51,511 bases of DNA. Source: Bdellovibrionia bacterium (GTDB lineage: Bacteria; Bdellovibrionota; Bdellovibrionia; Bdellovibrionales; JAGQZY01). The position numbers and the translations under genes are program-made. Positions 1 to 51,511 of this stretch are shown here, in pieces. The stretch covers positions 1 to 51,511 of the forward strand of contig JAUHWN010000011.1 of assembly GCA_030424665.1 (NCBI GenBank). Direction: 5' to 3'. Under the pieces are notes generated by a model. It made no database searches and was not told the origin of the DNA. It worked only from the letters and a program-made list of their open reading frames with translations. Each line of letters starts with the position of its first letter. Within the stretch, counting starts at the first letter, position 1.

Positions 1-318
1 GTTCCTGTAAATGTCTGTTCCCCATTCAAAATCAACATAGATAATTGAGATTCCAACCCCACTACTCGATCGAATACCCACTACGTTTGGCGTGCCATTC
101 AGTACTGACTCAATCGGTATTGTTACGAGGGTTTCAACCTCTTCTGGCGCTAGGCCATGGGATTCAGTGATTATAGTGACTTTGGGACGATTGAGGTCCG
201 GGAATACATCGATTGAAAGTTGTGAGCCGACCCAACTGCCATAGGCGAAAAGGGAGACAGAGAAAATAATAATGAGTACTCGATTTTTGAGCGAGAGCCG
301 TATGAGGGCGTCAATCAT
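1..318 (-). CDS. czcA: Heavy-metal efflux RND transporter, CzcA/CusA type (N-terminal part only)
   Basis: The reverse complement from position 318 translates without interruption for 106 codons and runs off the window. It shows the hallmark N-terminus of CzcA/CusA pumps: a first transmembrane helix (about residues 13-31), then VFPDLNRPKVTI, HGLAPEEVETLVT, SSGVGISI and WGTDIYRN. Family members are inner-membrane proton-driven pumps that, with a periplasmic adaptor and an outer-membrane channel, export divalent or monovalent metal ions. The partner genes are not in the window. The gene follows a His-rich exported protein on the same strand after a 64-base gap, which fits a metal-resistance operon. 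The metal cannot be told from this fragment. Confidence 0.93.
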   Translation of the reverse strand, partial: MIDALIRLSLKNRVLIIIFSVSLFAYGSWVGSQLSIDVFPDLNRPKVTIITESHGLAPEEVETLVTIPIESVLNGTPNVVGIRSSSGVGISIIYVDFEWGTDIYRN

Positions 319-382
319 AGCTATACTCCATTGAGAATAGATAGGTGTGCTTTAAAAATTTAGAAAAAAGGAATTATGAAAA

Positions 383-874
383 TTAGGACCGAGGCGGTCG
401 AAAGAGTCCCCTGAGGTGAGGCTCATTGACTAATTGATTTGAAAATTGAGGTTGAGAGAGATGGGCTATTAACTCTTCAGAAGAAGAGGCCTCTAGAGTC
501 TCCAAAATAACTGATGTATTGGCTGTGCTCGAAAAACAGTGGTCATGTTCATGTGATTCGCTATCGGTCTCAGAGTTATCTCTTTCTTGCTTTGCATGCG
601 AATATTTAGAGCCCAATGATATTGGATTCGAAGAGTCAAAGTCTAAAGAGTTTTGAAGATTCTTTGCTTTATGGGTGTGAGCATGGCCGTGATTATGAGA
701 GTGTTCGTGTTGTTGAGCGTGGCTATGATTTAAATTACTAGTAGGTGAAGTCATATCTAAACTTGAAAACGTTCCCATGTGGAGGCCCAAAATAAAATTA
801 TTAAAATCAGTATTTTGGGTCACTGAAGAGGAAATAAAAACTAATATGACAACGACTCGGTTGATCGACTTCAT
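383..874 (-). CDS. Histidine-rich exported protein upstream of the metal pump
   Basis: About 163 residues if started at the ATG at 874, which has a GGAGAG ribosome site about 8 bases upstream; an upstream in-frame start at 943 is possible but would bury the signal sequence. The N-terminus (MKSINRVVVILVFISSS) looks like a signal peptide or anchor. The middle holds a His cluster (HEHSHNHGHAHTH, about residues 55-67) and a second His/Glu/Asp patch (SHEHDH). The C-terminal third is uncharacterised. Because it directly precedes a CzcA-type pump on the same strand, periplasmic metal binding or buffering is a reasonable inference. No named family was recognised. Confidence 0.7.
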   Translation of the reverse strand: MKSINRVVVILVFISSSVTQNTDFNNFILGLHMGTFSSLDMTSPTSNLNHSHAQQHEHSHNHGHAHTHKAKNLQNSLDFDSSNPISLGSKYSHAKQERDNSETDSESHEHDHCFSSTANTSVILETLEASSSEELIAHLSQPQFSNQLVNEPHLRGLFRPPRS

Positions 875-1125
875 CCACTCTACTCTCCATAATTTTTGGA
901 AATGGGTCAAGTTTACAAAATTGAGTGTGGCTGTTTGACTCATTTTGATATGCTTTATTAAAGATGTTGAGAAATCTAATTCTTAAATGAACCGACATGA
1001 CTTGACGCATCCATTGAGGGGTGCGCAATGCGTATTATCGACGATTGTCCAGTAATGCTTTGATCTGATTACAAGCTCCCCAGAAAAAAGTAATTTTTTA
1101 ATCTGCACACATAGTATTGATATCC

Positions 1126-3162
1126 ATGAAGAATTTGTTCGTCGTCATTTTTCTTATTCTAGTTGCCACTCCCGTGTTTTCTAAAAACGAAGATGCCCAG
1201 AGTCTATCTATTCAGTTTACTGCGAAAAACCCAGCGGACCTGTGGCAGGCAAAAACCTTCCAGCAATCAACAGCAAAGTTTATATCGGGATATAATAAAC
1301 TCATAGTCAAAGATTTTGATGCGAAAAACCCAGCGGACTATCACTGGCGAGGGGAACTTAAAAACGGAACACTTAAACACGAGATTTTTGAGAGTCAAAC
1401 TGGAGCCAGATTGAGTTCGGGTGAATTTGAGGTGGGCCAAAGCTTGAGTGATCTGCAGATTGCTTCACTTAAAGCCATCAAAGTTTTAGTTCGAAATGGG
1501 GGGCTTGTTGACCAGAACGCCAGTCGAAAGAACTCGGTGATTCCGAGTATCCCAGAGAACTGGAATCAATTATTTAAAATAGAATACCCACAAAGTGTTA
1601 TGACGGCGATTTCTCTCGTCGGCGGAATTTTGTGGGGCTATATTGCTTTACTCTGTTTGTCTTTCGCCTTTGGTAGTTTACACGGTTTAGAAAGAATCTG
1701 GTATTGGAACGTCAGACAGTACCTCGTTTCGTGGATCGAGGTTTTCTTAGGTAAAATGATTATTATCTTTATAATCTTAACCCCGGCACTTTTAATTGGT
1801 CACAATTTAGGAAAAGCCTTTAACCTGAATTTTTATCTGCTCTGGTACGCTCTCATGCCTTTGATAATCCTAATTGAGTTTACACTCATTGCACTCATTG
1901 GAACCGTGTTAACCAAGATATTAGATCGTAAGTATGTTCGCGGAAAAGTCGATGGGAATTCTATTTGGGACATGGAAATTCGTCACTACTTTATGGGCTA
2001 TTACCGACGCTTGGGCTTGGATATTCCCATGACCGTTCTCAATAAATTAATATTCCTCCCGGGCAGAGAGTTAGAGGTCTTCACCTACGGCGGAGGCCTT
2101 AATAGAACCCGCGTGGTTGTTCCCTATGAACTTTTAGACATGGCCATCGGTGAGCCCGATGTGAGTACGGCTGAAGATATCGAAAATGCCCCGGTTGCGG
2201 CTAATGAACCTTTGGGGCGTGTGCTACCCAAAAAGTGGGATGCCCGGATCAATGTAAAATCAAATGAGACACAGATTGAAAAAATCATTTCTCGTTCGAA
2301 GTTTCCGCTGACTCCAGCCAAGGCCATGGAGTTTCCGTCGGGTGGGGGAGGGATGCCCATGGAATCTTCAGCCGGTGTTTGGGGGCAGATTCGCCCGAAT
2401 CGACAGCAAGAAACCGTCGGTTTAATTTCTGATAGTCTACAAGACTTACAGGTCGTAAAGGAACTTCTCTCAGAGCACCACATGCTCTTTGCCAAACTGC
2501 AATTTGACGAAGATTTTGACGATACCGACCCTTCAGACTTTGATTATCTCTTTGGAATTTTACTTAGAGAGGTGGGTGTTGTTCACCGTAAAGACTCTTT
2601 GTGGTTAACATGGTGGTATTCATTGAATCTCTTTGTCGAGACTTGGCCAAAGAAACTCAAATCCCTTTTTGACTCTCTATACCAGGTTTACTTTAGTAAT
2701 GGATCACGACATACGGCGACCCTCGCCGATAGCTATGTAGTTCTCAATCATGGGCGTCACCACCTTCTTCAGTACATGTACTATCAATTTAAAAGGGATC
2801 TTTTTTTACTGACCTCAAGGGCAAATCGCCAAAGCTTAATGTCGATATCAAAAAAAATCTTTGATCAATTTAGAGAGACTCCACCTGAAAAGGCGGATCT
2901 AAGAAAGAATCGAGCCACGTTGAAAAATCGAATGCGTTGGTTCTCTAAGTTTTTTGCCCATAGGTTGCCAGAGTACAAGTACAAAAAAAGAAAGCCCGTA
3001 CTAACGATTATAATTGGTTTGATGATTCTTGGGACATTGGCCATAGAGGTCTTTTTTGCCAAAGAATACGCGCCCGTTTACGAGAAAAATAAAAAAGAAA
3101 TTCAAGAAAAAATAATTGAGTATCAGAAGACTAAAGGAACAGAAAATGTCGCAGGAAAATAA
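1126..3162 (+). CDS. Large multi-pass membrane protein, first gene of the MotA/MotB-like operon
   Basis: About 678 residues. I chose the ATG at 1126 because it gives a clean signal peptide (MKNLFVVIFLILVATPVFS); a TTG three codons upstream is the alternative. Residues of about 25-150 look periplasmic and contain AKNPAD twice, encoded by a 19-base direct repeat. Three hydrophobic segments follow (around LVGGILWGYIALLCLSF, KMIIIFIILTPALLIGH and LMPLIILIEFTLIALIG), then a long soluble part and a C-terminal membrane helix (PVLTIIIGLMILGTLAIEVF). It overlaps the MotA-like gene by 17 bases, so the products probably act together at the inner membrane. I do not recognise the family. It could be a scaffold or load-bearing part of the ion-channel complex. 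Confidence 0.85.
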   Translation: MKNLFVVIFLILVATPVFSKNEDAQSLSIQFTAKNPADLWQAKTFQQSTAKFISGYNKLIVKDFDAKNPADYHWRGELKNGTLKHEIFESQTGARLSSGEFEVGQSLSDLQIASLKAIKVLVRNGGLVDQNASRKNSVIPSIPENWNQLFKIEYPQSVMTAISLVGGILWGYIALLCLSFAFGSLHGLERIWYWNVRQYLVSWIEVFLGKMIIIFIILTPALLIGHNLGKAFNLNFYLLWYALMPLIILIEFTLIALIGTVLTKILDRKYVRGKVDGNSIWDMEIRHYFMGYYRRLGLDIPMTVLNKLIFLPGRELEVFTYGGGLNRTRVVVPYELLDMAIGEPDVSTAEDIENAPVAANEPLGRVLPKKWDARINVKSNETQIEKIISRSKFPLTPAKAMEFPSGGGGMPMESSAGVWGQIRPNRQQETVGLISDSLQDLQVVKELLSEHHMLFAKLQFDEDFDDTDPSDFDYLFGILLREVGVVHRKDSLWLTWWYSLNLFVETWPKKLKSLFDSLYQVYFSNGSRHTATLADSYVVLNHGRHHLLQYMYYQFKRDLFLLTSRANRQSLMSISKKIFDQFRETPPEKADLRKNRATLKNRMRWFSKFFAHRLPEYKYKKRKPVLTIIIGLMILGTLAIEVFFAKEYAPVYEKNKKEIQEKIIEYQKTKGTENVAGK

Positions 3163-3943
3163 TTTTTACCAGGCAATTACCCGAAGAGCTTTGACCATTA
3201 ATGAAACGGCAGCAGGTGCTGGACTCAGTGGATTGCTCGGACTTGTTGCCCTCGGTTTTTTAGCATCCATTTTCTTTATTACAGAAAATTATTTTGTTTC
3301 TCTGGGAACCATTTCGATTGGCTTGCTCCTTTATGTCTGTGGCAAAGAGTTTACCAAAGTCATCATCTCGGCAATTACGATTTTCTTTTCGAGTAAGCAC
3401 TTAGTGGCCAAAGCAGCCTACTTGCAAGATACCATGCGGGCCCTGGACGATATTTTAAAAATTAAAAGAAGTAAGAAAAAAGACTACATTGGCCAACCCT
3501 TGCAAGAGGGCGCAAAAATCGTTTTGCCAAATAATCCCCTGTCGGTCGATGTGAAGAAGTTAATTGAAGGCGAAAAGGACCCAGCCTATGCTGAGTTTTT
3601 GGCTCACTCCTACTATGTGCAGTGCCATGAGCTCTATGATTTTTCTAACGATAACTTTGATTTTGTATCTAACGTTATGCCGCTCTTTGGACTGATTGGA
3701 ACAATTTTAGGGTTGATATCAATGTTTGATACCTTGGGTGCTGATGTGACGGTTGAGGCACTATCTCCGCAATTGGCATTGGCCCTAAAGACCACGCTCT
3801 ATGGCGCTATTTTTTCTTCTGTTTACCGAATTGTGGGAGTGAGGTTTAGTCAACGACTGACGGCTCTTGACTATGACTACGAGGCTTTTGTGAAAGCCCT
3901 GCAAACTTTAATGGCCAGTAAGGTTGAAGTTGAGGTGGAATAG
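3146..3943 (+). CDS. MotA/TolQ/ExbB-family proton-channel subunit
   Basis: About 265 residues from the ATG at 3146, chosen for its AAAGGA ribosome site; an upstream TTG at 3116 lies deeper inside the previous gene. Two N-terminal transmembrane helices (about residues 25-75) are followed by a cytoplasmic domain, then the conserved third helix (MPLFGLIGTILGLISMF) and fourth helix (ALKTTLYGAIFSSVYRIVG) that define MotA/TolQ/ExbB. These proteins form the pentameric ring around a MotB/TolR-type dimer and use ion flow to drive force at the envelope. The stop overlaps the start of the MotB-like gene by one base (TAGTG). The large unknown partners argue against an ordinary flagellar motor or Tol system. 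Confidence 0.9.
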   Translation: MSQENNFYQAITRRALTINETAAGAGLSGLLGLVALGFLASIFFITENYFVSLGTISIGLLLYVCGKEFTKVIISAITIFFSSKHLVAKAAYLQDTMRALDDILKIKRSKKKDYIGQPLQEGAKIVLPNNPLSVDVKKLIEGEKDPAYAEFLAHSYYVQCHELYDFSNDNFDFVSNVMPLFGLIGTILGLISMFDTLGADVTVEALSPQLALALKTTLYGAIFSSVYRIVGVRFSQRLTALDYDYEAFVKALQTLMASKVEVEVE

Positions 3944-4518
3944 TGGCCAAAAAGCGCAAGAGTAGTTCTTCTTGGGAAATTATCTACATGGACTTAATGA
4001 CCATTATTATGGTTTTCTTTGTTATTCTATGGTCCATCAATCAGGGTAAGGACATTGGTATTAGTGAGACCGTTGGCGATCAGACCGCCAATATGGTTCA
4101 GCTTCCGGGGGATGTTCTTTTCAAGCCCGGTAAATCGAGTATGACCAAAGATGGAAGTGATGTCTTTAAACAGCTATTCTCGGCCAACGGTCAATCGGTA
4201 CTAAGTTTTGAATCGAATAACCTAACTAAGAGAATGTTGGTCGTGCATGGTCACACGGATAGTGATGGTAAAAAGTCTGAGAATATTGAACTCGGATTTG
4301 CGAGAGCATTGGCTGCCTATAAAGAAATCAGAAAGCATAGTCCTGAGGTTGTTGATCATGCGATTATCTGTACCCATGCTGATAATTCTCCAAAACAAGA
4401 AGTTCCCAAGTTTAAGGGCAAAATAACCAAGGAACAAAAAAGGGTATTAAGGGCAGCAAAGTCAAAGAACCGTCGAATTACCATCGAAGATAAAGTTATC
4501 GATCGGATTCAACGATGA
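3943..4518 (+). CDS. MotB/OmpA-like stator subunit
   Basis: 191 residues from a GTG start that overlaps the MotA-like stop. A single N-terminal helix carries the ion-binding aspartate in MotB context (YMDLMTIIMVFFVILW, Asp17). The C-terminal half has the OmpA/MotB peptidoglycan-binding signature: VHGHTDSDG, then a family-like ELGFARALAAYKEI and the closing NRRITIED. The family couples ion flow through the MotA-like ring to the cell wall. Its length is short compared with flagellar MotB (about 250-310 residues). It overlaps the next gene by four bases (ATGA). ZorB of Zorya anti-phage systems has the same general architecture, but the Zorya effector genes are absent here. Confidence 0.9.
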   Translation: MAKKRKSSSSWEIIYMDLMTIIMVFFVILWSINQGKDIGISETVGDQTANMVQLPGDVLFKPGKSSMTKDGSDVFKQLFSANGQSVLSFESNNLTKRMLVVHGHTDSDGKKSENIELGFARALAAYKEIRKHSPEVVDHAIICTHADNSPKQEVPKFKGKITKEQKRVLRAAKSKNRRITIEDKVIDRIQR

Positions 4519-6119
4519 GTATTTCCTTTGGAAGCAAATCTCTATTTTGGCTTTTAGTATTTGTTCTCCACGTGATTTTGTTTTTTTCATCGGAACTCAG
4601 TCGCGCTGCCAACTTTTTGCAGATCGATTCGAGCTCGGCTTTTATAGTAGGTGCTCTTGCCAGCTTTCTGGGAATTCTTTTATACCGAGTCAGTCGCCCG
4701 GCTGTTCCAAGTCCTTATCGGTTTTCGATTCACTATAAGGTGGAGCCGGAAGAACGCTCCGTAGTTTTACTTCACGTAAAAAATATTTGGGTGAGTGTGA
4801 ATCGAAACTTTGACGACGACATAGTAGAGATTTTTCCTAAAGGACAGTTTGCGCTCATGTTCATGAGTTTAATTTTGGCGGGCATACTGACTTTCTCGCA
4901 AAGGGAAATTGCCTTGATCGAGAAGTTTCCGCAGCAATTGACCTGGGGACAGACTAAATTTTGCCCCGACCCTAACCAAGGAAAGATTCAAGCCGAAGAA
5001 AGACCCGAGTGTCAATTACTCCTCAGGGCCCACAAGCTAGGCTACGCTGAAGACCTTGGTGACTGTGGGGAGTTTGTCGAGGGCCCACCTGTGTGGTGTG
5101 ACCTCAGACAAAAAGATGAGCCCTATTTTCACTTTGCGTGGCGAAGGCTGAAAGAGGCCTATGACTCTTCCTACTCGACGGTCAAAGACATTCACTTTGA
5201 TAAAAAGAAGTACGAAGAGCAGATTGCAAAAGAAATAGACCGATTAAAGCCTCTTGCTCGAAATAAAATGGCCGAAGTTGCCGCAGAGCCCAGATCTCTT
5301 CACTTTATTTTAAGTAGTTTGCCGGAGCCCGAAGGTTGGACCTGGCATAAGATCAAAAGGCGTTTATTGCCGAGTCAATGTTTGGTGACGGAGTCAGACT
5401 ATCCCAATAAATTGCCCGAACCCTCTGAGGCGAAAGACTTATCCAGTAATTTGGTTATGGCCTTTGGACATTTACTTTTTGACTACGGTTACAGTCGAGT
5501 TATTAGTAGCTGTAAGGAATATCATTTTCTGTGGGGGCTAGGTGAGACAACTTGCAGAGACATTCGAAAAAGTCCTCAGGCGACACTCACCCAGTTGGGC
5601 TTGTTGGATCCCATTAAAAAAATCATTCAGCGCTATGAGGATAAGAAAGTTTCCTATCCAAACGATAAGAGCTTAGAGCCAAGGGATGTTATTAGCATTA
5701 ACTGCTTAGAGTATGGAAAGGAACGGATTCAGCAAAAAGTTTACCAAGTAAAGCTGGGTCGTCATAAATTGTGGCTTAAAGTTTTGCAACATCCAAAGCT
5801 TGAGTATAAATCCGGTGACTCCATTCAGTCTTTCCAGCTGGCCTCAAAGCTCGCTAGTTTGCGTTTTAACTATGGTCGACTCCTCAGTCGCTCGAGTCTG
5901 TCAGATGGCGAAGAGGTTCTTGTTACCGAAGAAATGGTTACACAAGATGACTTTCGATTTACCCGGGTGGTTTTTTTAGAAGAGATCGATGTATTTTTAA
6001 ATCCCTATTGGCTACTTGAAAGAGAAGATATTTTGGAGATTTACCCCTACTACTTACACCTGACTCACTTCGTAAACAGTTTTAGAAATAATTATGCCCA
6101 GGGCCGGGGGCGATTATGA
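4515..6119 (+). CDS. Large membrane protein of unknown function in the MotA/MotB-like operon
   Basis: 534 residues, starting at an ATG inside the ATGA overlap with the MotB-like gene. Three hydrophobic segments lie in the first 130 residues (FWLLVFVLHVILFF, AFIVGALASFLGILLY, FALMFMSLILAGILTF). The remaining 400 residues are hydrophilic with scattered cysteines (CPDP, PECQ, GDCGEF, VWCD, SSCKEY, TTCRD, INCLEY), suggesting a periplasmic domain with disulfides. No known domain was recognised. The four-base overlaps on both sides imply coupled translation and membership of the same envelope complex. Confidence 0.85.
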   Translation: MSISFGSKSLFWLLVFVLHVILFFSSELSRAANFLQIDSSSAFIVGALASFLGILLYRVSRPAVPSPYRFSIHYKVEPEERSVVLLHVKNIWVSVNRNFDDDIVEIFPKGQFALMFMSLILAGILTFSQREIALIEKFPQQLTWGQTKFCPDPNQGKIQAEERPECQLLLRAHKLGYAEDLGDCGEFVEGPPVWCDLRQKDEPYFHFAWRRLKEAYDSSYSTVKDIHFDKKKYEEQIAKEIDRLKPLARNKMAEVAAEPRSLHFILSSLPEPEGWTWHKIKRRLLPSQCLVTESDYPNKLPEPSEAKDLSSNLVMAFGHLLFDYGYSRVISSCKEYHFLWGLGETTCRDIRKSPQATLTQLGLLDPIKKIIQRYEDKKVSYPNDKSLEPRDVISINCLEYGKERIQQKVYQVKLGRHKLWLKVLQHPKLEYKSGDSIQSFQLASKLASLRFNYGRLLSRSSLSDGEEVLVTEEMVTQDDFRFTRVVFLEEIDVFLNPYWLLEREDILEIYPYYLHLTHFVNSFRNNYAQGRGRL

Positions 6120-6808
6120 TTTTTGCGGGAATAAGAAGCGCGAAAAGAGCGTTAGTGCCGTTTTTACTTCTTTTAATTTTTGCACTACCTCAAGACGCGG
6201 GTTCGCAAAGCAAAGACGGCGATCAAGAGGCTGATAAGCAAGAAGTCGCTCAACAGGATGTCGTAAGACAGGGTGCGCCCTTTACTAAAGAAGATCGCAT
6301 TCAGTATATTTTTGAGAGTTTACAGGCCATTCTTTCGGCAAAAAAGAATGCTGTTGATAATACCTATCAGTTTTTGCGAGTTCTAAGGAACTATAATTGT
6401 ATTTCGGCGGTGAGGCAGCTCGAAGTACAGTGCTTGATCGAGTCGGCTAAAAGAAATTGCCAAGGCTTTAGGCGCGCGAGTGCAAAGCAGTGTCAGCTTT
6501 ACTCTGACGTGATGATCGCAACGATGTTAGAAGAACCTCGAATTGTTACCAGGTCCCTGAAAGCTAAAATTGCCAGAGAAAGTAAGAATGCAATTGGCCC
6601 CGCGGTTCAGCGAGAAATTGAGAGACATTTTTCGGTTGTAACCTTGAGTCTTTTAGCCTCAAAGCATTGGAACTGTAAAAGTGATGATTGGTCCTGTATT
6701 GCGAAGGCCATTCATGGTTTTTGTGATAGCTACACTGTAGATCGAAGTGGATCCTGGCAAGGTTGTGCCAGCGGGATTATTTTTTATATTGGCGCGAGTA
6801 AGGGTTAG
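6116..6808 (+). CDS. Cys-containing exported protein, last structural gene of the channel operon
   Basis: 230 residues, ATGA overlap with the gene before. The N-terminus is a signal peptide (VPFLLLLIFALPQDAGS) followed by a charged linker. The mature part is helical with about ten cysteines (YNCIS, VQCLIE, RNCQGF, KQCQLY, HWNCKS, WSCIAK, GFCDSY, GCAS), consistent with a periplasmic disulfide-bonded protein. No family was recognised. Co-translation with the MotA/MotB-like genes suggests a periplasmic accessory of that complex. Confidence 0.82.
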   Translation: MIFAGIRSAKRALVPFLLLLIFALPQDAGSQSKDGDQEADKQEVAQQDVVRQGAPFTKEDRIQYIFESLQAILSAKKNAVDNTYQFLRVLRNYNCISAVRQLEVQCLIESAKRNCQGFRRASAKQCQLYSDVMIATMLEEPRIVTRSLKAKIARESKNAIGPAVQREIERHFSVVTLSLLASKHWNCKSDDWSCIAKAIHGFCDSYTVDRSGSWQGCASGIIFYIGASKG

Positions 6809-6816
6809 GAGAATCC

Positions 6817-8010
6817 ATGGCAAAAGAGCTTTTTCACCTTCTTAAGAAAGAAATCGAAAACTTACACGCGGCTGGATTATTCCACGACGAGTATATGACG
6901 GGTCATCAGCACAAGGCCCAGCTTGACATCGATGGGAAGTCTTTTATCGATATGACTTCAACCGACTATTTGGGCCTGGCCCAGGACCCAAGAATTGTGG
7001 ATGCCGCAAAAAAAGCCATCGATGATTATGGACCGGGCACTGGCTCCCATAGGTTTTTGGCGGGCACAGGGCAGATTCACCTCGGTCTTGAACAAACCAT
7101 TTCTGAATTTTTAGAAAAAGAAAGTACCGCATTGTTTTCGAGTTTGTACCAAGCCAATGTGGGGATTTTTGAGAGTTTGGTGAATCACCAAGATTATATT
7201 TTTGCCAATTTTAACTGCCACCCCTCTATTTTTGATGGCATTCAACTCTCAAAAGCAAAAAAACAATATTGGGGCTTTGGCGACCTGACTGATCTAGAAG
7301 ATCAATTAAAGAGATCCCCTCGGGCGCGCTTTCGTTTTATTTTTGCAGAAGGGGTTTATTCCCACGATGGTAAGGTGGCCGACCTTCAGGGCATTTGTGA
7401 TCTCGCAGATAAGTACGATGCCATAGTGATTTTGCACGATACCAGTGGCATTGGTGTTGTCGGTGAAGGGGCCCGAGGAAGCGCAGAACTTTGTGGGGTG
7501 TTGGAACGAATCGATATTATTACAGGAAGCTTTTCAAAGGCCCTCTCCGGAGTGGAACTTGGTTTTGTGGCTGGCAACCAAGATTTAGTGCGCTGGCTTA
7601 AGCAAAAATCGAAGCCCTATGTGTTTTCTACCAGTCCTTCGCCAGCCCTTGTGGCTTCGGCCAAAGAAGCTCTATCGATTGCAAAAGAGGATGCCGAAAG
7701 AAGAAGGGGGCTTGCTGAAAGGGTTCAGCATTTTCGCGAAGATCTAAATGGGGCAGGATTTCGCTTGGTCAAGGGCGAACATCCCATTGTCGCGGTTTTA
7801 ACCAATGACGCTGTAAAAACGCAAAAGGTCGTGGATCACCTGTTTGCACAAAATATTTTTACGACCGGTTTGTGTTACCCTGTGGTCCCAAAGGGGTTTG
7901 CGAGAGTTCTCTGTCAGGTTACGGTCAATCATACCCCCGAAAACCTACAGCAGGTTACAGAAGCCCTGAGTGTAATTGGGCTCCGATTGAAGATTATAAA
8001 AAAGAATTAA
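6817..8010 (+). CDS. PLP-dependent acyl-CoA acyltransferase homologue (KBL/AONS/CqsA family)
   Basis: 397 residues, eight bases after the preceding stop with an AGGAG site. It aligns along its length with 2-amino-3-ketobutyrate CoA ligase and related alpha-oxoamine synthases, which condense an amino acid with an acyl-CoA using pyridoxal phosphate: TDYLGLAQDP, GTGSHRFLAGT, SSLYQANVGIFESL, CHPSIFDGI, VVGEGARGS, ITGSFSKALSG, KPYVFSTSP. The PLP lysine (Lys241) and the stacking histidine (His135) are kept. In the usual DDSH or DEAH motif the ungapped alignment gives HDTS (207-210): the first Asp, normally bonded to the PLP ring nitrogen, is His, and the motif His is Ser. The reaction is therefore uncertain. 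Its place at the end of a channel operon is unusual. Confidence 0.85.
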   Translation: MAKELFHLLKKEIENLHAAGLFHDEYMTGHQHKAQLDIDGKSFIDMTSTDYLGLAQDPRIVDAAKKAIDDYGPGTGSHRFLAGTGQIHLGLEQTISEFLEKESTALFSSLYQANVGIFESLVNHQDYIFANFNCHPSIFDGIQLSKAKKQYWGFGDLTDLEDQLKRSPRARFRFIFAEGVYSHDGKVADLQGICDLADKYDAIVILHDTSGIGVVGEGARGSAELCGVLERIDIITGSFSKALSGVELGFVAGNQDLVRWLKQKSKPYVFSTSPSPALVASAKEALSIAKEDAERRRGLAERVQHFREDLNGAGFRLVKGEHPIVAVLTNDAVKTQKVVDHLFAQNIFTTGLCYPVVPKGFARVLCQVTVNHTPENLQQVTEALSVIGLRLKIIKKN

Positions 8011-8200
8011 GGGCGTTTAGGCTCTTTTTGAGTACTGCAATATCAAGTTGAGAGATCTTTTTCTCTTCATTCCATTTTTTGAAGTGTAGATATCCTATCC
8101 AGCAACTAAAGGTTAATCACTCTTTAGAGTTTCAAGGAGACCTTAGAGGTATCAGATTTGCAATCATTAGACTTGGGTATCGTTAAATTAGGGGGCAGAT

Positions 8201-9346
8201 ATGAGATCGATCAGGGGGATTTTAGTTTTCATTATTAGTTTTTATGCAATTTACTCCCAGGGTGCGAATTGTTCAGATATTGTATCAGATGGATACAATC
8301 TTCGAGATACGAACTATTATTGTTCGACAACACTTGTAGTTCCTTCGGGGGTGACCCTAACTTCTCGGGACCTTACACGTCGGGGGAGAATTATAGCTGC
8401 TTCCAACTTTGATTCCTCTCAGCCGCTAATTCGTCTGGAGAGAAATTCCAGTTTGATTGGAGTAATAGCAAATGGAGCGTTTAGAGCCAAAATAATAGTA
8501 AGGGTAGCTCCAAATATTGTTAACTCGCTTATTGAAAATAAGTCTGGATTAGACAATGACGAGTACGGAATGGTAATCAATGATAATGTAATCATAAATG
8601 CCTATAATGGTTCTAGGAATTATCCGCTTCCTTCGATGGCAACCAGTCGGACTGACGTGGCTGGTATATGGGTCAAAGCAGGTGGTTCGACGGGTTACAT
8701 TCAAAGATTGCATATCGAAAAAAACCATATTTATAATATTGGTTTTAAGTCATCTGGAGAAAATCAAGGTAAAATTCATCCTCTAGATTGGGAGTCCCGG
8801 GGGCACGCCATTTACATGCGAGGTGTTGTCGAGGCCCATGTAGAGAATAATATTATTTCTCACACCCTCAGCGGAGGGATTAATTTTGGCGGTTGTAGAG
8901 ATATACTAGTTAAAGGAAACGAAATAGATATGACGGGACTCAATAGAGTATATGGTGCTTCAGCTGGTTCCGTTTCTGATGGAATTACGGCCTATAAGAA
9001 TAGGCAATCGATTTACTCAGGTCTTTATGCATCTGGGAAGAACGAGAACTACAGAATTTTGCATAATACGATCGAACGAAGTTATAATAATGGGATTCAT
9101 GTTTCGAGAAATAATATTACCCTAAAGCACAATACGGTTACGGGCCAACTTTACAGAGGAATCTATTACGGCCATTGGAATGAGGGCGGGACCATTCAAG
9201 AAGACCCCATGGAGAATGCTTCAATTAAATACAATAAAGTCACCTATGGAAGTAGTGGTGGGCGATATAGTGGTGCTATCTTCGTGCGAACACCACCCAC
9301 TGGTCGAATTAATGTGCAGATCAAATATAATAAGATATTGGACTAA
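8201..9346 (+). CDS. Exported right-handed beta-helix protein
   Basis: 381 residues with a signal peptide (GILVFIISFYAIYSQGA). From about residue 110 onward it consists of degenerate parallel beta-helix repeats of the form HVENNIIS, ILVKGNEIDM, YRILHNTIERS, ITLKHNTVTG, ASIKYNKVTY, VQIKYNKILD, the pattern of pectate-lyase-like and NosD-like (PbH1) proteins. Such proteins bind or cut polysaccharides or act as surface fibres; no catalytic residues can be assigned. A GGGGG tract lies just before the ATG. It stands alone, convergent with the next gene 20 bases away. Confidence 0.82.
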   Translation: MRSIRGILVFIISFYAIYSQGANCSDIVSDGYNLRDTNYYCSTTLVVPSGVTLTSRDLTRRGRIIAASNFDSSQPLIRLERNSSLIGVIANGAFRAKIIVRVAPNIVNSLIENKSGLDNDEYGMVINDNVIINAYNGSRNYPLPSMATSRTDVAGIWVKAGGSTGYIQRLHIEKNHIYNIGFKSSGENQGKIHPLDWESRGHAIYMRGVVEAHVENNIISHTLSGGINFGGCRDILVKGNEIDMTGLNRVYGASAGSVSDGITAYKNRQSIYSGLYASGKNENYRILHNTIERSYNNGIHVSRNNITLKHNTVTGQLYRGIYYGHWNEGGTIQEDPMENASIKYNKVTYGSSGGRYSGAIFVRTPPTGRINVQIKYNKILD

Positions 9347-9366
9347 TCTTGCATATCAGTTCTAAA

Positions 9367-9975
9367 TTAGAAGTTTATGTTCTTAATTTTAGCGAGTGTC
9401 TCTCTCAAGCTTTGATTGTAGCGATGAGAATTATTGTTATGGGTTGGCATTTCATCTATAGTCTGAATAAGGTCCTTTGCTAAAGGAGCGAGAAAGTCAT
9501 AGTCGTCTGTAAAATCAAGAGAGCCTAGAGAAATTGCGCACTTTGGATTGATTTTGCAGAACTCGTACAAGTAGTTTTTTACTAAGTCATCATTCTCCTC
9601 GATAGAGGCCAACACAATTTGCGAGTGTAAGCCTATGCAGTTATCAGGCTCAAGTTTTAGCAGAGAATCTACAACAGGGATAGTCATCTCGGGATCATCC
9701 AGTATATCAAGGTAAAGGTCGCAAAGTTTTTCGTGAGCAGTAATATTGTTTGGAAATAGTTCTAAGACATGCTCCCAGATTTCTTTTTCCCAGGGAATTG
9801 CTTTCTTTGAATCGATCTGTTCAAGTTCTTCGATACTCACCAGGGATTCTTCGTAATTCAAGTCAGTGCCGTCAATGTGCAAGGCCAATTCGATCCAAGC
9901 TTTTTCATTTTTATTATTTTGATCGACTTTATTGAGTAGTTCGATATATATTTCGACAAATTCTCTTTTGTCCAT
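9367..9975 (-). CDS. Acidic helical-repeat (TPR-like) protein
   Basis: About 202 residues from the ATG at 9975, which has an AAGG site eight bases upstream; an upstream in-frame start at 10041 has no such support. The sequence is acidic and helical, with TPR-like pieces (NITAHEKLCDLYLDIL, VVDSLLKLEPDN, LYEFCKINPKC). It has no signal peptide and is probably a cytoplasmic interaction protein. No specific function can be named. Confidence 0.7.
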   Translation of the reverse strand: MDKREFVEIYIELLNKVDQNNKNEKAWIELALHIDGTDLNYEESLVSIEELEQIDSKKAIPWEKEIWEHVLELFPNNITAHEKLCDLYLDILDDPEMTIPVVDSLLKLEPDNCIGLHSQIVLASIEENDDLVKNYLYEFCKINPKCAISLGSLDFTDDYDFLAPLAKDLIQTIDEMPTHNNNSHRYNQSLRETLAKIKNINF

Positions 9976-10139
9976 ATTAAACCTTATCAATTGATTGAAT
10001 TTACGTATTCGATGGTAGTAAATTAAGATTACAGTTGGCAATAAATTGCTCTAGACATAACTTAAAAATTTGCCTTATGTCGAGTCAGTCGACACCGAAA
10101 AGGTCGTACGAAGAGATTGTGAAAACTGGAGGAGTCACC

Positions 10140-10580
10140 TTGAAAAAGATGGATTTGATTCTATTAATGAGTCTCTTTTTAATTCCATTGAGTGTTGCTT
10201 TTTTCTTGCCAATAAACTCTTTAGAAAAAGGCTATTTGGGAGCGCCTAAACCACTTTTTACACTCAAAATGATTTGGTCCAATAGTGTGTTTGAAAAAGT
10301 GGTGTTTATAGTATTTCTTTTAAAGTGTTTGCTTTTGCCTCTGTTAGTTTATTGGTTTAACGAAAATCAAATCTTGTCATGGACGACTTTAATTGCTGTG
10401 GCATTATTTGCAATCCCGGCGACGGCATTACTTCTATTAGCTTTTTTGCTGCACGAGAAAAACTTAATTAGTACGACCCAAATATATTCTATGAATATTT
10501 GGGGATACACTTTGGTCACATGGAGTTTAGGGACAGCTCTGTTTTCTTGTTACTTAGTTGTCAAAAAGATTATCTCTTAA
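10140..10580 (+). CDS. Small four-helix membrane protein
   Basis: About 146 residues if started at the TTG at 10140, which follows a strong GGAGGAG site by five bases; in-frame starts at 10035 and 10077 have no visible ribosome site. Four hydrophobic stretches are seen (ILLMSLFLIPLSVAFFL, VVFIVFLLKCLLLPLLVYWF, LIAVALFAIPATALLLLAFLL, YTLVTWSLGTALFSCYLV). No family was recognised. It converges on the LysE-type gene with only 13 bases between the stops. Confidence 0.65.
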   Translation: MKKMDLILLMSLFLIPLSVAFFLPINSLEKGYLGAPKPLFTLKMIWSNSVFEKVVFIVFLLKCLLLPLLVYWFNENQILSWTTLIAVALFAIPATALLLLAFLLHEKNLISTTQIYSMNIWGYTLVTWSLGTALFSCYLVVKKIIS

Positions 10581-10593
10581 GAGGAGTTTTTGG

Positions 10594-11223
10594 CTACTCT
10601 TTGAATACCCAGCTTGCGACTTCAGTACCCAACTTTATTGCAAGGAGAAGTAAAATGACTCCTGAGACGAAGGATACAATTCTCATTGCTTTTTGATTGT
10701 TTAGAATGTTTCCCAAAAGGGAAGCAGAGAATGCCAGTCCAAAAAACCAGAGGGTGGAAAATGAAGATGCTCCAAGTCCAAACAAAAATCTTTCTTCGAG
10801 GGATATAAACTTAGAGGAATACCCTCCCACTAATACAATTGTGTCGAGATAGACATGTGGATTTAAAAGGCTAAAGGCTAGACTTGCAAATGTTGTTCGC
10901 CAAAATGTATTTGTATCTGAGTGCAAAACAGAAAAAGTTATGGTTTTTCTGGATTCGTTTACTTTCATTGCCCCGTAGAAAAAAAGAAAGCCGACTCCTG
11001 CGACTCCCAATGAAATTTTTAGTATTGGGTATTGAATAAAAAATGTCGCAATTCCAAGAACTCCAATGAAGATTAAAGAGGCGTCGCAAATAGAAGAAAC
11101 GAGAGCAACTTGAAAGTGCCTCTTTTTTTTAAGGCCCGAATTTAAGACAAAAATATTCTGAGCACCTAAAGCTAAAATTAAGCTGGCTTGGAGTAGAAAA
11201 CCTTGAATGAATATGCTAATCAT
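10594..11223 (-). CDS. LysE/ArgO-family amino-acid exporter
   Basis: 209 residues, six predicted membrane segments. The family signature near the N-terminus is clear: GFLLQASLILALGAQNIFVLNSGL, of which the GAQN-FVL core is diagnostic, and the mid-protein LLNPHVYLDTIVLVGG matches the LysE/ArgO LNPH-YLD motif. Members export basic amino acids such as lysine or arginine out of the cytoplasm. It lies 27 bases downstream of the SRPBCC gene on the same strand and may share its transcript. Substrate cannot be decided from sequence. Confidence 0.9.
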   Translation of the reverse strand: MISIFIQGFLLQASLILALGAQNIFVLNSGLKKKRHFQVALVSSICDASLIFIGVLGIATFFIQYPILKISLGVAGVGFLFFYGAMKVNESRKTITFSVLHSDTNTFWRTTFASLAFSLLNPHVYLDTIVLVGGYSSKFISLEERFLFGLGASSFSTLWFFGLAFSASLLGNILNNQKAMRIVSFVSGVILLLLAIKLGTEVASWVFKE

Positions 11224-11250
11224 AAAAATCCTAGGAGATGGAATGAGGAG

Positions 11251-11697
11251 TTAGTGAATATTCTTATTCAACTCATCGAGGGCATAGGGCCAAGCTTCTT
11301 TATGGTCATTCATTGATTTCTCGCTAGAGAAACCAGAATGCGTTAGCTTCACGAGAGTTCCACTATTAAGAGGTGTGAGTTCGATTTTTAAAACGGTTTC
11401 GGCTCCCTGAGTGCCAGCCTCTGTTAACCAGGTCATTTCAATGAACTTTGCGGGCTCAAGTCTTAAGAACCTGCCATAATGGGGATGTCTTTGCCCTTCA
11501 AACCTTGATTCAAAGAAGTAGGGTTTGTTTGCGACTGGCTCCATGATGATGGCTTCGGGTGAAGCGAACCATTTCGAAAATTTATTCGTGGTCCAAGCAG
11601 CAAAAACATCTTCTGGAGTTGCATCAATTTTTTTCTCTACGACCAACTTTAATGGTCGATTTGATAAATCAGGCTGTGCAATGACTTCAGTATTCAT
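11251..11697 (-). CDS. SRPBCC (AHSA1/START-like) domain protein
   Basis: 148 residues. It follows the AHSA1-like SRPBCC pattern: an initial strand (LVVEKKIDATPEDVFAAWT), then KFSKWFASPE, an internal strand set ending in FIEMTWLTE, VLKIELTP, GTLVKLTHSGFS and a C-terminal helix. These are small cytoplasmic proteins with a hydrophobic ligand cavity. Ligand and role are unknown. It precedes the LysE-type exporter in what may be a two-gene operon. Confidence 0.82.
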   Translation of the reverse strand: MNTEVIAQPDLSNRPLKLVVEKKIDATPEDVFAAWTTNKFSKWFASPEAIIMEPVANKPYFFESRFEGQRHPHYGRFLRLEPAKFIEMTWLTEAGTQGAETVLKIELTPLNSGTLVKLTHSGFSSEKSMNDHKEAWPYALDELNKNIH

Positions 11698-12144
11698 AGG
11701 TCCTCCAAGACTAAGCTCTTGATTGTGGGGACTGTACAGAAGAATCGGCGAAATGACTAGTGTTAGAAGCCTGGCTTTTTAATCTATTAAAGTCTGGAGT
11801 TCCAGTATTGATGTTTTAGAGCATTCTTGGATTCGGGTATTCCGGTTTAGTATAATTGCTGAATTCCGTATATGGTTAATTGTATTCAGGATTCTGTTTC
11901 GGGACTAAATGACGGGGTGGACGTCTCACTCCTCGCCATCCTAGCTGCGGGGGTTCTCAAGCTCGCAAACCCGCCTGACTTTTAATGTCTCGCTATTGAA
12001 TCTAAGTATTTGCATTAGCTCAAATAAATCCAGTATGTATATATTATTAAAAAAGCGAATTGAATCGAGCATTTCAAGGAACTCTTTGTCTTGGTGCAGG
12101 ATTTGTAATATGTGTAGTCAAAACTAATACCAGGAAACTAGATT
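11698..12144. other. 447-base non-coding stretch with a tRNA-Asp 3'-end-like sequence
   Basis: I see no supported gene here. The notable item is 11907-11923, which matches the first 17 bases of the 55-bp attachment repeat at 19814 and 26453 in 16 positions. An imperfect G/C-rich inverted repeat follows at about 11950-11980 (GCGGG and CCCGC arms). The remainder is A+T-rich and presumably holds promoters for the two diverging genes. Confidence 0.6.
11907..11923 (-). repeat. Degenerate copy of the tRNA-Asp 3' end (possible old attachment site)
   Basis: The sequence AAATGACGGGGTGGACG differs from the repeat start AAATGGCGGGGTGGACG at one base and begins at the same boundary, including the bases just outside the CCA end. 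Similarity stops after 17 bases, so it may be a decayed attachment site or chance. Confidence 0.35.
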
Positions 12145-13737
12145 ATGATAAGTACGTTTGACTTAGGGTTGAGATATGGCGGTAGAACCCTTTTTGACGA
12201 AGTGAACATCAATTTCACTCCCGGAAATTGTTACGGTCTCATTGGCGCTAATGGTGCTGGGAAGTCGACCTTTTTGAAGCTACTTGCCGGAGACGTTGAG
12301 CCTACTAACGGACATATTTCGAAGGATAAAAATACGAGATTGTCATTTTTGAAGCAGGATCAAAATCAATTTGATTCAGAGACTGTAATGAATACGGTCC
12401 TTATGGGAAATCAAGACTTTTATGCCCTTTTAAAAGAGCGTGAAGCGCTCTATTCGAAATCTGATTTTTCTGATGAAGATGGAATGAAGTCGGCAGACCT
12501 TGAAGTTAAGTTCGCGGAAATGAATGGATACGAGGCAGAGTCCGAAGTTGGAATTTTGCTTGCGGGGCTCGGAATACCAGTTGAATTTAATGATCGACTT
12601 ATGAAGGATATTGACGGGAGTTTAAAAGTTAAGGTCCTTCTTGCTCAGGCTCTTTTCGGTGATCCTGATATTTTACTGATGGATGAACCGACGAACCATT
12701 TAGATATTCAAGCAATTCGATGGCTCGAAGAGTTTCTTTCTAAATTTGAAAACACAGTTATAGTGGTCAGTCATGATCGGCATTTTATGAATCGAGTTTG
12801 TACGCATATTGCTGATATCGACTTTGCAAAAATTAATACTTACACAGGAAATTATGAGTTTTGGAGGCAAGCTTGCGAACTCAATCAAAAGTTGCTTTCG
12901 GATCAAAATAAAAAGAATGAGGCGAAAGCTAAGGATCTAAAAAACTTTATTGCGCGATTTAGTGCTAATGCCTCAAAGTCTAAACAAGCGACTTCGCGAC
13001 TCAAGCAGCTCAGTAAACTTGAACTCTCTGACATGCCCGTGAGCTCTAGAAGATACCCCTTTGTCGGTTTCAGTTCAAAGGTAGAGGCCGGTAAAGATAT
13101 TTTAAATGTCGAAGGATTATCAAAGAAAGTTGAAGGGGAGCCGTTATTAGACAATATTAATTTTCGAGTCAATAAGGGCGACAAAATTGCTTTTCTTAGC
13201 AAAAGTGATGTTTCGATCAGCACTCTTTTTGATATTGTCGCTGGAAAGATCGAAGCGGACGCAGGATCTGTTAACTGGGGCATTACTACGAAGACTGATT
13301 ATTTTCCGAGCGATAATTCTGAATATTTTGATGATTGTGAATACAGCCTTGTTGATTGGCTCAGGCAGTATTCTGAAGATAAAGAAGAGTCATTTATTCG
13401 AGGTTTTTTAGGAAAGATGCTCTTTAGTAAAGATGAAGCGCTTAAAAAGGCAAGCGTCCTTTCTGGTGGTGAAAAAGTGAGGTGCATGCTTTCAAAAATG
13501 ATGCTCTCTGGTGCTAATGTTTTGATTCTGGATCACCCAACAGCTCACTTAGATTTAGAGGCTGTTTCTGCTCTTAACGACGGTCTTTGCAAATTTGATG
13601 GAACCCTTCTATTTGCCTCTCAGGATCATGAAGTTGTCCAAACTGTCGCCAATAGAATCATAAGTTTGGACGAGACAATTCAATTTGATGAGCCCGTAAC
13701 TCTCGAGGAATATTTTGAAAGAATGCTCCCTGTCTAA
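12145..13737 (+). CDS. ABC-F protein, YbiT-like, with a degenerate second ATPase domain
   Basis: 530 residues, the same length as E. coli YbiT, to which it aligns throughout. ABC-F proteins have two ATPase domains and no membrane part; they act at the ribosomal E site or in related translation quality control. Domain 1 is intact: Walker A GANGAGKST (34-42), Walker B LLMDEPTNHLD (Asp180, Glu181), H-switch SHDRHF (His210). The YbiT-type linker motif SANASKSKQATSR is present. Domain 2 keeps the signature VLSGGEK (439-444) but its Walker A is SKSDVSIST (352-360, Lys to Ile358), the catalytic Glu is His464 (LDHPTAHLD) and the H-switch His is Gln493. One composite site should thus work and the other should not. 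Confidence 0.92.
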   Translation: MISTFDLGLRYGGRTLFDEVNINFTPGNCYGLIGANGAGKSTFLKLLAGDVEPTNGHISKDKNTRLSFLKQDQNQFDSETVMNTVLMGNQDFYALLKEREALYSKSDFSDEDGMKSADLEVKFAEMNGYEAESEVGILLAGLGIPVEFNDRLMKDIDGSLKVKVLLAQALFGDPDILLMDEPTNHLDIQAIRWLEEFLSKFENTVIVVSHDRHFMNRVCTHIADIDFAKINTYTGNYEFWRQACELNQKLLSDQNKKNEAKAKDLKNFIARFSANASKSKQATSRLKQLSKLELSDMPVSSRRYPFVGFSSKVEAGKDILNVEGLSKKVEGEPLLDNINFRVNKGDKIAFLSKSDVSISTLFDIVAGKIEADAGSVNWGITTKTDYFPSDNSEYFDDCEYSLVDWLRQYSEDKEESFIRGFLGKMLFSKDEALKKASVLSGGEKVRCMLSKMMLSGANVLILDHPTAHLDLEAVSALNDGLCKFDGTLLFASQDHEVVQTVANRIISLDETIQFDEPVTLEEYFERMLPV

Positions 13738-13885
13738 TTAGTAACTATTGCGGCCAAAACCTTTTTGAGAAGACAGACGGTTAAATCGAAAAGAATACTC
13801 CCGTTAATCAATAAATTGAATCCGAGCAAGTGATGTGTTATTTTCTTTCGTTTTTTTCCATGACGCAGAGAAATAGGGGGCTTCC

Positions 13886-15181
13886 ATGAGATTTGAAAAC
13901 TACGATATTTCACCTCAAATAAAAACTAATTTAGAGGGCCTTGGTTTCTTGAGGGCAACTGATATTCAGTTTAAAGCTATTCCAGCGATCATGAATGAAG
14001 AAGATGTCCTGGCTATTGCACAGACGGGTACAGGTAAGACCGCTGCTTTCGCGATCCCAATTGTCGATCGAATACATGGACTTAAAGAATCTAAAAAAAG
14101 TAATGGAATATATTGCTTGGTTCTAGTTCCCACGAGGGAGTTGGCTCAGCAAATAGGTAAAGTATTCGCAAAAATTTCAAGGGGAACTAAGGCAAATAGT
14201 TATGCAATTTATGGTGGAGTTGATCAAGACCCTCAGATTCGGCAGCTCACAGGCGGAGTTGATATTTTAATTGCAACACCAGGACGCATGTTTGACCTTA
14301 TTCACCAAGAGCATATTGATGTAAGTCGAGTTAAGACTCTAGTGCTAGATGAAGCAGATCATATGCTCGATCTTGGCTTTATTGAAGATATTGAAAGTAT
14401 CAAGCGAAAGCTGACCCAGAAGCATCAAACTCTGTTCTTTTCAGCTACGATTAATAAGACCATAAAGAAAATGGCGTATTCTCAAATCAGGACAAATGCT
14501 CTAAGAATTCAAATAGCTCCTGAAAACAGAGTATCTAAAAATGTAGTCCATTATATTGCGAAGGTCTCAATGGATAAAAAAAGACATTTGTTGGTGAATA
14601 TTCTTTCTAACCAACCTGATGTAAAATGCATGGTTTTTGTTCGAACTAAAATTAGGGCTGAACGGGTCGGAAAGCACTTGGCAAAAAATAAAATTGATTC
14701 GCTCAGTATTCATAGTGGAATGGAGCAAGAAGAAAGAGAAGAAAATTTGGAGAAATTTAGAGAGCAAAAGTCGGGTGTCTTAATTTCGACAGACGTCAGT
14801 GCTCGTGGAATAGATCTTCCAGGAATTGAACTTGTTGTAAATTATGATTTCCCTGAAGACCCTGAGTATTATGTACATAGAGTGGGTCGTACTGGTCGCG
14901 GTTTTGAAACCGGAGAAGCTCTATCCTTTTGTAGTATAGAAGAGGCAGAAAAACTAAAAGAGGTTGAAGAGTTTATAGATTCAAAAATTGAAGTTCTTGA
15001 AATCTATGAAGGTGCATTAAAAGAAAAGTCGGAGATTGATTTTGGTGAGATTAGTTTTGAAAAAATGATCGAAGAAGAAGAGGAAAATCTAAGAAAAATG
15101 AGGCCTAAAAAACCTAAGCCTAAGAAGAAAAAGTCGAAGAAAATCAAATCGAAAAATAAATCTAAGAAAAATAAGAAGTAA
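13886..15181 (+). CDS. rhlE: DEAD-box RNA helicase, RhlE-like
   Basis: 431 residues with all helicase motifs: Q motif (FLRATDIQFKAIP), motif I AQTGTGKT (45-52), Ia PTRELAQQ, Ib TPGR, II DEAD (155-158), III SAT, IV MVFVRT, V STDVSARGID and VI HRVGRTGR. The C-terminus is a very basic Lys-rich tail, usual in RhlE-type proteins for RNA binding. These cytoplasmic helicases remodel RNA during ribosome assembly and cold growth. A GGGGG tract precedes the ATG. It lies in a block of translation and RNA genes. Confidence 0.93.
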   Translation: MRFENYDISPQIKTNLEGLGFLRATDIQFKAIPAIMNEEDVLAIAQTGTGKTAAFAIPIVDRIHGLKESKKSNGIYCLVLVPTRELAQQIGKVFAKISRGTKANSYAIYGGVDQDPQIRQLTGGVDILIATPGRMFDLIHQEHIDVSRVKTLVLDEADHMLDLGFIEDIESIKRKLTQKHQTLFFSATINKTIKKMAYSQIRTNALRIQIAPENRVSKNVVHYIAKVSMDKKRHLLVNILSNQPDVKCMVFVRTKIRAERVGKHLAKNKIDSLSIHSGMEQEEREENLEKFREQKSGVLISTDVSARGIDLPGIELVVNYDFPEDPEYYVHRVGRTGRGFETGEALSFCSIEEAEKLKEVEEFIDSKIEVLEIYEGALKEKSEIDFGEISFEKMIEEEEENLRKMRPKKPKPKKKKSKKIKSKNKSKKNKK

Positions 15182-15250
15182 ATCGTGTTTCGTCTCTCGT
15201 AGTCGATGAGGCCTTGGCCCTCATTCTGTTCCAATCCCAATCACCTAAGA

Positions 15251-15373
15251 CCAATCTTCTTAAATCGCCCAAAGACGCGGCTTCGAGTGATCGAGGAATG
15301 AGTCGTATAAGCATACGTCGCAGTGACGAGATTACGAAGAAAACAAAGTATTTGGGCGATTTAAAAAGATTGG
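15251..15373. repeat. 23-bp inverted repeat enclosing small hairpins (possible structured RNA)
   Basis: Arms at 15251-15273 and 15351-15373 pair at 22 of 23 positions. The 77-base loop holds two more hairpins: 15281-15296 (CTTCGA, loop GTGA, TCGAGG) and 15304-15317 (CGTAT, loop AAGC, ATACG). The element follows the helicase stop by 70 bases. No flanking target duplication is evident, so a long structured RNA or a small inverted-repeat element are both possible. Confidence 0.55.
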
Positions 15374-15433
15374 CGGGGTTGACGGGATCTGATCTCTTAT
15401 CAACCCATGATCTGTCATCTGTTGGTAAGAATA

Positions 15434-15628
15434 TTAAGTATTTACTGTTGACTTAAAATTCTTTCCGCAGTCGATACAAAAGTCTGACCGGTCTTTGACT
15501 TTACGAGCGTGATCCTCATGGGTACAGTTTTTTTTCGCAATACGACTATTTACAACTTTCCCGCAATCTGGACAGTGCCTGACACTCACATTCATTTTTG
15601 AATGGTTGAAGTTCTTACATCGATCCAT
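15434..15628 (-). CDS. Small zinc-ribbon protein
   Basis: 64 residues from the ATG at 15628; a TTG at 15673 inside the upstream gene is the other possible start. Zinc-ligand pairs are obvious: HCPDCGK, CTHEDH and FCIDCGK, with a further Cys near the start. The protein is basic, so nucleic-acid or ribosome binding is a fair guess. It is the last gene of a minus-strand run of RRM protein, HPF-like protein and zinc ribbon. Confidence 0.6.
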   Translation of the reverse strand: MDRCKNFNHSKMNVSVRHCPDCGKVVNSRIAKKNCTHEDHARKVKDRSDFCIDCGKNFKSTVNT

Positions 15629-15648
15629 AATATTATACCCGTACCCTT

Positions 15649-15942
15649 CTAAAAAGTTCTTTGGTTTATCCAAAGTGATATTTTCTTCTGAGAGAGAATA
15701 ATTACCTCTCTAACAACCTCTAAAGCGTCAATTCCACAGCATGAACTTTCAAAATGAAAGCTTGATGAAATGACTTCTAAGAACCCATTGATCTCTGATT
15801 CTCCATTTAAAATTCTAAGCTTTATTATTGTTCCCATTGGTGTGGACCGCTCATGGATTTGAAGAAGTTTTTCTATATCAATGGTATCTTGATCTGAAAG
15901 TTCAAGGCCTGAAATTGAAATTGAACAATTCGAAGGCCTCAT
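15649..15942 (-). CDS. HPF/RaiA-like protein, copy 1
   Basis: 97 residues from the ATG at 15942, which follows GGAG by six bases. It aligns without gaps to the protein at 18281-18574, about 36 identities in 97. The order of predicted elements (strand ISISGLEL, helix IDIEKLLQIHERSTP, strands IIKLRIL, FLEVISSSFHFESSC, helix VVREVIILSQKKI) resembles hibernation-promoting factor/RaiA, small proteins that sit in the ribosomal decoding region and silence ribosomes. The assignment rests on pattern and neighbours, not on strong identity. It sits 55 bases downstream of an RRM gene. Confidence 0.7.
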   Translation of the reverse strand: MRPSNCSISISGLELSDQDTIDIEKLLQIHERSTPMGTIIKLRILNGESEINGFLEVISSSFHFESSCCGIDALEVVREVIILSQKKISLWINQRTF

Positions 15943-15997
15943 GTTTTTCTCCAATTAGAAATAAGGAATCAGCAAAATTCAGAGGTACTTATCTCTT

Positions 15998-16276
15998 TTA
16001 ATGTCTAGTTCGTTGATTCGACGACCTACGTTCAGCCTTCTGGATGGCTTCATTAACAATGAGGTTCCTGCCAGAGACTTTAAATCCGTCAAATTGGCTA
16101 ATGGCTGTTTCTCCTGCATTGCTATCGCTGAACTCTAAAAAGGCAAAACCGCGTGATTTACCAGTGTAGCGATCCTTAACTAAATTCAATGAATTAATGG
16201 GACCTACTTGCGTAAAAAGGTCCGATAGGTCTTCTTCTGTAGTTTCAAAACTAAGGTTTCCAATATACAATGTCAT
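15998..16276 (-). CDS. RRM-domain RNA-binding protein, copy 1
   Basis: 92 residues, essentially one RNA-recognition motif: RNP2 LYIGNL (3-8) and RNP1 RGFAFLEF (42-49), followed by a short Arg-rich tail. Bacterial proteins of this type bind single-stranded RNA and are often induced by cold. The ATG at 16276 follows AAGGAG. It heads the run RRM, HPF-like, zinc ribbon. Confidence 0.92.
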   Translation of the reverse strand: MTLYIGNLSFETTEEDLSDLFTQVGPINSLNLVKDRYTGKSRGFAFLEFSDSNAGETAISQFDGFKVSGRNLIVNEAIQKAERRSSNQRTRH

Positions 16277-16676
16277 TTTGACTCCTTAACTAAGTCGACA
16301 GCTTAGTTGTTATAAGCAGATGCTTCTTCATTCGCGGCACCAGAGTATTAAATTTATTTTCCTGAAAGAACTTAAATAGAGGCAATTATAAAGAATTGCA
16401 AAGACTTAGCAATTTTAGGCGGTACAGGCATTTAAACCCTGAATCCGTAATACTAAGATCAGCATATCATTGTTCGAACTATTAGCAAGAATATAATGGC
16501 AAATCATCTCTAATGCTCCGTAATCGATCTGAATTGATTGGATGACTTTATTTTTGATCGATGCCACCGGCCTCTTACAATTTATTTAGCTTTTCGTCGG
16601 AAATATTAATCTCTTTTTTACGGATTTAATGAGATTTGAATAATTTATAAAGAGGTCAATATTTGAGATCGGTTCC
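16277..16676. other. 400-base A+T-rich gap without a recognisable gene
   Basis: No open frame with a ribosome site was found on either strand. The part near 16277 must contain the promoter of the RRM gene. Nothing else could be supported. Confidence 0.5.
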
Positions 16677-17609
16677 TTATTCTTTGTAAACTTGCTTTCC
16701 CCATCTTTTAACTCGCGGGAGAAATCTATAAATGACAAAGTGATATATTTTTGGAGGCATCAATTTTCTAAACCAAAAAAGTAGCCATGCATCCAATGTA
16801 ACGTAAATGCGAAGTGGTGGGTTGTCCTTCTTCAAAACCCTATCTATTTGCTTGGCAATAGTTTCGTTTGTTGAATGAGATTGATGCATTCGATTCGAAA
16901 TGAGTTGTTTCATGCCGATATAATGCTCGTGATAAGTGCTTAATTGATTGATGCAGCTTTTCTCACATTTTCTGCTTTCCGTGGTGTTTTCAAATCCTTC
17001 TGAATCAATGAAGCCAGGAATAATTAGAGTGACGTGAATATTCCATGGTTTCATTTCATACCAAAGTGACTCTGACGCAGCTTCAAGAGCATACTTTGAA
17101 GCGCTATAGGAGGACATAGTAGGCATGGCCATAAATCCACCCGCAGAGGAAATATTTATAATTTTACCATAATTATTTTTTCTCATGAGTGATAAAACAT
17201 GTTCTATCATATGAAATGGAGCTAAGTAGTTAACTGCCATCTGAGTTTTTCTATAGGAATCGGTTGAATCTTCAACGGTAGATCGATCCGTTATGCCTGC
17301 ATTATTGATTAAAATATCGACGTTGCCTAGCTTCTCGACGACTTCGGCAATGACATTTTCAGTTTGTTGGTAATTGAGGACATCAAGGCTTCTCAGCCAA
17401 ACAAATTCTGAATTGAATATTGATTCACCTTCGAATCTTTTCATCGAAGCTTTGCGTGCAGTTAATACTAGAAAATACTCATCGCCTTGAATTAACTTTT
17501 TTGCAAGTGCTAGACCAAGACCTTTGCTAGCTCCCGTAAGTAAAATTATTTTTCTGTTAGTTCGTCTCTTTGAATTTAAATTTGTAAGATTTATTGTCGG
17601 GTTATTCAT
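16677..17609 (-). CDS. Short-chain dehydrogenase/reductase with a hydrophobic C-terminus
   Basis: 310 residues. Classical SDR motifs are complete: cofactor loop TGASKGLG (25-32), NNAG (102-105), catalytic Ser (ISSAGG, about 154), Tyr168 and Lys172 (YSASK). The C-terminal 50 residues (LRIYVTLDAWLLFWFRKLMP and onwards) are aromatic and basic, suggesting peripheral membrane attachment and a lipid-like substrate. Its start overlaps the stop of the upstream small gene by eight bases, so the two are probably co-translated. Confidence 0.9.
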   Translation of the reverse strand: MNNPTINLTNLNSKRRTNRKIILLTGASKGLGLALAKKLIQGDEYFLVLTARKASMKRFEGESIFNSEFVWLRSLDVLNYQQTENVIAEVVEKLGNVDILINNAGITDRSTVEDSTDSYRKTQMAVNYLAPFHMIEHVLSLMRKNNYGKIINISSAGGFMAMPTMSSYSASKYALEAASESLWYEMKPWNIHVTLIIPGFIDSEGFENTTESRKCEKSCINQLSTYHEHYIGMKQLISNRMHQSHSTNETIAKQIDRVLKKDNPPLRIYVTLDAWLLFWFRKLMPPKIYHFVIYRFLPRVKRWGKQVYKE

Positions 17610-17886
17610 AGTAGCTACTAATTTTAGATAACGTTGCTTTTAATTTAAGCCATAGTTTAGAAATTTTAGGACCTAAAAGTTTTTTATTTCCTTCAGACAA
17701 TAAATATGAATCTTTTATTTCATTGTCTATATTATTTAACTGCTTCTTTGCTGAAATTAATTGAAAACGAACCGTAGTTCGTAATAGAGGTTCTAAATAT
17801 CGCTCTTTTAATACAAGTTCATTTATTTCGTTATTTGTGCTTCTGATATCTAATGAGTTTGGTATTTGTCCGTATAATTTTCTCAC
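17602..17886 (-). CDS. Small helical protein of unknown function, coupled to the SDR gene
   Basis: 94 residues from a GTG at 17886 preceded by AAGGA at suitable spacing. The sequence is basic and probably all helical (NNEINELVLKERYLEPLL, FQLISAKKQLNNIDNE). No family was recognised. It overlaps the SDR start by eight bases. Confidence 0.65.
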   Translation of the reverse strand: MRKLYGQIPNSLDIRSTNNEINELVLKERYLEPLLRTTVRFQLISAKKQLNNIDNEIKDSYLLSEGNKKLLGPKISKLWLKLKATLSKISSYYE

Positions 17887-17975
17887 GAAAAATCCTTTTT
17901 TTAAGTTCGTTTTATTTCAAGATCTATCAGCTCAAGTTTTTTGAGCTGGAGTACTGAGAAATTTATGTTTAATTG

Positions 17976-18245
17976 CTATCTCGTAACTTTATAGAATATT
18001 GAAATCGGTGTGGTTACTGACTGGGAAACTCTAATCTCCCGATCAAACAATCTAAAACCATTACACTTCTTGATCGCATTGTCTCCATCGATCCGTTTTT
18101 CGAAGTGTGCATATCCAATACCTGCTGACATGCCATACTTATCGAGTTTGACTGCCGAACAGATGTAGCCTTTTAAGTCACTCATTAAACTAGATAGGTC
18201 ATTAGAGGTAACGGTTTTGTTTAAATTTTCAATTAAAATAATCAT
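17976..18245 (-). CDS. RRM-domain RNA-binding protein, copy 2 (divergent)
   Basis: 89 residues with a divergent RRM: RNP2-like IILIENL, RNP1-like GIGYAHFE, and the closing NGFRLFDREIRVSQS that matches the last strands of the fold. The canonical aromatic of RNP1 is partly kept (Tyr, Phe). The ATG follows TTAGGA. It lies 35 bases downstream of the second HPF-like gene, the reverse of the order in copy 1. A G/C run of eight bases and nine A/T bases lie in that gap. Confidence 0.8.
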   Translation of the reverse strand: MIILIENLNKTVTSNDLSSLMSDLKGYICSAVKLDKYGMSAGIGYAHFEKRIDGDNAIKKCNGFRLFDREIRVSQSVTTPISIFYKVTR

Positions 18246-18280
18246 TGGGATTCCTAACTTCTGAAAAAAAAAGGGGGGGG

Positions 18281-18574
18281 TCAGAATACTCGTTGTTGCA
18301 TAAACACTCTAATTTGTGCTCTTAGTAATAATATAACGTCTTTAACAACTAGAATTGGTTGTGTGCCACTGGAGTTTGCTTCAAATTTGAATGAATTTGA
18401 TTGAACAGCAAGATTACCAGTAAAACTATTCTCATGATTTGATAGGTGCAACCTTAAATTGCTACCAGATGGAGTGCATCGTTCTAGTTTTTTAAGAAGT
18501 TGATCTATTTCTAAGTAGGAGTCTTTAGGAATTTTTATTCCGGATAGAAAGATTTTGCAGTTCGTCGGTTTCAT
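18281..18574 (-). CDS. HPF/RaiA-like protein, copy 2
   Basis: 97 residues from the ATG at 18574, which follows AAAGGA; an upstream in-frame ATG at 18622 lacks this support. The chosen start makes it exactly as long as copy 1 at 15649-15942 and gap-free against it. Shared positions include the PxNC start, ISG or LSG, LLxxxER, TP, SFxFE, the VV pair and the QRxF end. Same predicted fold and the same tentative role as a ribosome-associated factor. Confidence 0.7.
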   Translation of the reverse strand: MKPTNCKIFLSGIKIPKDSYLEIDQLLKKLERCTPSGSNLRLHLSNHENSFTGNLAVQSNSFKFEANSSGTQPILVVKDVILLLRAQIRVFMQQRVF

Positions 18575-18622
18575 ATAATTATCCTTTGCTGGAGCAATGT
18601 CCTGCCACGATGATTTACTCAT

Positions 18623-18940
18623 TCAATTCTTGAATGAGTAGTGATTCAATTTTCTTGAATAAAAATAGATGTGACAAATTTCAAGAAGGGAAAAATACCT
18701 TAGTATCTCAGATTAAGAGTTTTCACCAAAACTCAATAACTTATATACACCATAGCACGATTGAATTAACTCAACAAAGAAGTTTATGATTATTCTCTTC
18801 AAGTCTACTCCAATTGATATGACTATTAAATTGCCTTGCTTCTTTACACTTCCAAGAGGTCTAGTGATGCATTACTTGATTTTTCTATGAGGTCCCTATG
18901 TTAGGTTTAGAATTCGTTTGTAGGGTCATTCCAAGGGGAC
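18623..18940. other. 318-base A+T-rich gap
   Basis: No gene seen. It lies between diverging genes and should hold their promoters; no clear consensus could be assigned. Confidence 0.45.
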
Positions 18941-19363
18941 TTGGGGAGTTCATTTGGAATAGTTGCAAATAAGGCGTTTGATAAAATCACAAAGCACTTT
19001 CCCAAATCTGATTTTAAATCATTATTAATTCAGAAAGAAAATAAGAAGTATGAAGTGGGGTGTAATAAAGATTATTTAGTTTTTTTCTCAATGCCCTTTG
19101 GGTTGTCTAAATATGAGCTAGAAGACAAGTATGGTGTGCCTGATGAGCTTGAGTACTTTGATCAAAACAAATTGAGTCATATAGCAAACAAGATCTACTA
19201 CAAGGGTAAAAAGCATCATCTTTATATCAAAACCACGAGCAAAATAGTATCTCTATTAGATGATAATCGCGTTGATTATTTGTCTCTTTTGTTCTTAAAG
19301 GAATACTTAAAAAAGCTTTCCGTAGCCGTTCAAGAGTTTAGAGATAGAAAAAAAGCCAGTTGA
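18941..19363 (+). CDS. Hypothetical basic protein
   Basis: 140 residues. The frame opens at 18911 and has no ATG near its start; TTG at 18941 with AAGGGG only two bases upstream is the best candidate, so the true start is uncertain. The sequence is Lys-rich and soluble with FGLSKYELEDKYGVPDELEYF and LLFLKEYLKKLSVAVQEF as visible segments. No family was recognised. It lies just outside the left end of the integrated element. Confidence 0.55.
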   Translation: MGSSFGIVANKAFDKITKHFPKSDFKSLLIQKENKKYEVGCNKDYLVFFSMPFGLSKYELEDKYGVPDELEYFDQNKLSHIANKIYYKGKKHHLYIKTTSKIVSLLDDNRVDYLSLLFLKEYLKKLSVAVQEFRDRKKAS

Positions 19364-19428
19364 AGTGAGAGTTATCTGCGTATTTCAAGGCTGGCTTTCG
19401 TTCTCATGTATTTGTATCGGGACCCAAT

Positions 19429-19557
19429 CTATATTGAGCATCTATCTAGATTTTTGCTCAAGAGAAGAAGCACACTTTTTATCAGTGCAATTTGCGAACT
19501 CAAACCGAGTGATAACGCACAATAGATAATAATAAGTTTCAGGTATAGTTTGATCAT
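19429..19557 (-). CDS. 42-residue hydrophobic peptide
   Basis: The ATG at 19557 follows GAGGAG by about five bases, a strong ribosome site. The product (start MIKLYLKLIIIYCALSLGLS) is one transmembrane stretch with a short basic tail. Size and shape resemble type I toxins or small membrane regulators, but no antitoxin RNA is evident, so this is only a possibility. Confidence 0.5.
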   Translation of the reverse strand: MIKLYLKLIIIYCALSLGLSSQIALIKSVLLLLSKNLDRCSI

Positions 19558-19665
19558 TTTTACTCCTCGGATTTTGAGGAAACTTGAAACCCATGGGTAA
19601 GTATGTGTACCACTTTCCATGGCGGCTAGCGCCTAAATGAGAGCCTCTAAAGGCCACTTGATTGA

Positions 19666-19695
19666 TGCTACCATCGTGCTACCACAATGCTACCA
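19666..19695. repeat. Three TGCTACCA repeats at 11-bp spacing
   Basis: TGCTACCA occurs at 19666, 19677 and 19688, exactly one helical turn apart, about 120 bases left of the attachment repeat. Spacing of this kind is seen in recombinase arm sites and in operators. A single related TGCTACC is at 26223 next to the integrase start. Confidence 0.6.
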
Positions 19696-19813
19696 ACTGG
19701 TGAAATGAACTGAAATACACCGAAAGGTGTACTCAAAGTCTCTTTATCAGATCGAATTAAATAAGTGTTGAGAATGATTTCTCTATTTTGTGCTATCGAA
19801 TTTTTAACGAGAT

Positions 19814-19868
<55 letters not shown>

Positions 19869-20092
19869 AGTATAACCCGCCACGTCATATTATTTCCGAA
19901 ATCCGGAGCGAAGCAACATACTCTTATCGGCCTTTAGTCCTGGATTTTAAGTAGAGATGGCACACAGAATGCTTGGGTAAGTGTTGAAGACAAAATTAAG
20001 TCTTAATCTTTAATGGTAAATATTATAGACTGTCTGGACTAAGGGATGGCCGCGGCCCCCTTCCTAGACTTCGTATTACAATGGGACATTGA

Positions 20093-20947
20093 ATGGCATC
20101 TAGCAAATCAACATCGATAGAAAAGTATCTTAACAAATTCACATGCGAGGACACTCTTAAGTTTCTAAGGAAGCTACCTGATAACTCAATCGACCTCGCC
20201 GTAACATCTCCTCCTTACAATATTAAAAACTCCACAGGCAATGGCCTTAAAGATGGCAGAGGCGGAAAATGGTCTAATGCCCACCTGCTAGATGGCTATA
20301 CCGACCACGCAGACACAATGCCATATGACCTATATGTTGAATGGCAGAGACAATGCATCTCTGAGGTCATGAGGGTTTTAAAAGAAGATGGTGCATTCTT
20401 TTACAATCACAAGTGGCGAGTTCAAAAAGGACTTATCCAAAACCGACAAGAAATCGTTGAGGGCTTTCCTTTAAGGCAAATAATTATTTGGCAAAGGGCT
20501 GGTGGGTTTAATTTCAATCCTGGCTATTTCCTTCCCACTTATGAAGTGGTTTACATGTTCACAAACCCTAAGTTTAAACTTGCACCAAAAAAGAATGGGG
20601 TCGGAGATGTTTGGAAGTTCCCGCAAGAACTTAATAATCCTCATCCTGCACCATTTCCAGTTTCATTAGTTGAAAGAATCATAGATTCTACACATGCCAA
20701 AGTAGTTCTAGACCCTTTTATGGGATCAGGAACAACTGCTATTGCTGCCAAATTATGCGGCAGAGACTTCATAGGCGTAGATTTGTCTAAAGAATATTGC
20801 AAAATGGCTAAAGACCGAATGAAAAAGTATGAGGCCAACCCGGAGCTTGGGGATCCGTATTCTTATGAAAAAATTAAAAGAAAGCCGCCCAAGAACAAAA
20901 AGCCCATAACTGGGAAGAGCAACTCGAAGCAAATCGAGATGCTTTAG
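20093..20947 (+). CDS. DNA N4-cytosine methyltransferase (type II, beta-class order)
   Basis: 284 residues. Motif IV is TSPPYNI (38-44), the TSPPY form typical of N4-cytosine enzymes, and the SAM-binding motif I DPFMGSGTTAIAA (from 207) lies C-terminal to it, the beta-class order. The tail is basic. It uses S-adenosylmethionine to protect the host recognition site. The next gene is an MvaI/BcnI-like endonuclease; the known partners of that family are also m4C enzymes, which supports the pairing. No clear ribosome site is seen before the ATG, which may limit expression. Confidence 0.93.
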   Translation: MASSKSTSIEKYLNKFTCEDTLKFLRKLPDNSIDLAVTSPPYNIKNSTGNGLKDGRGGKWSNAHLLDGYTDHADTMPYDLYVEWQRQCISEVMRVLKEDGAFFYNHKWRVQKGLIQNRQEIVEGFPLRQIIIWQRAGGFNFNPGYFLPTYEVVYMFTNPKFKLAPKKNGVGDVWKFPQELNNPHPAPFPVSLVERIIDSTHAKVVLDPFMGSGTTAIAAKLCGRDFIGVDLSKEYCKMAKDRMKKYEANPELGDPYSYEKIKRKPPKNKKPITGKSNSKQIEML

Positions 20948-21038
20948 TACCATAGTCCAATTCTTCCCAACTCTGTTCGAGAGGAAGCTCATCCGTTTTA
21001 CAATTTAAGGTGGACATCTACACCTTGGATTTTGCGAA

Positions 21039-21839
21039 TTGGAACAGTTTTCTTTAGAATCTTTGATTGAGAAACTTAATGGCATTGTCAATAAATGGCA
21101 TCCTGGAACTCGCCCGGGCAATGATGGCAATCAAGGCAATACATTAGAAGATCTTCTTGGAGTTGAAGAAAATAATTTTTCGATACCTGACTTTGGGGTT
21201 TATGAAATAAAAACTCAGAAAGCTGAGACAGGGAGCCTGATTACTCTTTTTCACAAAGAGCCAAAGCCACCCAAGTCCGTGCCTAAACTTTTACTCGCGA
21301 TGGGTTGGAAGCATTCAGAAGCTGGCAATAAGTATCCTGAAAATGAAATGAGCTTTAGAATGACGACGCCTTCAAACACCTATACATCAAGAGGTTTTAC
21401 CGTCTCAATATATGAAGAGACAATAAACATCGAATTTGACAAAACAGAAGTTAACCTTGCTGATTCTGATCGCACCAATAACTACAATAATTTAGGAGAA
21501 TGGTTAACAGAAATCGAGAACAGAAGTCCTGTTAACTACAAGGATATTTTTCCACTATTTTATGATCGCAAAGATTTTGAATCAAAATGTATTGAAAAGT
21601 TAGATAAAACTTTATTTGTCACATGCAAAACTAGAAAGAAAAATGGCAGAAAAGAATTCTTTTTTGATGAGGCGTTCCTGCTTGAAGGATTCAATCACGA
21701 TAAGATGACTGAGCTTTTTTCTCAAGGTGCAGTTTACATAGATTTTGATGCTCGGACAGGTCATAATCATGGGACTAAAATTCGCATCAAAAAAGATCGG
21801 CTGCCTGACCTTTTCGATTTTTCGAGAGCAATTCTCTGA
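21039..21839 (+). CDS. MvaI/BcnI-family type II restriction endonuclease
   Basis: 266 residues from a TTG, 91 bases after the methyltransferase. The family signature is clear: GNTLEDLLGVEENNFSIPD, then the metal-binding active site IPDFGVYEIKTQK with Asp51, Glu56 and Lys58. MvaI and BcnI are monomeric enzymes that cut CCWGG and CCSGG, so a CCNGG-like target is likely here but not provable. The weak start compared with typical genes may help keep nuclease below methylase levels. The pair could act as an addiction module for the element. Confidence 0.88.
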   Translation: MEQFSLESLIEKLNGIVNKWHPGTRPGNDGNQGNTLEDLLGVEENNFSIPDFGVYEIKTQKAETGSLITLFHKEPKPPKSVPKLLLAMGWKHSEAGNKYPENEMSFRMTTPSNTYTSRGFTVSIYEETINIEFDKTEVNLADSDRTNNYNNLGEWLTEIENRSPVNYKDIFPLFYDRKDFESKCIEKLDKTLFVTCKTRKKNGRKEFFFDEAFLLEGFNHDKMTELFSQGAVYIDFDARTGHNHGTKIRIKKDRLPDLFDFSRAIL

Positions 21840-22108
21840 GAATCTTAATGAGCAAATTAAGATTAAATGGAAAACCCCATCAAGTCCCAGGATGCCTTCT
21901 GCTGCGTTTTTATGCTCCTCCCCTGGTGTTTGTATTCCTTGGAGATGCACCTCTTAGAGCGACTCCTGTTGGCTCTCAGAGCAAGTTTTTCGATATTTGG
22001 GCTCCCATACAATTTGAATATGATTATCACACTGGATCCACCTATTTACCCTCTATGCCCCCCTCAGACTTGTGAAGGGGATGCCCCTCGCGAAAAAAGG
22101 AGGACCAG
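21840..22108. other. 269-base region with hairpins between the endonuclease and a small gene
   Basis: A perfect 9-bp inverted repeat (AATCTTAAT, loop GAGCAA, ATTAAGATT; 21841-21864) follows the endonuclease stop without a T tract, and a short GGGG-ATG-CCCC hairpin lies near 22078-22088. Base use is more C-rich than in the flanking genes. Several overlapping frames are open but none has convincing coding character. Confidence 0.5.
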
Positions 22109-22285
22109 ATGAAAGGTAAAAATAATAACAAAAAGCAATCTAGCCCAATACGCTACGATTCTATTCAAATCTCTAACTCTCTTGAATACTTACTCCTCAG
22201 AATTGGCCAGAATGTCATTATTGTAAAGCTGAGTGAGATTGACAATTTGAGAGAGTCGAAATCCCAAACACAAGAGGCAGGTTAA
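22109..22285 (+). CDS. 58-residue small protein of the element
   Basis: ATG at 22109 five bases after a perfect AGGAGG. The product starts MKGKNNNKKQSSPIRYDSIQ and continues with a strand-rich stretch (LEYLLLRIGQNVIIVKLSEI). Basic start, acidic end, no membrane helix. A strong terminator follows the stop by six bases. It may be a regulator; no family was recognised. Confidence 0.65.
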   Translation: MKGKNNNKKQSSPIRYDSIQISNSLEYLLLRIGQNVIIVKLSEIDNLRESKSQTQEAG

Positions 22286-22291
22286 TCTTCA

Positions 22292-22317
22292 GGGGCTCTG
22301 TATTAGAGCCCCTTTTT
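22292..22317 (+). terminator. Rho-independent terminator
   Basis: GGGGCTCT, loop GTATT, AGAGCCCC, then TTTTT. It ends the plus-strand transcript of the small gene and encloses the stop codon of the convergent Rep gene. Confidence 0.9.
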
Positions 22318-23094
22318 GATTATTCTATTTAAAAATGATTTGTAGTCCTTGCCCGTTTTTTTGTTAATCAATTTCTTCTTATTAAAAAAGTCATTTAGTA
22401 TCTGTTGAATAAATTCTTCTTCGTTCAAATGGTCTACCAAATCCTTGCCGGAATACTTTCTCAAAGTAGAGCGAAGTAATCTGACCTCAAACCTATAGAA
22501 CGTTTTTCTCTTTCTGATTCTGTAAAGAGGTTCGTTGTTATAAAATTCAATTCTTTTTTTTGATTTTCTAAGCTCAGCCAACTTATTGTAAAAAACTATA
22601 TCGTAGATCCGAGGATGAGTTATATATCTTGATTCTATATCTCCTCCAAGCTTCCCATAGGTTTTCTCCCATACTTCTTCACTTTTATCTACGATAGAAA
22701 AATTGTGAAAGTAAGAATTGACGTTCTTAACATCAAGAAAGTCTATGGCTATATCAATACGACTCATTCGAACCTCTCCAAATTCTTTTTTTAAGTATTT
22801 AAAAAGAGGTTTTAGCTTTTTGATATAGGCGTCCTTCTGGTCAAAAAATCTTCCGTGGCAAGTAATCATAGTCGATCTTGCATCGTGAGAAACAAACAGT
22901 TTGTCTCCATAATCGCACCACTTATTATTAAATCGTTTCGCGGTATAAAATTCGTACCCTATACCATTCAATAATTTCTCATACCTATCGTAATGGTTCT
23001 TCTCCATTAGTAATGGCTTGACCCAAGGAACTGTAAAAGTAATTCCATCTAGTCTGATTAAAACTCTAGGCTTTAAAGGTCTTCCAGGCTTCAT
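22303..23094 (-). CDS. Rep_trans-family rolling-circle initiator or relaxase (RstA/NicK/MobT-like)
   Basis: 263 residues from the ATG at 23094, which has GGAGGT four bases upstream and overlaps the ATPase stop as ATGA. Family landmarks appear in order: a small-domain strand TMITCHGRFF, the RMSRIDIAIDF motif (compare RIDLAVD), then RIYDIVFYNKLAELRKSKK and FYRFEVRLLRSTLRKY, corresponding to the Y-K and R-E motifs of RstA, NicK and RepC-like proteins. Such proteins nick an origin and start rolling-circle replication or conjugative transfer through a tyrosine-DNA link. Coupling to an FtsK-like ATPase fits either use. Confidence 0.78.
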   Translation of the reverse strand: MKPGRPLKPRVLIRLDGITFTVPWVKPLLMEKNHYDRYEKLLNGIGYEFYTAKRFNNKWCDYGDKLFVSHDARSTMITCHGRFFDQKDAYIKKLKPLFKYLKKEFGEVRMSRIDIAIDFLDVKNVNSYFHNFSIVDKSEEVWEKTYGKLGGDIESRYITHPRIYDIVFYNKLAELRKSKKRIEFYNNEPLYRIRKRKTFYRFEVRLLRSTLRKYSGKDLVDHLNEEEFIQQILNDFFNKKKLINKKTGKDYKSFLNRIIKKGL

Positions 23095-23768
23095 TTTGAC
23101 CTCCACTTCTTAACAATCAGATAGCCTGAGTGTGGTGCATCACCAATTACTCCACCGTCTATTTCATAGTAGAACCTCCCGAGCTTTAGTTTTCTCTCGT
23201 TTGTCAGAGATGTTGCTGATCCAGTTGCCGATTTGCTTTGGAATTCAGTGGCTCGATTCATGATTTTAACTTTAAAGAGTGAGCTCCTTAGGTAGGTAAA
23301 CTCGCTCAAATTCGGTTCATTTGTCAGGAAAATAAGACATTTCCGGTACTCTCGACCTAACCTAGAAAGCTCATCCAAAACTTTGCTAATTTCCTCGTAA
23401 AGAGGTGAATCAGTCTTTCTATATTTTAGTAGCGAATATGCCTCGTCTATAATTATCCAACGCTGGGTCTTATTACCTTCTCTGCATTCGTCCAGGATAG
23501 ACTGTAGTTCTGATAGAATTTCAGGTAAAACTGTATCGTCTTTAAATATTATTCTATTGAATTCCGGATGGCCCCAGTCAGTATCAGTTTTGCGATCAAT
23601 TATTAGAACCTTGAATGGGGCCAAATTCGCGATAATCGTTTTAGCTAAATGTGTTTTGCCAGTACCAGGGCGACCGGTGATAATTATTGTGTTTGATTCT
23701 TTTGAATCGATGACTATTTCATCATCACCATACGTGTTTCCTATACTATAGTAAGTTAACTTTTTTTT
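23091..23768 (-). CDS. FtsK/HerA-type ATPase domain, apparently expressed by -1 frameshift from the upstream gene
   Basis: The frame opens right after a TGA at 23769-23771 and encodes about 225 residues. Walker A (TGRPGTGKTHLAKT) precedes the first possible start codon (TTG at 23624), so no normal start can make the whole domain. The frame is -1 relative to the upstream membrane gene, and both meet at nine A residues (23761-23769 on the plus strand as T). A shift there gives one protein of about 345 residues with an N-terminal membrane helix. Other motifs: VLIIDRKTD, Walker B RWIIIDEA, and LSRLGREYRKCLIFLTNEP, which matches the FtsK pattern LARKGRxxGIHLxxATQRP. A sequencing error in the A run is the main alternative. 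Confidence 0.75.
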   Translation of the reverse strand, partial: KKKLTYYSIGNTYGDDEIVIDSKESNTIIITGRPGTGKTHLAKTIIANLAPFKVLIIDRKTDTDWGHPEFNRIIFKDDTVLPEILSELQSILDECREGNKTQRWIIIDEAYSLLKYRKTDSPLYEEISKVLDELSRLGREYRKCLIFLTNEPNLSEFTYLRSSLFKVKIMNRATEFQSKSATGSATSLTNERKLKLGRFYYEIDGGVIGDAPHSGYLIVKKWRSK

Positions 23769-24127
23769 TCAAGATACAACACTAATTTCTTTCTATCTTT
23801 AGTATGCTTATACAGGCCTTTCCCGTAAATATTCTCAACAACATGGTATTTTGCTCTTATATCTTTATCGCTCAAATTAACCGGATACCGATAGATGATT
23901 ATTTTAGAAAACAGTATCCTTACAGTAATATCAAACACCTTGCTCTTGCTGGAAGCCAATCCTCCTTCAATAAGTTGTTCAAATCTCTCATCAGCGTTTG
24001 CAATAACTACTTTGAGCCAGACGATCATTATTAAAACGAATACACCAAGTAAAATCCATGCCTTGGTTTCCGTTGGTAAAGCTGTGAAGTAGTCGAACAA
24101 TTGATTTAGTACTTTTTTTAAATTCAT
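23756..24127 (-). CDS. Membrane-anchored N-terminal partner of the ATPase
   Basis: 123 residues in its own frame from the ATG at 24127, preceded by AAGGAGGAG. One transmembrane helix (AWILLGVFVLIMIVWLKVV), then a soluble part rich in basic residues (IIIYRYPVNLSDKDIRAKYH). It stops (TAA) just after the nine-A run; a -1 shift adds the ATPase domain. An N-terminal membrane anchor followed by an FtsK-type motor is the layout of conjugative coupling proteins such as TcpA-type ATPases. Confidence 0.8.
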   Translation of the reverse strand: MNLKKVLNQLFDYFTALPTETKAWILLGVFVLIMIVWLKVVIANADERFEQLIEGGLASSKSKVFDITVRILFSKIIIYRYPVNLSDKDIRAKYHVVENIYGKGLYKHTKDRKKLVLYLEKKS

Positions 24128-24140
24128 TTTCTCCTCCTTA

Positions 24141-24164
24141 AGAAAAAGAGGGAGCATTGCTCCC
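24141..24164 (-). terminator. Rho-independent terminator between the small gene and the membrane-ATPase genes
   Basis: On the minus strand GGGAGC, loop AAT, GCTCCC, then TCTTTTTC. It would reduce read-through from the strong upstream gene into the membrane-ATPase-Rep genes. Confidence 0.85.
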
Positions 24165-24171
24165 CCCTGGG

Positions 24172-24438
24172 TTATTTCTTTACCTTAATTTCCGATAGTC
24201 CAAACCGAAATTCAGGTCCATATTGATTATTCATTAGTCTAATATCCGCATGATAGACCTCAGACTCCTTTATGTATTTTAAAGTGTCCGGCTCTCTCAT
24301 GAAGACAGTTAATGGCTTCGGTTCATCACTCCTTTCAAGCCACTTAAATGTTACGACTAGGTACTCTGTCTCTTTATGTGTTGTTCTCCCCACATCTAAG
24401 ACTTTTATTGATTGTTTTGTGAAAATAAAATTTCTCAT
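24172..24438 (-). CDS. Small protein, possible single-strand DNA-binding protein
   Basis: 88 residues, ATG at 24438 behind AAGGAGG. The sequence is beta-rich (IKVLDVGR, TEYLVVTFKWLER, PLTVFMREP, HADIRLMNNQ, FRFGLSEIKVKK) without membrane helices. Position as the first, strongly started gene of the replication operon, followed by a terminator, is like that of phage or plasmid single-strand DNA-binding genes. The functional call is inference. Confidence 0.65.
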   Translation of the reverse strand: MRNFIFTKQSIKVLDVGRTTHKETEYLVVTFKWLERSDEPKPLTVFMREPDTLKYIKESEVYHADIRLMNNQYGPEFRFGLSEIKVKK

Positions 24439-24546
24439 TTTTTCCTCCTTGAGTTTTATTTCTTTTTTGATGGCCTCATGCCACCTCAGAGATAAATGGA
24501 AAAAATCAAAGCCAATTTCACATTTTTTTTAGTTTATTTATATTTT

Positions 24547-24690
24547 TGTGCCCTATTAGATACGGGCACATGGGCATATTGAGGAAAATGTGTGGCTCGG
24601 CGTTTGGATCGCCGAGCCACCTTGCCATAAACACTAAGCCTCCCATTTGGAAACTTGCCCACTATTTGTGAAGCAACTTTCAATGGGAGG
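24547..24690. promoter_or_regulatory. Hairpin cluster between divergent genes: candidate origin and promoter region
   Basis: Three inverted repeats in 144 bases: TGTGCCC and GGGCACA (24547-24570); a perfect 11-bp stem GTGGCTCGGCG and CGCCGAGCCAC with a 7-base loop (24592-24620); and CCTCCCATT with AATGGGAGG (24639-24690), whose right arm is also the ribosome site of the next gene. Rolling-circle origins and phage packaging signals have such stems. Confidence 0.55.
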
Positions 24691-24741
24691 TAAGATGTTC
24701 TTTCTAATGTTGCACTTTGGATCTTTTCAGTTCTTTTTTAT

Positions 24742-25176
24742 TTGGTCGGCATAGTCCCCTGGATAAACTCACCATCAGACTCAACAGCCCTATATATTTT
24801 ATCCGTAATTACCTTTATATTTGTGTGTAGGGCGTCGTTTCGGCTCTCTAAAGAAATAAAAAGCTTTAAACAAATTAAAATGGTCCATAGCACCAGAGGC
24901 GAACGTCAATTAAAACAGGTCGTTAAAAAGCCTACAAACAAACGAGACGATTACAGAGAAACTACGGGTTACGAAATGCTTTATAGAGAAGCCTATGTTG
25001 CAGGATACACTAAGGCCACCAATAAGTTACGAAAATACAGAGATGAGTTAGCTAGAAAAGAAAAGTCCTTATACCAAAGCGTTGATGAATACGCTGATAA
25101 AGTCGCCAGACAAAAGCGGGCTGAGATTGAATTTGAATTTGAATTTTTGAATGACAACAAAAAAGCATCTAATTAA
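24742..25176 (+). CDS. Membrane protein with coiled C-terminus; start frame uncertain
   Basis: 144 residues counted from a TTG at 24742 that has no ribosome site. The frame is open from 24694 and the extra part is hydrophobic (VALWIFSVLFYLVGIVPW), so the real product probably has two membrane segments, the second being ALYILSVITFIFVCRASF. An ATG at 24695 with a strong GGGAGG site lies in the +1 frame, encodes MFFLMLHFGSFQFFFIWSA and stops at 24754; a -1 shift in TTCTTTTTTA would join it to this frame. The C-terminal part is charged and probably coiled (NKLRKYRDELARKEKSLYQ). It ends eight bases inside the convergent integrase gene. Confidence 0.65.
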   Translation: MVGIVPWINSPSDSTALYILSVITFIFVCRASFRLSKEIKSFKQIKMVHSTRGERQLKQVVKKPTNKRDDYRETTGYEMLYREAYVAGYTKATNKLRKYRDELARKEKSLYQSVDEYADKVARQKRAEIEFEFEFLNDNKKASN

Positions 25177-26215
25177 CAAACTTCTTTAGGGTATTAATTC
25201 CAAGATGTGTAAGCTGATATCCCGAATAATAGGCTTCACATGTCGCAGCGGAATTTCCTAACGACTGGGCGACCAATTCAATGGGAGCTCCCTGAGAGAC
25301 TAGATACACAGCAGTGCTGTGCCTTAGCCCATGGGTTGATATACTCTCGCCCACATATTTCCTGCTCAACCTCCTAATAAGATGACTCAAATTATTTTGT
25401 TTAACAGGAAGTTTTTTGTTCGATTCAGCCCAAGCTTTTACATATTTATACCCGCCTGGTATGATGAAGGCTGTTCGCTCTAGTTTAGTCTTGGTTTCAT
25501 CTATCGATCCATCTCTCTTTTTTTGTTTTTTAACCAACACGATATCTTTTTCTACAAATTTTGGAGGCAAGTACATTAATTCTCCAGTTCTCATGCCGGT
25601 ATAAAAAGCTGCAAGAATAAACAACTTTAAGTTCTGATCATCAACAGCTTCAGCTAGTTCATGTACTTGGTCTTTGGTCAAAAATTCTATTTCCTTTTTA
25701 CTCTTGGCACTCTCCACCCAAAGCTCAACATCTGTCCTTTCTAGGAATTTTAGTATCGCCCGCAATGCCGTTCCAATTTTATTATGATTGGGGCCAGAGT
25801 ATTTCTTATCTAGCTTCTCTTGAATCTGCTCTTCCGTTGCTGTTGTAATATTGACTTCCTCAAGAGCCTCAATAGCTCTCCTAAATTTTGCATATGAGGC
25901 ATCTGGGTCTTTCATCCTGCGATTTTTAGGCTTCTTACGGTAGCTATTCCAAAACTTCTTCAAAACAGCCAGGTTATCAGTATTACCAGGGGGTAAGTTT
26001 TCACCTCTTCTGGTGTAAATACTTTCCCTGACTTTCTTGAGTCGCTCTCTCGCAACAACCTCAGAGATCTCATCTTCCAGAAATAATCTGTTGATTGCGT
26101 CGATTCGCTTGTCTTTGATTGTAGTGTTGGATGTTTTTCCGTCTTTCTTCTGTTGGTCAATTAGACGGAACTTTTCATTTTTTTTACTGATGAGTATGTA
26201 ACTTTTCTTTTTCAT
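25169..26215 (-). CDS. Tyrosine recombinase (integrase)
   Basis: 348 residues. N-terminal arm and core-binding helices are followed by the catalytic domain: Arg209 (YTGMRTGELMYLP), His295 and Arg298 (HGLRHSTAVYLVSQG) and the nucleophile Tyr330 (EAYYSGY). The usual second His is Asn321 (SLGNSAATCE), a change seen in some integrases. It lies beside the intact tRNA-Asp and should catalyse recombination between the 55-bp repeats and the circular form. Its 5' end overlaps the upstream small gene by 32 bases. Confidence 0.95.
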   Translation of the reverse strand: MKKKSYILISKKNEKFRLIDQQKKDGKTSNTTIKDKRIDAINRLFLEDEISEVVARERLKKVRESIYTRRGENLPPGNTDNLAVLKKFWNSYRKKPKNRRMKDPDASYAKFRRAIEALEEVNITTATEEQIQEKLDKKYSGPNHNKIGTALRAILKFLERTDVELWVESAKSKKEIEFLTKDQVHELAEAVDDQNLKLFILAAFYTGMRTGELMYLPPKFVEKDIVLVKKQKKRDGSIDETKTKLERTAFIIPGGYKYVKAWAESNKKLPVKQNNLSHLIRRLSRKYVGESISTHGLRHSTAVYLVSQGAPIELVAQSLGNSAATCEAYYSGYQLTHLGINTLKKFVN

Positions 26216-26393
26216 AATTCGATGCTACCTGTTTTAACTTAGCCACTTGGGCTAATGCTTGGCTTAGCTTTATATGTTTCCCACATGAAGCAGCCAAGCC
26301 TCTAATAACAGACGCATCGGAAAGAAAGGTATAATTTATAACCCGACCTTGTTCCGTTTTTATAACCCGCGATTTTCTATCATTTTTGGTCAT
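26184..26393 (-). CDS. Small basic protein upstream of the integrase (possible excision or control factor)
   Basis: 69 residues, ATG at 26393 with AAAGGA upstream. Basic start, then a helical part (ASVIRGLAASCGKHIKLSQA, LAQVAKLKQVASNYEKEKL). The 32-base overlap with the integrase implies coupled translation. Excisionases are often found in this place and size, but no winged-helix signature can be claimed. Confidence 0.6.
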   Translation of the reverse strand: MTKNDRKSRVIKTEQGRVINYTFLSDASVIRGLAASCGKHIKLSQALAQVAKLKQVASNYEKEKLHTHQ

Positions 26394-26452
26394 AAAAACG
26401 TGGTCCTTTTTTTGGAGTGTTTTTGATTACTTACGGACTATCATATCAAGCA

Positions 26453-26532
<80 letters not shown>

Positions 26533-26739
26533 CCGCTACAAGGAATGAGCTAGAATTTATATCGGCAACAGCTCCATAGGGCAAGCTTAAAATCACAGTG
26601 CATAAAAAATGGGCTGATTTGGCTAAGTTATCGAAAATAAATAGGAAAAATAGTGGATTTGAGGAGTGGGTTTGGGGCTCATACCAAAATATCGGCCGAT
26701 GATTTTGCCAAAGCTCCTGGTGGCAGAGCCTAATGCTCA

Positions 26740-27186
26740 CTAAAGCTGCTTCGAAAATTCGATTTTTGGTTCGCCAGCTTCGCCTTCGAGGCTACCCGTA
26801 ATGTCGTAACCCATTTTAAGGTTCAAAATCATCATGTTCTTAAAGCGATTAAAAGATCGCGTTTGAATGATCTTTCCACCCTGTTCTCGGACCCAGCGCT
26901 CTTGATCACGAATCAGTATTTTAGCGATCCCTTGGCCTTGAAACTCAGGAATCACTCCGCCTTGCCAACTCCTAAAGGTGTCTTTATCAAAAAAGTACCC
27001 CAGTTTAAATGCCACAGGCTGATCATAGTTGTACATGATCTGACAGAGCCAGCGATCAAAGGTCACTCGCTTTTCTTGAAAAATTCTTTGATCCCAACGG
27101 GTATCAAAAACTTTTTCGTAAAGCTCTTTGAGTGCCTGCATTTGAGTTTCTGGTTCTTGGCTGTAGACAGCCGTCAGTTCGTTCAT
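26740..27186 (-). CDS. GNAT-family N-acetyltransferase
   Basis: 148 residues. The acetyl-CoA motif is GGVIPEFQGQGIAKILIRDQ, a good match to the GNAT consensus V-P-x-x-Q-G-x-G-x-G/A. The C-terminal part (NMMILNLKMGYDITGS) matches the final family strand and helix, where an N-K-or-M-G-Y/F pattern is usual. It transfers an acetyl group to an unknown amine in the cytoplasm. AAAGG precedes the ATG. Confidence 0.88.
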   Translation of the reverse strand: MNELTAVYSQEPETQMQALKELYEKVFDTRWDQRIFQEKRVTFDRWLCQIMYNYDQPVAFKLGYFFDKDTFRSWQGGVIPEFQGQGIAKILIRDQERWVREQGGKIIQTRSFNRFKNMMILNLKMGYDITGSLEGEAGEPKIEFSKQL

Positions 27187-27627
27187 GCATTCAACCTTTT
27201 CACAGAATCTTTCATCGGAGTTATTTCTTAGAGGAATATTCTTAAATGCTTAAGAAACTTCTATCTCTTAAATACCAACTCGCACATAACTTTTCGGTAC
27301 TTTAAAAACTTTTCCACAGGATAAGGTGATCACAAGTGGTTACAAAATGCTGATTTAGACAAAAAGAGGGGAAGGTGTCAAAAATCATCCCGAATAGCTC
27401 CTCATATTTAAAAATAAGAAACCGATTTAAAGATTTTTATCCAAAAACTGAAGTATACACGATTGCGAACACTCTGTTGTACATCGGAAACGAGCCAAAG
27501 GTAAGTTTCAACCACACCGGTGCACTACCAAACTAAGCCATAAAGCAAAAGGTTGTGCATTTGCACTACCAAAAAGAAGCTTCTACCTTTTGGTTACGCA
27601 CTTGCACTACCATTTGGTGCCTGGCAC
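27187..27627. other. 441-base gap with a 41-bp repeat
   Basis: No gene was found. The right part contains three TGCACTACCA repeats at an exact 41-base period and a GGTGC-CTG-GCACC hairpin just before the end of the next gene. The left part is A+T-rich and should hold the GNAT promoter. Confidence 0.6.
27521..27612. repeat. Degenerate 41-bp tandem repeat
   Basis: TGCACTACCA starts at 27521, 27562 and 27603. The bases before the second and third copies are also alike (consensus GGTTRYGCAYT), while the middle of each unit differs. A hairpin ACCAAAA...TTTTGGT with a GAAGCTTC centre lies in the second unit. Confidence 0.75.
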
Positions 27628-28074
27628 CTAGTGGCGGAAGATAACGGTGAAGCCGTAAAGGATGGCTGCTGTAGCGAGAGTAATGAGTAGGTTCATGGCC
27701 CCGGATTTTGCGAACTGGACGAGTCGGGCAATGGACTCATTCTCAAAATAGGATTTAAGCCGTCTTTGGCAGCGAAAGGCCAGAACCGCGAGCGTAAAAA
27801 GAACCACGCCAAAGAATATTCCGCGAGTCGTTCCTTTGCCGCCCAATTGAAAGCCGTAATACACTTCGTGAATTAAGGCTGCGAGTAGCATAAAGATATA
27901 GGCCTTAAAAAAGATATCTATAAACTTCAGGGCCGCTCTAAATTCAGAATTAGAAAACCGGGGAATGACCCTACGGTCTTTTCCACGACGTTCGATTTGT
28001 CCATCAACTGGTTTTGGTCTATTTCTTCGCTCCATGTACTCTATTTTTTCATTAATTGATCTCAGGTCAATCAA
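27628..28074 (-). CDS. Small membrane protein with a basic N-terminus
   Basis: 148 residues from a TTG at 28074 with AGAGG four bases upstream; the ATG at 28035 is another possible start. About 35 basic N-terminal residues (MERRNRPKP, ERRGKDRRV) are followed by three hydrophobic segments (YIFMLLAALIHEVYYGF, GIFFGVVLFTLAVLAF, MNLLITLATAAILYGFTVI). No family was recognised. Confidence 0.7.
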   Translation of the reverse strand: MIDLRSINEKIEYMERRNRPKPVDGQIERRGKDRRVIPRFSNSEFRAALKFIDIFFKAYIFMLLAALIHEVYYGFQLGGKGTTRGIFFGVVLFTLAVLAFRCQRRLKSYFENESIARLVQFAKSGAMNLLITLATAAILYGFTVIFRH

Positions 28075-28151
28075 ATGGCCTCTATTCTAGATATAGACCT
28101 TAGTTTAAATTTACTTCGTGACTTCCATAAGAATAGTTGGTCCCTTAGGGC

Positions 28152-28895
28152 ATGACTCTCTTACAAGTGATTGTCCTCAGCCTCATCGCCGTGGCCACGG
28201 CCGTTTTGTCGGGAGTGATCGGCATGGCGGGCGGGGTGACCCTTCTCTCGATCATGACCTTCTTTTTGCCCTGGAATGTCCTCATTCCAATCCACGGAAT
28301 CGCCCAAATGGTCAGTAACGGATCGCGGGCCCTGTTCTTAAAGAGTCACTTGCACAAAAAGATCTTTCTTTGGTTTTGCTTGGGAGTTCCCTTTGGAGTC
28401 CTTGGGGCCGTTTTTTTAGTGAAATCCATCGACTCTAAGACATTGCCCTTGTTACTTATCTCTGTCCTTATTCTCTACGTTCTCTTTAAACCCAAGAAAT
28501 TACCTCCACTGAAACTTCCTATTCCACTATTTGCTGGAGTGGGGTTAGTTGCTGGTTTTTTAGGCATTTTGGTGGGTGCCACTGGTCCTTTCCAGGCTGT
28601 CTTTTTTTTGCGGGACGATATGAGCAAAGAGGAAATTGTCTCTACTAAAGCTCTTTGCCAGCTCGCGGTTCACTTCACGAAAATTCCTGCTTTTCTCGCC
28701 CTAGGCTTTGATTATGGAGAGTATTGGATGCTTATATTGGGTTTAAGTCTCGCGTCTATTGTAGGGAGTCGCATCGGCGTAAAGCTCTTGGGTAAGATTT
28801 CTGAGAACTTTTTTATCTGGCTTTACAAGATCGCTCTGTTTGCTGCGGTATTGCGCATATACTACAAGGTCCTCGAAGGAGAGGGGTTTATTTGA
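28152..28895 (+). CDS. TSUP (TauE/SafE) family membrane transporter
   Basis: 247 residues with seven to eight membrane segments and the two TSUP half repeats: VLSGVIGMAGGVTLLSIMTF near the start and GFLGILVGATGPFQAVFFL in the second half. The family exports or imports small sulfur-containing or organic anions. The lipoprotein gene follows with a four-base TTGA overlap. Substrate is unknown. Confidence 0.88.
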   Translation: MTLLQVIVLSLIAVATAVLSGVIGMAGGVTLLSIMTFFLPWNVLIPIHGIAQMVSNGSRALFLKSHLHKKIFLWFCLGVPFGVLGAVFLVKSIDSKTLPLLLISVLILYVLFKPKKLPPLKLPIPLFAGVGLVAGFLGILVGATGPFQAVFFLRDDMSKEEIVSTKALCQLAVHFTKIPAFLALGFDYGEYWMLILGLSLASIVGSRIGVKLLGKISENFFIWLYKIALFAAVLRIYYKVLEGEGFI

Positions 28896-29467
28896 AACTA
28901 GCTCATTTACTTATTCTCTTATTTTTTTTGGGAGCTTGTCAGAGTTTTCAGCCGATCCATCGCCCGCAGAAAAATGTTTTGCCGCCGAAAAAAGGAACGA
29001 ACCTACACGGTGGCGGATCCTATCGCCGGGAGCCCATGATTAAATTTGCGCTCCTCGAAGACCGATTGGGTTTTCACGATTATGCCCACCGATTTGGAAT
29101 ACAAGAGAAAACCTTTAATCCATGCATGCAAAAGGACGCCTTTAGCTACCCCGTGCTTTGTCACGATCATTATCTCACGGTGGTTCACCTTGATATCCGA
29201 TGTCGAGAATCAGAAGGAACCGTCGAACAGGTTTACCATTCTGAGTTATCGCCACTGCGGAATCGCCGTTTAGAGTGGTCCGTTGGTCGACAAAAGGGAA
29301 TGAGTCAGACCGACTACAAAGGCCGGGCAAAAATTTCGATACTTTCGGATCGCTCCGTGAAATATCAAAGAATTCGTTTACAGGCGGGGACGCAGTTTTT
29401 AGTGATGCGTCTTAATCAACTCAAACGCCTTGTCGTACCCCCTCAGTGGTGTGGGCGGTTTGGCTAA
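28892..29467 (+). CDS. Lipoprotein of unknown function
   Basis: 191 residues from a TTG that overlaps the TSUP stop. Signal peptide with lipobox LLILLFFLGAC (Cys16). The mature protein has paired cysteines (PCMQ, VLCHDH, IRCRES, WCGRF) and beta-rich stretches. No family was recognised. Translational coupling suggests a role related to the transporter, perhaps at the outer membrane. Confidence 0.8.
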   Translation: MKLAHLLILLFFLGACQSFQPIHRPQKNVLPPKKGTNLHGGGSYRREPMIKFALLEDRLGFHDYAHRFGIQEKTFNPCMQKDAFSYPVLCHDHYLTVVHLDIRCRESEGTVEQVYHSELSPLRNRRLEWSVGRQKGMSQTDYKGRAKISILSDRSVKYQRIRLQAGTQFLVMRLNQLKRLVVPPQWCGRFG

Positions 29468-29556
29468 AAATCGAAAAAAAGCTTTTCATAGGTGATGGCT
29501 GAAGATACAAAAGGTTCCTAAGCCGTTCCGATGAAATCTGTTTAAAGGAGGAAACC

Positions 29557-30552
29557 TTGTCATACAATCAAGGTCAATTTGATCAGGATATGAGACGACT
29601 GCAGCAATACTTTCAAAGAAATCCAAAGTTTCCATTGCTGCTTGTTTTAGTCATCTTACTCATTCCTTTGGTCATGTCATCGTTTTATACCGTCCAACCC
29701 GATGAAGAAGCCGTTGTTTTACGATTCGGTAAGTACAGTCAAACAACCCAGCCGGGTCTTCATTTTAAACTGCCCTTCGGAATTGACAAGGCGATCAAGA
29801 TTAAAACGAAATTGGTCCTGCAAGAAGAGTTCGGATTTCGCACACAGAGTGTGCGAGGGAAGAGAACCCAATACTCTCAAGCTGGTTTTGATGGCGAATC
29901 GCTGATGCTAACAGGGGATCTCAACGTCGCCGATGTGGAATGGATTACCCAATTTCAAATTGCCGACCCGAAAAAGTTTTTATTTCACATTCGAGAGCCC
30001 GTGCAAAATATTCGCGATATTTCTGAGGCGGTTATGCGCCGGGTGGTTGGTGATCGGCTCGTAAATGATGTTTTAACTGTAGGTCGGACGGAGATTGCTC
30101 TTGAGGCGGCAAGGCTCACCCAGGAAATTTTTGATAAGTATGATATCGGATTGAAAGTTGTTTCGATAAAACTTCAAGACGTGAATCCACCTGAGGCAGT
30201 TAAGCCTTCGTTCAACGAAGTGAACGAGGCTAAGCAAGAGCAGGAGCAGGCGATTAACCAGGCTGAGAAATACTACAACAAAGTCATTCCCGAAGCCCGC
30301 GGTAAAGCCGAGCAAAAAGTGGCTGAAGCTGAAGGTTACGCTGAAGCCTTAGTGAATCGCTCTGAGGGGGATGCCCAACGTTTTAAGGATGTTCTCACAG
30401 AATATCGAAAGGCTCCGAAGATTACGCGGGAACGTCTTTACCTTGAGGCTGTAGAAGATGTTTATAGCCGAGCTAAATCAATGACGATTATTGATCCCGA
30501 AATTAAGGGAATTTTACCAGTTTACCCTGGTGGGGCTAATTCGACTAAATAG
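29557..30552 (+). CDS. hflK: HflK, SPFH-domain subunit of the FtsH-associated complex
   Basis: 331 residues from a TTG with AGGAGG eight bases upstream. One N-terminal membrane helix (FPLLLVLVILLIPLVM) precedes the SPFH domain: YTVQPDEEAVVLRFGKY, PGLHFKLPFGID, the helical DISEAVMRRVVGDRLVNDVLT and an Ala/Glu-rich coiled coil. HflK and HflC form a membrane cage around the FtsH protease and limit its access to substrates. The hflC gene follows after 15 bases. Confidence 0.93.
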   Translation: MSYNQGQFDQDMRRLQQYFQRNPKFPLLLVLVILLIPLVMSSFYTVQPDEEAVVLRFGKYSQTTQPGLHFKLPFGIDKAIKIKTKLVLQEEFGFRTQSVRGKRTQYSQAGFDGESLMLTGDLNVADVEWITQFQIADPKKFLFHIREPVQNIRDISEAVMRRVVGDRLVNDVLTVGRTEIALEAARLTQEIFDKYDIGLKVVSIKLQDVNPPEAVKPSFNEVNEAKQEQEQAINQAEKYYNKVIPEARGKAEQKVAEAEGYAEALVNRSEGDAQRFKDVLTEYRKAPKITRERLYLEAVEDVYSRAKSMTIIDPEIKGILPVYPGGANSTK

Positions 30553-30567
30553 GGAGAGGGTCAAGAA

Positions 30568-31548
30568 ATGAAAAGATATATTTTACCGGCATTACTCGTA
30601 TTAATTGTGGTCCTCGTTTACTCTGCCACTTTTGTGATTACCGAAGGACGGCAAGCGGTTATTACTCAATTTGGTAAACCCATTCGTTCTGTGAACGAAG
30701 CGGGACTCCATTTTAAAACGCCATTTATTCAAGATGTACGCATGATCGATTTACGTATTCTAAGTTGGGATGGGTTTCCTAACCAGATTCCAACGAAGGA
30801 CAAAAAGTATATCGAAGTCGATACCACTGCACGCTGGAAAATCGTTGACCCGCTGAAATTCATTCAAACGGTACAAAACGAAAGAGGTGCTCGAACTCGT
30901 CTCGACGCTATTCTCGATGGTGTAACCCGTGATGTGATCTCTTCACAAAATCTCGTCGAAGCAGTGAGGAACTCCAATACTATTATCGATGTCCTTGAAG
31001 AGCGTCGTAAGAAAATCGAAGAAGCACAAAAGAGTGCTTCAGGGGATGAGTCTGCCGTTATCGCTGAAGCCGAAGAAATCACTGGCGAGATTGAGAAAAT
31101 CGAAACCGGTCGTGAGCAACTCAGTGCTATGATTGTGCAAAAGGTAAAGCCTGAACTCGAGCCCCTCGGCATTCAAATTATCGATGTGCAACTCAAACGG
31201 ATTTCATACGAGGCCAGTGTTCAACAAAAAGTGTATTCGCGAATGATTTCTGAAAGACAAAGAATTGCCGAGAAGATTCGATCTTTCGGTAAGGGGGAGC
31301 GTGCAAAGATCGAAGGTAAAACCGACCGTGATCTCGCTCGCATTCAATCAGAGGCCTATCGCAAGGTACAAGAAATTAAAGGGCGAGCTGAGGCTCGGGC
31401 GACTGCCATTTACGCCAATTCTCTGGGGCGCGATCCTGGTTTTTATCGTTTCACTCGAAGCCTTGAGGCCTATAAAAAATCGATTAAAGACGATAGCAAC
31501 CTTTTGTTATCGACCGACTCGAAGTTCTTTCAGGTCCTAGATCGCTAA
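30568..31548 (+). CDS. hflC: HflC, partner of HflK
   Basis: 326 residues, GGGAGAGG upstream of the ATG. N-terminal membrane anchor, then the HflC-type SPFH domain (VITEGRQAVITQFGKPI, AGLHFKTPFIQDV, DTTARWKIVDPLKF) and the C-terminal coiled coil with YRKVQEIKGRAEARATAIYA and FYRFTRSLEAYKKS, both typical of HflC. An insert of about 35 residues (VLEERRKKIEEAQKSASGDE...) lies in the middle. Its stop overlaps the stop of the convergent protease gene. Confidence 0.93.
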   Translation: MKRYILPALLVLIVVLVYSATFVITEGRQAVITQFGKPIRSVNEAGLHFKTPFIQDVRMIDLRILSWDGFPNQIPTKDKKYIEVDTTARWKIVDPLKFIQTVQNERGARTRLDAILDGVTRDVISSQNLVEAVRNSNTIIDVLEERRKKIEEAQKSASGDESAVIAEAEEITGEIEKIETGREQLSAMIVQKVKPELEPLGIQIIDVQLKRISYEASVQQKVYSRMISERQRIAEKIRSFGKGERAKIEGKTDRDLARIQSEAYRKVQEIKGRAEARATAIYANSLGRDPGFYRFTRSLEAYKKSIKDDSNLLLSTDSKFFQVLDR

Positions 31549-32723
31549 TTAAAGGGATTGTTTAAAGCTTTAATTAAAGGAAGAGACATGAGTTTCTCTT
31601 CCTTTATTTTTTGGCTCTGTTCATCGATGCCGCGACCACTACTATCAGCACTACTTCCGCGCATACTGAGAGCGCGTAATACCTCAATACGACCTTCAGT
31701 CTTTGTTTTTCCCATTAAGGCCTTTTCTCTTTTAAGGGACTCCAAAATATAGTGTTTGGTTTCGAAAGGGGCGAGATAACGACTGTATTTGGCAAGTATC
31801 AGGGCCGCAAGCCCCGATACGAAGGCCGTAGCTTGGGATGTTCCTGTCATCAATCCGTATTTACTTCCAGGGAGGCAGGAGAGAATGTTTTCGCCAGGGG
31901 CTGCGATATCTACAGTTTTTGCTCCATAATTGCTAGAACTGAGAACGCGATAGCGACGATCATGGGCTGTTACGGAGAGGATATTAGGAAGGTCGTAGTC
32001 AGCAGGGTAGTATCCTTTTTCGTCGAGATTGGAGGCTTCGTTGCCTGCGGCCGTCACAAAAAGCACATTTTTTCTATTGGCCCATTCAATGGCTTTTTGC
32101 TCGAGGCGACTGGGTTCTATGCCTCCGCTTGAGTAGTTGATAATATGGGCTCCCATTTTTACGGCGTAGTGTATGGCTTTGATGGTGTTGCGAAGATTTT
32201 CGACAGAAGCTTTGCTAGGGTCGTAGTACTTCAGCACCATCAGTTTAGTTTGAGTCGTTAAACTCGTACGAATTTGATTTTGCGGGTGGCGACCCGAGAT
32301 GATTCCAGCAATATGGGTGCCGTGTCCATGATAGTCGGTTATGTCGTTGTTGGATTCAGTAAAATTCCATCCTTGGAAATCATCTACAAATCCATTTTGA
32401 TCGTCATCAATACCGTTTGTCTCCTTATCACGGCCAAGATGATCTTTGCCCACCTCTCCCAGGTTCTTCCAGAGAGCTTCTTTTAAATATTCGTGGTTCT
32501 TATCCACGCCCGTATCAATCACAGCAACGATGATCTCTTTTTGTTGCTGAGATTGATTTAAATTTTTATTAGCCCGAATAGATTCTAATCCCCAGTTGAA
32601 ATCATTTTTTTGCGGAATAGGAGAGCCGTGGTTACTCAGACCTCGGTCCCCTGCGAGGGGAGTTCTCGTGTTAACGCTAAACAGAATTAGAGCAATTGGC
32701 AGTATATAGGTCCTAGGTTTCAT
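31545..32723 (-). CDS. Subtilisin-like (S8) exported serine protease
   Basis: 392 residues with an N-terminal signal peptide. The catalytic triad is complete: Asp70 (VAVIDTGVD), His134 (HGHGTHIAG) and Ser296 (GTSQATA), with oxyanion Asn228 (AAGNEAS). Between Asp and His a segment with NGIDDDQNGFVDDFQGWNF probably binds calcium, as in thermitase-like enzymes. It is secreted to the periplasm or outside and cuts proteins. Its start overlaps the stop of the RHS-like gene by 11 bases, so these two are made together. Confidence 0.93.
   Translation of the reverse strand: MKPRTYILPIALILFSVNTRTPLAGDRGLSNHGSPIPQKNDFNWGLESIRANKNLNQSQQQKEIIVAVIDTGVDKNHEYLKEALWKNLGEVGKDHLGRDKETNGIDDDQNGFVDDFQGWNFTESNNDITDYHGHGTHIAGIISGRHPQNQIRTSLTTQTKLMVLKYYDPSKASVENLRNTIKAIHYAVKMGAHIINYSSGGIEPSRLEQKAIEWANRKNVLFVTAAGNEASNLDEKGYYPADYDLPNILSVTAHDRRYRVLSSSNYGAKTVDIAAPGENILSCLPGSKYGLMTGTSQATAFVSGLAALILAKYSRYLAPFETKHYILESLKREKALMGKTKTEGRIEVLRALSMRGSSADSSGRGIDEQSQKIKEEKLMSLPLIKALNNPFN
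31576..31612 (+). terminator. hflKC terminator inside the 3' end of the protease gene
   Basis: Perfect 11-bp stem AAAGGAAGAGA and TCTCTTCCTTT followed by ATTTTTT on the plus strand. It lies within the coding sequence of the opposite-strand protease, in its last 25 codons. Confidence 0.8.
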
Positions 32724-33699
32724 TCGAAATCCTCCTCTTGTTAAAAACTGGTCTTCTTTGTTCGAGGGGACGTTCTTTTTGTGAAACCTCCTTAAACTGT
32801 ATTTTAGTCACATGGAGGTTTAGTTTCTTGTTGGTGAATTGATGCTTTTTGACTTCCATCGATGAAAGGCTCAATCCTCCATCGCGGGAACTTTGTTGAT
32901 AGTAATTAAAAAAGTCGACAAGGAGTGGCTCTTGATTTGTGCATTTTTTAAGTAGTCGAGTTTTACTTAAGTGTTTTTGCGGAACACTGTAACTATAAAT
33001 GAGTTCGCACTGGGAACTTTTTAATGAGCTAACACGATCCTCTCTGTCGTAATTGAGAGAAAGAAGTATAAAGTCGTTTCTTTTCACAGAATTGATGTTT
33101 TGTAGATGATCCCATCTGAATTCAAGACGTTCTTTCTGATTTTGAATCGAAGATAAGCGAGAGCTTGAATAACTGAATGCGACTTCAAATCCCTTGATAT
33201 TGATCCTGCTTACACGTCCCGTTAAATCTTCTTGGATGGTTATGTCATTGGGGCGAAACCCTCGGCGTAGAAAGTAAAGCTCAATTCTTTTTTTAGGAGA
33301 ATTCGTAAAGTACTTTTTACTGACGAGAAGGGAGCGTACCTGACCCTTTTGGAGGTAGTAGAATTGACCGCGATCAAATCGAATAGATTCTTCGCGGGAA
33401 CGATTAAAATATATTTTTGATCGGCGGTGGATCTTTCTAAAAACCTCACGATGACTACACTTATCAAGTATGATCTGATCGTCATCAAAAAATAAAATGT
33501 TAAGATCAACTAGTGTGCACCAGCCAAGCCCCAAGACACCCTGGGTTGTTCTTCTATTACTATAGTTCGCCTTAAGTGAGCCAGGTATAAGCTCAACCTC
33601 GAGTCGAAAGCTCCCATCAGTAGGGTTGACCCAAGCTCTGGCTTGAAAACTTAATAGTATAAAGATTGTTAGTAATGCGAATTGAATACTTGGCTTCAT
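32713..33699 (-). CDS. Exported RHS-like (N-terminal domain) protein
   Basis: 328 residues with a signal peptide (FALLTIFILLSFQARA). The first mature part, NPTDGSFRLEVELIPGSLKANYSNRR followed by GVLGLGWC, resembles the N-terminal module of RHS/YD-repeat proteins (the GSF, YNSR and G-x-GW pattern). Weak repeat-like segments follow (LTGRVSRINIKGF, YDREDRVSSLKSS). Full RHS proteins are over 1000 residues and end in toxins; this one is short with no toxin domain. It is co-translated with the subtilisin-like protease. Confidence 0.7.
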   Translation of the reverse strand: MKPSIQFALLTIFILLSFQARAWVNPTDGSFRLEVELIPGSLKANYSNRRTTQGVLGLGWCTLVDLNILFFDDDQIILDKCSHREVFRKIHRRSKIYFNRSREESIRFDRGQFYYLQKGQVRSLLVSKKYFTNSPKKRIELYFLRRGFRPNDITIQEDLTGRVSRINIKGFEVAFSYSSSRLSSIQNQKERLEFRWDHLQNINSVKRNDFILLSLNYDREDRVSSLKSSQCELIYSYSVPQKHLSKTRLLKKCTNQEPLLVDFFNYYQQSSRDGGLSLSSMEVKKHQFTNKKLNLHVTKIQFKEVSQKERPLEQRRPVFNKRRISNET

Positions 33700-33835
33700 T
33701 GTTAACCTCTTTTGCCTTTGCCTGTAGTAATTTGCAAAGGAGGAACCAAGTTATTTGCTATGATTTACAGATGAGTGCAGACGAAAAAACATTTGTTTAA
33801 CACATAGGTGTTCGTAGATATTTGTTGCAGTTATA

Positions 33836-33864
33836 AATAAAAACGCCGACTTGTTAAGTCGGCG
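33836..33864 (-). terminator. Terminator of the GGDEF gene
   Basis: Perfect 9-bp stem CGCCGACTT and AAGTCGGCG with a 3-base loop, then TTTTTATTT on the minus strand. Confidence 0.9.
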
Positions 33865-33903
33865 CTAAGAAAAAGAAGAATGTAAAGAAAACAAGAGGGG
33901 TTG

Positions 33904-35016
33904 TTAGGCAACCCTTACTTGTAGGTTTTTAGGATTCGAAATTGTAAACTTATTTCTACCTGTATTTTTTGATTCGTAGAGGGCATCATCAGCTCGCTTG
34001 AGGAAAGTTTCTTTATTTTCTCTGCCGGTGTATTGGGCAATGCCCATTGAAACTGTAAACTTAAGTTCCAAGTCATCCTTAAGAAAGACCTCTCCACGTA
34101 TTTTGGAGAGGCAGTATTTCGCCTTGGCGGTGGCCTCCTCTATGGTTTTACCAGGGAGAAGGACGTTAAACTCCTCGCCACCCACTCTTGCGACAAAGGC
34201 CGTTTCGCAGTCGAAGCTTTCTTTTAACATTTTAACGCATTCAACGAGAATATAGTCACCCACAGCGTGACCGTAGGTATCGTTAAATTTCTTAAAATGA
34301 TCAATATCGAGTGAGATCAGACTAAGTGGGGTTTTTGCCATATCAGTCATCTTTAGAACCTGGTTGAGCTGCTCGTCAAAGCTCTGTCTGTTGTAGGCGT
34401 TTGTGAGGTGGTCTTTTCGCATCTTAATATTTGCATCGCTGAGTTGCTTTTTGACGAGGGCCAGATTTCTTTTTATCGAACTCATCCGCCTGGATCGTCG
34501 GTCTTCGCGATTTGATTGATGCTCCATATATTCGTCGATAAAGGATCGAGCTTGATTCTTAAGGCTGTCAATAGAGTTCGCCTCGACAGCCTCTCTTAAC
34601 ATTTCTAAGCTTTTGTTAATTTCGTCGTCCTCTTTTTTCTCGGCGCAAAGGTCTTCTGAAAGCTGGTCGATGAAGTCCCAGATAATTCCCCTGAAGTCAT
34701 CAAAGGTCTTCTGAACATAGGTGTATTCATCAATTCGGTAGGAAGAAAAGAATTGGCGAAATCTAAAGAGCACTCTATCCATATTAGAATTGGGGTTTAC
34801 AAGTTCTTTAGCAAATTGATCGAGAACTTCCCGTACTTTTCTTACGGGTTGGGAGTCAATTTCTACCAGGTGCTTATTATAGGTATCTATAAAATAGAGA
34901 AGAGTTGCACGGTCTTCTGAAATTTCAAAATCGGATTTGGTTTCTGGACTTCTAGTTGAGTCTTCGGGCCAATCGAATTCAAATTGATCTACTAGTTTTT
35001 GCATCCACTTTTTCAT
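33904..35016 (-). CDS. Diguanylate cyclase (GGDEF domain)
   Basis: 370 residues, AAGGAG before the ATG. The N-terminal 200 residues are helical without membrane segments, probably a sensor or dimerisation part. The C-terminal domain is a complete GGDEF: SLISLDIDHFKKFNDTYGHAVGD and active site RVGGEEFNVLLPG. It should make cyclic di-GMP from two GTP. The inhibitory RxxD site, expected five residues before GGEEF, is CETA here, so product inhibition at that site is unlikely. Confidence 0.95.
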   Translation of the reverse strand: MKKWMQKLVDQFEFDWPEDSTRSPETKSDFEISEDRATLLYFIDTYNKHLVEIDSQPVRKVREVLDQFAKELVNPNSNMDRVLFRFRQFFSSYRIDEYTYVQKTFDDFRGIIWDFIDQLSEDLCAEKKEDDEINKSLEMLREAVEANSIDSLKNQARSFIDEYMEHQSNREDRRSRRMSSIKRNLALVKKQLSDANIKMRKDHLTNAYNRQSFDEQLNQVLKMTDMAKTPLSLISLDIDHFKKFNDTYGHAVGDYILVECVKMLKESFDCETAFVARVGGEEFNVLLPGKTIEEATAKAKYCLSKIRGEVFLKDDLELKFTVSMGIAQYTGRENKETFLKRADDALYESKNTGRNKFTISNPKNLQVRVA

Positions 35017-35333
35017 TGGGGTCTCCTTGTTCTTTACACTTCTTTCTTACCTTTAGTTTAGGGCTCCATGTGATAGTGATCGAGTTAAGGAAGCTTGATG
35101 TTTAGAATTCAAAAATGGGCGGCCTCTCACAATTTTGTTTTCCTTACTTGTTTTGCATTCTTAAAGAGATTGGTTCCAAGAAGGAACTATTTCAGACTGG
35201 GATAGGAATCTAAATTGTGGGAATAAGAGCAAATTTGCCGTCTCTATGTGAAACAAAGTCTTGGGCTGAGCATTAGAGCTAGACAGTGCCCTCGTTTTAA
35301 AGAGAAGCTATTGGAATAAGTAAAGGAGTTGAG
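35017..35333. other. 317-base gap between divergent genes
   Basis: No gene was found. It must contain promoters of the GGDEF gene and of the rhodanese gene; no clear -35/-10 pair could be chosen. Confidence 0.45.
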
Positions 35334-35651
35334 ATGGCTGAATGGAATTTAGATCAACTTTACGAAAAGTCCAAGGATTTGCATGCAGGAGAAGTCATCC
35401 TCGATGTTCGATCACCTGAGGAGTTCGCTGAAACGCGCATAAAAGGGGCTATTAATATTCCCCATGACGAAGTCGGGGATAAATCTGACGAGTTGAAACA
35501 GTACAAGAAAATATTCATCCACTGCGGCATGGGTGGGCGCGCTCAAAAAGCCTATCAAACTCTTTTAGCCATGGGTCATGATAATGTTGTCTGCATCGCA
35601 GATGCTGGAATAGAGATTTGGAAGGATAAGGGGTATCCCACGGAATCTTAG
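35334..35651 (+). CDS. Single-domain rhodanese-like protein
   Basis: 105 residues, AAAGGAG before the ATG. Rhodanese landmarks: VILDVRSPEEFAETRIKGAINIPHDEV, active-site loop HCGMGGRA with the nucleophile Cys, and the C-terminal GIEIWKDKGYP. It can carry a sulfane sulfur on Cys; physiological acceptor unknown. A strong bidirectional terminator follows. Confidence 0.93.
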   Translation: MAEWNLDQLYEKSKDLHAGEVILDVRSPEEFAETRIKGAINIPHDEVGDKSDELKQYKKIFIHCGMGGRAQKAYQTLLAMGHDNVVCIADAGIEIWKDKGYPTES

Positions 35652-35706
35652 TTCATCTCGAGTTCATGAAATAAATCCAATTAGTTTGGAGTCGTGAAGA
35701 GGGCAT

Positions 35707-35740
35707 AAAAAAAGGTGGCCATAGGGAGCCACCTTTTTTT
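35707..35740. terminator. Bidirectional rho-independent terminator
   Basis: AAAAAAAGGTGGC and GCCACCTTTTTTT form a perfect 13-bp stem with an 8-base loop. It serves both the rhodanese gene and the convergent repeat-protein gene. Confidence 0.95.
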
Positions 35741-35763
35741 GCAATAAATATTGCCTAGGTTTT

Positions 35764-36354
35764 TTAGTAGCGACGTCTTGATGAGCAATTATACTCGGCT
35801 GCATGGTACTGGAACTGACCATATCGGTAGTAAGCACACTTACAGCTATTCGTGTAACCGTAGCCAGTCGTTCCACGAGACGTGTGTCCACCACACTGTC
35901 CAGGGTTGCGATCATAGCGGTCACGGTCATAGCGATCACGATCATATCTGTCTCTGTCATAACGGTCACGATCGTAGCGATCACGGTCATAGCGATCGTC
36001 GTAACGAGGAATTCTTAGATTAATAGTATCTGAAGTTCCCCAAGAACCGTTAAGTTCGAAATAGATAGAGCCATCTCTTTGTAGCTCGCGCCACATAGAG
36101 TTGCTAAGCGTCCAATTAGAGTCACCAGTTCTTAAGGTATAACGCTTAATCACTCGACCATAACGGCTCGCTCTAACAATCATTTCGTCGCAACGACGAT
36201 TGTTGTCGATTTGAATGTGAAGGTTCTGCGCCGACTCTCTGAGTTCGATGCGTCCACCACAATCATGTAGTCTGGCTGAATCTTGGTAGTAGCTTCTTGC
36301 CTCTGAAACACCTGAAACAAGAAGTGCAGCTAGAATTAATAAAATTTTATTCAT
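35764..36354 (-). CDS. Exported protein with a YDRDR repeat
   Basis: 196 residues with a signal peptide (ILLILAALLVSGVSEA). A beta-rich domain of about 90 residues (GGRIELRESAQNLHIQI, TGDSNWTLSNSMWREL) is followed by about six YDRDR repeats (roughly residues 117-150) and a Cys/Tyr-rich end (NSCKCAYYRYG). The repeat is encoded by near-identical 15-base units that could vary by slippage. Function unknown. Confidence 0.85.
   Translation of the reverse strand: MNKILLILAALLVSGVSEARSYYQDSARLHDCGGRIELRESAQNLHIQIDNNRRCDEMIVRASRYGRVIKRYTLRTGDSNWTLSNSMWRELQRDGSIYFELNGSWGTSDTINLRIPRYDDRYDRDRYDRDRYDRDRYDRDRYDRDRYDRNPGQCGGHTSRGTTGYGYTNSCKCAYYRYGQFQYHAAEYNCSSRRRY
35911..36005. repeat. 15-bp tandem repeats coding YDRDR
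   Basis: About six units of the type CGATCACGGTCATAG, with third-position changes that keep the amino acids. The peptide repeat is highly charged with paired Arg and Asp. Confidence 0.85.
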
Positions 36355-36534
36355 ACACTTTTCTCCCTTTTAGCAACCTTCAAAACCCTTAAATTGCTGA
36401 GCCCTTAATAACCCAAAATGGAACCAGGTACAGATACTTTTTTTCGCCAGGTAAAAAATCTAAGAAATTACTGGGGTTTTTTGACAGAAAGACGGGAGAT
36501 GTGACTAATGCACAGCGTTATTATTTTTGACTGG

Positions 36535-36741
36535 TTAGTTCGAGCTAAACTGCCGGCAGATCTTTTTACAAGATTGCAGGCGCTGAGGGCGAGCAGCATA
36601 GCGCTCATCACACTCTGTAAAGCAACCAGAGTTATCGTTATGGCGGGTGTGATTGGTAGAAGAATTACTAGAATTAGGGCCAGAGGCACAAGCACCGAGG
36701 AACATAGAACCGAGTAATACGATTAGGCCGATTAATTTCAT
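36535..36741 (-). CDS. Small lipoprotein
   Basis: 68 residues, GAGG before the ATG. Signal peptide with lipobox MFLGAC (Cys18), a Ser/Asn/His linker and a four-Cys end (GCFTECDERY, SCKKICRQF). No family was recognised. Confidence 0.8.
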   Translation of the reverse strand: MKLIGLIVLLGSMFLGACASGPNSSNSSTNHTRHNDNSGCFTECDERYAARPQRLQSCKKICRQFSSN

Positions 36742-36825
36742 AGTAAACCTCCCAAGTAGCTTTAATTTTGGGAAGCTTCTGCATCTTTGTCAAAGGCTTG
36801 GGGGCGACTTTAGACCCCCTGTGGA

Positions 36826-38169
36826 TTAATTTGAAGTCTTAGGTACTAATGCACAGTAGTTAATCTTAACAGCAGATTCGGATTTTCCAGCCATGTCTTC
36901 ATTAAGCTGAACCGTGCGAGTGACTTCGTTGAACATGGAGTTAACCAATAAATCGTCAACGTAGACCTTTATGGTATCCTTTAATACGACCAATCCGTAC
37001 TTGAGCTTAAAAGCTGTGAGTAAATTGAGTCGAGTTTGCGTGAGAGTACCAAGGTCTTTAAGTCCCATGGCAATATTGTCATCACGCATGTCGATCAGTT
37101 TACCGTTGTTCAGCTTAGTAATTTCGAGAAGCCCATAACCAACCTCATTTTCGCCACCTTTTGGCACTCTATTGGGATCGGTATATATAACACTTGATAG
37201 GACAAGGGGTCTTTTCGCAGCTGTTAACTCAAGTTGTTTGTAAAGGCTCGTCGGAGTGAGCTTTCCTTCGCAATATTTTTTATAGGCCGGACCTTCGTTT
37301 CCATCGCCATCTCTAACCGGAGTTACACCATTCGGATAAACGGCACAAATGTCATTTTCATCAGAGATGAAGACGATGGCTAGAGCCGCATCATTTCGGT
37401 AAAAACCTTGAGATTGGATTTTTTGGTACTGTTGCGGTTGAATGGACTTGTTTAAAGAGTAAAGCATGGCCTCACCACCATCACTCACACCCTCGCTCTT
37501 TACATTGGTTAATTTGGCATAGAGACCGGCTTCAACTTGTGCATTACTCAACTTTTGAGAGTCGAGAACAAGGGCTTCGTTTCTATACTGATACAAAGCT
37601 CCAGAGTATTTACTATTTATATGACCGAACATAACCGCTACCCGGTAATCAACATCAGCGCCGAGACCCTGAATAAAGCCACTAATTCCTTGAGCGACGT
37701 CTTTTCTTTCGGCGTCGAGAGAACCGGAAGTATCTGTCACGAATAGGATATCTACTTTTTTAGTTATAGCCTCTTTAGGCTGCATAAAGTTTTCTTCAAA
37801 ACAAGCCTCTTCATAGGCTGGAGTAGGACTTGGAGTTGGCGTCGGCGTAGCCGTTGGAGTCGGAGTTGGAGTCGCCGTAGGAGTTGGTGTCGGAGTCGCA
37901 TTTGGCGTCGGCGTCGGTGTTGGATTGGTGTTGTCGTCGTCATCGTCACCATCGGAATCACCATCGTTGTCTCCATCACTATCATCATCATCACCGTCAG
38001 TGTCGGTGTCACTACCACCATTCGTTCCATCGGGACTAATTTTAGAGAACTCTTCGACTTCAGAGAACTGCTTTGCATTAGAGCAGGCCGCTGTCGCGAA
38101 CAGACTTAGAATCAATAGAATGATAAGCTCAATCCTTTGAAGCTTTCTTTCCTTTAATAGAGAAACCAC
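36826..38169 (-). CDS. VWA-domain lipoprotein with Asp-rich and Pro-Thr linkers
   Basis: 447 residues from a GTG. Lipobox FATAAC (Cys29). Then an Asp/Ser/Gly-rich stretch (about 53-80), a Pro-Thr repeat spacer (about 82-117) and a von Willebrand A domain starting VDILFVTDTSGSL, with the metal-site residues D146-T-S-G-S150. It is probably displayed on the outer membrane through the flexible stalk and used for adhesion or protein binding. The stalk DNA is low complexity. Confidence 0.9.
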   Translation of the reverse strand: MVSLLKERKLQRIELIILLILSLFATAACSNAKQFSEVEEFSKISPDGTNGGSDTDTDGDDDDSDGDNDGDSDGDDDDDNTNPTPTPTPNATPTPTPTATPTPTPTATPTPTPSPTPAYEEACFEENFMQPKEAITKKVDILFVTDTSGSLDAERKDVAQGISGFIQGLGADVDYRVAVMFGHINSKYSGALYQYRNEALVLDSQKLSNAQVEAGLYAKLTNVKSEGVSDGGEAMLYSLNKSIQPQQYQKIQSQGFYRNDAALAIVFISDENDICAVYPNGVTPVRDGDGNEGPAYKKYCEGKLTPTSLYKQLELTAAKRPLVLSSVIYTDPNRVPKGGENEVGYGLLEITKLNNGKLIDMRDDNIAMGLKDLGTLTQTRLNLLTAFKLKYGLVVLKDTIKVYVDDLLVNSMFNEVTRTVQLNEDMAGKSESAVKINYCALVPKTSN

Positions 38170-38336
38170 ACTCTACTCCTAACTTTTGTACTCACCTTGG
38201 TGATATCTATTGCAAGCTAGGGCCCAAATATGAATCTGGTCTCAATATAGTACACTTGATCTAAATGCCTAAAACTACATGTAAAAATCCTGAAAAGATG
38301 AGGCTGTCTAAATTCTATTCGGACAACAATGAAACT

Positions 38337-38365
38337 GACAGTCGTCTAAGTTTACGACGACTGTC
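38337..38365 (-). terminator. Probable terminator of the S41 gene
   Basis: Perfect 10-bp stem GACAGTCGTC and GACGACTGTC with a 9-base loop, six bases after the stop. The following T tract is poor (AGTTTCATTGTT). Confidence 0.6.
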
Positions 38366-38371
38366 TAGATC

Positions 38372-40825
38372 TTAAATACCAAAATGACTCTGACAACTAC
38401 GAGGAGCCGTCTCAAAAGGAAGCATCTGAAAGTCTCGCATGGCTTGGTATGCTTGAATCATGGCTTTCAGTTCGGTCTGCATGCCTTGATACTTGTCCAT
38501 TTGTAGCATTTCTCTAAGGCGATTAGAGATTTCTAGGGCCTCTGTGAAGTCGGCAAGGAAGACATCTGCATCATCTTGATTGAGTGCGAGAGCTGGATGA
38601 ATAATTCCCAGGTTATCAAAATCGTGAACCTCGAGATCAGCCTCTGACTTGGCCTGTTTTATAATAAGAGCCAGCCTGCCGTAGTAGTCCTGAATGCTTC
38701 CTGGTCGGGAAATATCAGGAAGGCCGCTTTCATTGAGTCTGATAATCTCTTCTTCAAGATTGGCGATTGCCTGTTTGATTGAGTCAGGTACATATTGATC
38801 GGTCAAGCGAACGTTTTCAACAGCTTCGGCAATTTTTTCTTTTTCGACATTCCTAGCATGCATCATAGCGCCGATCAGAGTTTCCCTGGCATAGCTTCTA
38901 AAATTATCGAGGAGATCCTCGATGCGAATGCCGCGTTCAATATCGGGCTTAACACCGACGTTTTCAATAGGAGCGACGCCTTGAGGGAATAAGCATTCAC
39001 CCTGGGTACAGCGGAGATACATGTATAGGCCTGGTATGCTTTCAACGCTTCCCCAAACAGGTCCGCCAAGGCCTCCACTTCGCTCTCCCCAAATAAGGGC
39101 TCGATTATTCATCTGCATAATCTTAGCACCAAAATCTCCGTTGCTCGCAGAGCCTTTGTCATTAGCAAAGAAAATAGGCCCCTGATAGGTTTCCCATTCG
39201 TGGTGGGGGGTAAAGATCGAAGAAAGTGTTGTTGAGTTTCTCAATCCAGGAGTCATAAAAGGAAGGGGACCCGACCAGGCAGCACCACTTCCTTCTCTAA
39301 TTTTTTGTTCCCATTCATCGTGAAGGGAATCGTTAACGAAGTCCCGTGTAAAGTTGGCAATTTCACCGTTAAACCCAACACCATCGCTCCACTGTCTTGA
39401 GGTTCTTAAAACCTGTGAGTTGATACGAAGGTTAATTCGAAGGGCCTCAAGGTCTTTTGGATTTTCCGGATCCATAGTCACAAACTGCCTGAGAAATTGG
39501 GTACCGTAGTAGTTGTATCCTCCACCATTGTGAGTGTGATCAATGATTAAAACATCGGCTGATTTCATCTGGCGAATGGCCAATTGGATCCAGGCAATTT
39601 CGGTCATCACATCGTCAAAAGAAGGTGGTGAGTAGCTCGGCAAGCGAAGGTAAGCGACTTCGACCCGAGTATCTGGAGTATCTGGAGCATTTGGAATGAG
39701 GTCATTGAGGCGCAAGCCAAGTTGTAAAGCGCGAAGTCTGGTGACTTTGCCTTTACCGTTTTTTTCGAGGAAATCATTAATAAGAACGCCGACGTCGCGA
39801 ATTTTACTGGGGTCGAGCCCTAGGCCCATAATTCCAGCATAGAGATAACTGTCCGTGGTTGAGCTTCGGCCGTATATGAAATTTTGTAAGCGTTCTCGTT
39901 CACCGGCAAGAAGATCTAATGGCAGGCCGTCGTCGTTGCCATTCTCGTTGTCACCATTTTCGGCCCTATATTTTTCAACGGCTTCGGAAGTCGCCTTTAA
40001 AACCTGGGCATAGTACTCTATCCACTCTGTCTCGGTTGCACCTTGGGCCGGACGGTCGGGGTAAACCACGCGAATGTCATCTTTAAGGTCGCGCAATTCG
40101 TTGGCGTTAATCCAGTAATAAGAACCCGTATAAGTTCTTCCGCCACGAACGGGGTGCTGTTTAAATGTGAGTTCTACATTCTCGCCTTCTTTTTTTGCTG
40201 GCAAAAAGCGATGACTGACATTAATTAAACTTTTTAAAGCAGTACCAACGCGATTGGTTTCTGTGGCCGCCGGCATGTAAAGGGCATTCACTCGTGCGAG
40301 TTTTAATACGGGAATACCATTGATATGGGTGATTTCATCAGTAACCGATACTGGCTGGGTCGAAGCCTCTGGTAGAAAAAGTTCGGCATCAAATCCGGTG
40401 ACATAAAGTCTTTCGCCAATGGCAGAAGCTTCAAGGCCCAGGGTGTAGTAGTTGCGACTGTTTCTTAAAATATTGGTATGGCCATCTTTGTACATAGCCG
40501 CTAAACCAATCATCAATTGTTCGAATTCTTCGAGACTGAGAATCTCTCGATCCTTTTTTTCTGCTATACCGAAAACTTCCTCTAGAGTCGTCGCCTCATT
40601 AATCATTTTTGTAAAAAGCTTTGTGAGTTCCTCAAAGTTGAGTCCCAAGTGCCGCTCTTTATAGTCCTGCATTCCATAGTTTTGCTGAAGATGAACGAGA
40701 GTTCCTCGAAACACATCGAGTTGTTTTTGCTTGGAATCGAGAGCAAGTGCTCCCGGAGTGAAAACAAGTCCCATCGAAAGGATGAGAGCGAGTGGAGTAA
40801 TTATATTTTTAACTAAGCGAGACAT
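38372..40825 (-). CDS. Large exported S41-family peptidase
   Basis: 817 residues with a signal peptide (PLALILSMGLVFTPGALA). The S41 core is visible as LRLPSYSPPSFDD, VLIIDHTHNGGGYNYYG and FFANDKGSASNGDFGAKIM, where Ser561 is the probable nucleophile (compare SASE of tail-specific proteases). The protein is roughly twice the length of a CtpA, with N- and C-terminal helical extensions and a PDZ-like region (VSVTDEITHINGIPVLKL). Periplasmic or secreted protease; substrate unknown. A stem-loop containing its ribosome site precedes the start. Confidence 0.85.
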   Translation of the reverse strand: MSRLVKNIITPLALILSMGLVFTPGALALDSKQKQLDVFRGTLVHLQQNYGMQDYKERHLGLNFEELTKLFTKMINEATTLEEVFGIAEKKDREILSLEEFEQLMIGLAAMYKDGHTNILRNSRNYYTLGLEASAIGERLYVTGFDAELFLPEASTQPVSVTDEITHINGIPVLKLARVNALYMPAATETNRVGTALKSLINVSHRFLPAKKEGENVELTFKQHPVRGGRTYTGSYYWINANELRDLKDDIRVVYPDRPAQGATETEWIEYYAQVLKATSEAVEKYRAENGDNENGNDDGLPLDLLAGERERLQNFIYGRSSTTDSYLYAGIMGLGLDPSKIRDVGVLINDFLEKNGKGKVTRLRALQLGLRLNDLIPNAPDTPDTRVEVAYLRLPSYSPPSFDDVMTEIAWIQLAIRQMKSADVLIIDHTHNGGGYNYYGTQFLRQFVTMDPENPKDLEALRINLRINSQVLRTSRQWSDGVGFNGEIANFTRDFVNDSLHDEWEQKIREGSGAAWSGPLPFMTPGLRNSTTLSSIFTPHHEWETYQGPIFFANDKGSASNGDFGAKIMQMNNRALIWGERSGGLGGPVWGSVESIPGLYMYLRCTQGECLFPQGVAPIENVGVKPDIERGIRIEDLLDNFRSYARETLIGAMMHARNVEKEKIAEAVENVRLTDQYVPDSIKQAIANLEEEIIRLNESGLPDISRPGSIQDYYGRLALIIKQAKSEADLEVHDFDNLGIIHPALALNQDDADVFLADFTEALEISNRLREMLQMDKYQGMQTELKAMIQAYQAMRDFQMLPFETAPRSCQSHFGI

Positions 40826-40829
40826 TAAA

Positions 40830-40856
40830 AAAGCTCCTTTGGGGTAGAGGAGCTTT
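40830..40856 (-). promoter_or_regulatory. Stem-loop covering the ribosome site of the S41 gene
   Basis: On the minus strand AAAGCTCCT and AGGAGCTTT form a 9-bp stem with a 9-base loop. The right arm is the AGGAG ribosome site, and TTTTT follows just before the ATG, so the structure could block translation or end transcription. Confidence 0.6.
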
Positions 40857-40941
40857 ATACACTATGCGTCATAGATCTGCAATGAAATCTATCTTATTGA
40901 AATAAGTGAATTATTTTTCAGGAATTAATGCAAAAAAGGGC

Positions 40942-41259
40942 CTATTCTGCGTCCATTTTCTCTTTCTTGGCCTTCATTTTATCCATGCGCTTATTCATTC
41001 GGTCCATTTTCTTACCCATTCGTGCAGATTTAATCGATTTCTGCTTGGACTTAAGGGTTTGGCGACAGGCCTTTAGCGCAGCCTTGTCAGCGGCCCCTGA
41101 AATACAGGTTTTGGCCTCTTGGAGGTTGGCAATTCGCTGGTCGATATTGGCCTCTGCTTGGGCCTTAACGTCAGCAAAATTCTTCCCTCCGCCGTGATGG
41201 TCGGCAAGAGCTGCAAAAGAGAAAACCAAAAGAAAAACAAAAACTGTGCTTTTAATCAT
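40942..41259 (-). CDS. Small basic exported protein
   Basis: 105 residues from the ATG at 41259 (another in-frame ATG is at 41274). Signal peptide (VFVFLLVFSFAALA), then DHHGGG, a helical part with two cysteines (AKTCISG, KACRQ) and a Lys/Met-rich end (MGKKMDRMNKRMDKMKAKKE). Function unknown; perhaps a periplasmic chaperone-like or metal-binding peptide. Confidence 0.75.
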   Translation of the reverse strand: MIKSTVFVFLLVFSFAALADHHGGGKNFADVKAQAEANIDQRIANLQEAKTCISGAADKAALKACRQTLKSKQKSIKSARMGKKMDRMNKRMDKMKAKKEKMDAE

Positions 41260-41347
41260 AAGAATCAACCTCATCGGTAAATGTTGTGGATTTAATCTCA
41301 GTTCTTTTGTCAGAAAAAGGCAAGAAAATTTGATAGGCTGTCTACAA

Positions 41348-42061
41348 ATGAACAGGGTTTTAGTGTTTTCTGAGCAATTTTTGAGTGAGTTTGAGTTTGA
41401 GCTTAAGGGGAGGGCTTTCGAACATATTCTCCGCCAGTTAAAACTGGGGCTGGGTGGAACTTTTCAGTTCGCTGGGATCAATCGATCGGTCGGCCAAGCT
41501 GAAATTACCCATATCCAAAGTCAAAGTCTTCGGGCCCGAATTGTATCGGAGAGTCCCGCTCCAGCGGCTAGCCCTTGGAAATTAGCCATGGCTCTATCTC
41601 GACCTAAAACCTTGTCGCGAAAAATAAAAACAGTGGTCGAGTTGGGAGTCACAGAAATCTTCTTTATCGGAGGAGCTAATGTAGATAAAAACTACTGGAA
41701 AAGTGAATTCCTTTCGATGGATCACCTGGTTAAGCCCATTGTGCTCGCCATGGAGCAAACGGGGCGGAGTTTGTTCCCGAAAATTCACTTTATTCCGAGT
41801 TTTGATAACTTTCTCAATTACGAATGGGATATTTATTTTAATGATTTGCCCGTGTACTTAGCCGTTCCAGGTCCCAAGTATTCTTGGCCGCGCATCGACT
41901 CATCGGCTTTGGCCATCGTAGGACCCGAGCGGGGGTTTTTAGTCGAAGAGCAAGAGCGCTTGATTGAGCGCGGAGCGCAAGTTCGTCACTTGGGTTCCCA
42001 GGCTCTGAGTATTGAGGTGGCGTTGACCCAGACTTTGAGCCTAGCTAGTGTGCATCACTGA
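41348..42061 (+). CDS. rsmE: 16S rRNA m3U1498 methyltransferase RsmE
   Basis: 237 residues from the ATG at 41348. RsmE fold signatures: N-terminal PUA-like start with HILRQLKLGLG, KLAMALSRPKTLSRKIKTVVELGV (family position of the K-x-E-x-x-x-x-K-x-x-E-L-G motif), IVGPERGFLVEEQE for the usual GPEGGF, and LGSQALSIEVALTQTL for LGxRILRxETA. The changes in the last two motifs show divergence but the SPOUT knot is recognisable. It methylates 16S rRNA using SAM. Confidence 0.87.
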   Translation: MNRVLVFSEQFLSEFEFELKGRAFEHILRQLKLGLGGTFQFAGINRSVGQAEITHIQSQSLRARIVSESPAPAASPWKLAMALSRPKTLSRKIKTVVELGVTEIFFIGGANVDKNYWKSEFLSMDHLVKPIVLAMEQTGRSLFPKIHFIPSFDNFLNYEWDIYFNDLPVYLAVPGPKYSWPRIDSSALAIVGPERGFLVEEQERLIERGAQVRHLGSQALSIEVALTQTLSLASVHH

Positions 42062-42118
42062 AAGTGATCCAAATACCTGTAAAGACTTAAAATTTCTAAT
42101 AGCACTTGATACCCTTTA

Positions 42119-45100
42119 ATGGTGAATTTTCGCAAAATTCTTAAGTACGGCATTTTAGGTTTCTTAGCTCTCATTTTTGTGGGATTAGTCGGACTCTTTG
42201 GCTTTGTTTATTACACGTCCTACTCCGAGTCGGGTGGCGAGTTGGTCTACGAGCAAAGTCAGAATTTTCTAAAAGATTTTTTCGATATTGAATTGGAATC
42301 AGCGAACTACAAAATTATTCCACTGAAAAGTTGGGAGTTTTCGGAACTAAAAATTTCAAAAGGTGGTGAAAATTCTTTTGAATTGAGTTTTCCCAACGTG
42401 GTTGTTCTTTTTGATTTCTCCCCTTGGAGTCGTTCTCTTCAGTTTTCAGAAATACGAATGAATCAGGCCAATCTCAAAGGAGAGTTTCAAGCTTCATCCG
42501 AATTTGATGATGATGACCCGTTCGCCGATGATGATCAAGACGAGGAGTTTAATCCTCTCAAGCAGCTGGCTGAGCTTTTTTTGATGAGTTTCAAATTTGG
42601 AATCGAAAAAATAAATGTTTCTGACTTAAAAACAGATCTAATGGTTAAAACGGATTCTGGGCAAGCTCGGTTGGTTATTGAGTCACTTAATATCAATGGT
42701 CAGATGAGATTCGCGGAGCAAAGGTTTTCACTGAATCAGCAAATTAGCATTTTGTCAGAAGACAAAACTCCTGAAGTGAGTTTCACCAAAGATTCTGAGT
42801 TAAGTTTTGAAAGCTACTTGTCCCATAATTCAAATATCAATCTCAATTTAGAGTATAATATTAAAGATAACAGATGGTTTTTAAAGTCGGAAAAAACTGA
42901 ATTGCGCACTTCACTTTCGCAGGTGAAGATGCGGAGTCAAAGTGAAAGCTCAGTTTTAGATGTAAAAGCGTCGACGATTCAACCACTCATTCGTTGGACG
43001 GACTCATACGAATTTTCAAATTTGACGGAACTGACCCAGGCGCTACTGAGTCGACCGGGTCTTTCTGCTGAAGTTGATTTTCCGCAACTGGTCGTGGGCA
43101 CACAAAAGGGCAGGGTGAAAGAAAAATTAATTGGTCTTTATAGGTCGAGTGCGAGTTTAAAGATTCGGCCCAGAGATGATAAGTTTAATAATTTTGATGT
43201 CAAAGTCGATTTTCCAATCATTGAATCCAGTTTTTTGCGATCTGATGTCTCTGCCAATATCGCTGGGGTTATCAATCTCGACAAAGAATTGAATCAGGTC
43301 AAAGTGGATTCGCAAGTTGCGTTTAATGATATCGACATATTTCGCCTCAACTCTGAAACCTTCTTTGATCGTCAGGAACAAAGCCGTATCAGTTTATTAG
43401 GCGAATTAGAACCTTTGACAAAGAAAGTAACTCTTTTAAAAGATATGAGATCCTTTGTTCCCCAAAAAATTGAACTGAGGATGACCACTAATGAGTGGTT
43501 AGAAAAAGTCGGAACCGCCCTAACACTTTCGGAAAAAGAAAAGCAAATTCGCTTGAACTACGATGTATTGGGAGGCGACGGCAAAGCGTTTTCACGTATT
43601 AGGGGTTCTATCGATGTGTCTAAGCTTCTGCAAGTGGATCCCCAGTTGTCTTCTGACCACGAAATCAAGGGGCTTCGATTTCAGGGGATTCAGTCTTCTA
43701 CCATGAAACTGGGATTGAATCTGAAGGCGGAAGCCGATCAATATGTCGCTTCACTCGAGGTGAGCTCCCCGAGGTTTCAATTTAAAGATATGGCCGATAT
43801 TAGGGATATGGAGCTCATTGCCGATGGGAATGTTGGTAAAGATTTAGAAAAAATTAATTCAAACCTTTTATTTAAATCCGGTGAGGTTGAGCACGGGCGG
43901 GTTCAAGTGGGATTGAGTGAAAACTCCAGTGGAGTTTCTCTTAATTACAAATTTGGTTTTTTTCGGGCGATGGATTTATTGCCGAAGGACTTTCGTAAAA
44001 AGTTAAAAGCCCTAGGAGCCTGGGACTTTGAATCCCAAGGGAATGTGCAAAGTCGGCGAAAAATCGCCGATCTAATGCAATTTGAGGGTCTGAAGTCTTT
44101 GCACGCAATTGATATCAATAGCAATCTAAAGTTAACACAAAGAGAAGAAGGCCAAGGCAAGTTTGCCATAGCCGCCTCGGAATCGATGAATGTCGATGCG
44201 GATATTAAATTCAAGAAAAATAACCGTATCAATAGTCTGATCACATTTAGTCTGCCCCAATTGGTCAGCGAAAAACTTTTTATCATGCGCGAGTTATCAG
44301 GAAATTTTGAGTTTAATGGAGACTACTTAAATTTCGAAGGTGGGCGCTTGCGGGTGAATATCGAAAACGAGGGTCTGTCTCTAGCGCGGGCTGACTCAAG
44401 TTTTGAATCAGTTGGAGAGATAAAGTCTGCGATCGAATTAGATTTCACCAATGGTACCCTCTTAGAGATTATGCGAGCTCACCTGGATGTAGGAGATCGC
44501 TTTTTCAGTGTGAGAGTCAGCGGTCAATCCAATATCAAACAAAAAAATGCCCAGTTATTGGGTCGTGTTTCGATTAACCCCGGAAAGAAGGGTGTAAAAA
44601 TTCCTGGCTACACACTAAAGGGTAAAATTCTTGTGCCTTTTAGCCTTGGAGTAAAAAGGGGTAAAGAAGCAGAAATAGATGGGCGTGTTCGATTTTCAAA
44701 CTTTTCGGTTCTCAGTCCAAAAATCTCACTGAAAAACCTTAGGGGTCCCATTCCTTTTAAGGAATCTTTGAGCATAGATAAAAATAATATTTTGTTTTTA
44801 AATCCATTGGCTCGAAATCCGTTTGCTCGAGTTGAGTACAAGCAAGTTCAGCCCCTCTTAAAGCAATCAAACCGCATCAGTTTTGACGAACTCATTCTCG
44901 AAGGAAAGAAGCTGGGACCTTTTTACGGTTACCTCTCGGTTGATCAAAACCTTCTTTCTATTCACGATTTCGATTTTGTTTTGCCAAAGGGTGGTCATAT
45001 CGATGGTGAATTTGTTTTAGATTTTCGGCCCTCTCAGCTCGCTGTAGGAATGTTAGGAAGAATGACAGAAGTTCAGTTGAATTCTATCTTGAAAGACTCC

Positions 45101-45466
45101 CTGACCAAGGGGTTAAATTTAGAAGGGGACGAGGTCAGCCTAAGGTCGGGTGTTGAATTTAATATGACTGAAGGTCTGGTTAACGGTCGCGTGGATGTCT
45201 TAAAAATCAGTTCGAATTCACTAAGGGCCCTTCTCAACGTAGTAGACCCTAATTATCAGGACGATCAAATTAACTTGGCTCGCTCTTTTGTCGGCTTTGC
45301 ACCCTCTCGCGTCACTTTGGATTTTAGACAAGGCTTTTTAGATCTTGGAATTGCCTTTTCAGAACAGGATCAGTTTTTTAATATATATGGAGTTCATATC
45401 AGTCCGATCGTGCTAGAGAGTTTGAAGCCCGTTCGGGAAATATTGAAAGGAATACCGGTACGATGA
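42119..45466 (+). CDS. AsmA/TamB-like large envelope protein
   Basis: 1115 residues. One N-terminal membrane helix (GILGFLALIFVGLVGLFGFVYY) anchors a long beta-rich periplasmic part, the layout of AsmA-like bridge proteins that move phospholipid between the membranes. A short acidic loop (FDDDDPFADDDQDEEF, about 126-141) interrupts the first domain. The C-terminal part (LDFRPSQLAVGMLGRM, VSLRSGVEFNMTEGLVNGRV) is consistent with the AsmA C-terminal region. It overlaps the lipoprotein gene by four bases. Confidence 0.8.
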   Translation: MVNFRKILKYGILGFLALIFVGLVGLFGFVYYTSYSESGGELVYEQSQNFLKDFFDIELESANYKIIPLKSWEFSELKISKGGENSFELSFPNVVVLFDFSPWSRSLQFSEIRMNQANLKGEFQASSEFDDDDPFADDDQDEEFNPLKQLAELFLMSFKFGIEKINVSDLKTDLMVKTDSGQARLVIESLNINGQMRFAEQRFSLNQQISILSEDKTPEVSFTKDSELSFESYLSHNSNINLNLEYNIKDNRWFLKSEKTELRTSLSQVKMRSQSESSVLDVKASTIQPLIRWTDSYEFSNLTELTQALLSRPGLSAEVDFPQLVVGTQKGRVKEKLIGLYRSSASLKIRPRDDKFNNFDVKVDFPIIESSFLRSDVSANIAGVINLDKELNQVKVDSQVAFNDIDIFRLNSETFFDRQEQSRISLLGELEPLTKKVTLLKDMRSFVPQKIELRMTTNEWLEKVGTALTLSEKEKQIRLNYDVLGGDGKAFSRIRGSIDVSKLLQVDPQLSSDHEIKGLRFQGIQSSTMKLGLNLKAEADQYVASLEVSSPRFQFKDMADIRDMELIADGNVGKDLEKINSNLLFKSGEVEHGRVQVGLSENSSGVSLNYKFGFFRAMDLLPKDFRKKLKALGAWDFESQGNVQSRRKIADLMQFEGLKSLHAIDINSNLKLTQREEGQGKFAIAASESMNVDADIKFKKNNRINSLITFSLPQLVSEKLFIMRELSGNFEFNGDYLNFEGGRLRVNIENEGLSLARADSSFESVGEIKSAIELDFTNGTLLEIMRAHLDVGDRFFSVRVSGQSNIKQKNAQLLGRVSINPGKKGVKIPGYTLKGKILVPFSLGVKRGKEAEIDGRVRFSNFSVLSPKISLKNLRGPIPFKESLSIDKNNILFLNPLARNPFARVEYKQVQPLLKQSNRISFDELILEGKKLGPFYGYLSVDQNLLSIHDFDFVLPKGGHIDGEFVLDFRPSQLAVGMLGRMTEVQLNSILKDSLTKGLNLEGDEVSLRSGVEFNMTEGLVNGRVDVLKISSNSLRALLNVVDPNYQDDQINLARSFVGFAPSRVTLDFRQGFLDLGIAFSEQDQFFNIYGVHISPIVLESLKPVREILKGIPVR

Positions 45467-45717
45467 AATTAATTATTTTGATAGCGCTTATGGGTTCTCT
45501 CAGTGCTTGCTCAGTTGCGCTCAAACCAAAGTTCGTGAATCGTGAAACAGTCATGGAAAAGGAATCTGCTGTTCAATGGTCTTCTTTCGAGAAAAAAATC
45601 AGCAAAAAATTCGAAAAAAGGGGTCCATCTTTCTTCTCAAAAGAATCGACTGACAAGCGAAGAAAAAAATTGCTCAACGTTATTAATTCTGAATTTAATT
45701 CGACTGTTAAAAAGTAA
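45463..45717 (+). CDS. Small lipoprotein
   Basis: 84 residues, ATGA overlap with the AsmA-like gene. Lipobox LMGSLSAC (Cys16), then a very basic helical tail (KKISKKFEKRG, KRRKKLLN). No family was recognised; probably a partner of the flanking envelope proteins. Confidence 0.8.
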   Translation: MKLIILIALMGSLSACSVALKPKFVNRETVMEKESAVQWSSFEKKISKKFEKRGPSFFSKESTDKRRKKLLNVINSEFNSTVKK

Positions 45718-45732
45718 TTTGGGAGAGTGTCG

Positions 45733-48700
45733 ATGTTGCTAGTTCGAATCAGGTCAATTGCACTGATTTTGTTTTTAGTGGGTTTCATTGCCGAAGTTCA
45801 GGCGCAAACCAACGCCAAACTGAAGGAGGCCGAAACTCAGAGGTTGATTCCACTTGAAAAATTAACCATTGGCCCCTACGACAACTACCAATCCAGTGTA
45901 TCGACCTCTAACGAAAAGATGGTCTACACTCGTAAGATCAATTTGGTGCCCAGAGTTTTTATTCAAAACCGCAATGGCAGCGAAGCCAAAAGTTTGCTAT
46001 CGTTAAATGTTGATAGTGACCAGGCTGAGATGAGCCCCGATGGTGAGAAGATTGCACTGACCTATTATGGGAACACAGCCCGCGGACAAATCTGTATTGT
46101 AGAAACCAAGGGCTCAAAGCCAAACTGTATTACCCAGGGGCTCGATAGTAACGCCGACCCTCAGTGGATTAGCAATAATGAGGTTGCCTATCGAAAGTAC
46201 AAAGTCGGTTCTTCAACTAGCCAACTGATTCTTCACAATATCGAATCCGGGGCAAAAAAACTATTACTCAACGAGGCCTTTCGCGCCGCTCGACTCAGTC
46301 TCGATAAAAAGTATATTGTTTTTTTAAAGTCCGGGAGTGGGGGCGCAAATATTCACATCATCCGCATGGGAGTGGCTGAGCCGCGAAAGATCAATCTTTC
46401 GATTCCGGGTCAATCGGGATTTCCTCGCTTTTCGATGGATGGAAAGTATATTTACTTCTCCCATTATTTGAGCGATTCGAATAAAGATCAGGTGATCGAT
46501 GCCAATGATGACTCCGCTATCTTTAGAATTGCCACCCAAGAAGCTCTTAAAGCCACTGGCGATATTTTTCCACAGCAGTTAACTTCTCAAGAATCCAATT
46601 GTAGTTTCCCAGAGCCTTCAAAGGTTTTTCTATTTGTAACCTGCGCCTATCAAGGGTCTCTGGATGTCTACCAAGCTCCCTTGAACGGTGTCATACCTTC
46701 GCGCTGGAATATTACCCAGCTTTGGGATGCCCATGCTTCGAGCCGCAGCTACTTTGATCGCCTTCTAATTCTCAATGCTCTTTACTTTAAAAATTGGACT
46801 AAGGGTGCTGACGACTTTATAGTTCGTCGAATTAGCAATCACGTTTTAGCCAAAAATTACAGTGCCGCCATAGACTTAATAGAAGGGTTAAAGTCGGCCG
46901 GATTAAAAAAGAAGTTTAAAGCCCTGGAGTTTTTTGTACGCTCGATAAAGGCCGAAGAAGAACTCGGAGGCAGCGAGGTGACCAATCGATTCCGTCGATT
47001 CGTTAGTGGCTTACAGCGCCAGTCTCGAAGCAGTGGAGTCGACCTTCAAGTACGAAAAATTCTAAATGCTCTCTACTCCTCGTTACTTCGCAACGATGGA
47101 TTGGCCCGTAAGCGCCTTAAGGCCGTGCGCGTGAGTCACCTAAAGAGTCCCGAAGATGTCTATTTGTTTTTTGAGGTGGCCAGACGCTTCTACATGAAAA
47201 AATCTGATTTTAGTTATCAATGGGTGAATTGGCTTTCGACCCTTCTCAATGGCGCTCAACTCAATAGTCAGGCTCGAGTGTATTACCTTTTTCAATACAT
47301 GACTGAGGCCTCTGCTGAACTCAGTGAACTCGAATTTGATCGCAGCATTCGCTCCCTGCAAAACAAGATTTCAAAAATTCCAGAGTCGGCCCTAATTCAA
47401 TCGGAACTCAATCTATTAGAAATGGTTGGCGAAGAGGATGTTAAGAAGCGAAATCAGAAGTACAAAGAATTTAACAGTTTTGTTTCTCAACGCAAGGATG
47501 ACTATTTTTTAATGCGGGCCATGTTTATCAGAGCCGTAATTCGCTTAGCCCAGGCGGGGAAAACTGATTTACTCAGTTTTGCTGCGACAAATTGGTTTAA
47601 TTTGACGAAAAAATCACAAACGGAATTCTATTTTGCCAGACAACAGTACATCTACGCCATGCTCGATCAGGCCTATGGAAATTTCTACCGAGGTAAAATC
47701 CGCTATTCGACGAGCCAATTTTATGGATCCCTGCTTTATACGGATGACCTTGAATCCCACTACTCCTACGTGGTGTCCATGGTTAAAGATGGTCAGCGCA
47801 AGAAGCTCGATGAGCGTTACGCCTTCTTGCAAAAAAGAAACTTTACGAAAGAAAACTTCGAGTTTGTGAAGGCCCTCCTTTTAATTCTCGATACTCAGGG
47901 TTCAAAAAAGAGTACCGATGCCCTCGAAGATGCCTACGCTTTTCTTGATGGCATGGATGCGAACCTCAATTCCAGTATCAGGCATCTCTTAATGGGGTGG
48001 ATTAAATATCAGATGGTTTTAGCCAGTCAAAGTGATGATGGTTTTAATGAAGAGTATTTTTCTCGCTCCCATAAACACCTCATGCTTTCTTTAGATCTGG
48101 CCCAAGATAACGAACGCATTCGCAGCTCCGCTTTAAATAATCTCGGTTTGTTGCACTTTGAAGCGCAGAATTTTGGTCTCTCGGTAGAGTACTTTAAAAA
48201 GCGCGAGGCCTATAGCTTTGAATCGAACGACGAAGAAGTGGCCTATAATTACTTTTTTGCGCGAAGCCTCTACTATAATTTGGACGCCCAAAAGGCCTAT
48301 GCCCGGTTGATGACCTTGATTGACTCTAAAAAAGTACAGGGGCGGGAACTCGCTATATTCTTTGAGCGCGCTGGATTTTACGCCTACCAGGCGGGGCAAT
48401 TTTCAAATAGTGCTAATGCCTATGAAAACTTTTTGCAAACGGGTGAGAAAATCCCAGCCAGTGAAGAGGTTAAGCTAAGGCTCAGCTACGGTTACTCACT
48501 TATGAAGCTCGGTCGTAAAGACCAGGCACTGACATCTTTTAATCGCGCTCTTAATTTATCGGGCCAGTTAAAAGGGGATGATCAATTGCGCATTCGCTTG
48601 ATTCTTAGCGGCTTAATTATTCGAGCCAGCCAAGCGCCCACCCAGGCGCAGCTTGATAGTAATTGGCAAATACTCAGTGATGTTGGACCAAAACTGGGAA

Positions 48701-49182
48701 AGGTGAATATTAAACCTGCGAACTGGCACGAGTATCGTTTGCGCAATCGTCTGTACCGCCTAGATCTCAGTTTAAAAGCGAAAAAAGAATCTCAACAGAT
48801 TCGTGGACAAATCTTTTCGATTCTCGATGACTTCAGTGATGATTTGGCTGGTGGTTTATCGAATGCCTACTTTCAGGGGCTCTCCGAATTTGTTCTCTCT
48901 GGGATCTACGCAAAAGATGAGGCTAATAAAGAAAAGTATATTGAGGTGCTCGACGAGCAAATGGAACTTTATAAGAAGTTTAAAGAGCGACAGATTGTTT
49001 TTGAAAGTCAGCGCATTAAACTCTTGCTTTTGCGCAAGTACTTAGAGTTGGGGCCACAGGGTTTTACTACGTGGTTTGAAAAGTACAGTATCTCTGGAGA
49101 TCCTCGATTTCTGATCCAGAAGGGAGCGCCCCGTTGGCAAAGCCTCCGCTCCTTTGCTGGCGTCCTCAGTCAATGGAAATGA
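45733..49182 (+). CDS. Periplasmic TolB-like propeller plus TPR protein
   Basis: 1149 residues from the ATG at 45733 (GGGAG seven bases upstream); a GTG two codons earlier is possible. Signal peptide (LILFLVGFIAEVQA). Residues of about 50-340 contain beta-propeller repeats of the TolB/PD40 kind (QAEMSPDGEKIALT, PRFSMDGKYIYFSHY), including a calcium-loop-like DSNKDQVIDANDD. The rest is helical with TPR-like repeats (ALNNLGLLHFEAQNFGLSVEYF, LRLSYGYSLMKLGRKDQALT). It probably assembles or monitors an envelope complex together with the two preceding genes. Confidence 0.85.
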   Translation: MLLVRIRSIALILFLVGFIAEVQAQTNAKLKEAETQRLIPLEKLTIGPYDNYQSSVSTSNEKMVYTRKINLVPRVFIQNRNGSEAKSLLSLNVDSDQAEMSPDGEKIALTYYGNTARGQICIVETKGSKPNCITQGLDSNADPQWISNNEVAYRKYKVGSSTSQLILHNIESGAKKLLLNEAFRAARLSLDKKYIVFLKSGSGGANIHIIRMGVAEPRKINLSIPGQSGFPRFSMDGKYIYFSHYLSDSNKDQVIDANDDSAIFRIATQEALKATGDIFPQQLTSQESNCSFPEPSKVFLFVTCAYQGSLDVYQAPLNGVIPSRWNITQLWDAHASSRSYFDRLLILNALYFKNWTKGADDFIVRRISNHVLAKNYSAAIDLIEGLKSAGLKKKFKALEFFVRSIKAEEELGGSEVTNRFRRFVSGLQRQSRSSGVDLQVRKILNALYSSLLRNDGLARKRLKAVRVSHLKSPEDVYLFFEVARRFYMKKSDFSYQWVNWLSTLLNGAQLNSQARVYYLFQYMTEASAELSELEFDRSIRSLQNKISKIPESALIQSELNLLEMVGEEDVKKRNQKYKEFNSFVSQRKDDYFLMRAMFIRAVIRLAQAGKTDLLSFAATNWFNLTKKSQTEFYFARQQYIYAMLDQAYGNFYRGKIRYSTSQFYGSLLYTDDLESHYSYVVSMVKDGQRKKLDERYAFLQKRNFTKENFEFVKALLLILDTQGSKKSTDALEDAYAFLDGMDANLNSSIRHLLMGWIKYQMVLASQSDDGFNEEYFSRSHKHLMLSLDLAQDNERIRSSALNNLGLLHFEAQNFGLSVEYFKKREAYSFESNDEEVAYNYFFARSLYYNLDAQKAYARLMTLIDSKKVQGRELAIFFERAGFYAYQAGQFSNSANAYENFLQTGEKIPASEEVKLRLSYGYSLMKLGRKDQALTSFNRALNLSGQLKGDDQLRIRLILSGLIIRASQAPTQAQLDSNWQILSDVGPKLGKVNIKPANWHEYRLRNRLYRLDLSLKAKKESQQIRGQIFSILDDFSDDLAGGLSNAYFQGLSEFVLSGIYAKDEANKEKYIEVLDEQMELYKKFKERQIVFESQRIKLLLLRKYLELGPQGFTTWFEKYSISGDPRFLIQKGAPRWQSLRSFAGVLSQWK

Positions 49183-49211
49183 AAAAAAGAGGCTTTGAGA
49201 GCCTCTTTTTT
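49183..49211. terminator. Bidirectional terminator
   Basis: AAAAAAGAGGC and GCCTCTTTTTT form an 11-bp stem directly after the stop; it also faces the end of the convergent heme-lipoprotein gene. Confidence 0.93.
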
Positions 49212-49235
49212 ATACTAGCAAATCACAAAATTCGA

Positions 49236-49748
49236 TTAGTTGTTGGCAGCGCCTTGGTTAATCCAAGAGGCAATGGCATCTTCCTCATCGGCGGTCAATG
49301 AAGTTAATCCATTAACATGGGTATTAGTTGGCGCCGTGCATCCATTCGCATTGAAGGTTGGATTAATTCCAGTGTCAACGACAGCGGCGAAGTAAGAGGC
49401 ATTTGCATTGCCAGCAGTTATGTAGTCATCACCATCGCAATTGGCATCTGCAGTTGTAGCTGTGACAACACCAGAACTAATTGTGTTATAAGCTGTCGTT
49501 TTACTAGTAAGATCTATGAGGACACCATTCGTATCATAGGCCGCCTCTCCAGGAACGTGGCAGCTAGCACAATTCGAAACTAAAACATTAGTGTAGATCG
49601 AAGAGAACGTCGGTTCGAGAGTGTCGGTGTTATTATCTTTTTCACTACCGCAGCGGGTGAGCAGAAGACTAGCCGCCAAGGCGAGTAGCACAATGCCTAG
49701 GGGTTTTAAAATACGTCTCTTAGTTTCAGATAGTAAACCTGATTTCAT
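49236..49748 (-). CDS. c-type heme-motif lipoprotein
   Basis: 170 residues. Lipobox LLLTRC (Cys33) after a long N-terminus. The mature protein has one CxxCH heme-attachment motif (SNCASCHVPG) and ends with ITADEEDAIASWINQGA-like residues (LTADEEDAIASWINQGA), the pattern of cytochrome-type domains in Planctomycete and Bdellovibrio lipoproteins. It is probably an electron carrier or heme sensor on the periplasmic side. Partner unknown. Confidence 0.83.
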   Translation of the reverse strand: MKSGLLSETKRRILKPLGIVLLALAASLLLTRCGSEKDNNTDTLEPTFSSIYTNVLVSNCASCHVPGEAAYDTNGVLIDLTSKTTAYNTISSGVVTATTADANCDGDDYITAGNANASYFAAVVDTGINPTFNANGCTAPTNTHVNGLTSLTADEEDAIASWINQGAANN

Positions 49749-49873
49749 AGGTAGATCCTCACGTTTCTTTAAGCATTCTCAATAATGCTATATCGATGCC
49801 AGCTTAGGAAAGGCAAAAATCCAGAAAATGATCCAAAAATCAAATCTTTAAGACGGGCGTGGTCAAATTATTG

Positions 49874-51079
49874 TTACCGTATCAGCCTTAATTTGCTCCA
49901 GATGGCGATATGATCTGATCCAGTCTTAGAGACGGCATAATCCTCAGAAACATCGGCAAAGCAATTCTGTCCCGCTTCATTTTGATAGCGAATGCGCACA
50001 AAACCAGGAGGAATGGGTCTGTCAGGCTTTTGTTTGCAACCGCGCTCAATGCGCTTTGCTTCGGGGCGAACCGCTCCAGAAGCCACAACTTCAAAGCCGG
50101 GGCCCACTAAAATATAATCAAACTGTCGAGTGAATTCTTCGGGGCGAAAACTTTGACTGCGATAGGTCACTTCGGGTGTGGGAAGCCAGTATTTAAAAAT
50201 CTCTCCCAGGCGATTAATGACTTCAGCTCCTGGGTTCTCATCTCTCGAATCAACATTCCAATCGCCAAGAGCAACAAACTTACTTCCAGGTTTAAGGGGG
50301 GTAATTCCGATGTCGCGCGGTACGGGGAAATCGGTTTTCCCAGTGAGATACCACTCTAAGAAAGCCAGCTGTAGGTAGTTTCTTTGCGGATTGATTGAAT
50401 TGGGGTTGCCAAAGCCAAAGCCTGGGACCGTGTGAAGTAATATGAAGTGAACGTCTTCACCAGCCACATCGAGAGTGATATCTGTAAAGTTTTTATCAAA
50501 AAGTTCCATGTCAGCCGGTAAGGGCTTTCCGTCTTTTTGTCTAAACTTTGTGGGATCGAAATCGGGATTAAATGCTTTTATTGGGAGTTCTGTTAAAACA
50601 ACTTCTTTTTTTATTGGAAAACGGCTCGCACCCGCCGTAGAGTATTGCCCCGGAAAAAGTCCAAAGTTGACTGGATCAGCAAAGCGATCGGTTTGGCCGG
50701 GCCCCGGTTTGCGCACATAATTTCCATTCTCATCTTTTTTTGCCTTCATTCCCGTATTAGCGGGGTTAAAGCTAATGTATTTGAAGTTGACGCCGACTTT
50801 TTCGAGAAATCGATCTACATTTTTGCCACGGGTTTTAAACTGTGAGTTCGGGACCCCAGGTAGGTCGTATTGCATTTCGTTGATCGAAAAGAAATCCGGG
50901 CTAATCTGGCGAATAATTTGTCCTGCAGCCTCGAGTTGCCCAAGATCAAATAAAGCTTCACAGGTATGAATTTTGTGACTGTCGAGTTCTTTAATATTGT
51001 AGTGGAGAACTGTAATTTCTTCAGCTCGGGCGGCCATTGTCATAATCAGAAGAGTTAAAACAAAAAATATGCGCTTCAT
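49874..51079 (-). CDS. Exported endonuclease/exonuclease/phosphatase-family enzyme
   Basis: 401 residues from the ATG at 51079, giving a signal peptide (IFFVLTLLIMTMAARA); an in-frame start at 51145 would hide it. EEP motifs: VLHYNIKELDS, FFSINEMQ (metal Glu), LLHTVPGFG, ALGDWNVDSRDE and the final SDHIAIW (Asp-His). The family hydrolyses phosphodiesters of nucleic acids, inositol phosphates or sphingomyelin. Secretion suggests an extracellular nuclease or phosphodiesterase. Confidence 0.88.
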   Translation of the reverse strand: MKRIFFVLTLLIMTMAARAEEITVLHYNIKELDSHKIHTCEALFDLGQLEAAGQIIRQISPDFFSINEMQYDLPGVPNSQFKTRGKNVDRFLEKVGVNFKYISFNPANTGMKAKKDENGNYVRKPGPGQTDRFADPVNFGLFPGQYSTAGASRFPIKKEVVLTELPIKAFNPDFDPTKFRQKDGKPLPADMELFDKNFTDITLDVAGEDVHFILLHTVPGFGFGNPNSINPQRNYLQLAFLEWYLTGKTDFPVPRDIGITPLKPGSKFVALGDWNVDSRDENPGAEVINRLGEIFKYWLPTPEVTYRSQSFRPEEFTRQFDYILVGPGFEVVASGAVRPEAKRIERGCKQKPDRPIPPGFVRIRYQNEAGQNCFADVSEDYAVSKTGSDHIAIWSKLRLIR

Positions 51080-51244
51080 TTTTTCACCACAACTTTTCAG
51101 TTCCCCTTGGGGATTTTCGATCTTTTCTTTTCCGTGTAAAAGCAAGATCTATTCCTGACCTCTGACAAAGGGATGGTAAATATATTTAGTTTTGACGGAG
51201 AGCCAAGTTCTAAGAAAAATAGAGGGGTCACCGGGAGATATGGA

Positions 51245-51511
51245 ATGAAATTAAAGGTTTTACTCGTCGTTTTTCTTACAGGTTTCGCTTTTCAATCTGA
51301 AGCACAACAATTGATTTTTGGAGCCCACTTCGGCTATTCGACAGCGGATCAAAGCGATATCAATACTCTGATCACCCGAGCCAATGCCCGAGCGGGAGGA
51401 ATTTCGACGTCGTCTCTCAGCGATGCCTACGAAGGAGTATTAACTCTCGGTTACAGACCCTCACAATCTTCGTTTGCTTACCTTTTGAGACCAGCCATTT
51501 TTTATACGGCC
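51245..51511 (+). CDS. Exported, probably outer-membrane protein (N-terminal part)
   Basis: 89 residues to the window end. GGGAGA precedes the ATG. Signal peptide (VLLVVFLTGFAFQSEA), then alternating strands (LIFGAHFGYSTAD, YEGVLTLGYRP, FAYLLRPAIFYT) like an outer-membrane beta-barrel. The family cannot be set from this fragment. Confidence 0.75.
   Translation, partial: MKLKVLLVVFLTGFAFQSEAQQLIFGAHFGYSTADQSDINTLITRANARAGGISTSSLSDAYEGVLTLGYRPSQSSFAYLLRPAIFYTA

Follow-up and report, generated by a model that had tools for sequence, protein, structure and literature searches.

A TcpA-like coupling protein gene divided between two frames at a run of nine As, in a small element integrated at tRNA-Asp of a Bdellovibrio relative

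The window (i.e., the whole stretch of 51,511 nucleotides that was analysed, from a bacterium of the order Bdellovibrionales) carries an integrated element at a tRNA-Asp gene, whose features are collected in Table 1. A tyrosine integrase is present and a 55-bp direct repeat flanks the element at both ends, which is the arrangement expected of an integrative mobilizable element (IME) at a specific site; the homology to a genome of the same genus (87–93%) ends at 26452, i.e., at the repeat. Two cargo genes, for a DNA methyltransferase and a restriction endonuclease, are followed on the opposite strand by a three-gene unit made of a small gene, an anchor and ATPase that are encoded in two frames, and a gene resembling replication initiators and relaxases. 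The resemblance of this last gene to Rep_trans is sub-threshold, and when the genome was searched for Rep_trans it was the only match (E 0.17); the profile of the Rep-like proteins matched nothing in the PDB. It aligns with the third gene of the related units described below, one of which, in the single-contig genome L012, matches a replication-initiation PHROG (2.7e-4). The probable start of the window's copy is the ATG at 23094, within an ATGA overlap with the stop of the ATPase, and an in-frame GTG is also found at 23106. In streptococcal mobilizable elements, the layout comprises an integrase, a TcpA-type coupling protein and an initiator-type relaxase (PMC5357655). Because an integrase, a TcpA-like coupling protein and an initiator-like gene are likewise gathered here, the element is probably a small IME, whose mobilisation itself we infer. 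Outside the element, at 15649–16276 and 17976–18622, two look-alike gene pairs were recognised by eye in the translations, a 101- or 113-aa gene of one family adjoining an 89- or 92-aa gene that is RNA-recognition-motif-like.

Table 1. Features of the integrated element, in window coordinates.
Feature	Position	Strand	Basis or remark
Whole integrated element	19814-26507	.	about 6.64 kb, between tRNA-Asp repeats
Far end of the element: tRNA-Asp 3'-end repeat, second copy	19814..19868	.	55-bp repeat
Type II DNA methyltransferase (cargo)	20093..20947	+	N6_N4_Mtase E 2.6e-41; PADLOC MTase_II
MvaI/BcnI-family restriction endonuclease (cargo)	21039..21839	+	PF15515 E 1.3e-41
Replication-initiator/relaxase-like gene	22303..23106	-	Rep_trans E 0.013, sub-threshold
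ATPase frame, FtsK/TcpA-like P-loop motor, 225 codons	23091..23768	-	profile, fold, relatives
Membrane-anchor ORF, 123 aa	23756..24127	-	hydrophobic helix at residues 17-47, then small domain
A9 run, sense strand, where the membrane frame meets the ATPase frame	23761..23769	-	direct sequence reading
First gene of the three-gene unit (small, 88 aa)	24172..24438	-	position shared with the relatives' 94-99 aa genes
Tyrosine integrase	25169..26215	-	Phage_integrase E 2.7e-13
Intact tRNA-Asp gene, with one repeat copy (26453-26507)	26453..26532	-	repeat comparison

The membrane ORF ends in CTT GAA AAA AAA AGT TAA, with the TAA at 23758–23756, and the A run, read directly, holds exactly nine residues (23769–23761). 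The ATPase frame lies −1 relative to this ORF, reads TGA AAA AAA AAG TTA ACT TAC and onwards, and stays open for 225 codons up to a TGA at 23093–23091, a length that would arise by chance at this composition with a probability of about 7e-8. The preliminary description had already given this end of the membrane gene and the −1 position of the ATPase frame, and direct reading agrees with both. Its opening of the ATPase frame, put at 12 bases, needs a small correction: the frame does adjoin the run, but it opens at the A run itself, which its opening TGA touches. The absence of ATG, GTG and TTG from this frame 5' of Walker A (GRPGTGKT, residues 32–39 of the frame), also claimed there, was confirmed and extends to CTG; just ATA, ATC and ATT codons occur in this part, and the earliest ATG, GTG or TTG is the TTG of codon 49. 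The membrane and ATPase frames overlap solely at the A9 run and, as the −1 frame begins there, they could be joined nowhere else. The predicted joint is LEKKKLTYYSIG, and anchor plus ATPase would then make 345 residues. Frames that overlap at a slippery run, followed by a start-less downstream frame, are what is looked for in slippage-dependent genes, and both are found here; the 15-mer spanning the run has a single occurrence in the genome. The two frames could also be two separate genes, the ATPase starting at a rare codon (ATA, ATC or ATT, all in frame ahead of Walker A) or by re-initiation after the TAA, given that the membrane frame stops almost where the ATPase frame opens. But the ATPase frame holds no NUG codon near the membrane stop and each relative found is fused, and we consider this arrangement highly improbable.

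The anchor ORF has two in-frame ATG codons, at 24127 and 24157, and the former is favoured as the start because of the Shine-Dalgarno sequence ahead of it, AAGGAGGAGAAA. A hydrophobic stretch, i.e., the N-terminal transmembrane anchor expected of TcpA coupling proteins, is present in the window's ORF and in all the relatives tested, and the small domain that comes after the helix precedes the ATPase in the relatives too. The FtsK-type motor fold of these coupling proteins was recovered both by profile and by fold search. The best PDB match of the profile (E 8.5e-7) is 6o1w, a DNA translocase coupling protein, identified in the fold search as TcpA of pCW3. The fold search was run with the model of a relative, built from an alignment (mean pLDDT 58, core 80–94), and it placed TcpA on top (E 5.4e-12), then the FtsK and EssC/EccC motors. 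The protein of L012 matches an FtsK/SpoIIIE-like PHROG, a phage family (2.5e-14). The Pfam model FtsK_SpoIIIE (PF01580) stays below its cut-off, with 20 bits against 24 for the window's ATPase and 15.2 for the relative P0004, which is why we call the protein TcpA-like and not TcpA. On these profile and fold matches, the protein of the window and its relatives appears most like a TcpA-like, FtsK-type conjugation coupling protein. No Pfam family fits the ATPase half (23094–23768) as well as the PADLOC model mad8 does (E 4e-14). The relatives match mad8 weakly, alongside HerA, and no other MADS protein occurs among those scanned; hence we set this identity aside and take the match as superfamily-level similarity.

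Four relatives of the ATPase were found (BroJett040, L005/L021; UBA2316, twice, L006/L022 and L009/L023; and L012), their source genomes being two Bdellovibrionales metagenome-assembled genomes (MAGs) and the single-contig genome of the same order. In all four, a single continuous ORF of 355–369 aa encodes the N-terminal hydrophobic helix, the middle domain and the ATPase. The gene order is also common to the window and the four relatives: a 94–99 aa gene in the latter, the fusion, and a Rep-like gene of 307–372 aa, the ATPase and Rep genes overlapping by four bases in the three MAG copies as in the window. The window's two halves align end to end with the relatives. For the ATPase half, none of 1000 shuffles was as good against each relative tested. 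For the anchor, the soluble part matches the relatives' profile weakly but significantly (5/3000 shuffles as good), and the whole 123-residue ORF was equalled by 61 of 3000 shuffles. Pairwise, the match of the anchor's N-terminus is clear with L012 (0/1000) and not clear with L005 and L009, where 10% and 7% of the shuffles did as well; the position, helix and length of the anchor agree in all the relatives. Since a single frame encodes the fusion in four relatives that share the gene order, and since the two frames overlap nowhere but at the A9 run, the comparison supports the reading of these frames as parts of one protein. The earlier proposal that membrane anchor and ATPase belong together is thereby upheld, and homologues with a normal separate start, which would have spoken against it, were sought and not found, all the relatives being continuous.

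A conserved A run, the other outcome envisaged for homologues in the preliminary description, was not observed: no run longer than A6 occurs anywhere in the genes of these four distant relatives, whose frame is continuous instead. Thus, the A9 run and the break are seen only in the window's lineage and, judged from these sequences, the ancestral design is the fused one, from which the broken gene of the window departs. A slippery site could also have been recruited recently in this lineage. Closer relatives were searched for in viral contigs (with the ATPase, a relative's protein, the fused profile, the Rep protein and the membrane ORF as queries), in genome contigs by profile, in phage and plasmid records by protein search, and among the whole genomes of the phylum; none was found, and all searches together gave only the four distant, continuous relatives. 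Other candidates were set aside, either as weak or short P-loop matches (L003, L007, L020, L024 and L025) or as secretion-type or HerA-like ATPases in other gene contexts (L014–L017). In L021, L022 and L023, the same three-gene unit travels with other cargo (small membrane proteins or a gene that is alpha/beta-hydrolase-like), and the Rep-like gene is followed by a convergent membrane gene of 88 aa that is conserved. Integrase-like genes, recognised by eye, are found near the MAG relatives, one of them beside a tRNA-Met.

Continuous homologues allow equally well a recent indel and an error in the window. The latter would be a base-call or assembly error, the true run keeping the frame and the gene being an ordinary continuous coupling protein gene. 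The genome assembly is indeed fragmented (260 contigs, 91% complete, 4.43 Mb), the relatives are continuous, and a single wrong run, when genes hold about 15 sense A9 runs, would be in line with a per-run error of a few percent. We surveyed frame breaks in a 534-kb sample of the assembly, taking A/T runs of at least 6 where an ORF ends and another frame opens. In this sample, no A/T run of 8 or more stands at a frame break other than that of the window, and every other such break has a start codon in the downstream frame. Exact A9/T9 runs number 78 in the 4.43-Mb genome, among which the window's is the only one found at a frame break. Nineteen of the others (14 sense-A and 5 sense-T) lie inside intact ORFs of 100 aa or more, at a depth of at least 15 codons. 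The other A9/T9 runs examined, at ORF ends, look like ordinary gene ends, none having a long start-less open frame beyond it. This census argues against a general homopolymer fault of the assembly, and an error at this particular run, although a serious rival, seems to us unlikely.

The break could also be real and not programmed. In that case, a recent one-base contraction of the run would have inactivated the coupling protein, or the run would switch between lengths in the DNA itself, as phase variation, the sequenced cells being in the OFF state. Homopolymers of this length do change length through replication slippage. The remainder of the ATPase frame is undamaged, as it would be after a recent event, and the continuous relatives fit this reading too. 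Streptococcal mobilizable elements often lack the coupling protein or carry it as a pseudogene (PMC5357655), so that its loss can be tolerated. On the other hand, the frame is kept at the 14 other sense A9 runs located in genes, a second copy with a different run length is not known, and some polymerase slippage on the nine As would be expected even after such an indel. We hold a non-programmed break to be somewhat unlikely, though a serious rival as well.

The reading that we tentatively prefer is that a single gene encodes an FtsK-type DNA-transfer ATPase with a membrane anchor, and that the length of the A9 run breaks the frame of this gene. RNA polymerase would slip on this run, and perhaps the ribosome too on A_AAA_AAA, a heptamer that could itself allow slipping. 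Read-through into the ATPase would follow in transcripts with 10, 13 or 7 As, giving the full 345-residue protein in a minority of cases, and the remaining transcripts would give the 123-residue anchor devoid of its motor. We put the probability that slippage on the A9 run yields some fused protein at roughly 0.46, a little below even odds; that slippage occurs here, its rate and the dependence of the element on it are what we infer. Efficient slippage of RNA polymerase has been described in vivo on runs of nine As or Ts (PMC5009743), and Citrobacter rodentium tssM1, a gene for a membrane protein that is truncated after an A11 run, is rescued by slippage at 20–25% (PMC4256274). The A run had earlier been likened to the slippery site of dnaX. 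Polymerase slippage on nine As or Ts thus has its precedent, while the ribosomal part of the likeness is weak: no Shine-Dalgarno-like tetramer or longer lies within 25 nt upstream of the run, and downstream structure is unremarkable over 50–60 nt (z from 0.1 to −0.8), reaching about −2 for longer stretches only. These are stimulators of the E. coli dnaX type, which polymerase slippage does not need; hence, any protein made is more likely to arise through slippage of RNA polymerase.

Two further observations were counted in favour of slippage. The other genes recognised in the element are intact and its flanking repeats are still identical over 55 bp, as in a young and possibly live element. 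Moreover, in the 534-kb sample, sense A runs of 8 or more are depleted in coding DNA, the A8/A7 ratio of sense A runs being 0.13 in genes and 0.27 between genes (small numbers), as expected if such runs are costly; this depletion would fit a cost of slippage whether at the DNA, the RNA or the ribosome. Against slippage count the lack of conservation of the run among the relatives, conservation being what usually proves such a site, the absence of stimulators for ribosomal frameshifting, and the fact that at least 14 other sense A9 runs stand in frame inside genes, so that the host does not use such runs generally for recoding. The 123-residue product may have no role of its own. That slippage here would be programmed, at a set ratio, is unproven, because no close relative was found in which conservation of the run could be tested. 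It is quite doubtful, in our view, that the coupling protein is throttled by RNA-polymerase slippage, a design in which the run would be in frame in just part of the transcripts, the motor would be kept low relative to the motor-less anchor and transfer kept rare.

If the slippage is real, a DNA-transfer motor would join the bacterial machines with subunits made by polymerase slippage; if the throttling were true as well, a conjugation-type motor of a TcpA-like lineage, in Bdellovibrio-like bacteria, would be under the control of slippage. Regardless of slippage, small integrase-bearing elements with a TcpA-like coupling protein are found in Bdellovibrionales, i.e., outside the Firmicutes, where TcpA has been placed (PMC5357655). 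Such elements would be a route for predatory bacteria and their relatives to gain genes, for instance restriction systems.

Several known systems can be compared with this locus. Like the Zot/pI ATPases of filamentous phages, the window's protein would be a membrane-bound ATPase encoded near a rolling-circle-type initiator in a small integrated element. Unlike them, its anchor is N-terminal, no Zot family appears among the Pfam and PHROG matches listed, and its nearest folds are TcpA and FtsK, so we rejected a filamentous-phage reading; among the element's ORFs searched, no coat gene was recognised in the Pfam and PHROG matches listed. With TcpA (pCW3, 6o1w; streptococcal IMEs, PMC5357655), it shares an N-terminal membrane anchor and one FtsK-like motor domain and, as in the streptococcal elements, its gene adjoins a replication-initiator-like gene and a tyrosine integrase. 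It differs from TcpA by an identity of about 15%, by its single hydrophobic stretch, and by its host, a Bdellovibrio relative, TcpA being reported in Firmicutes only (PMC5357655). As for the run, dnaX also has a run of As in its transcript and two products, by ribosomal slippage in E. coli and by transcriptional slippage in Thermus thermophilus, where it occurs on nine Ts of the gene's template (PMC5009743). In dnaX, slippage yields the short form from a continuous gene, whereas here it would be needed for the long form, and the stimulators of the E. coli gene were not found. The closest parallel in layout is offered by tssM1 of C. rodentium (PMC4256274), which is also a membrane-protein gene of a transport machine, with a stop soon after a poly-A run, a long form in the other frame, no ribosomal stimulators nearby and two length variants proposed. 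For tssM1, slippage was shown by immunoblot, GFP fusions and mass spectrometry, whereas the window's gene is known from its sequence; and the tssM1 run is longer (A11), while in the window's gene the motor would be lost entirely if no slippage took place.
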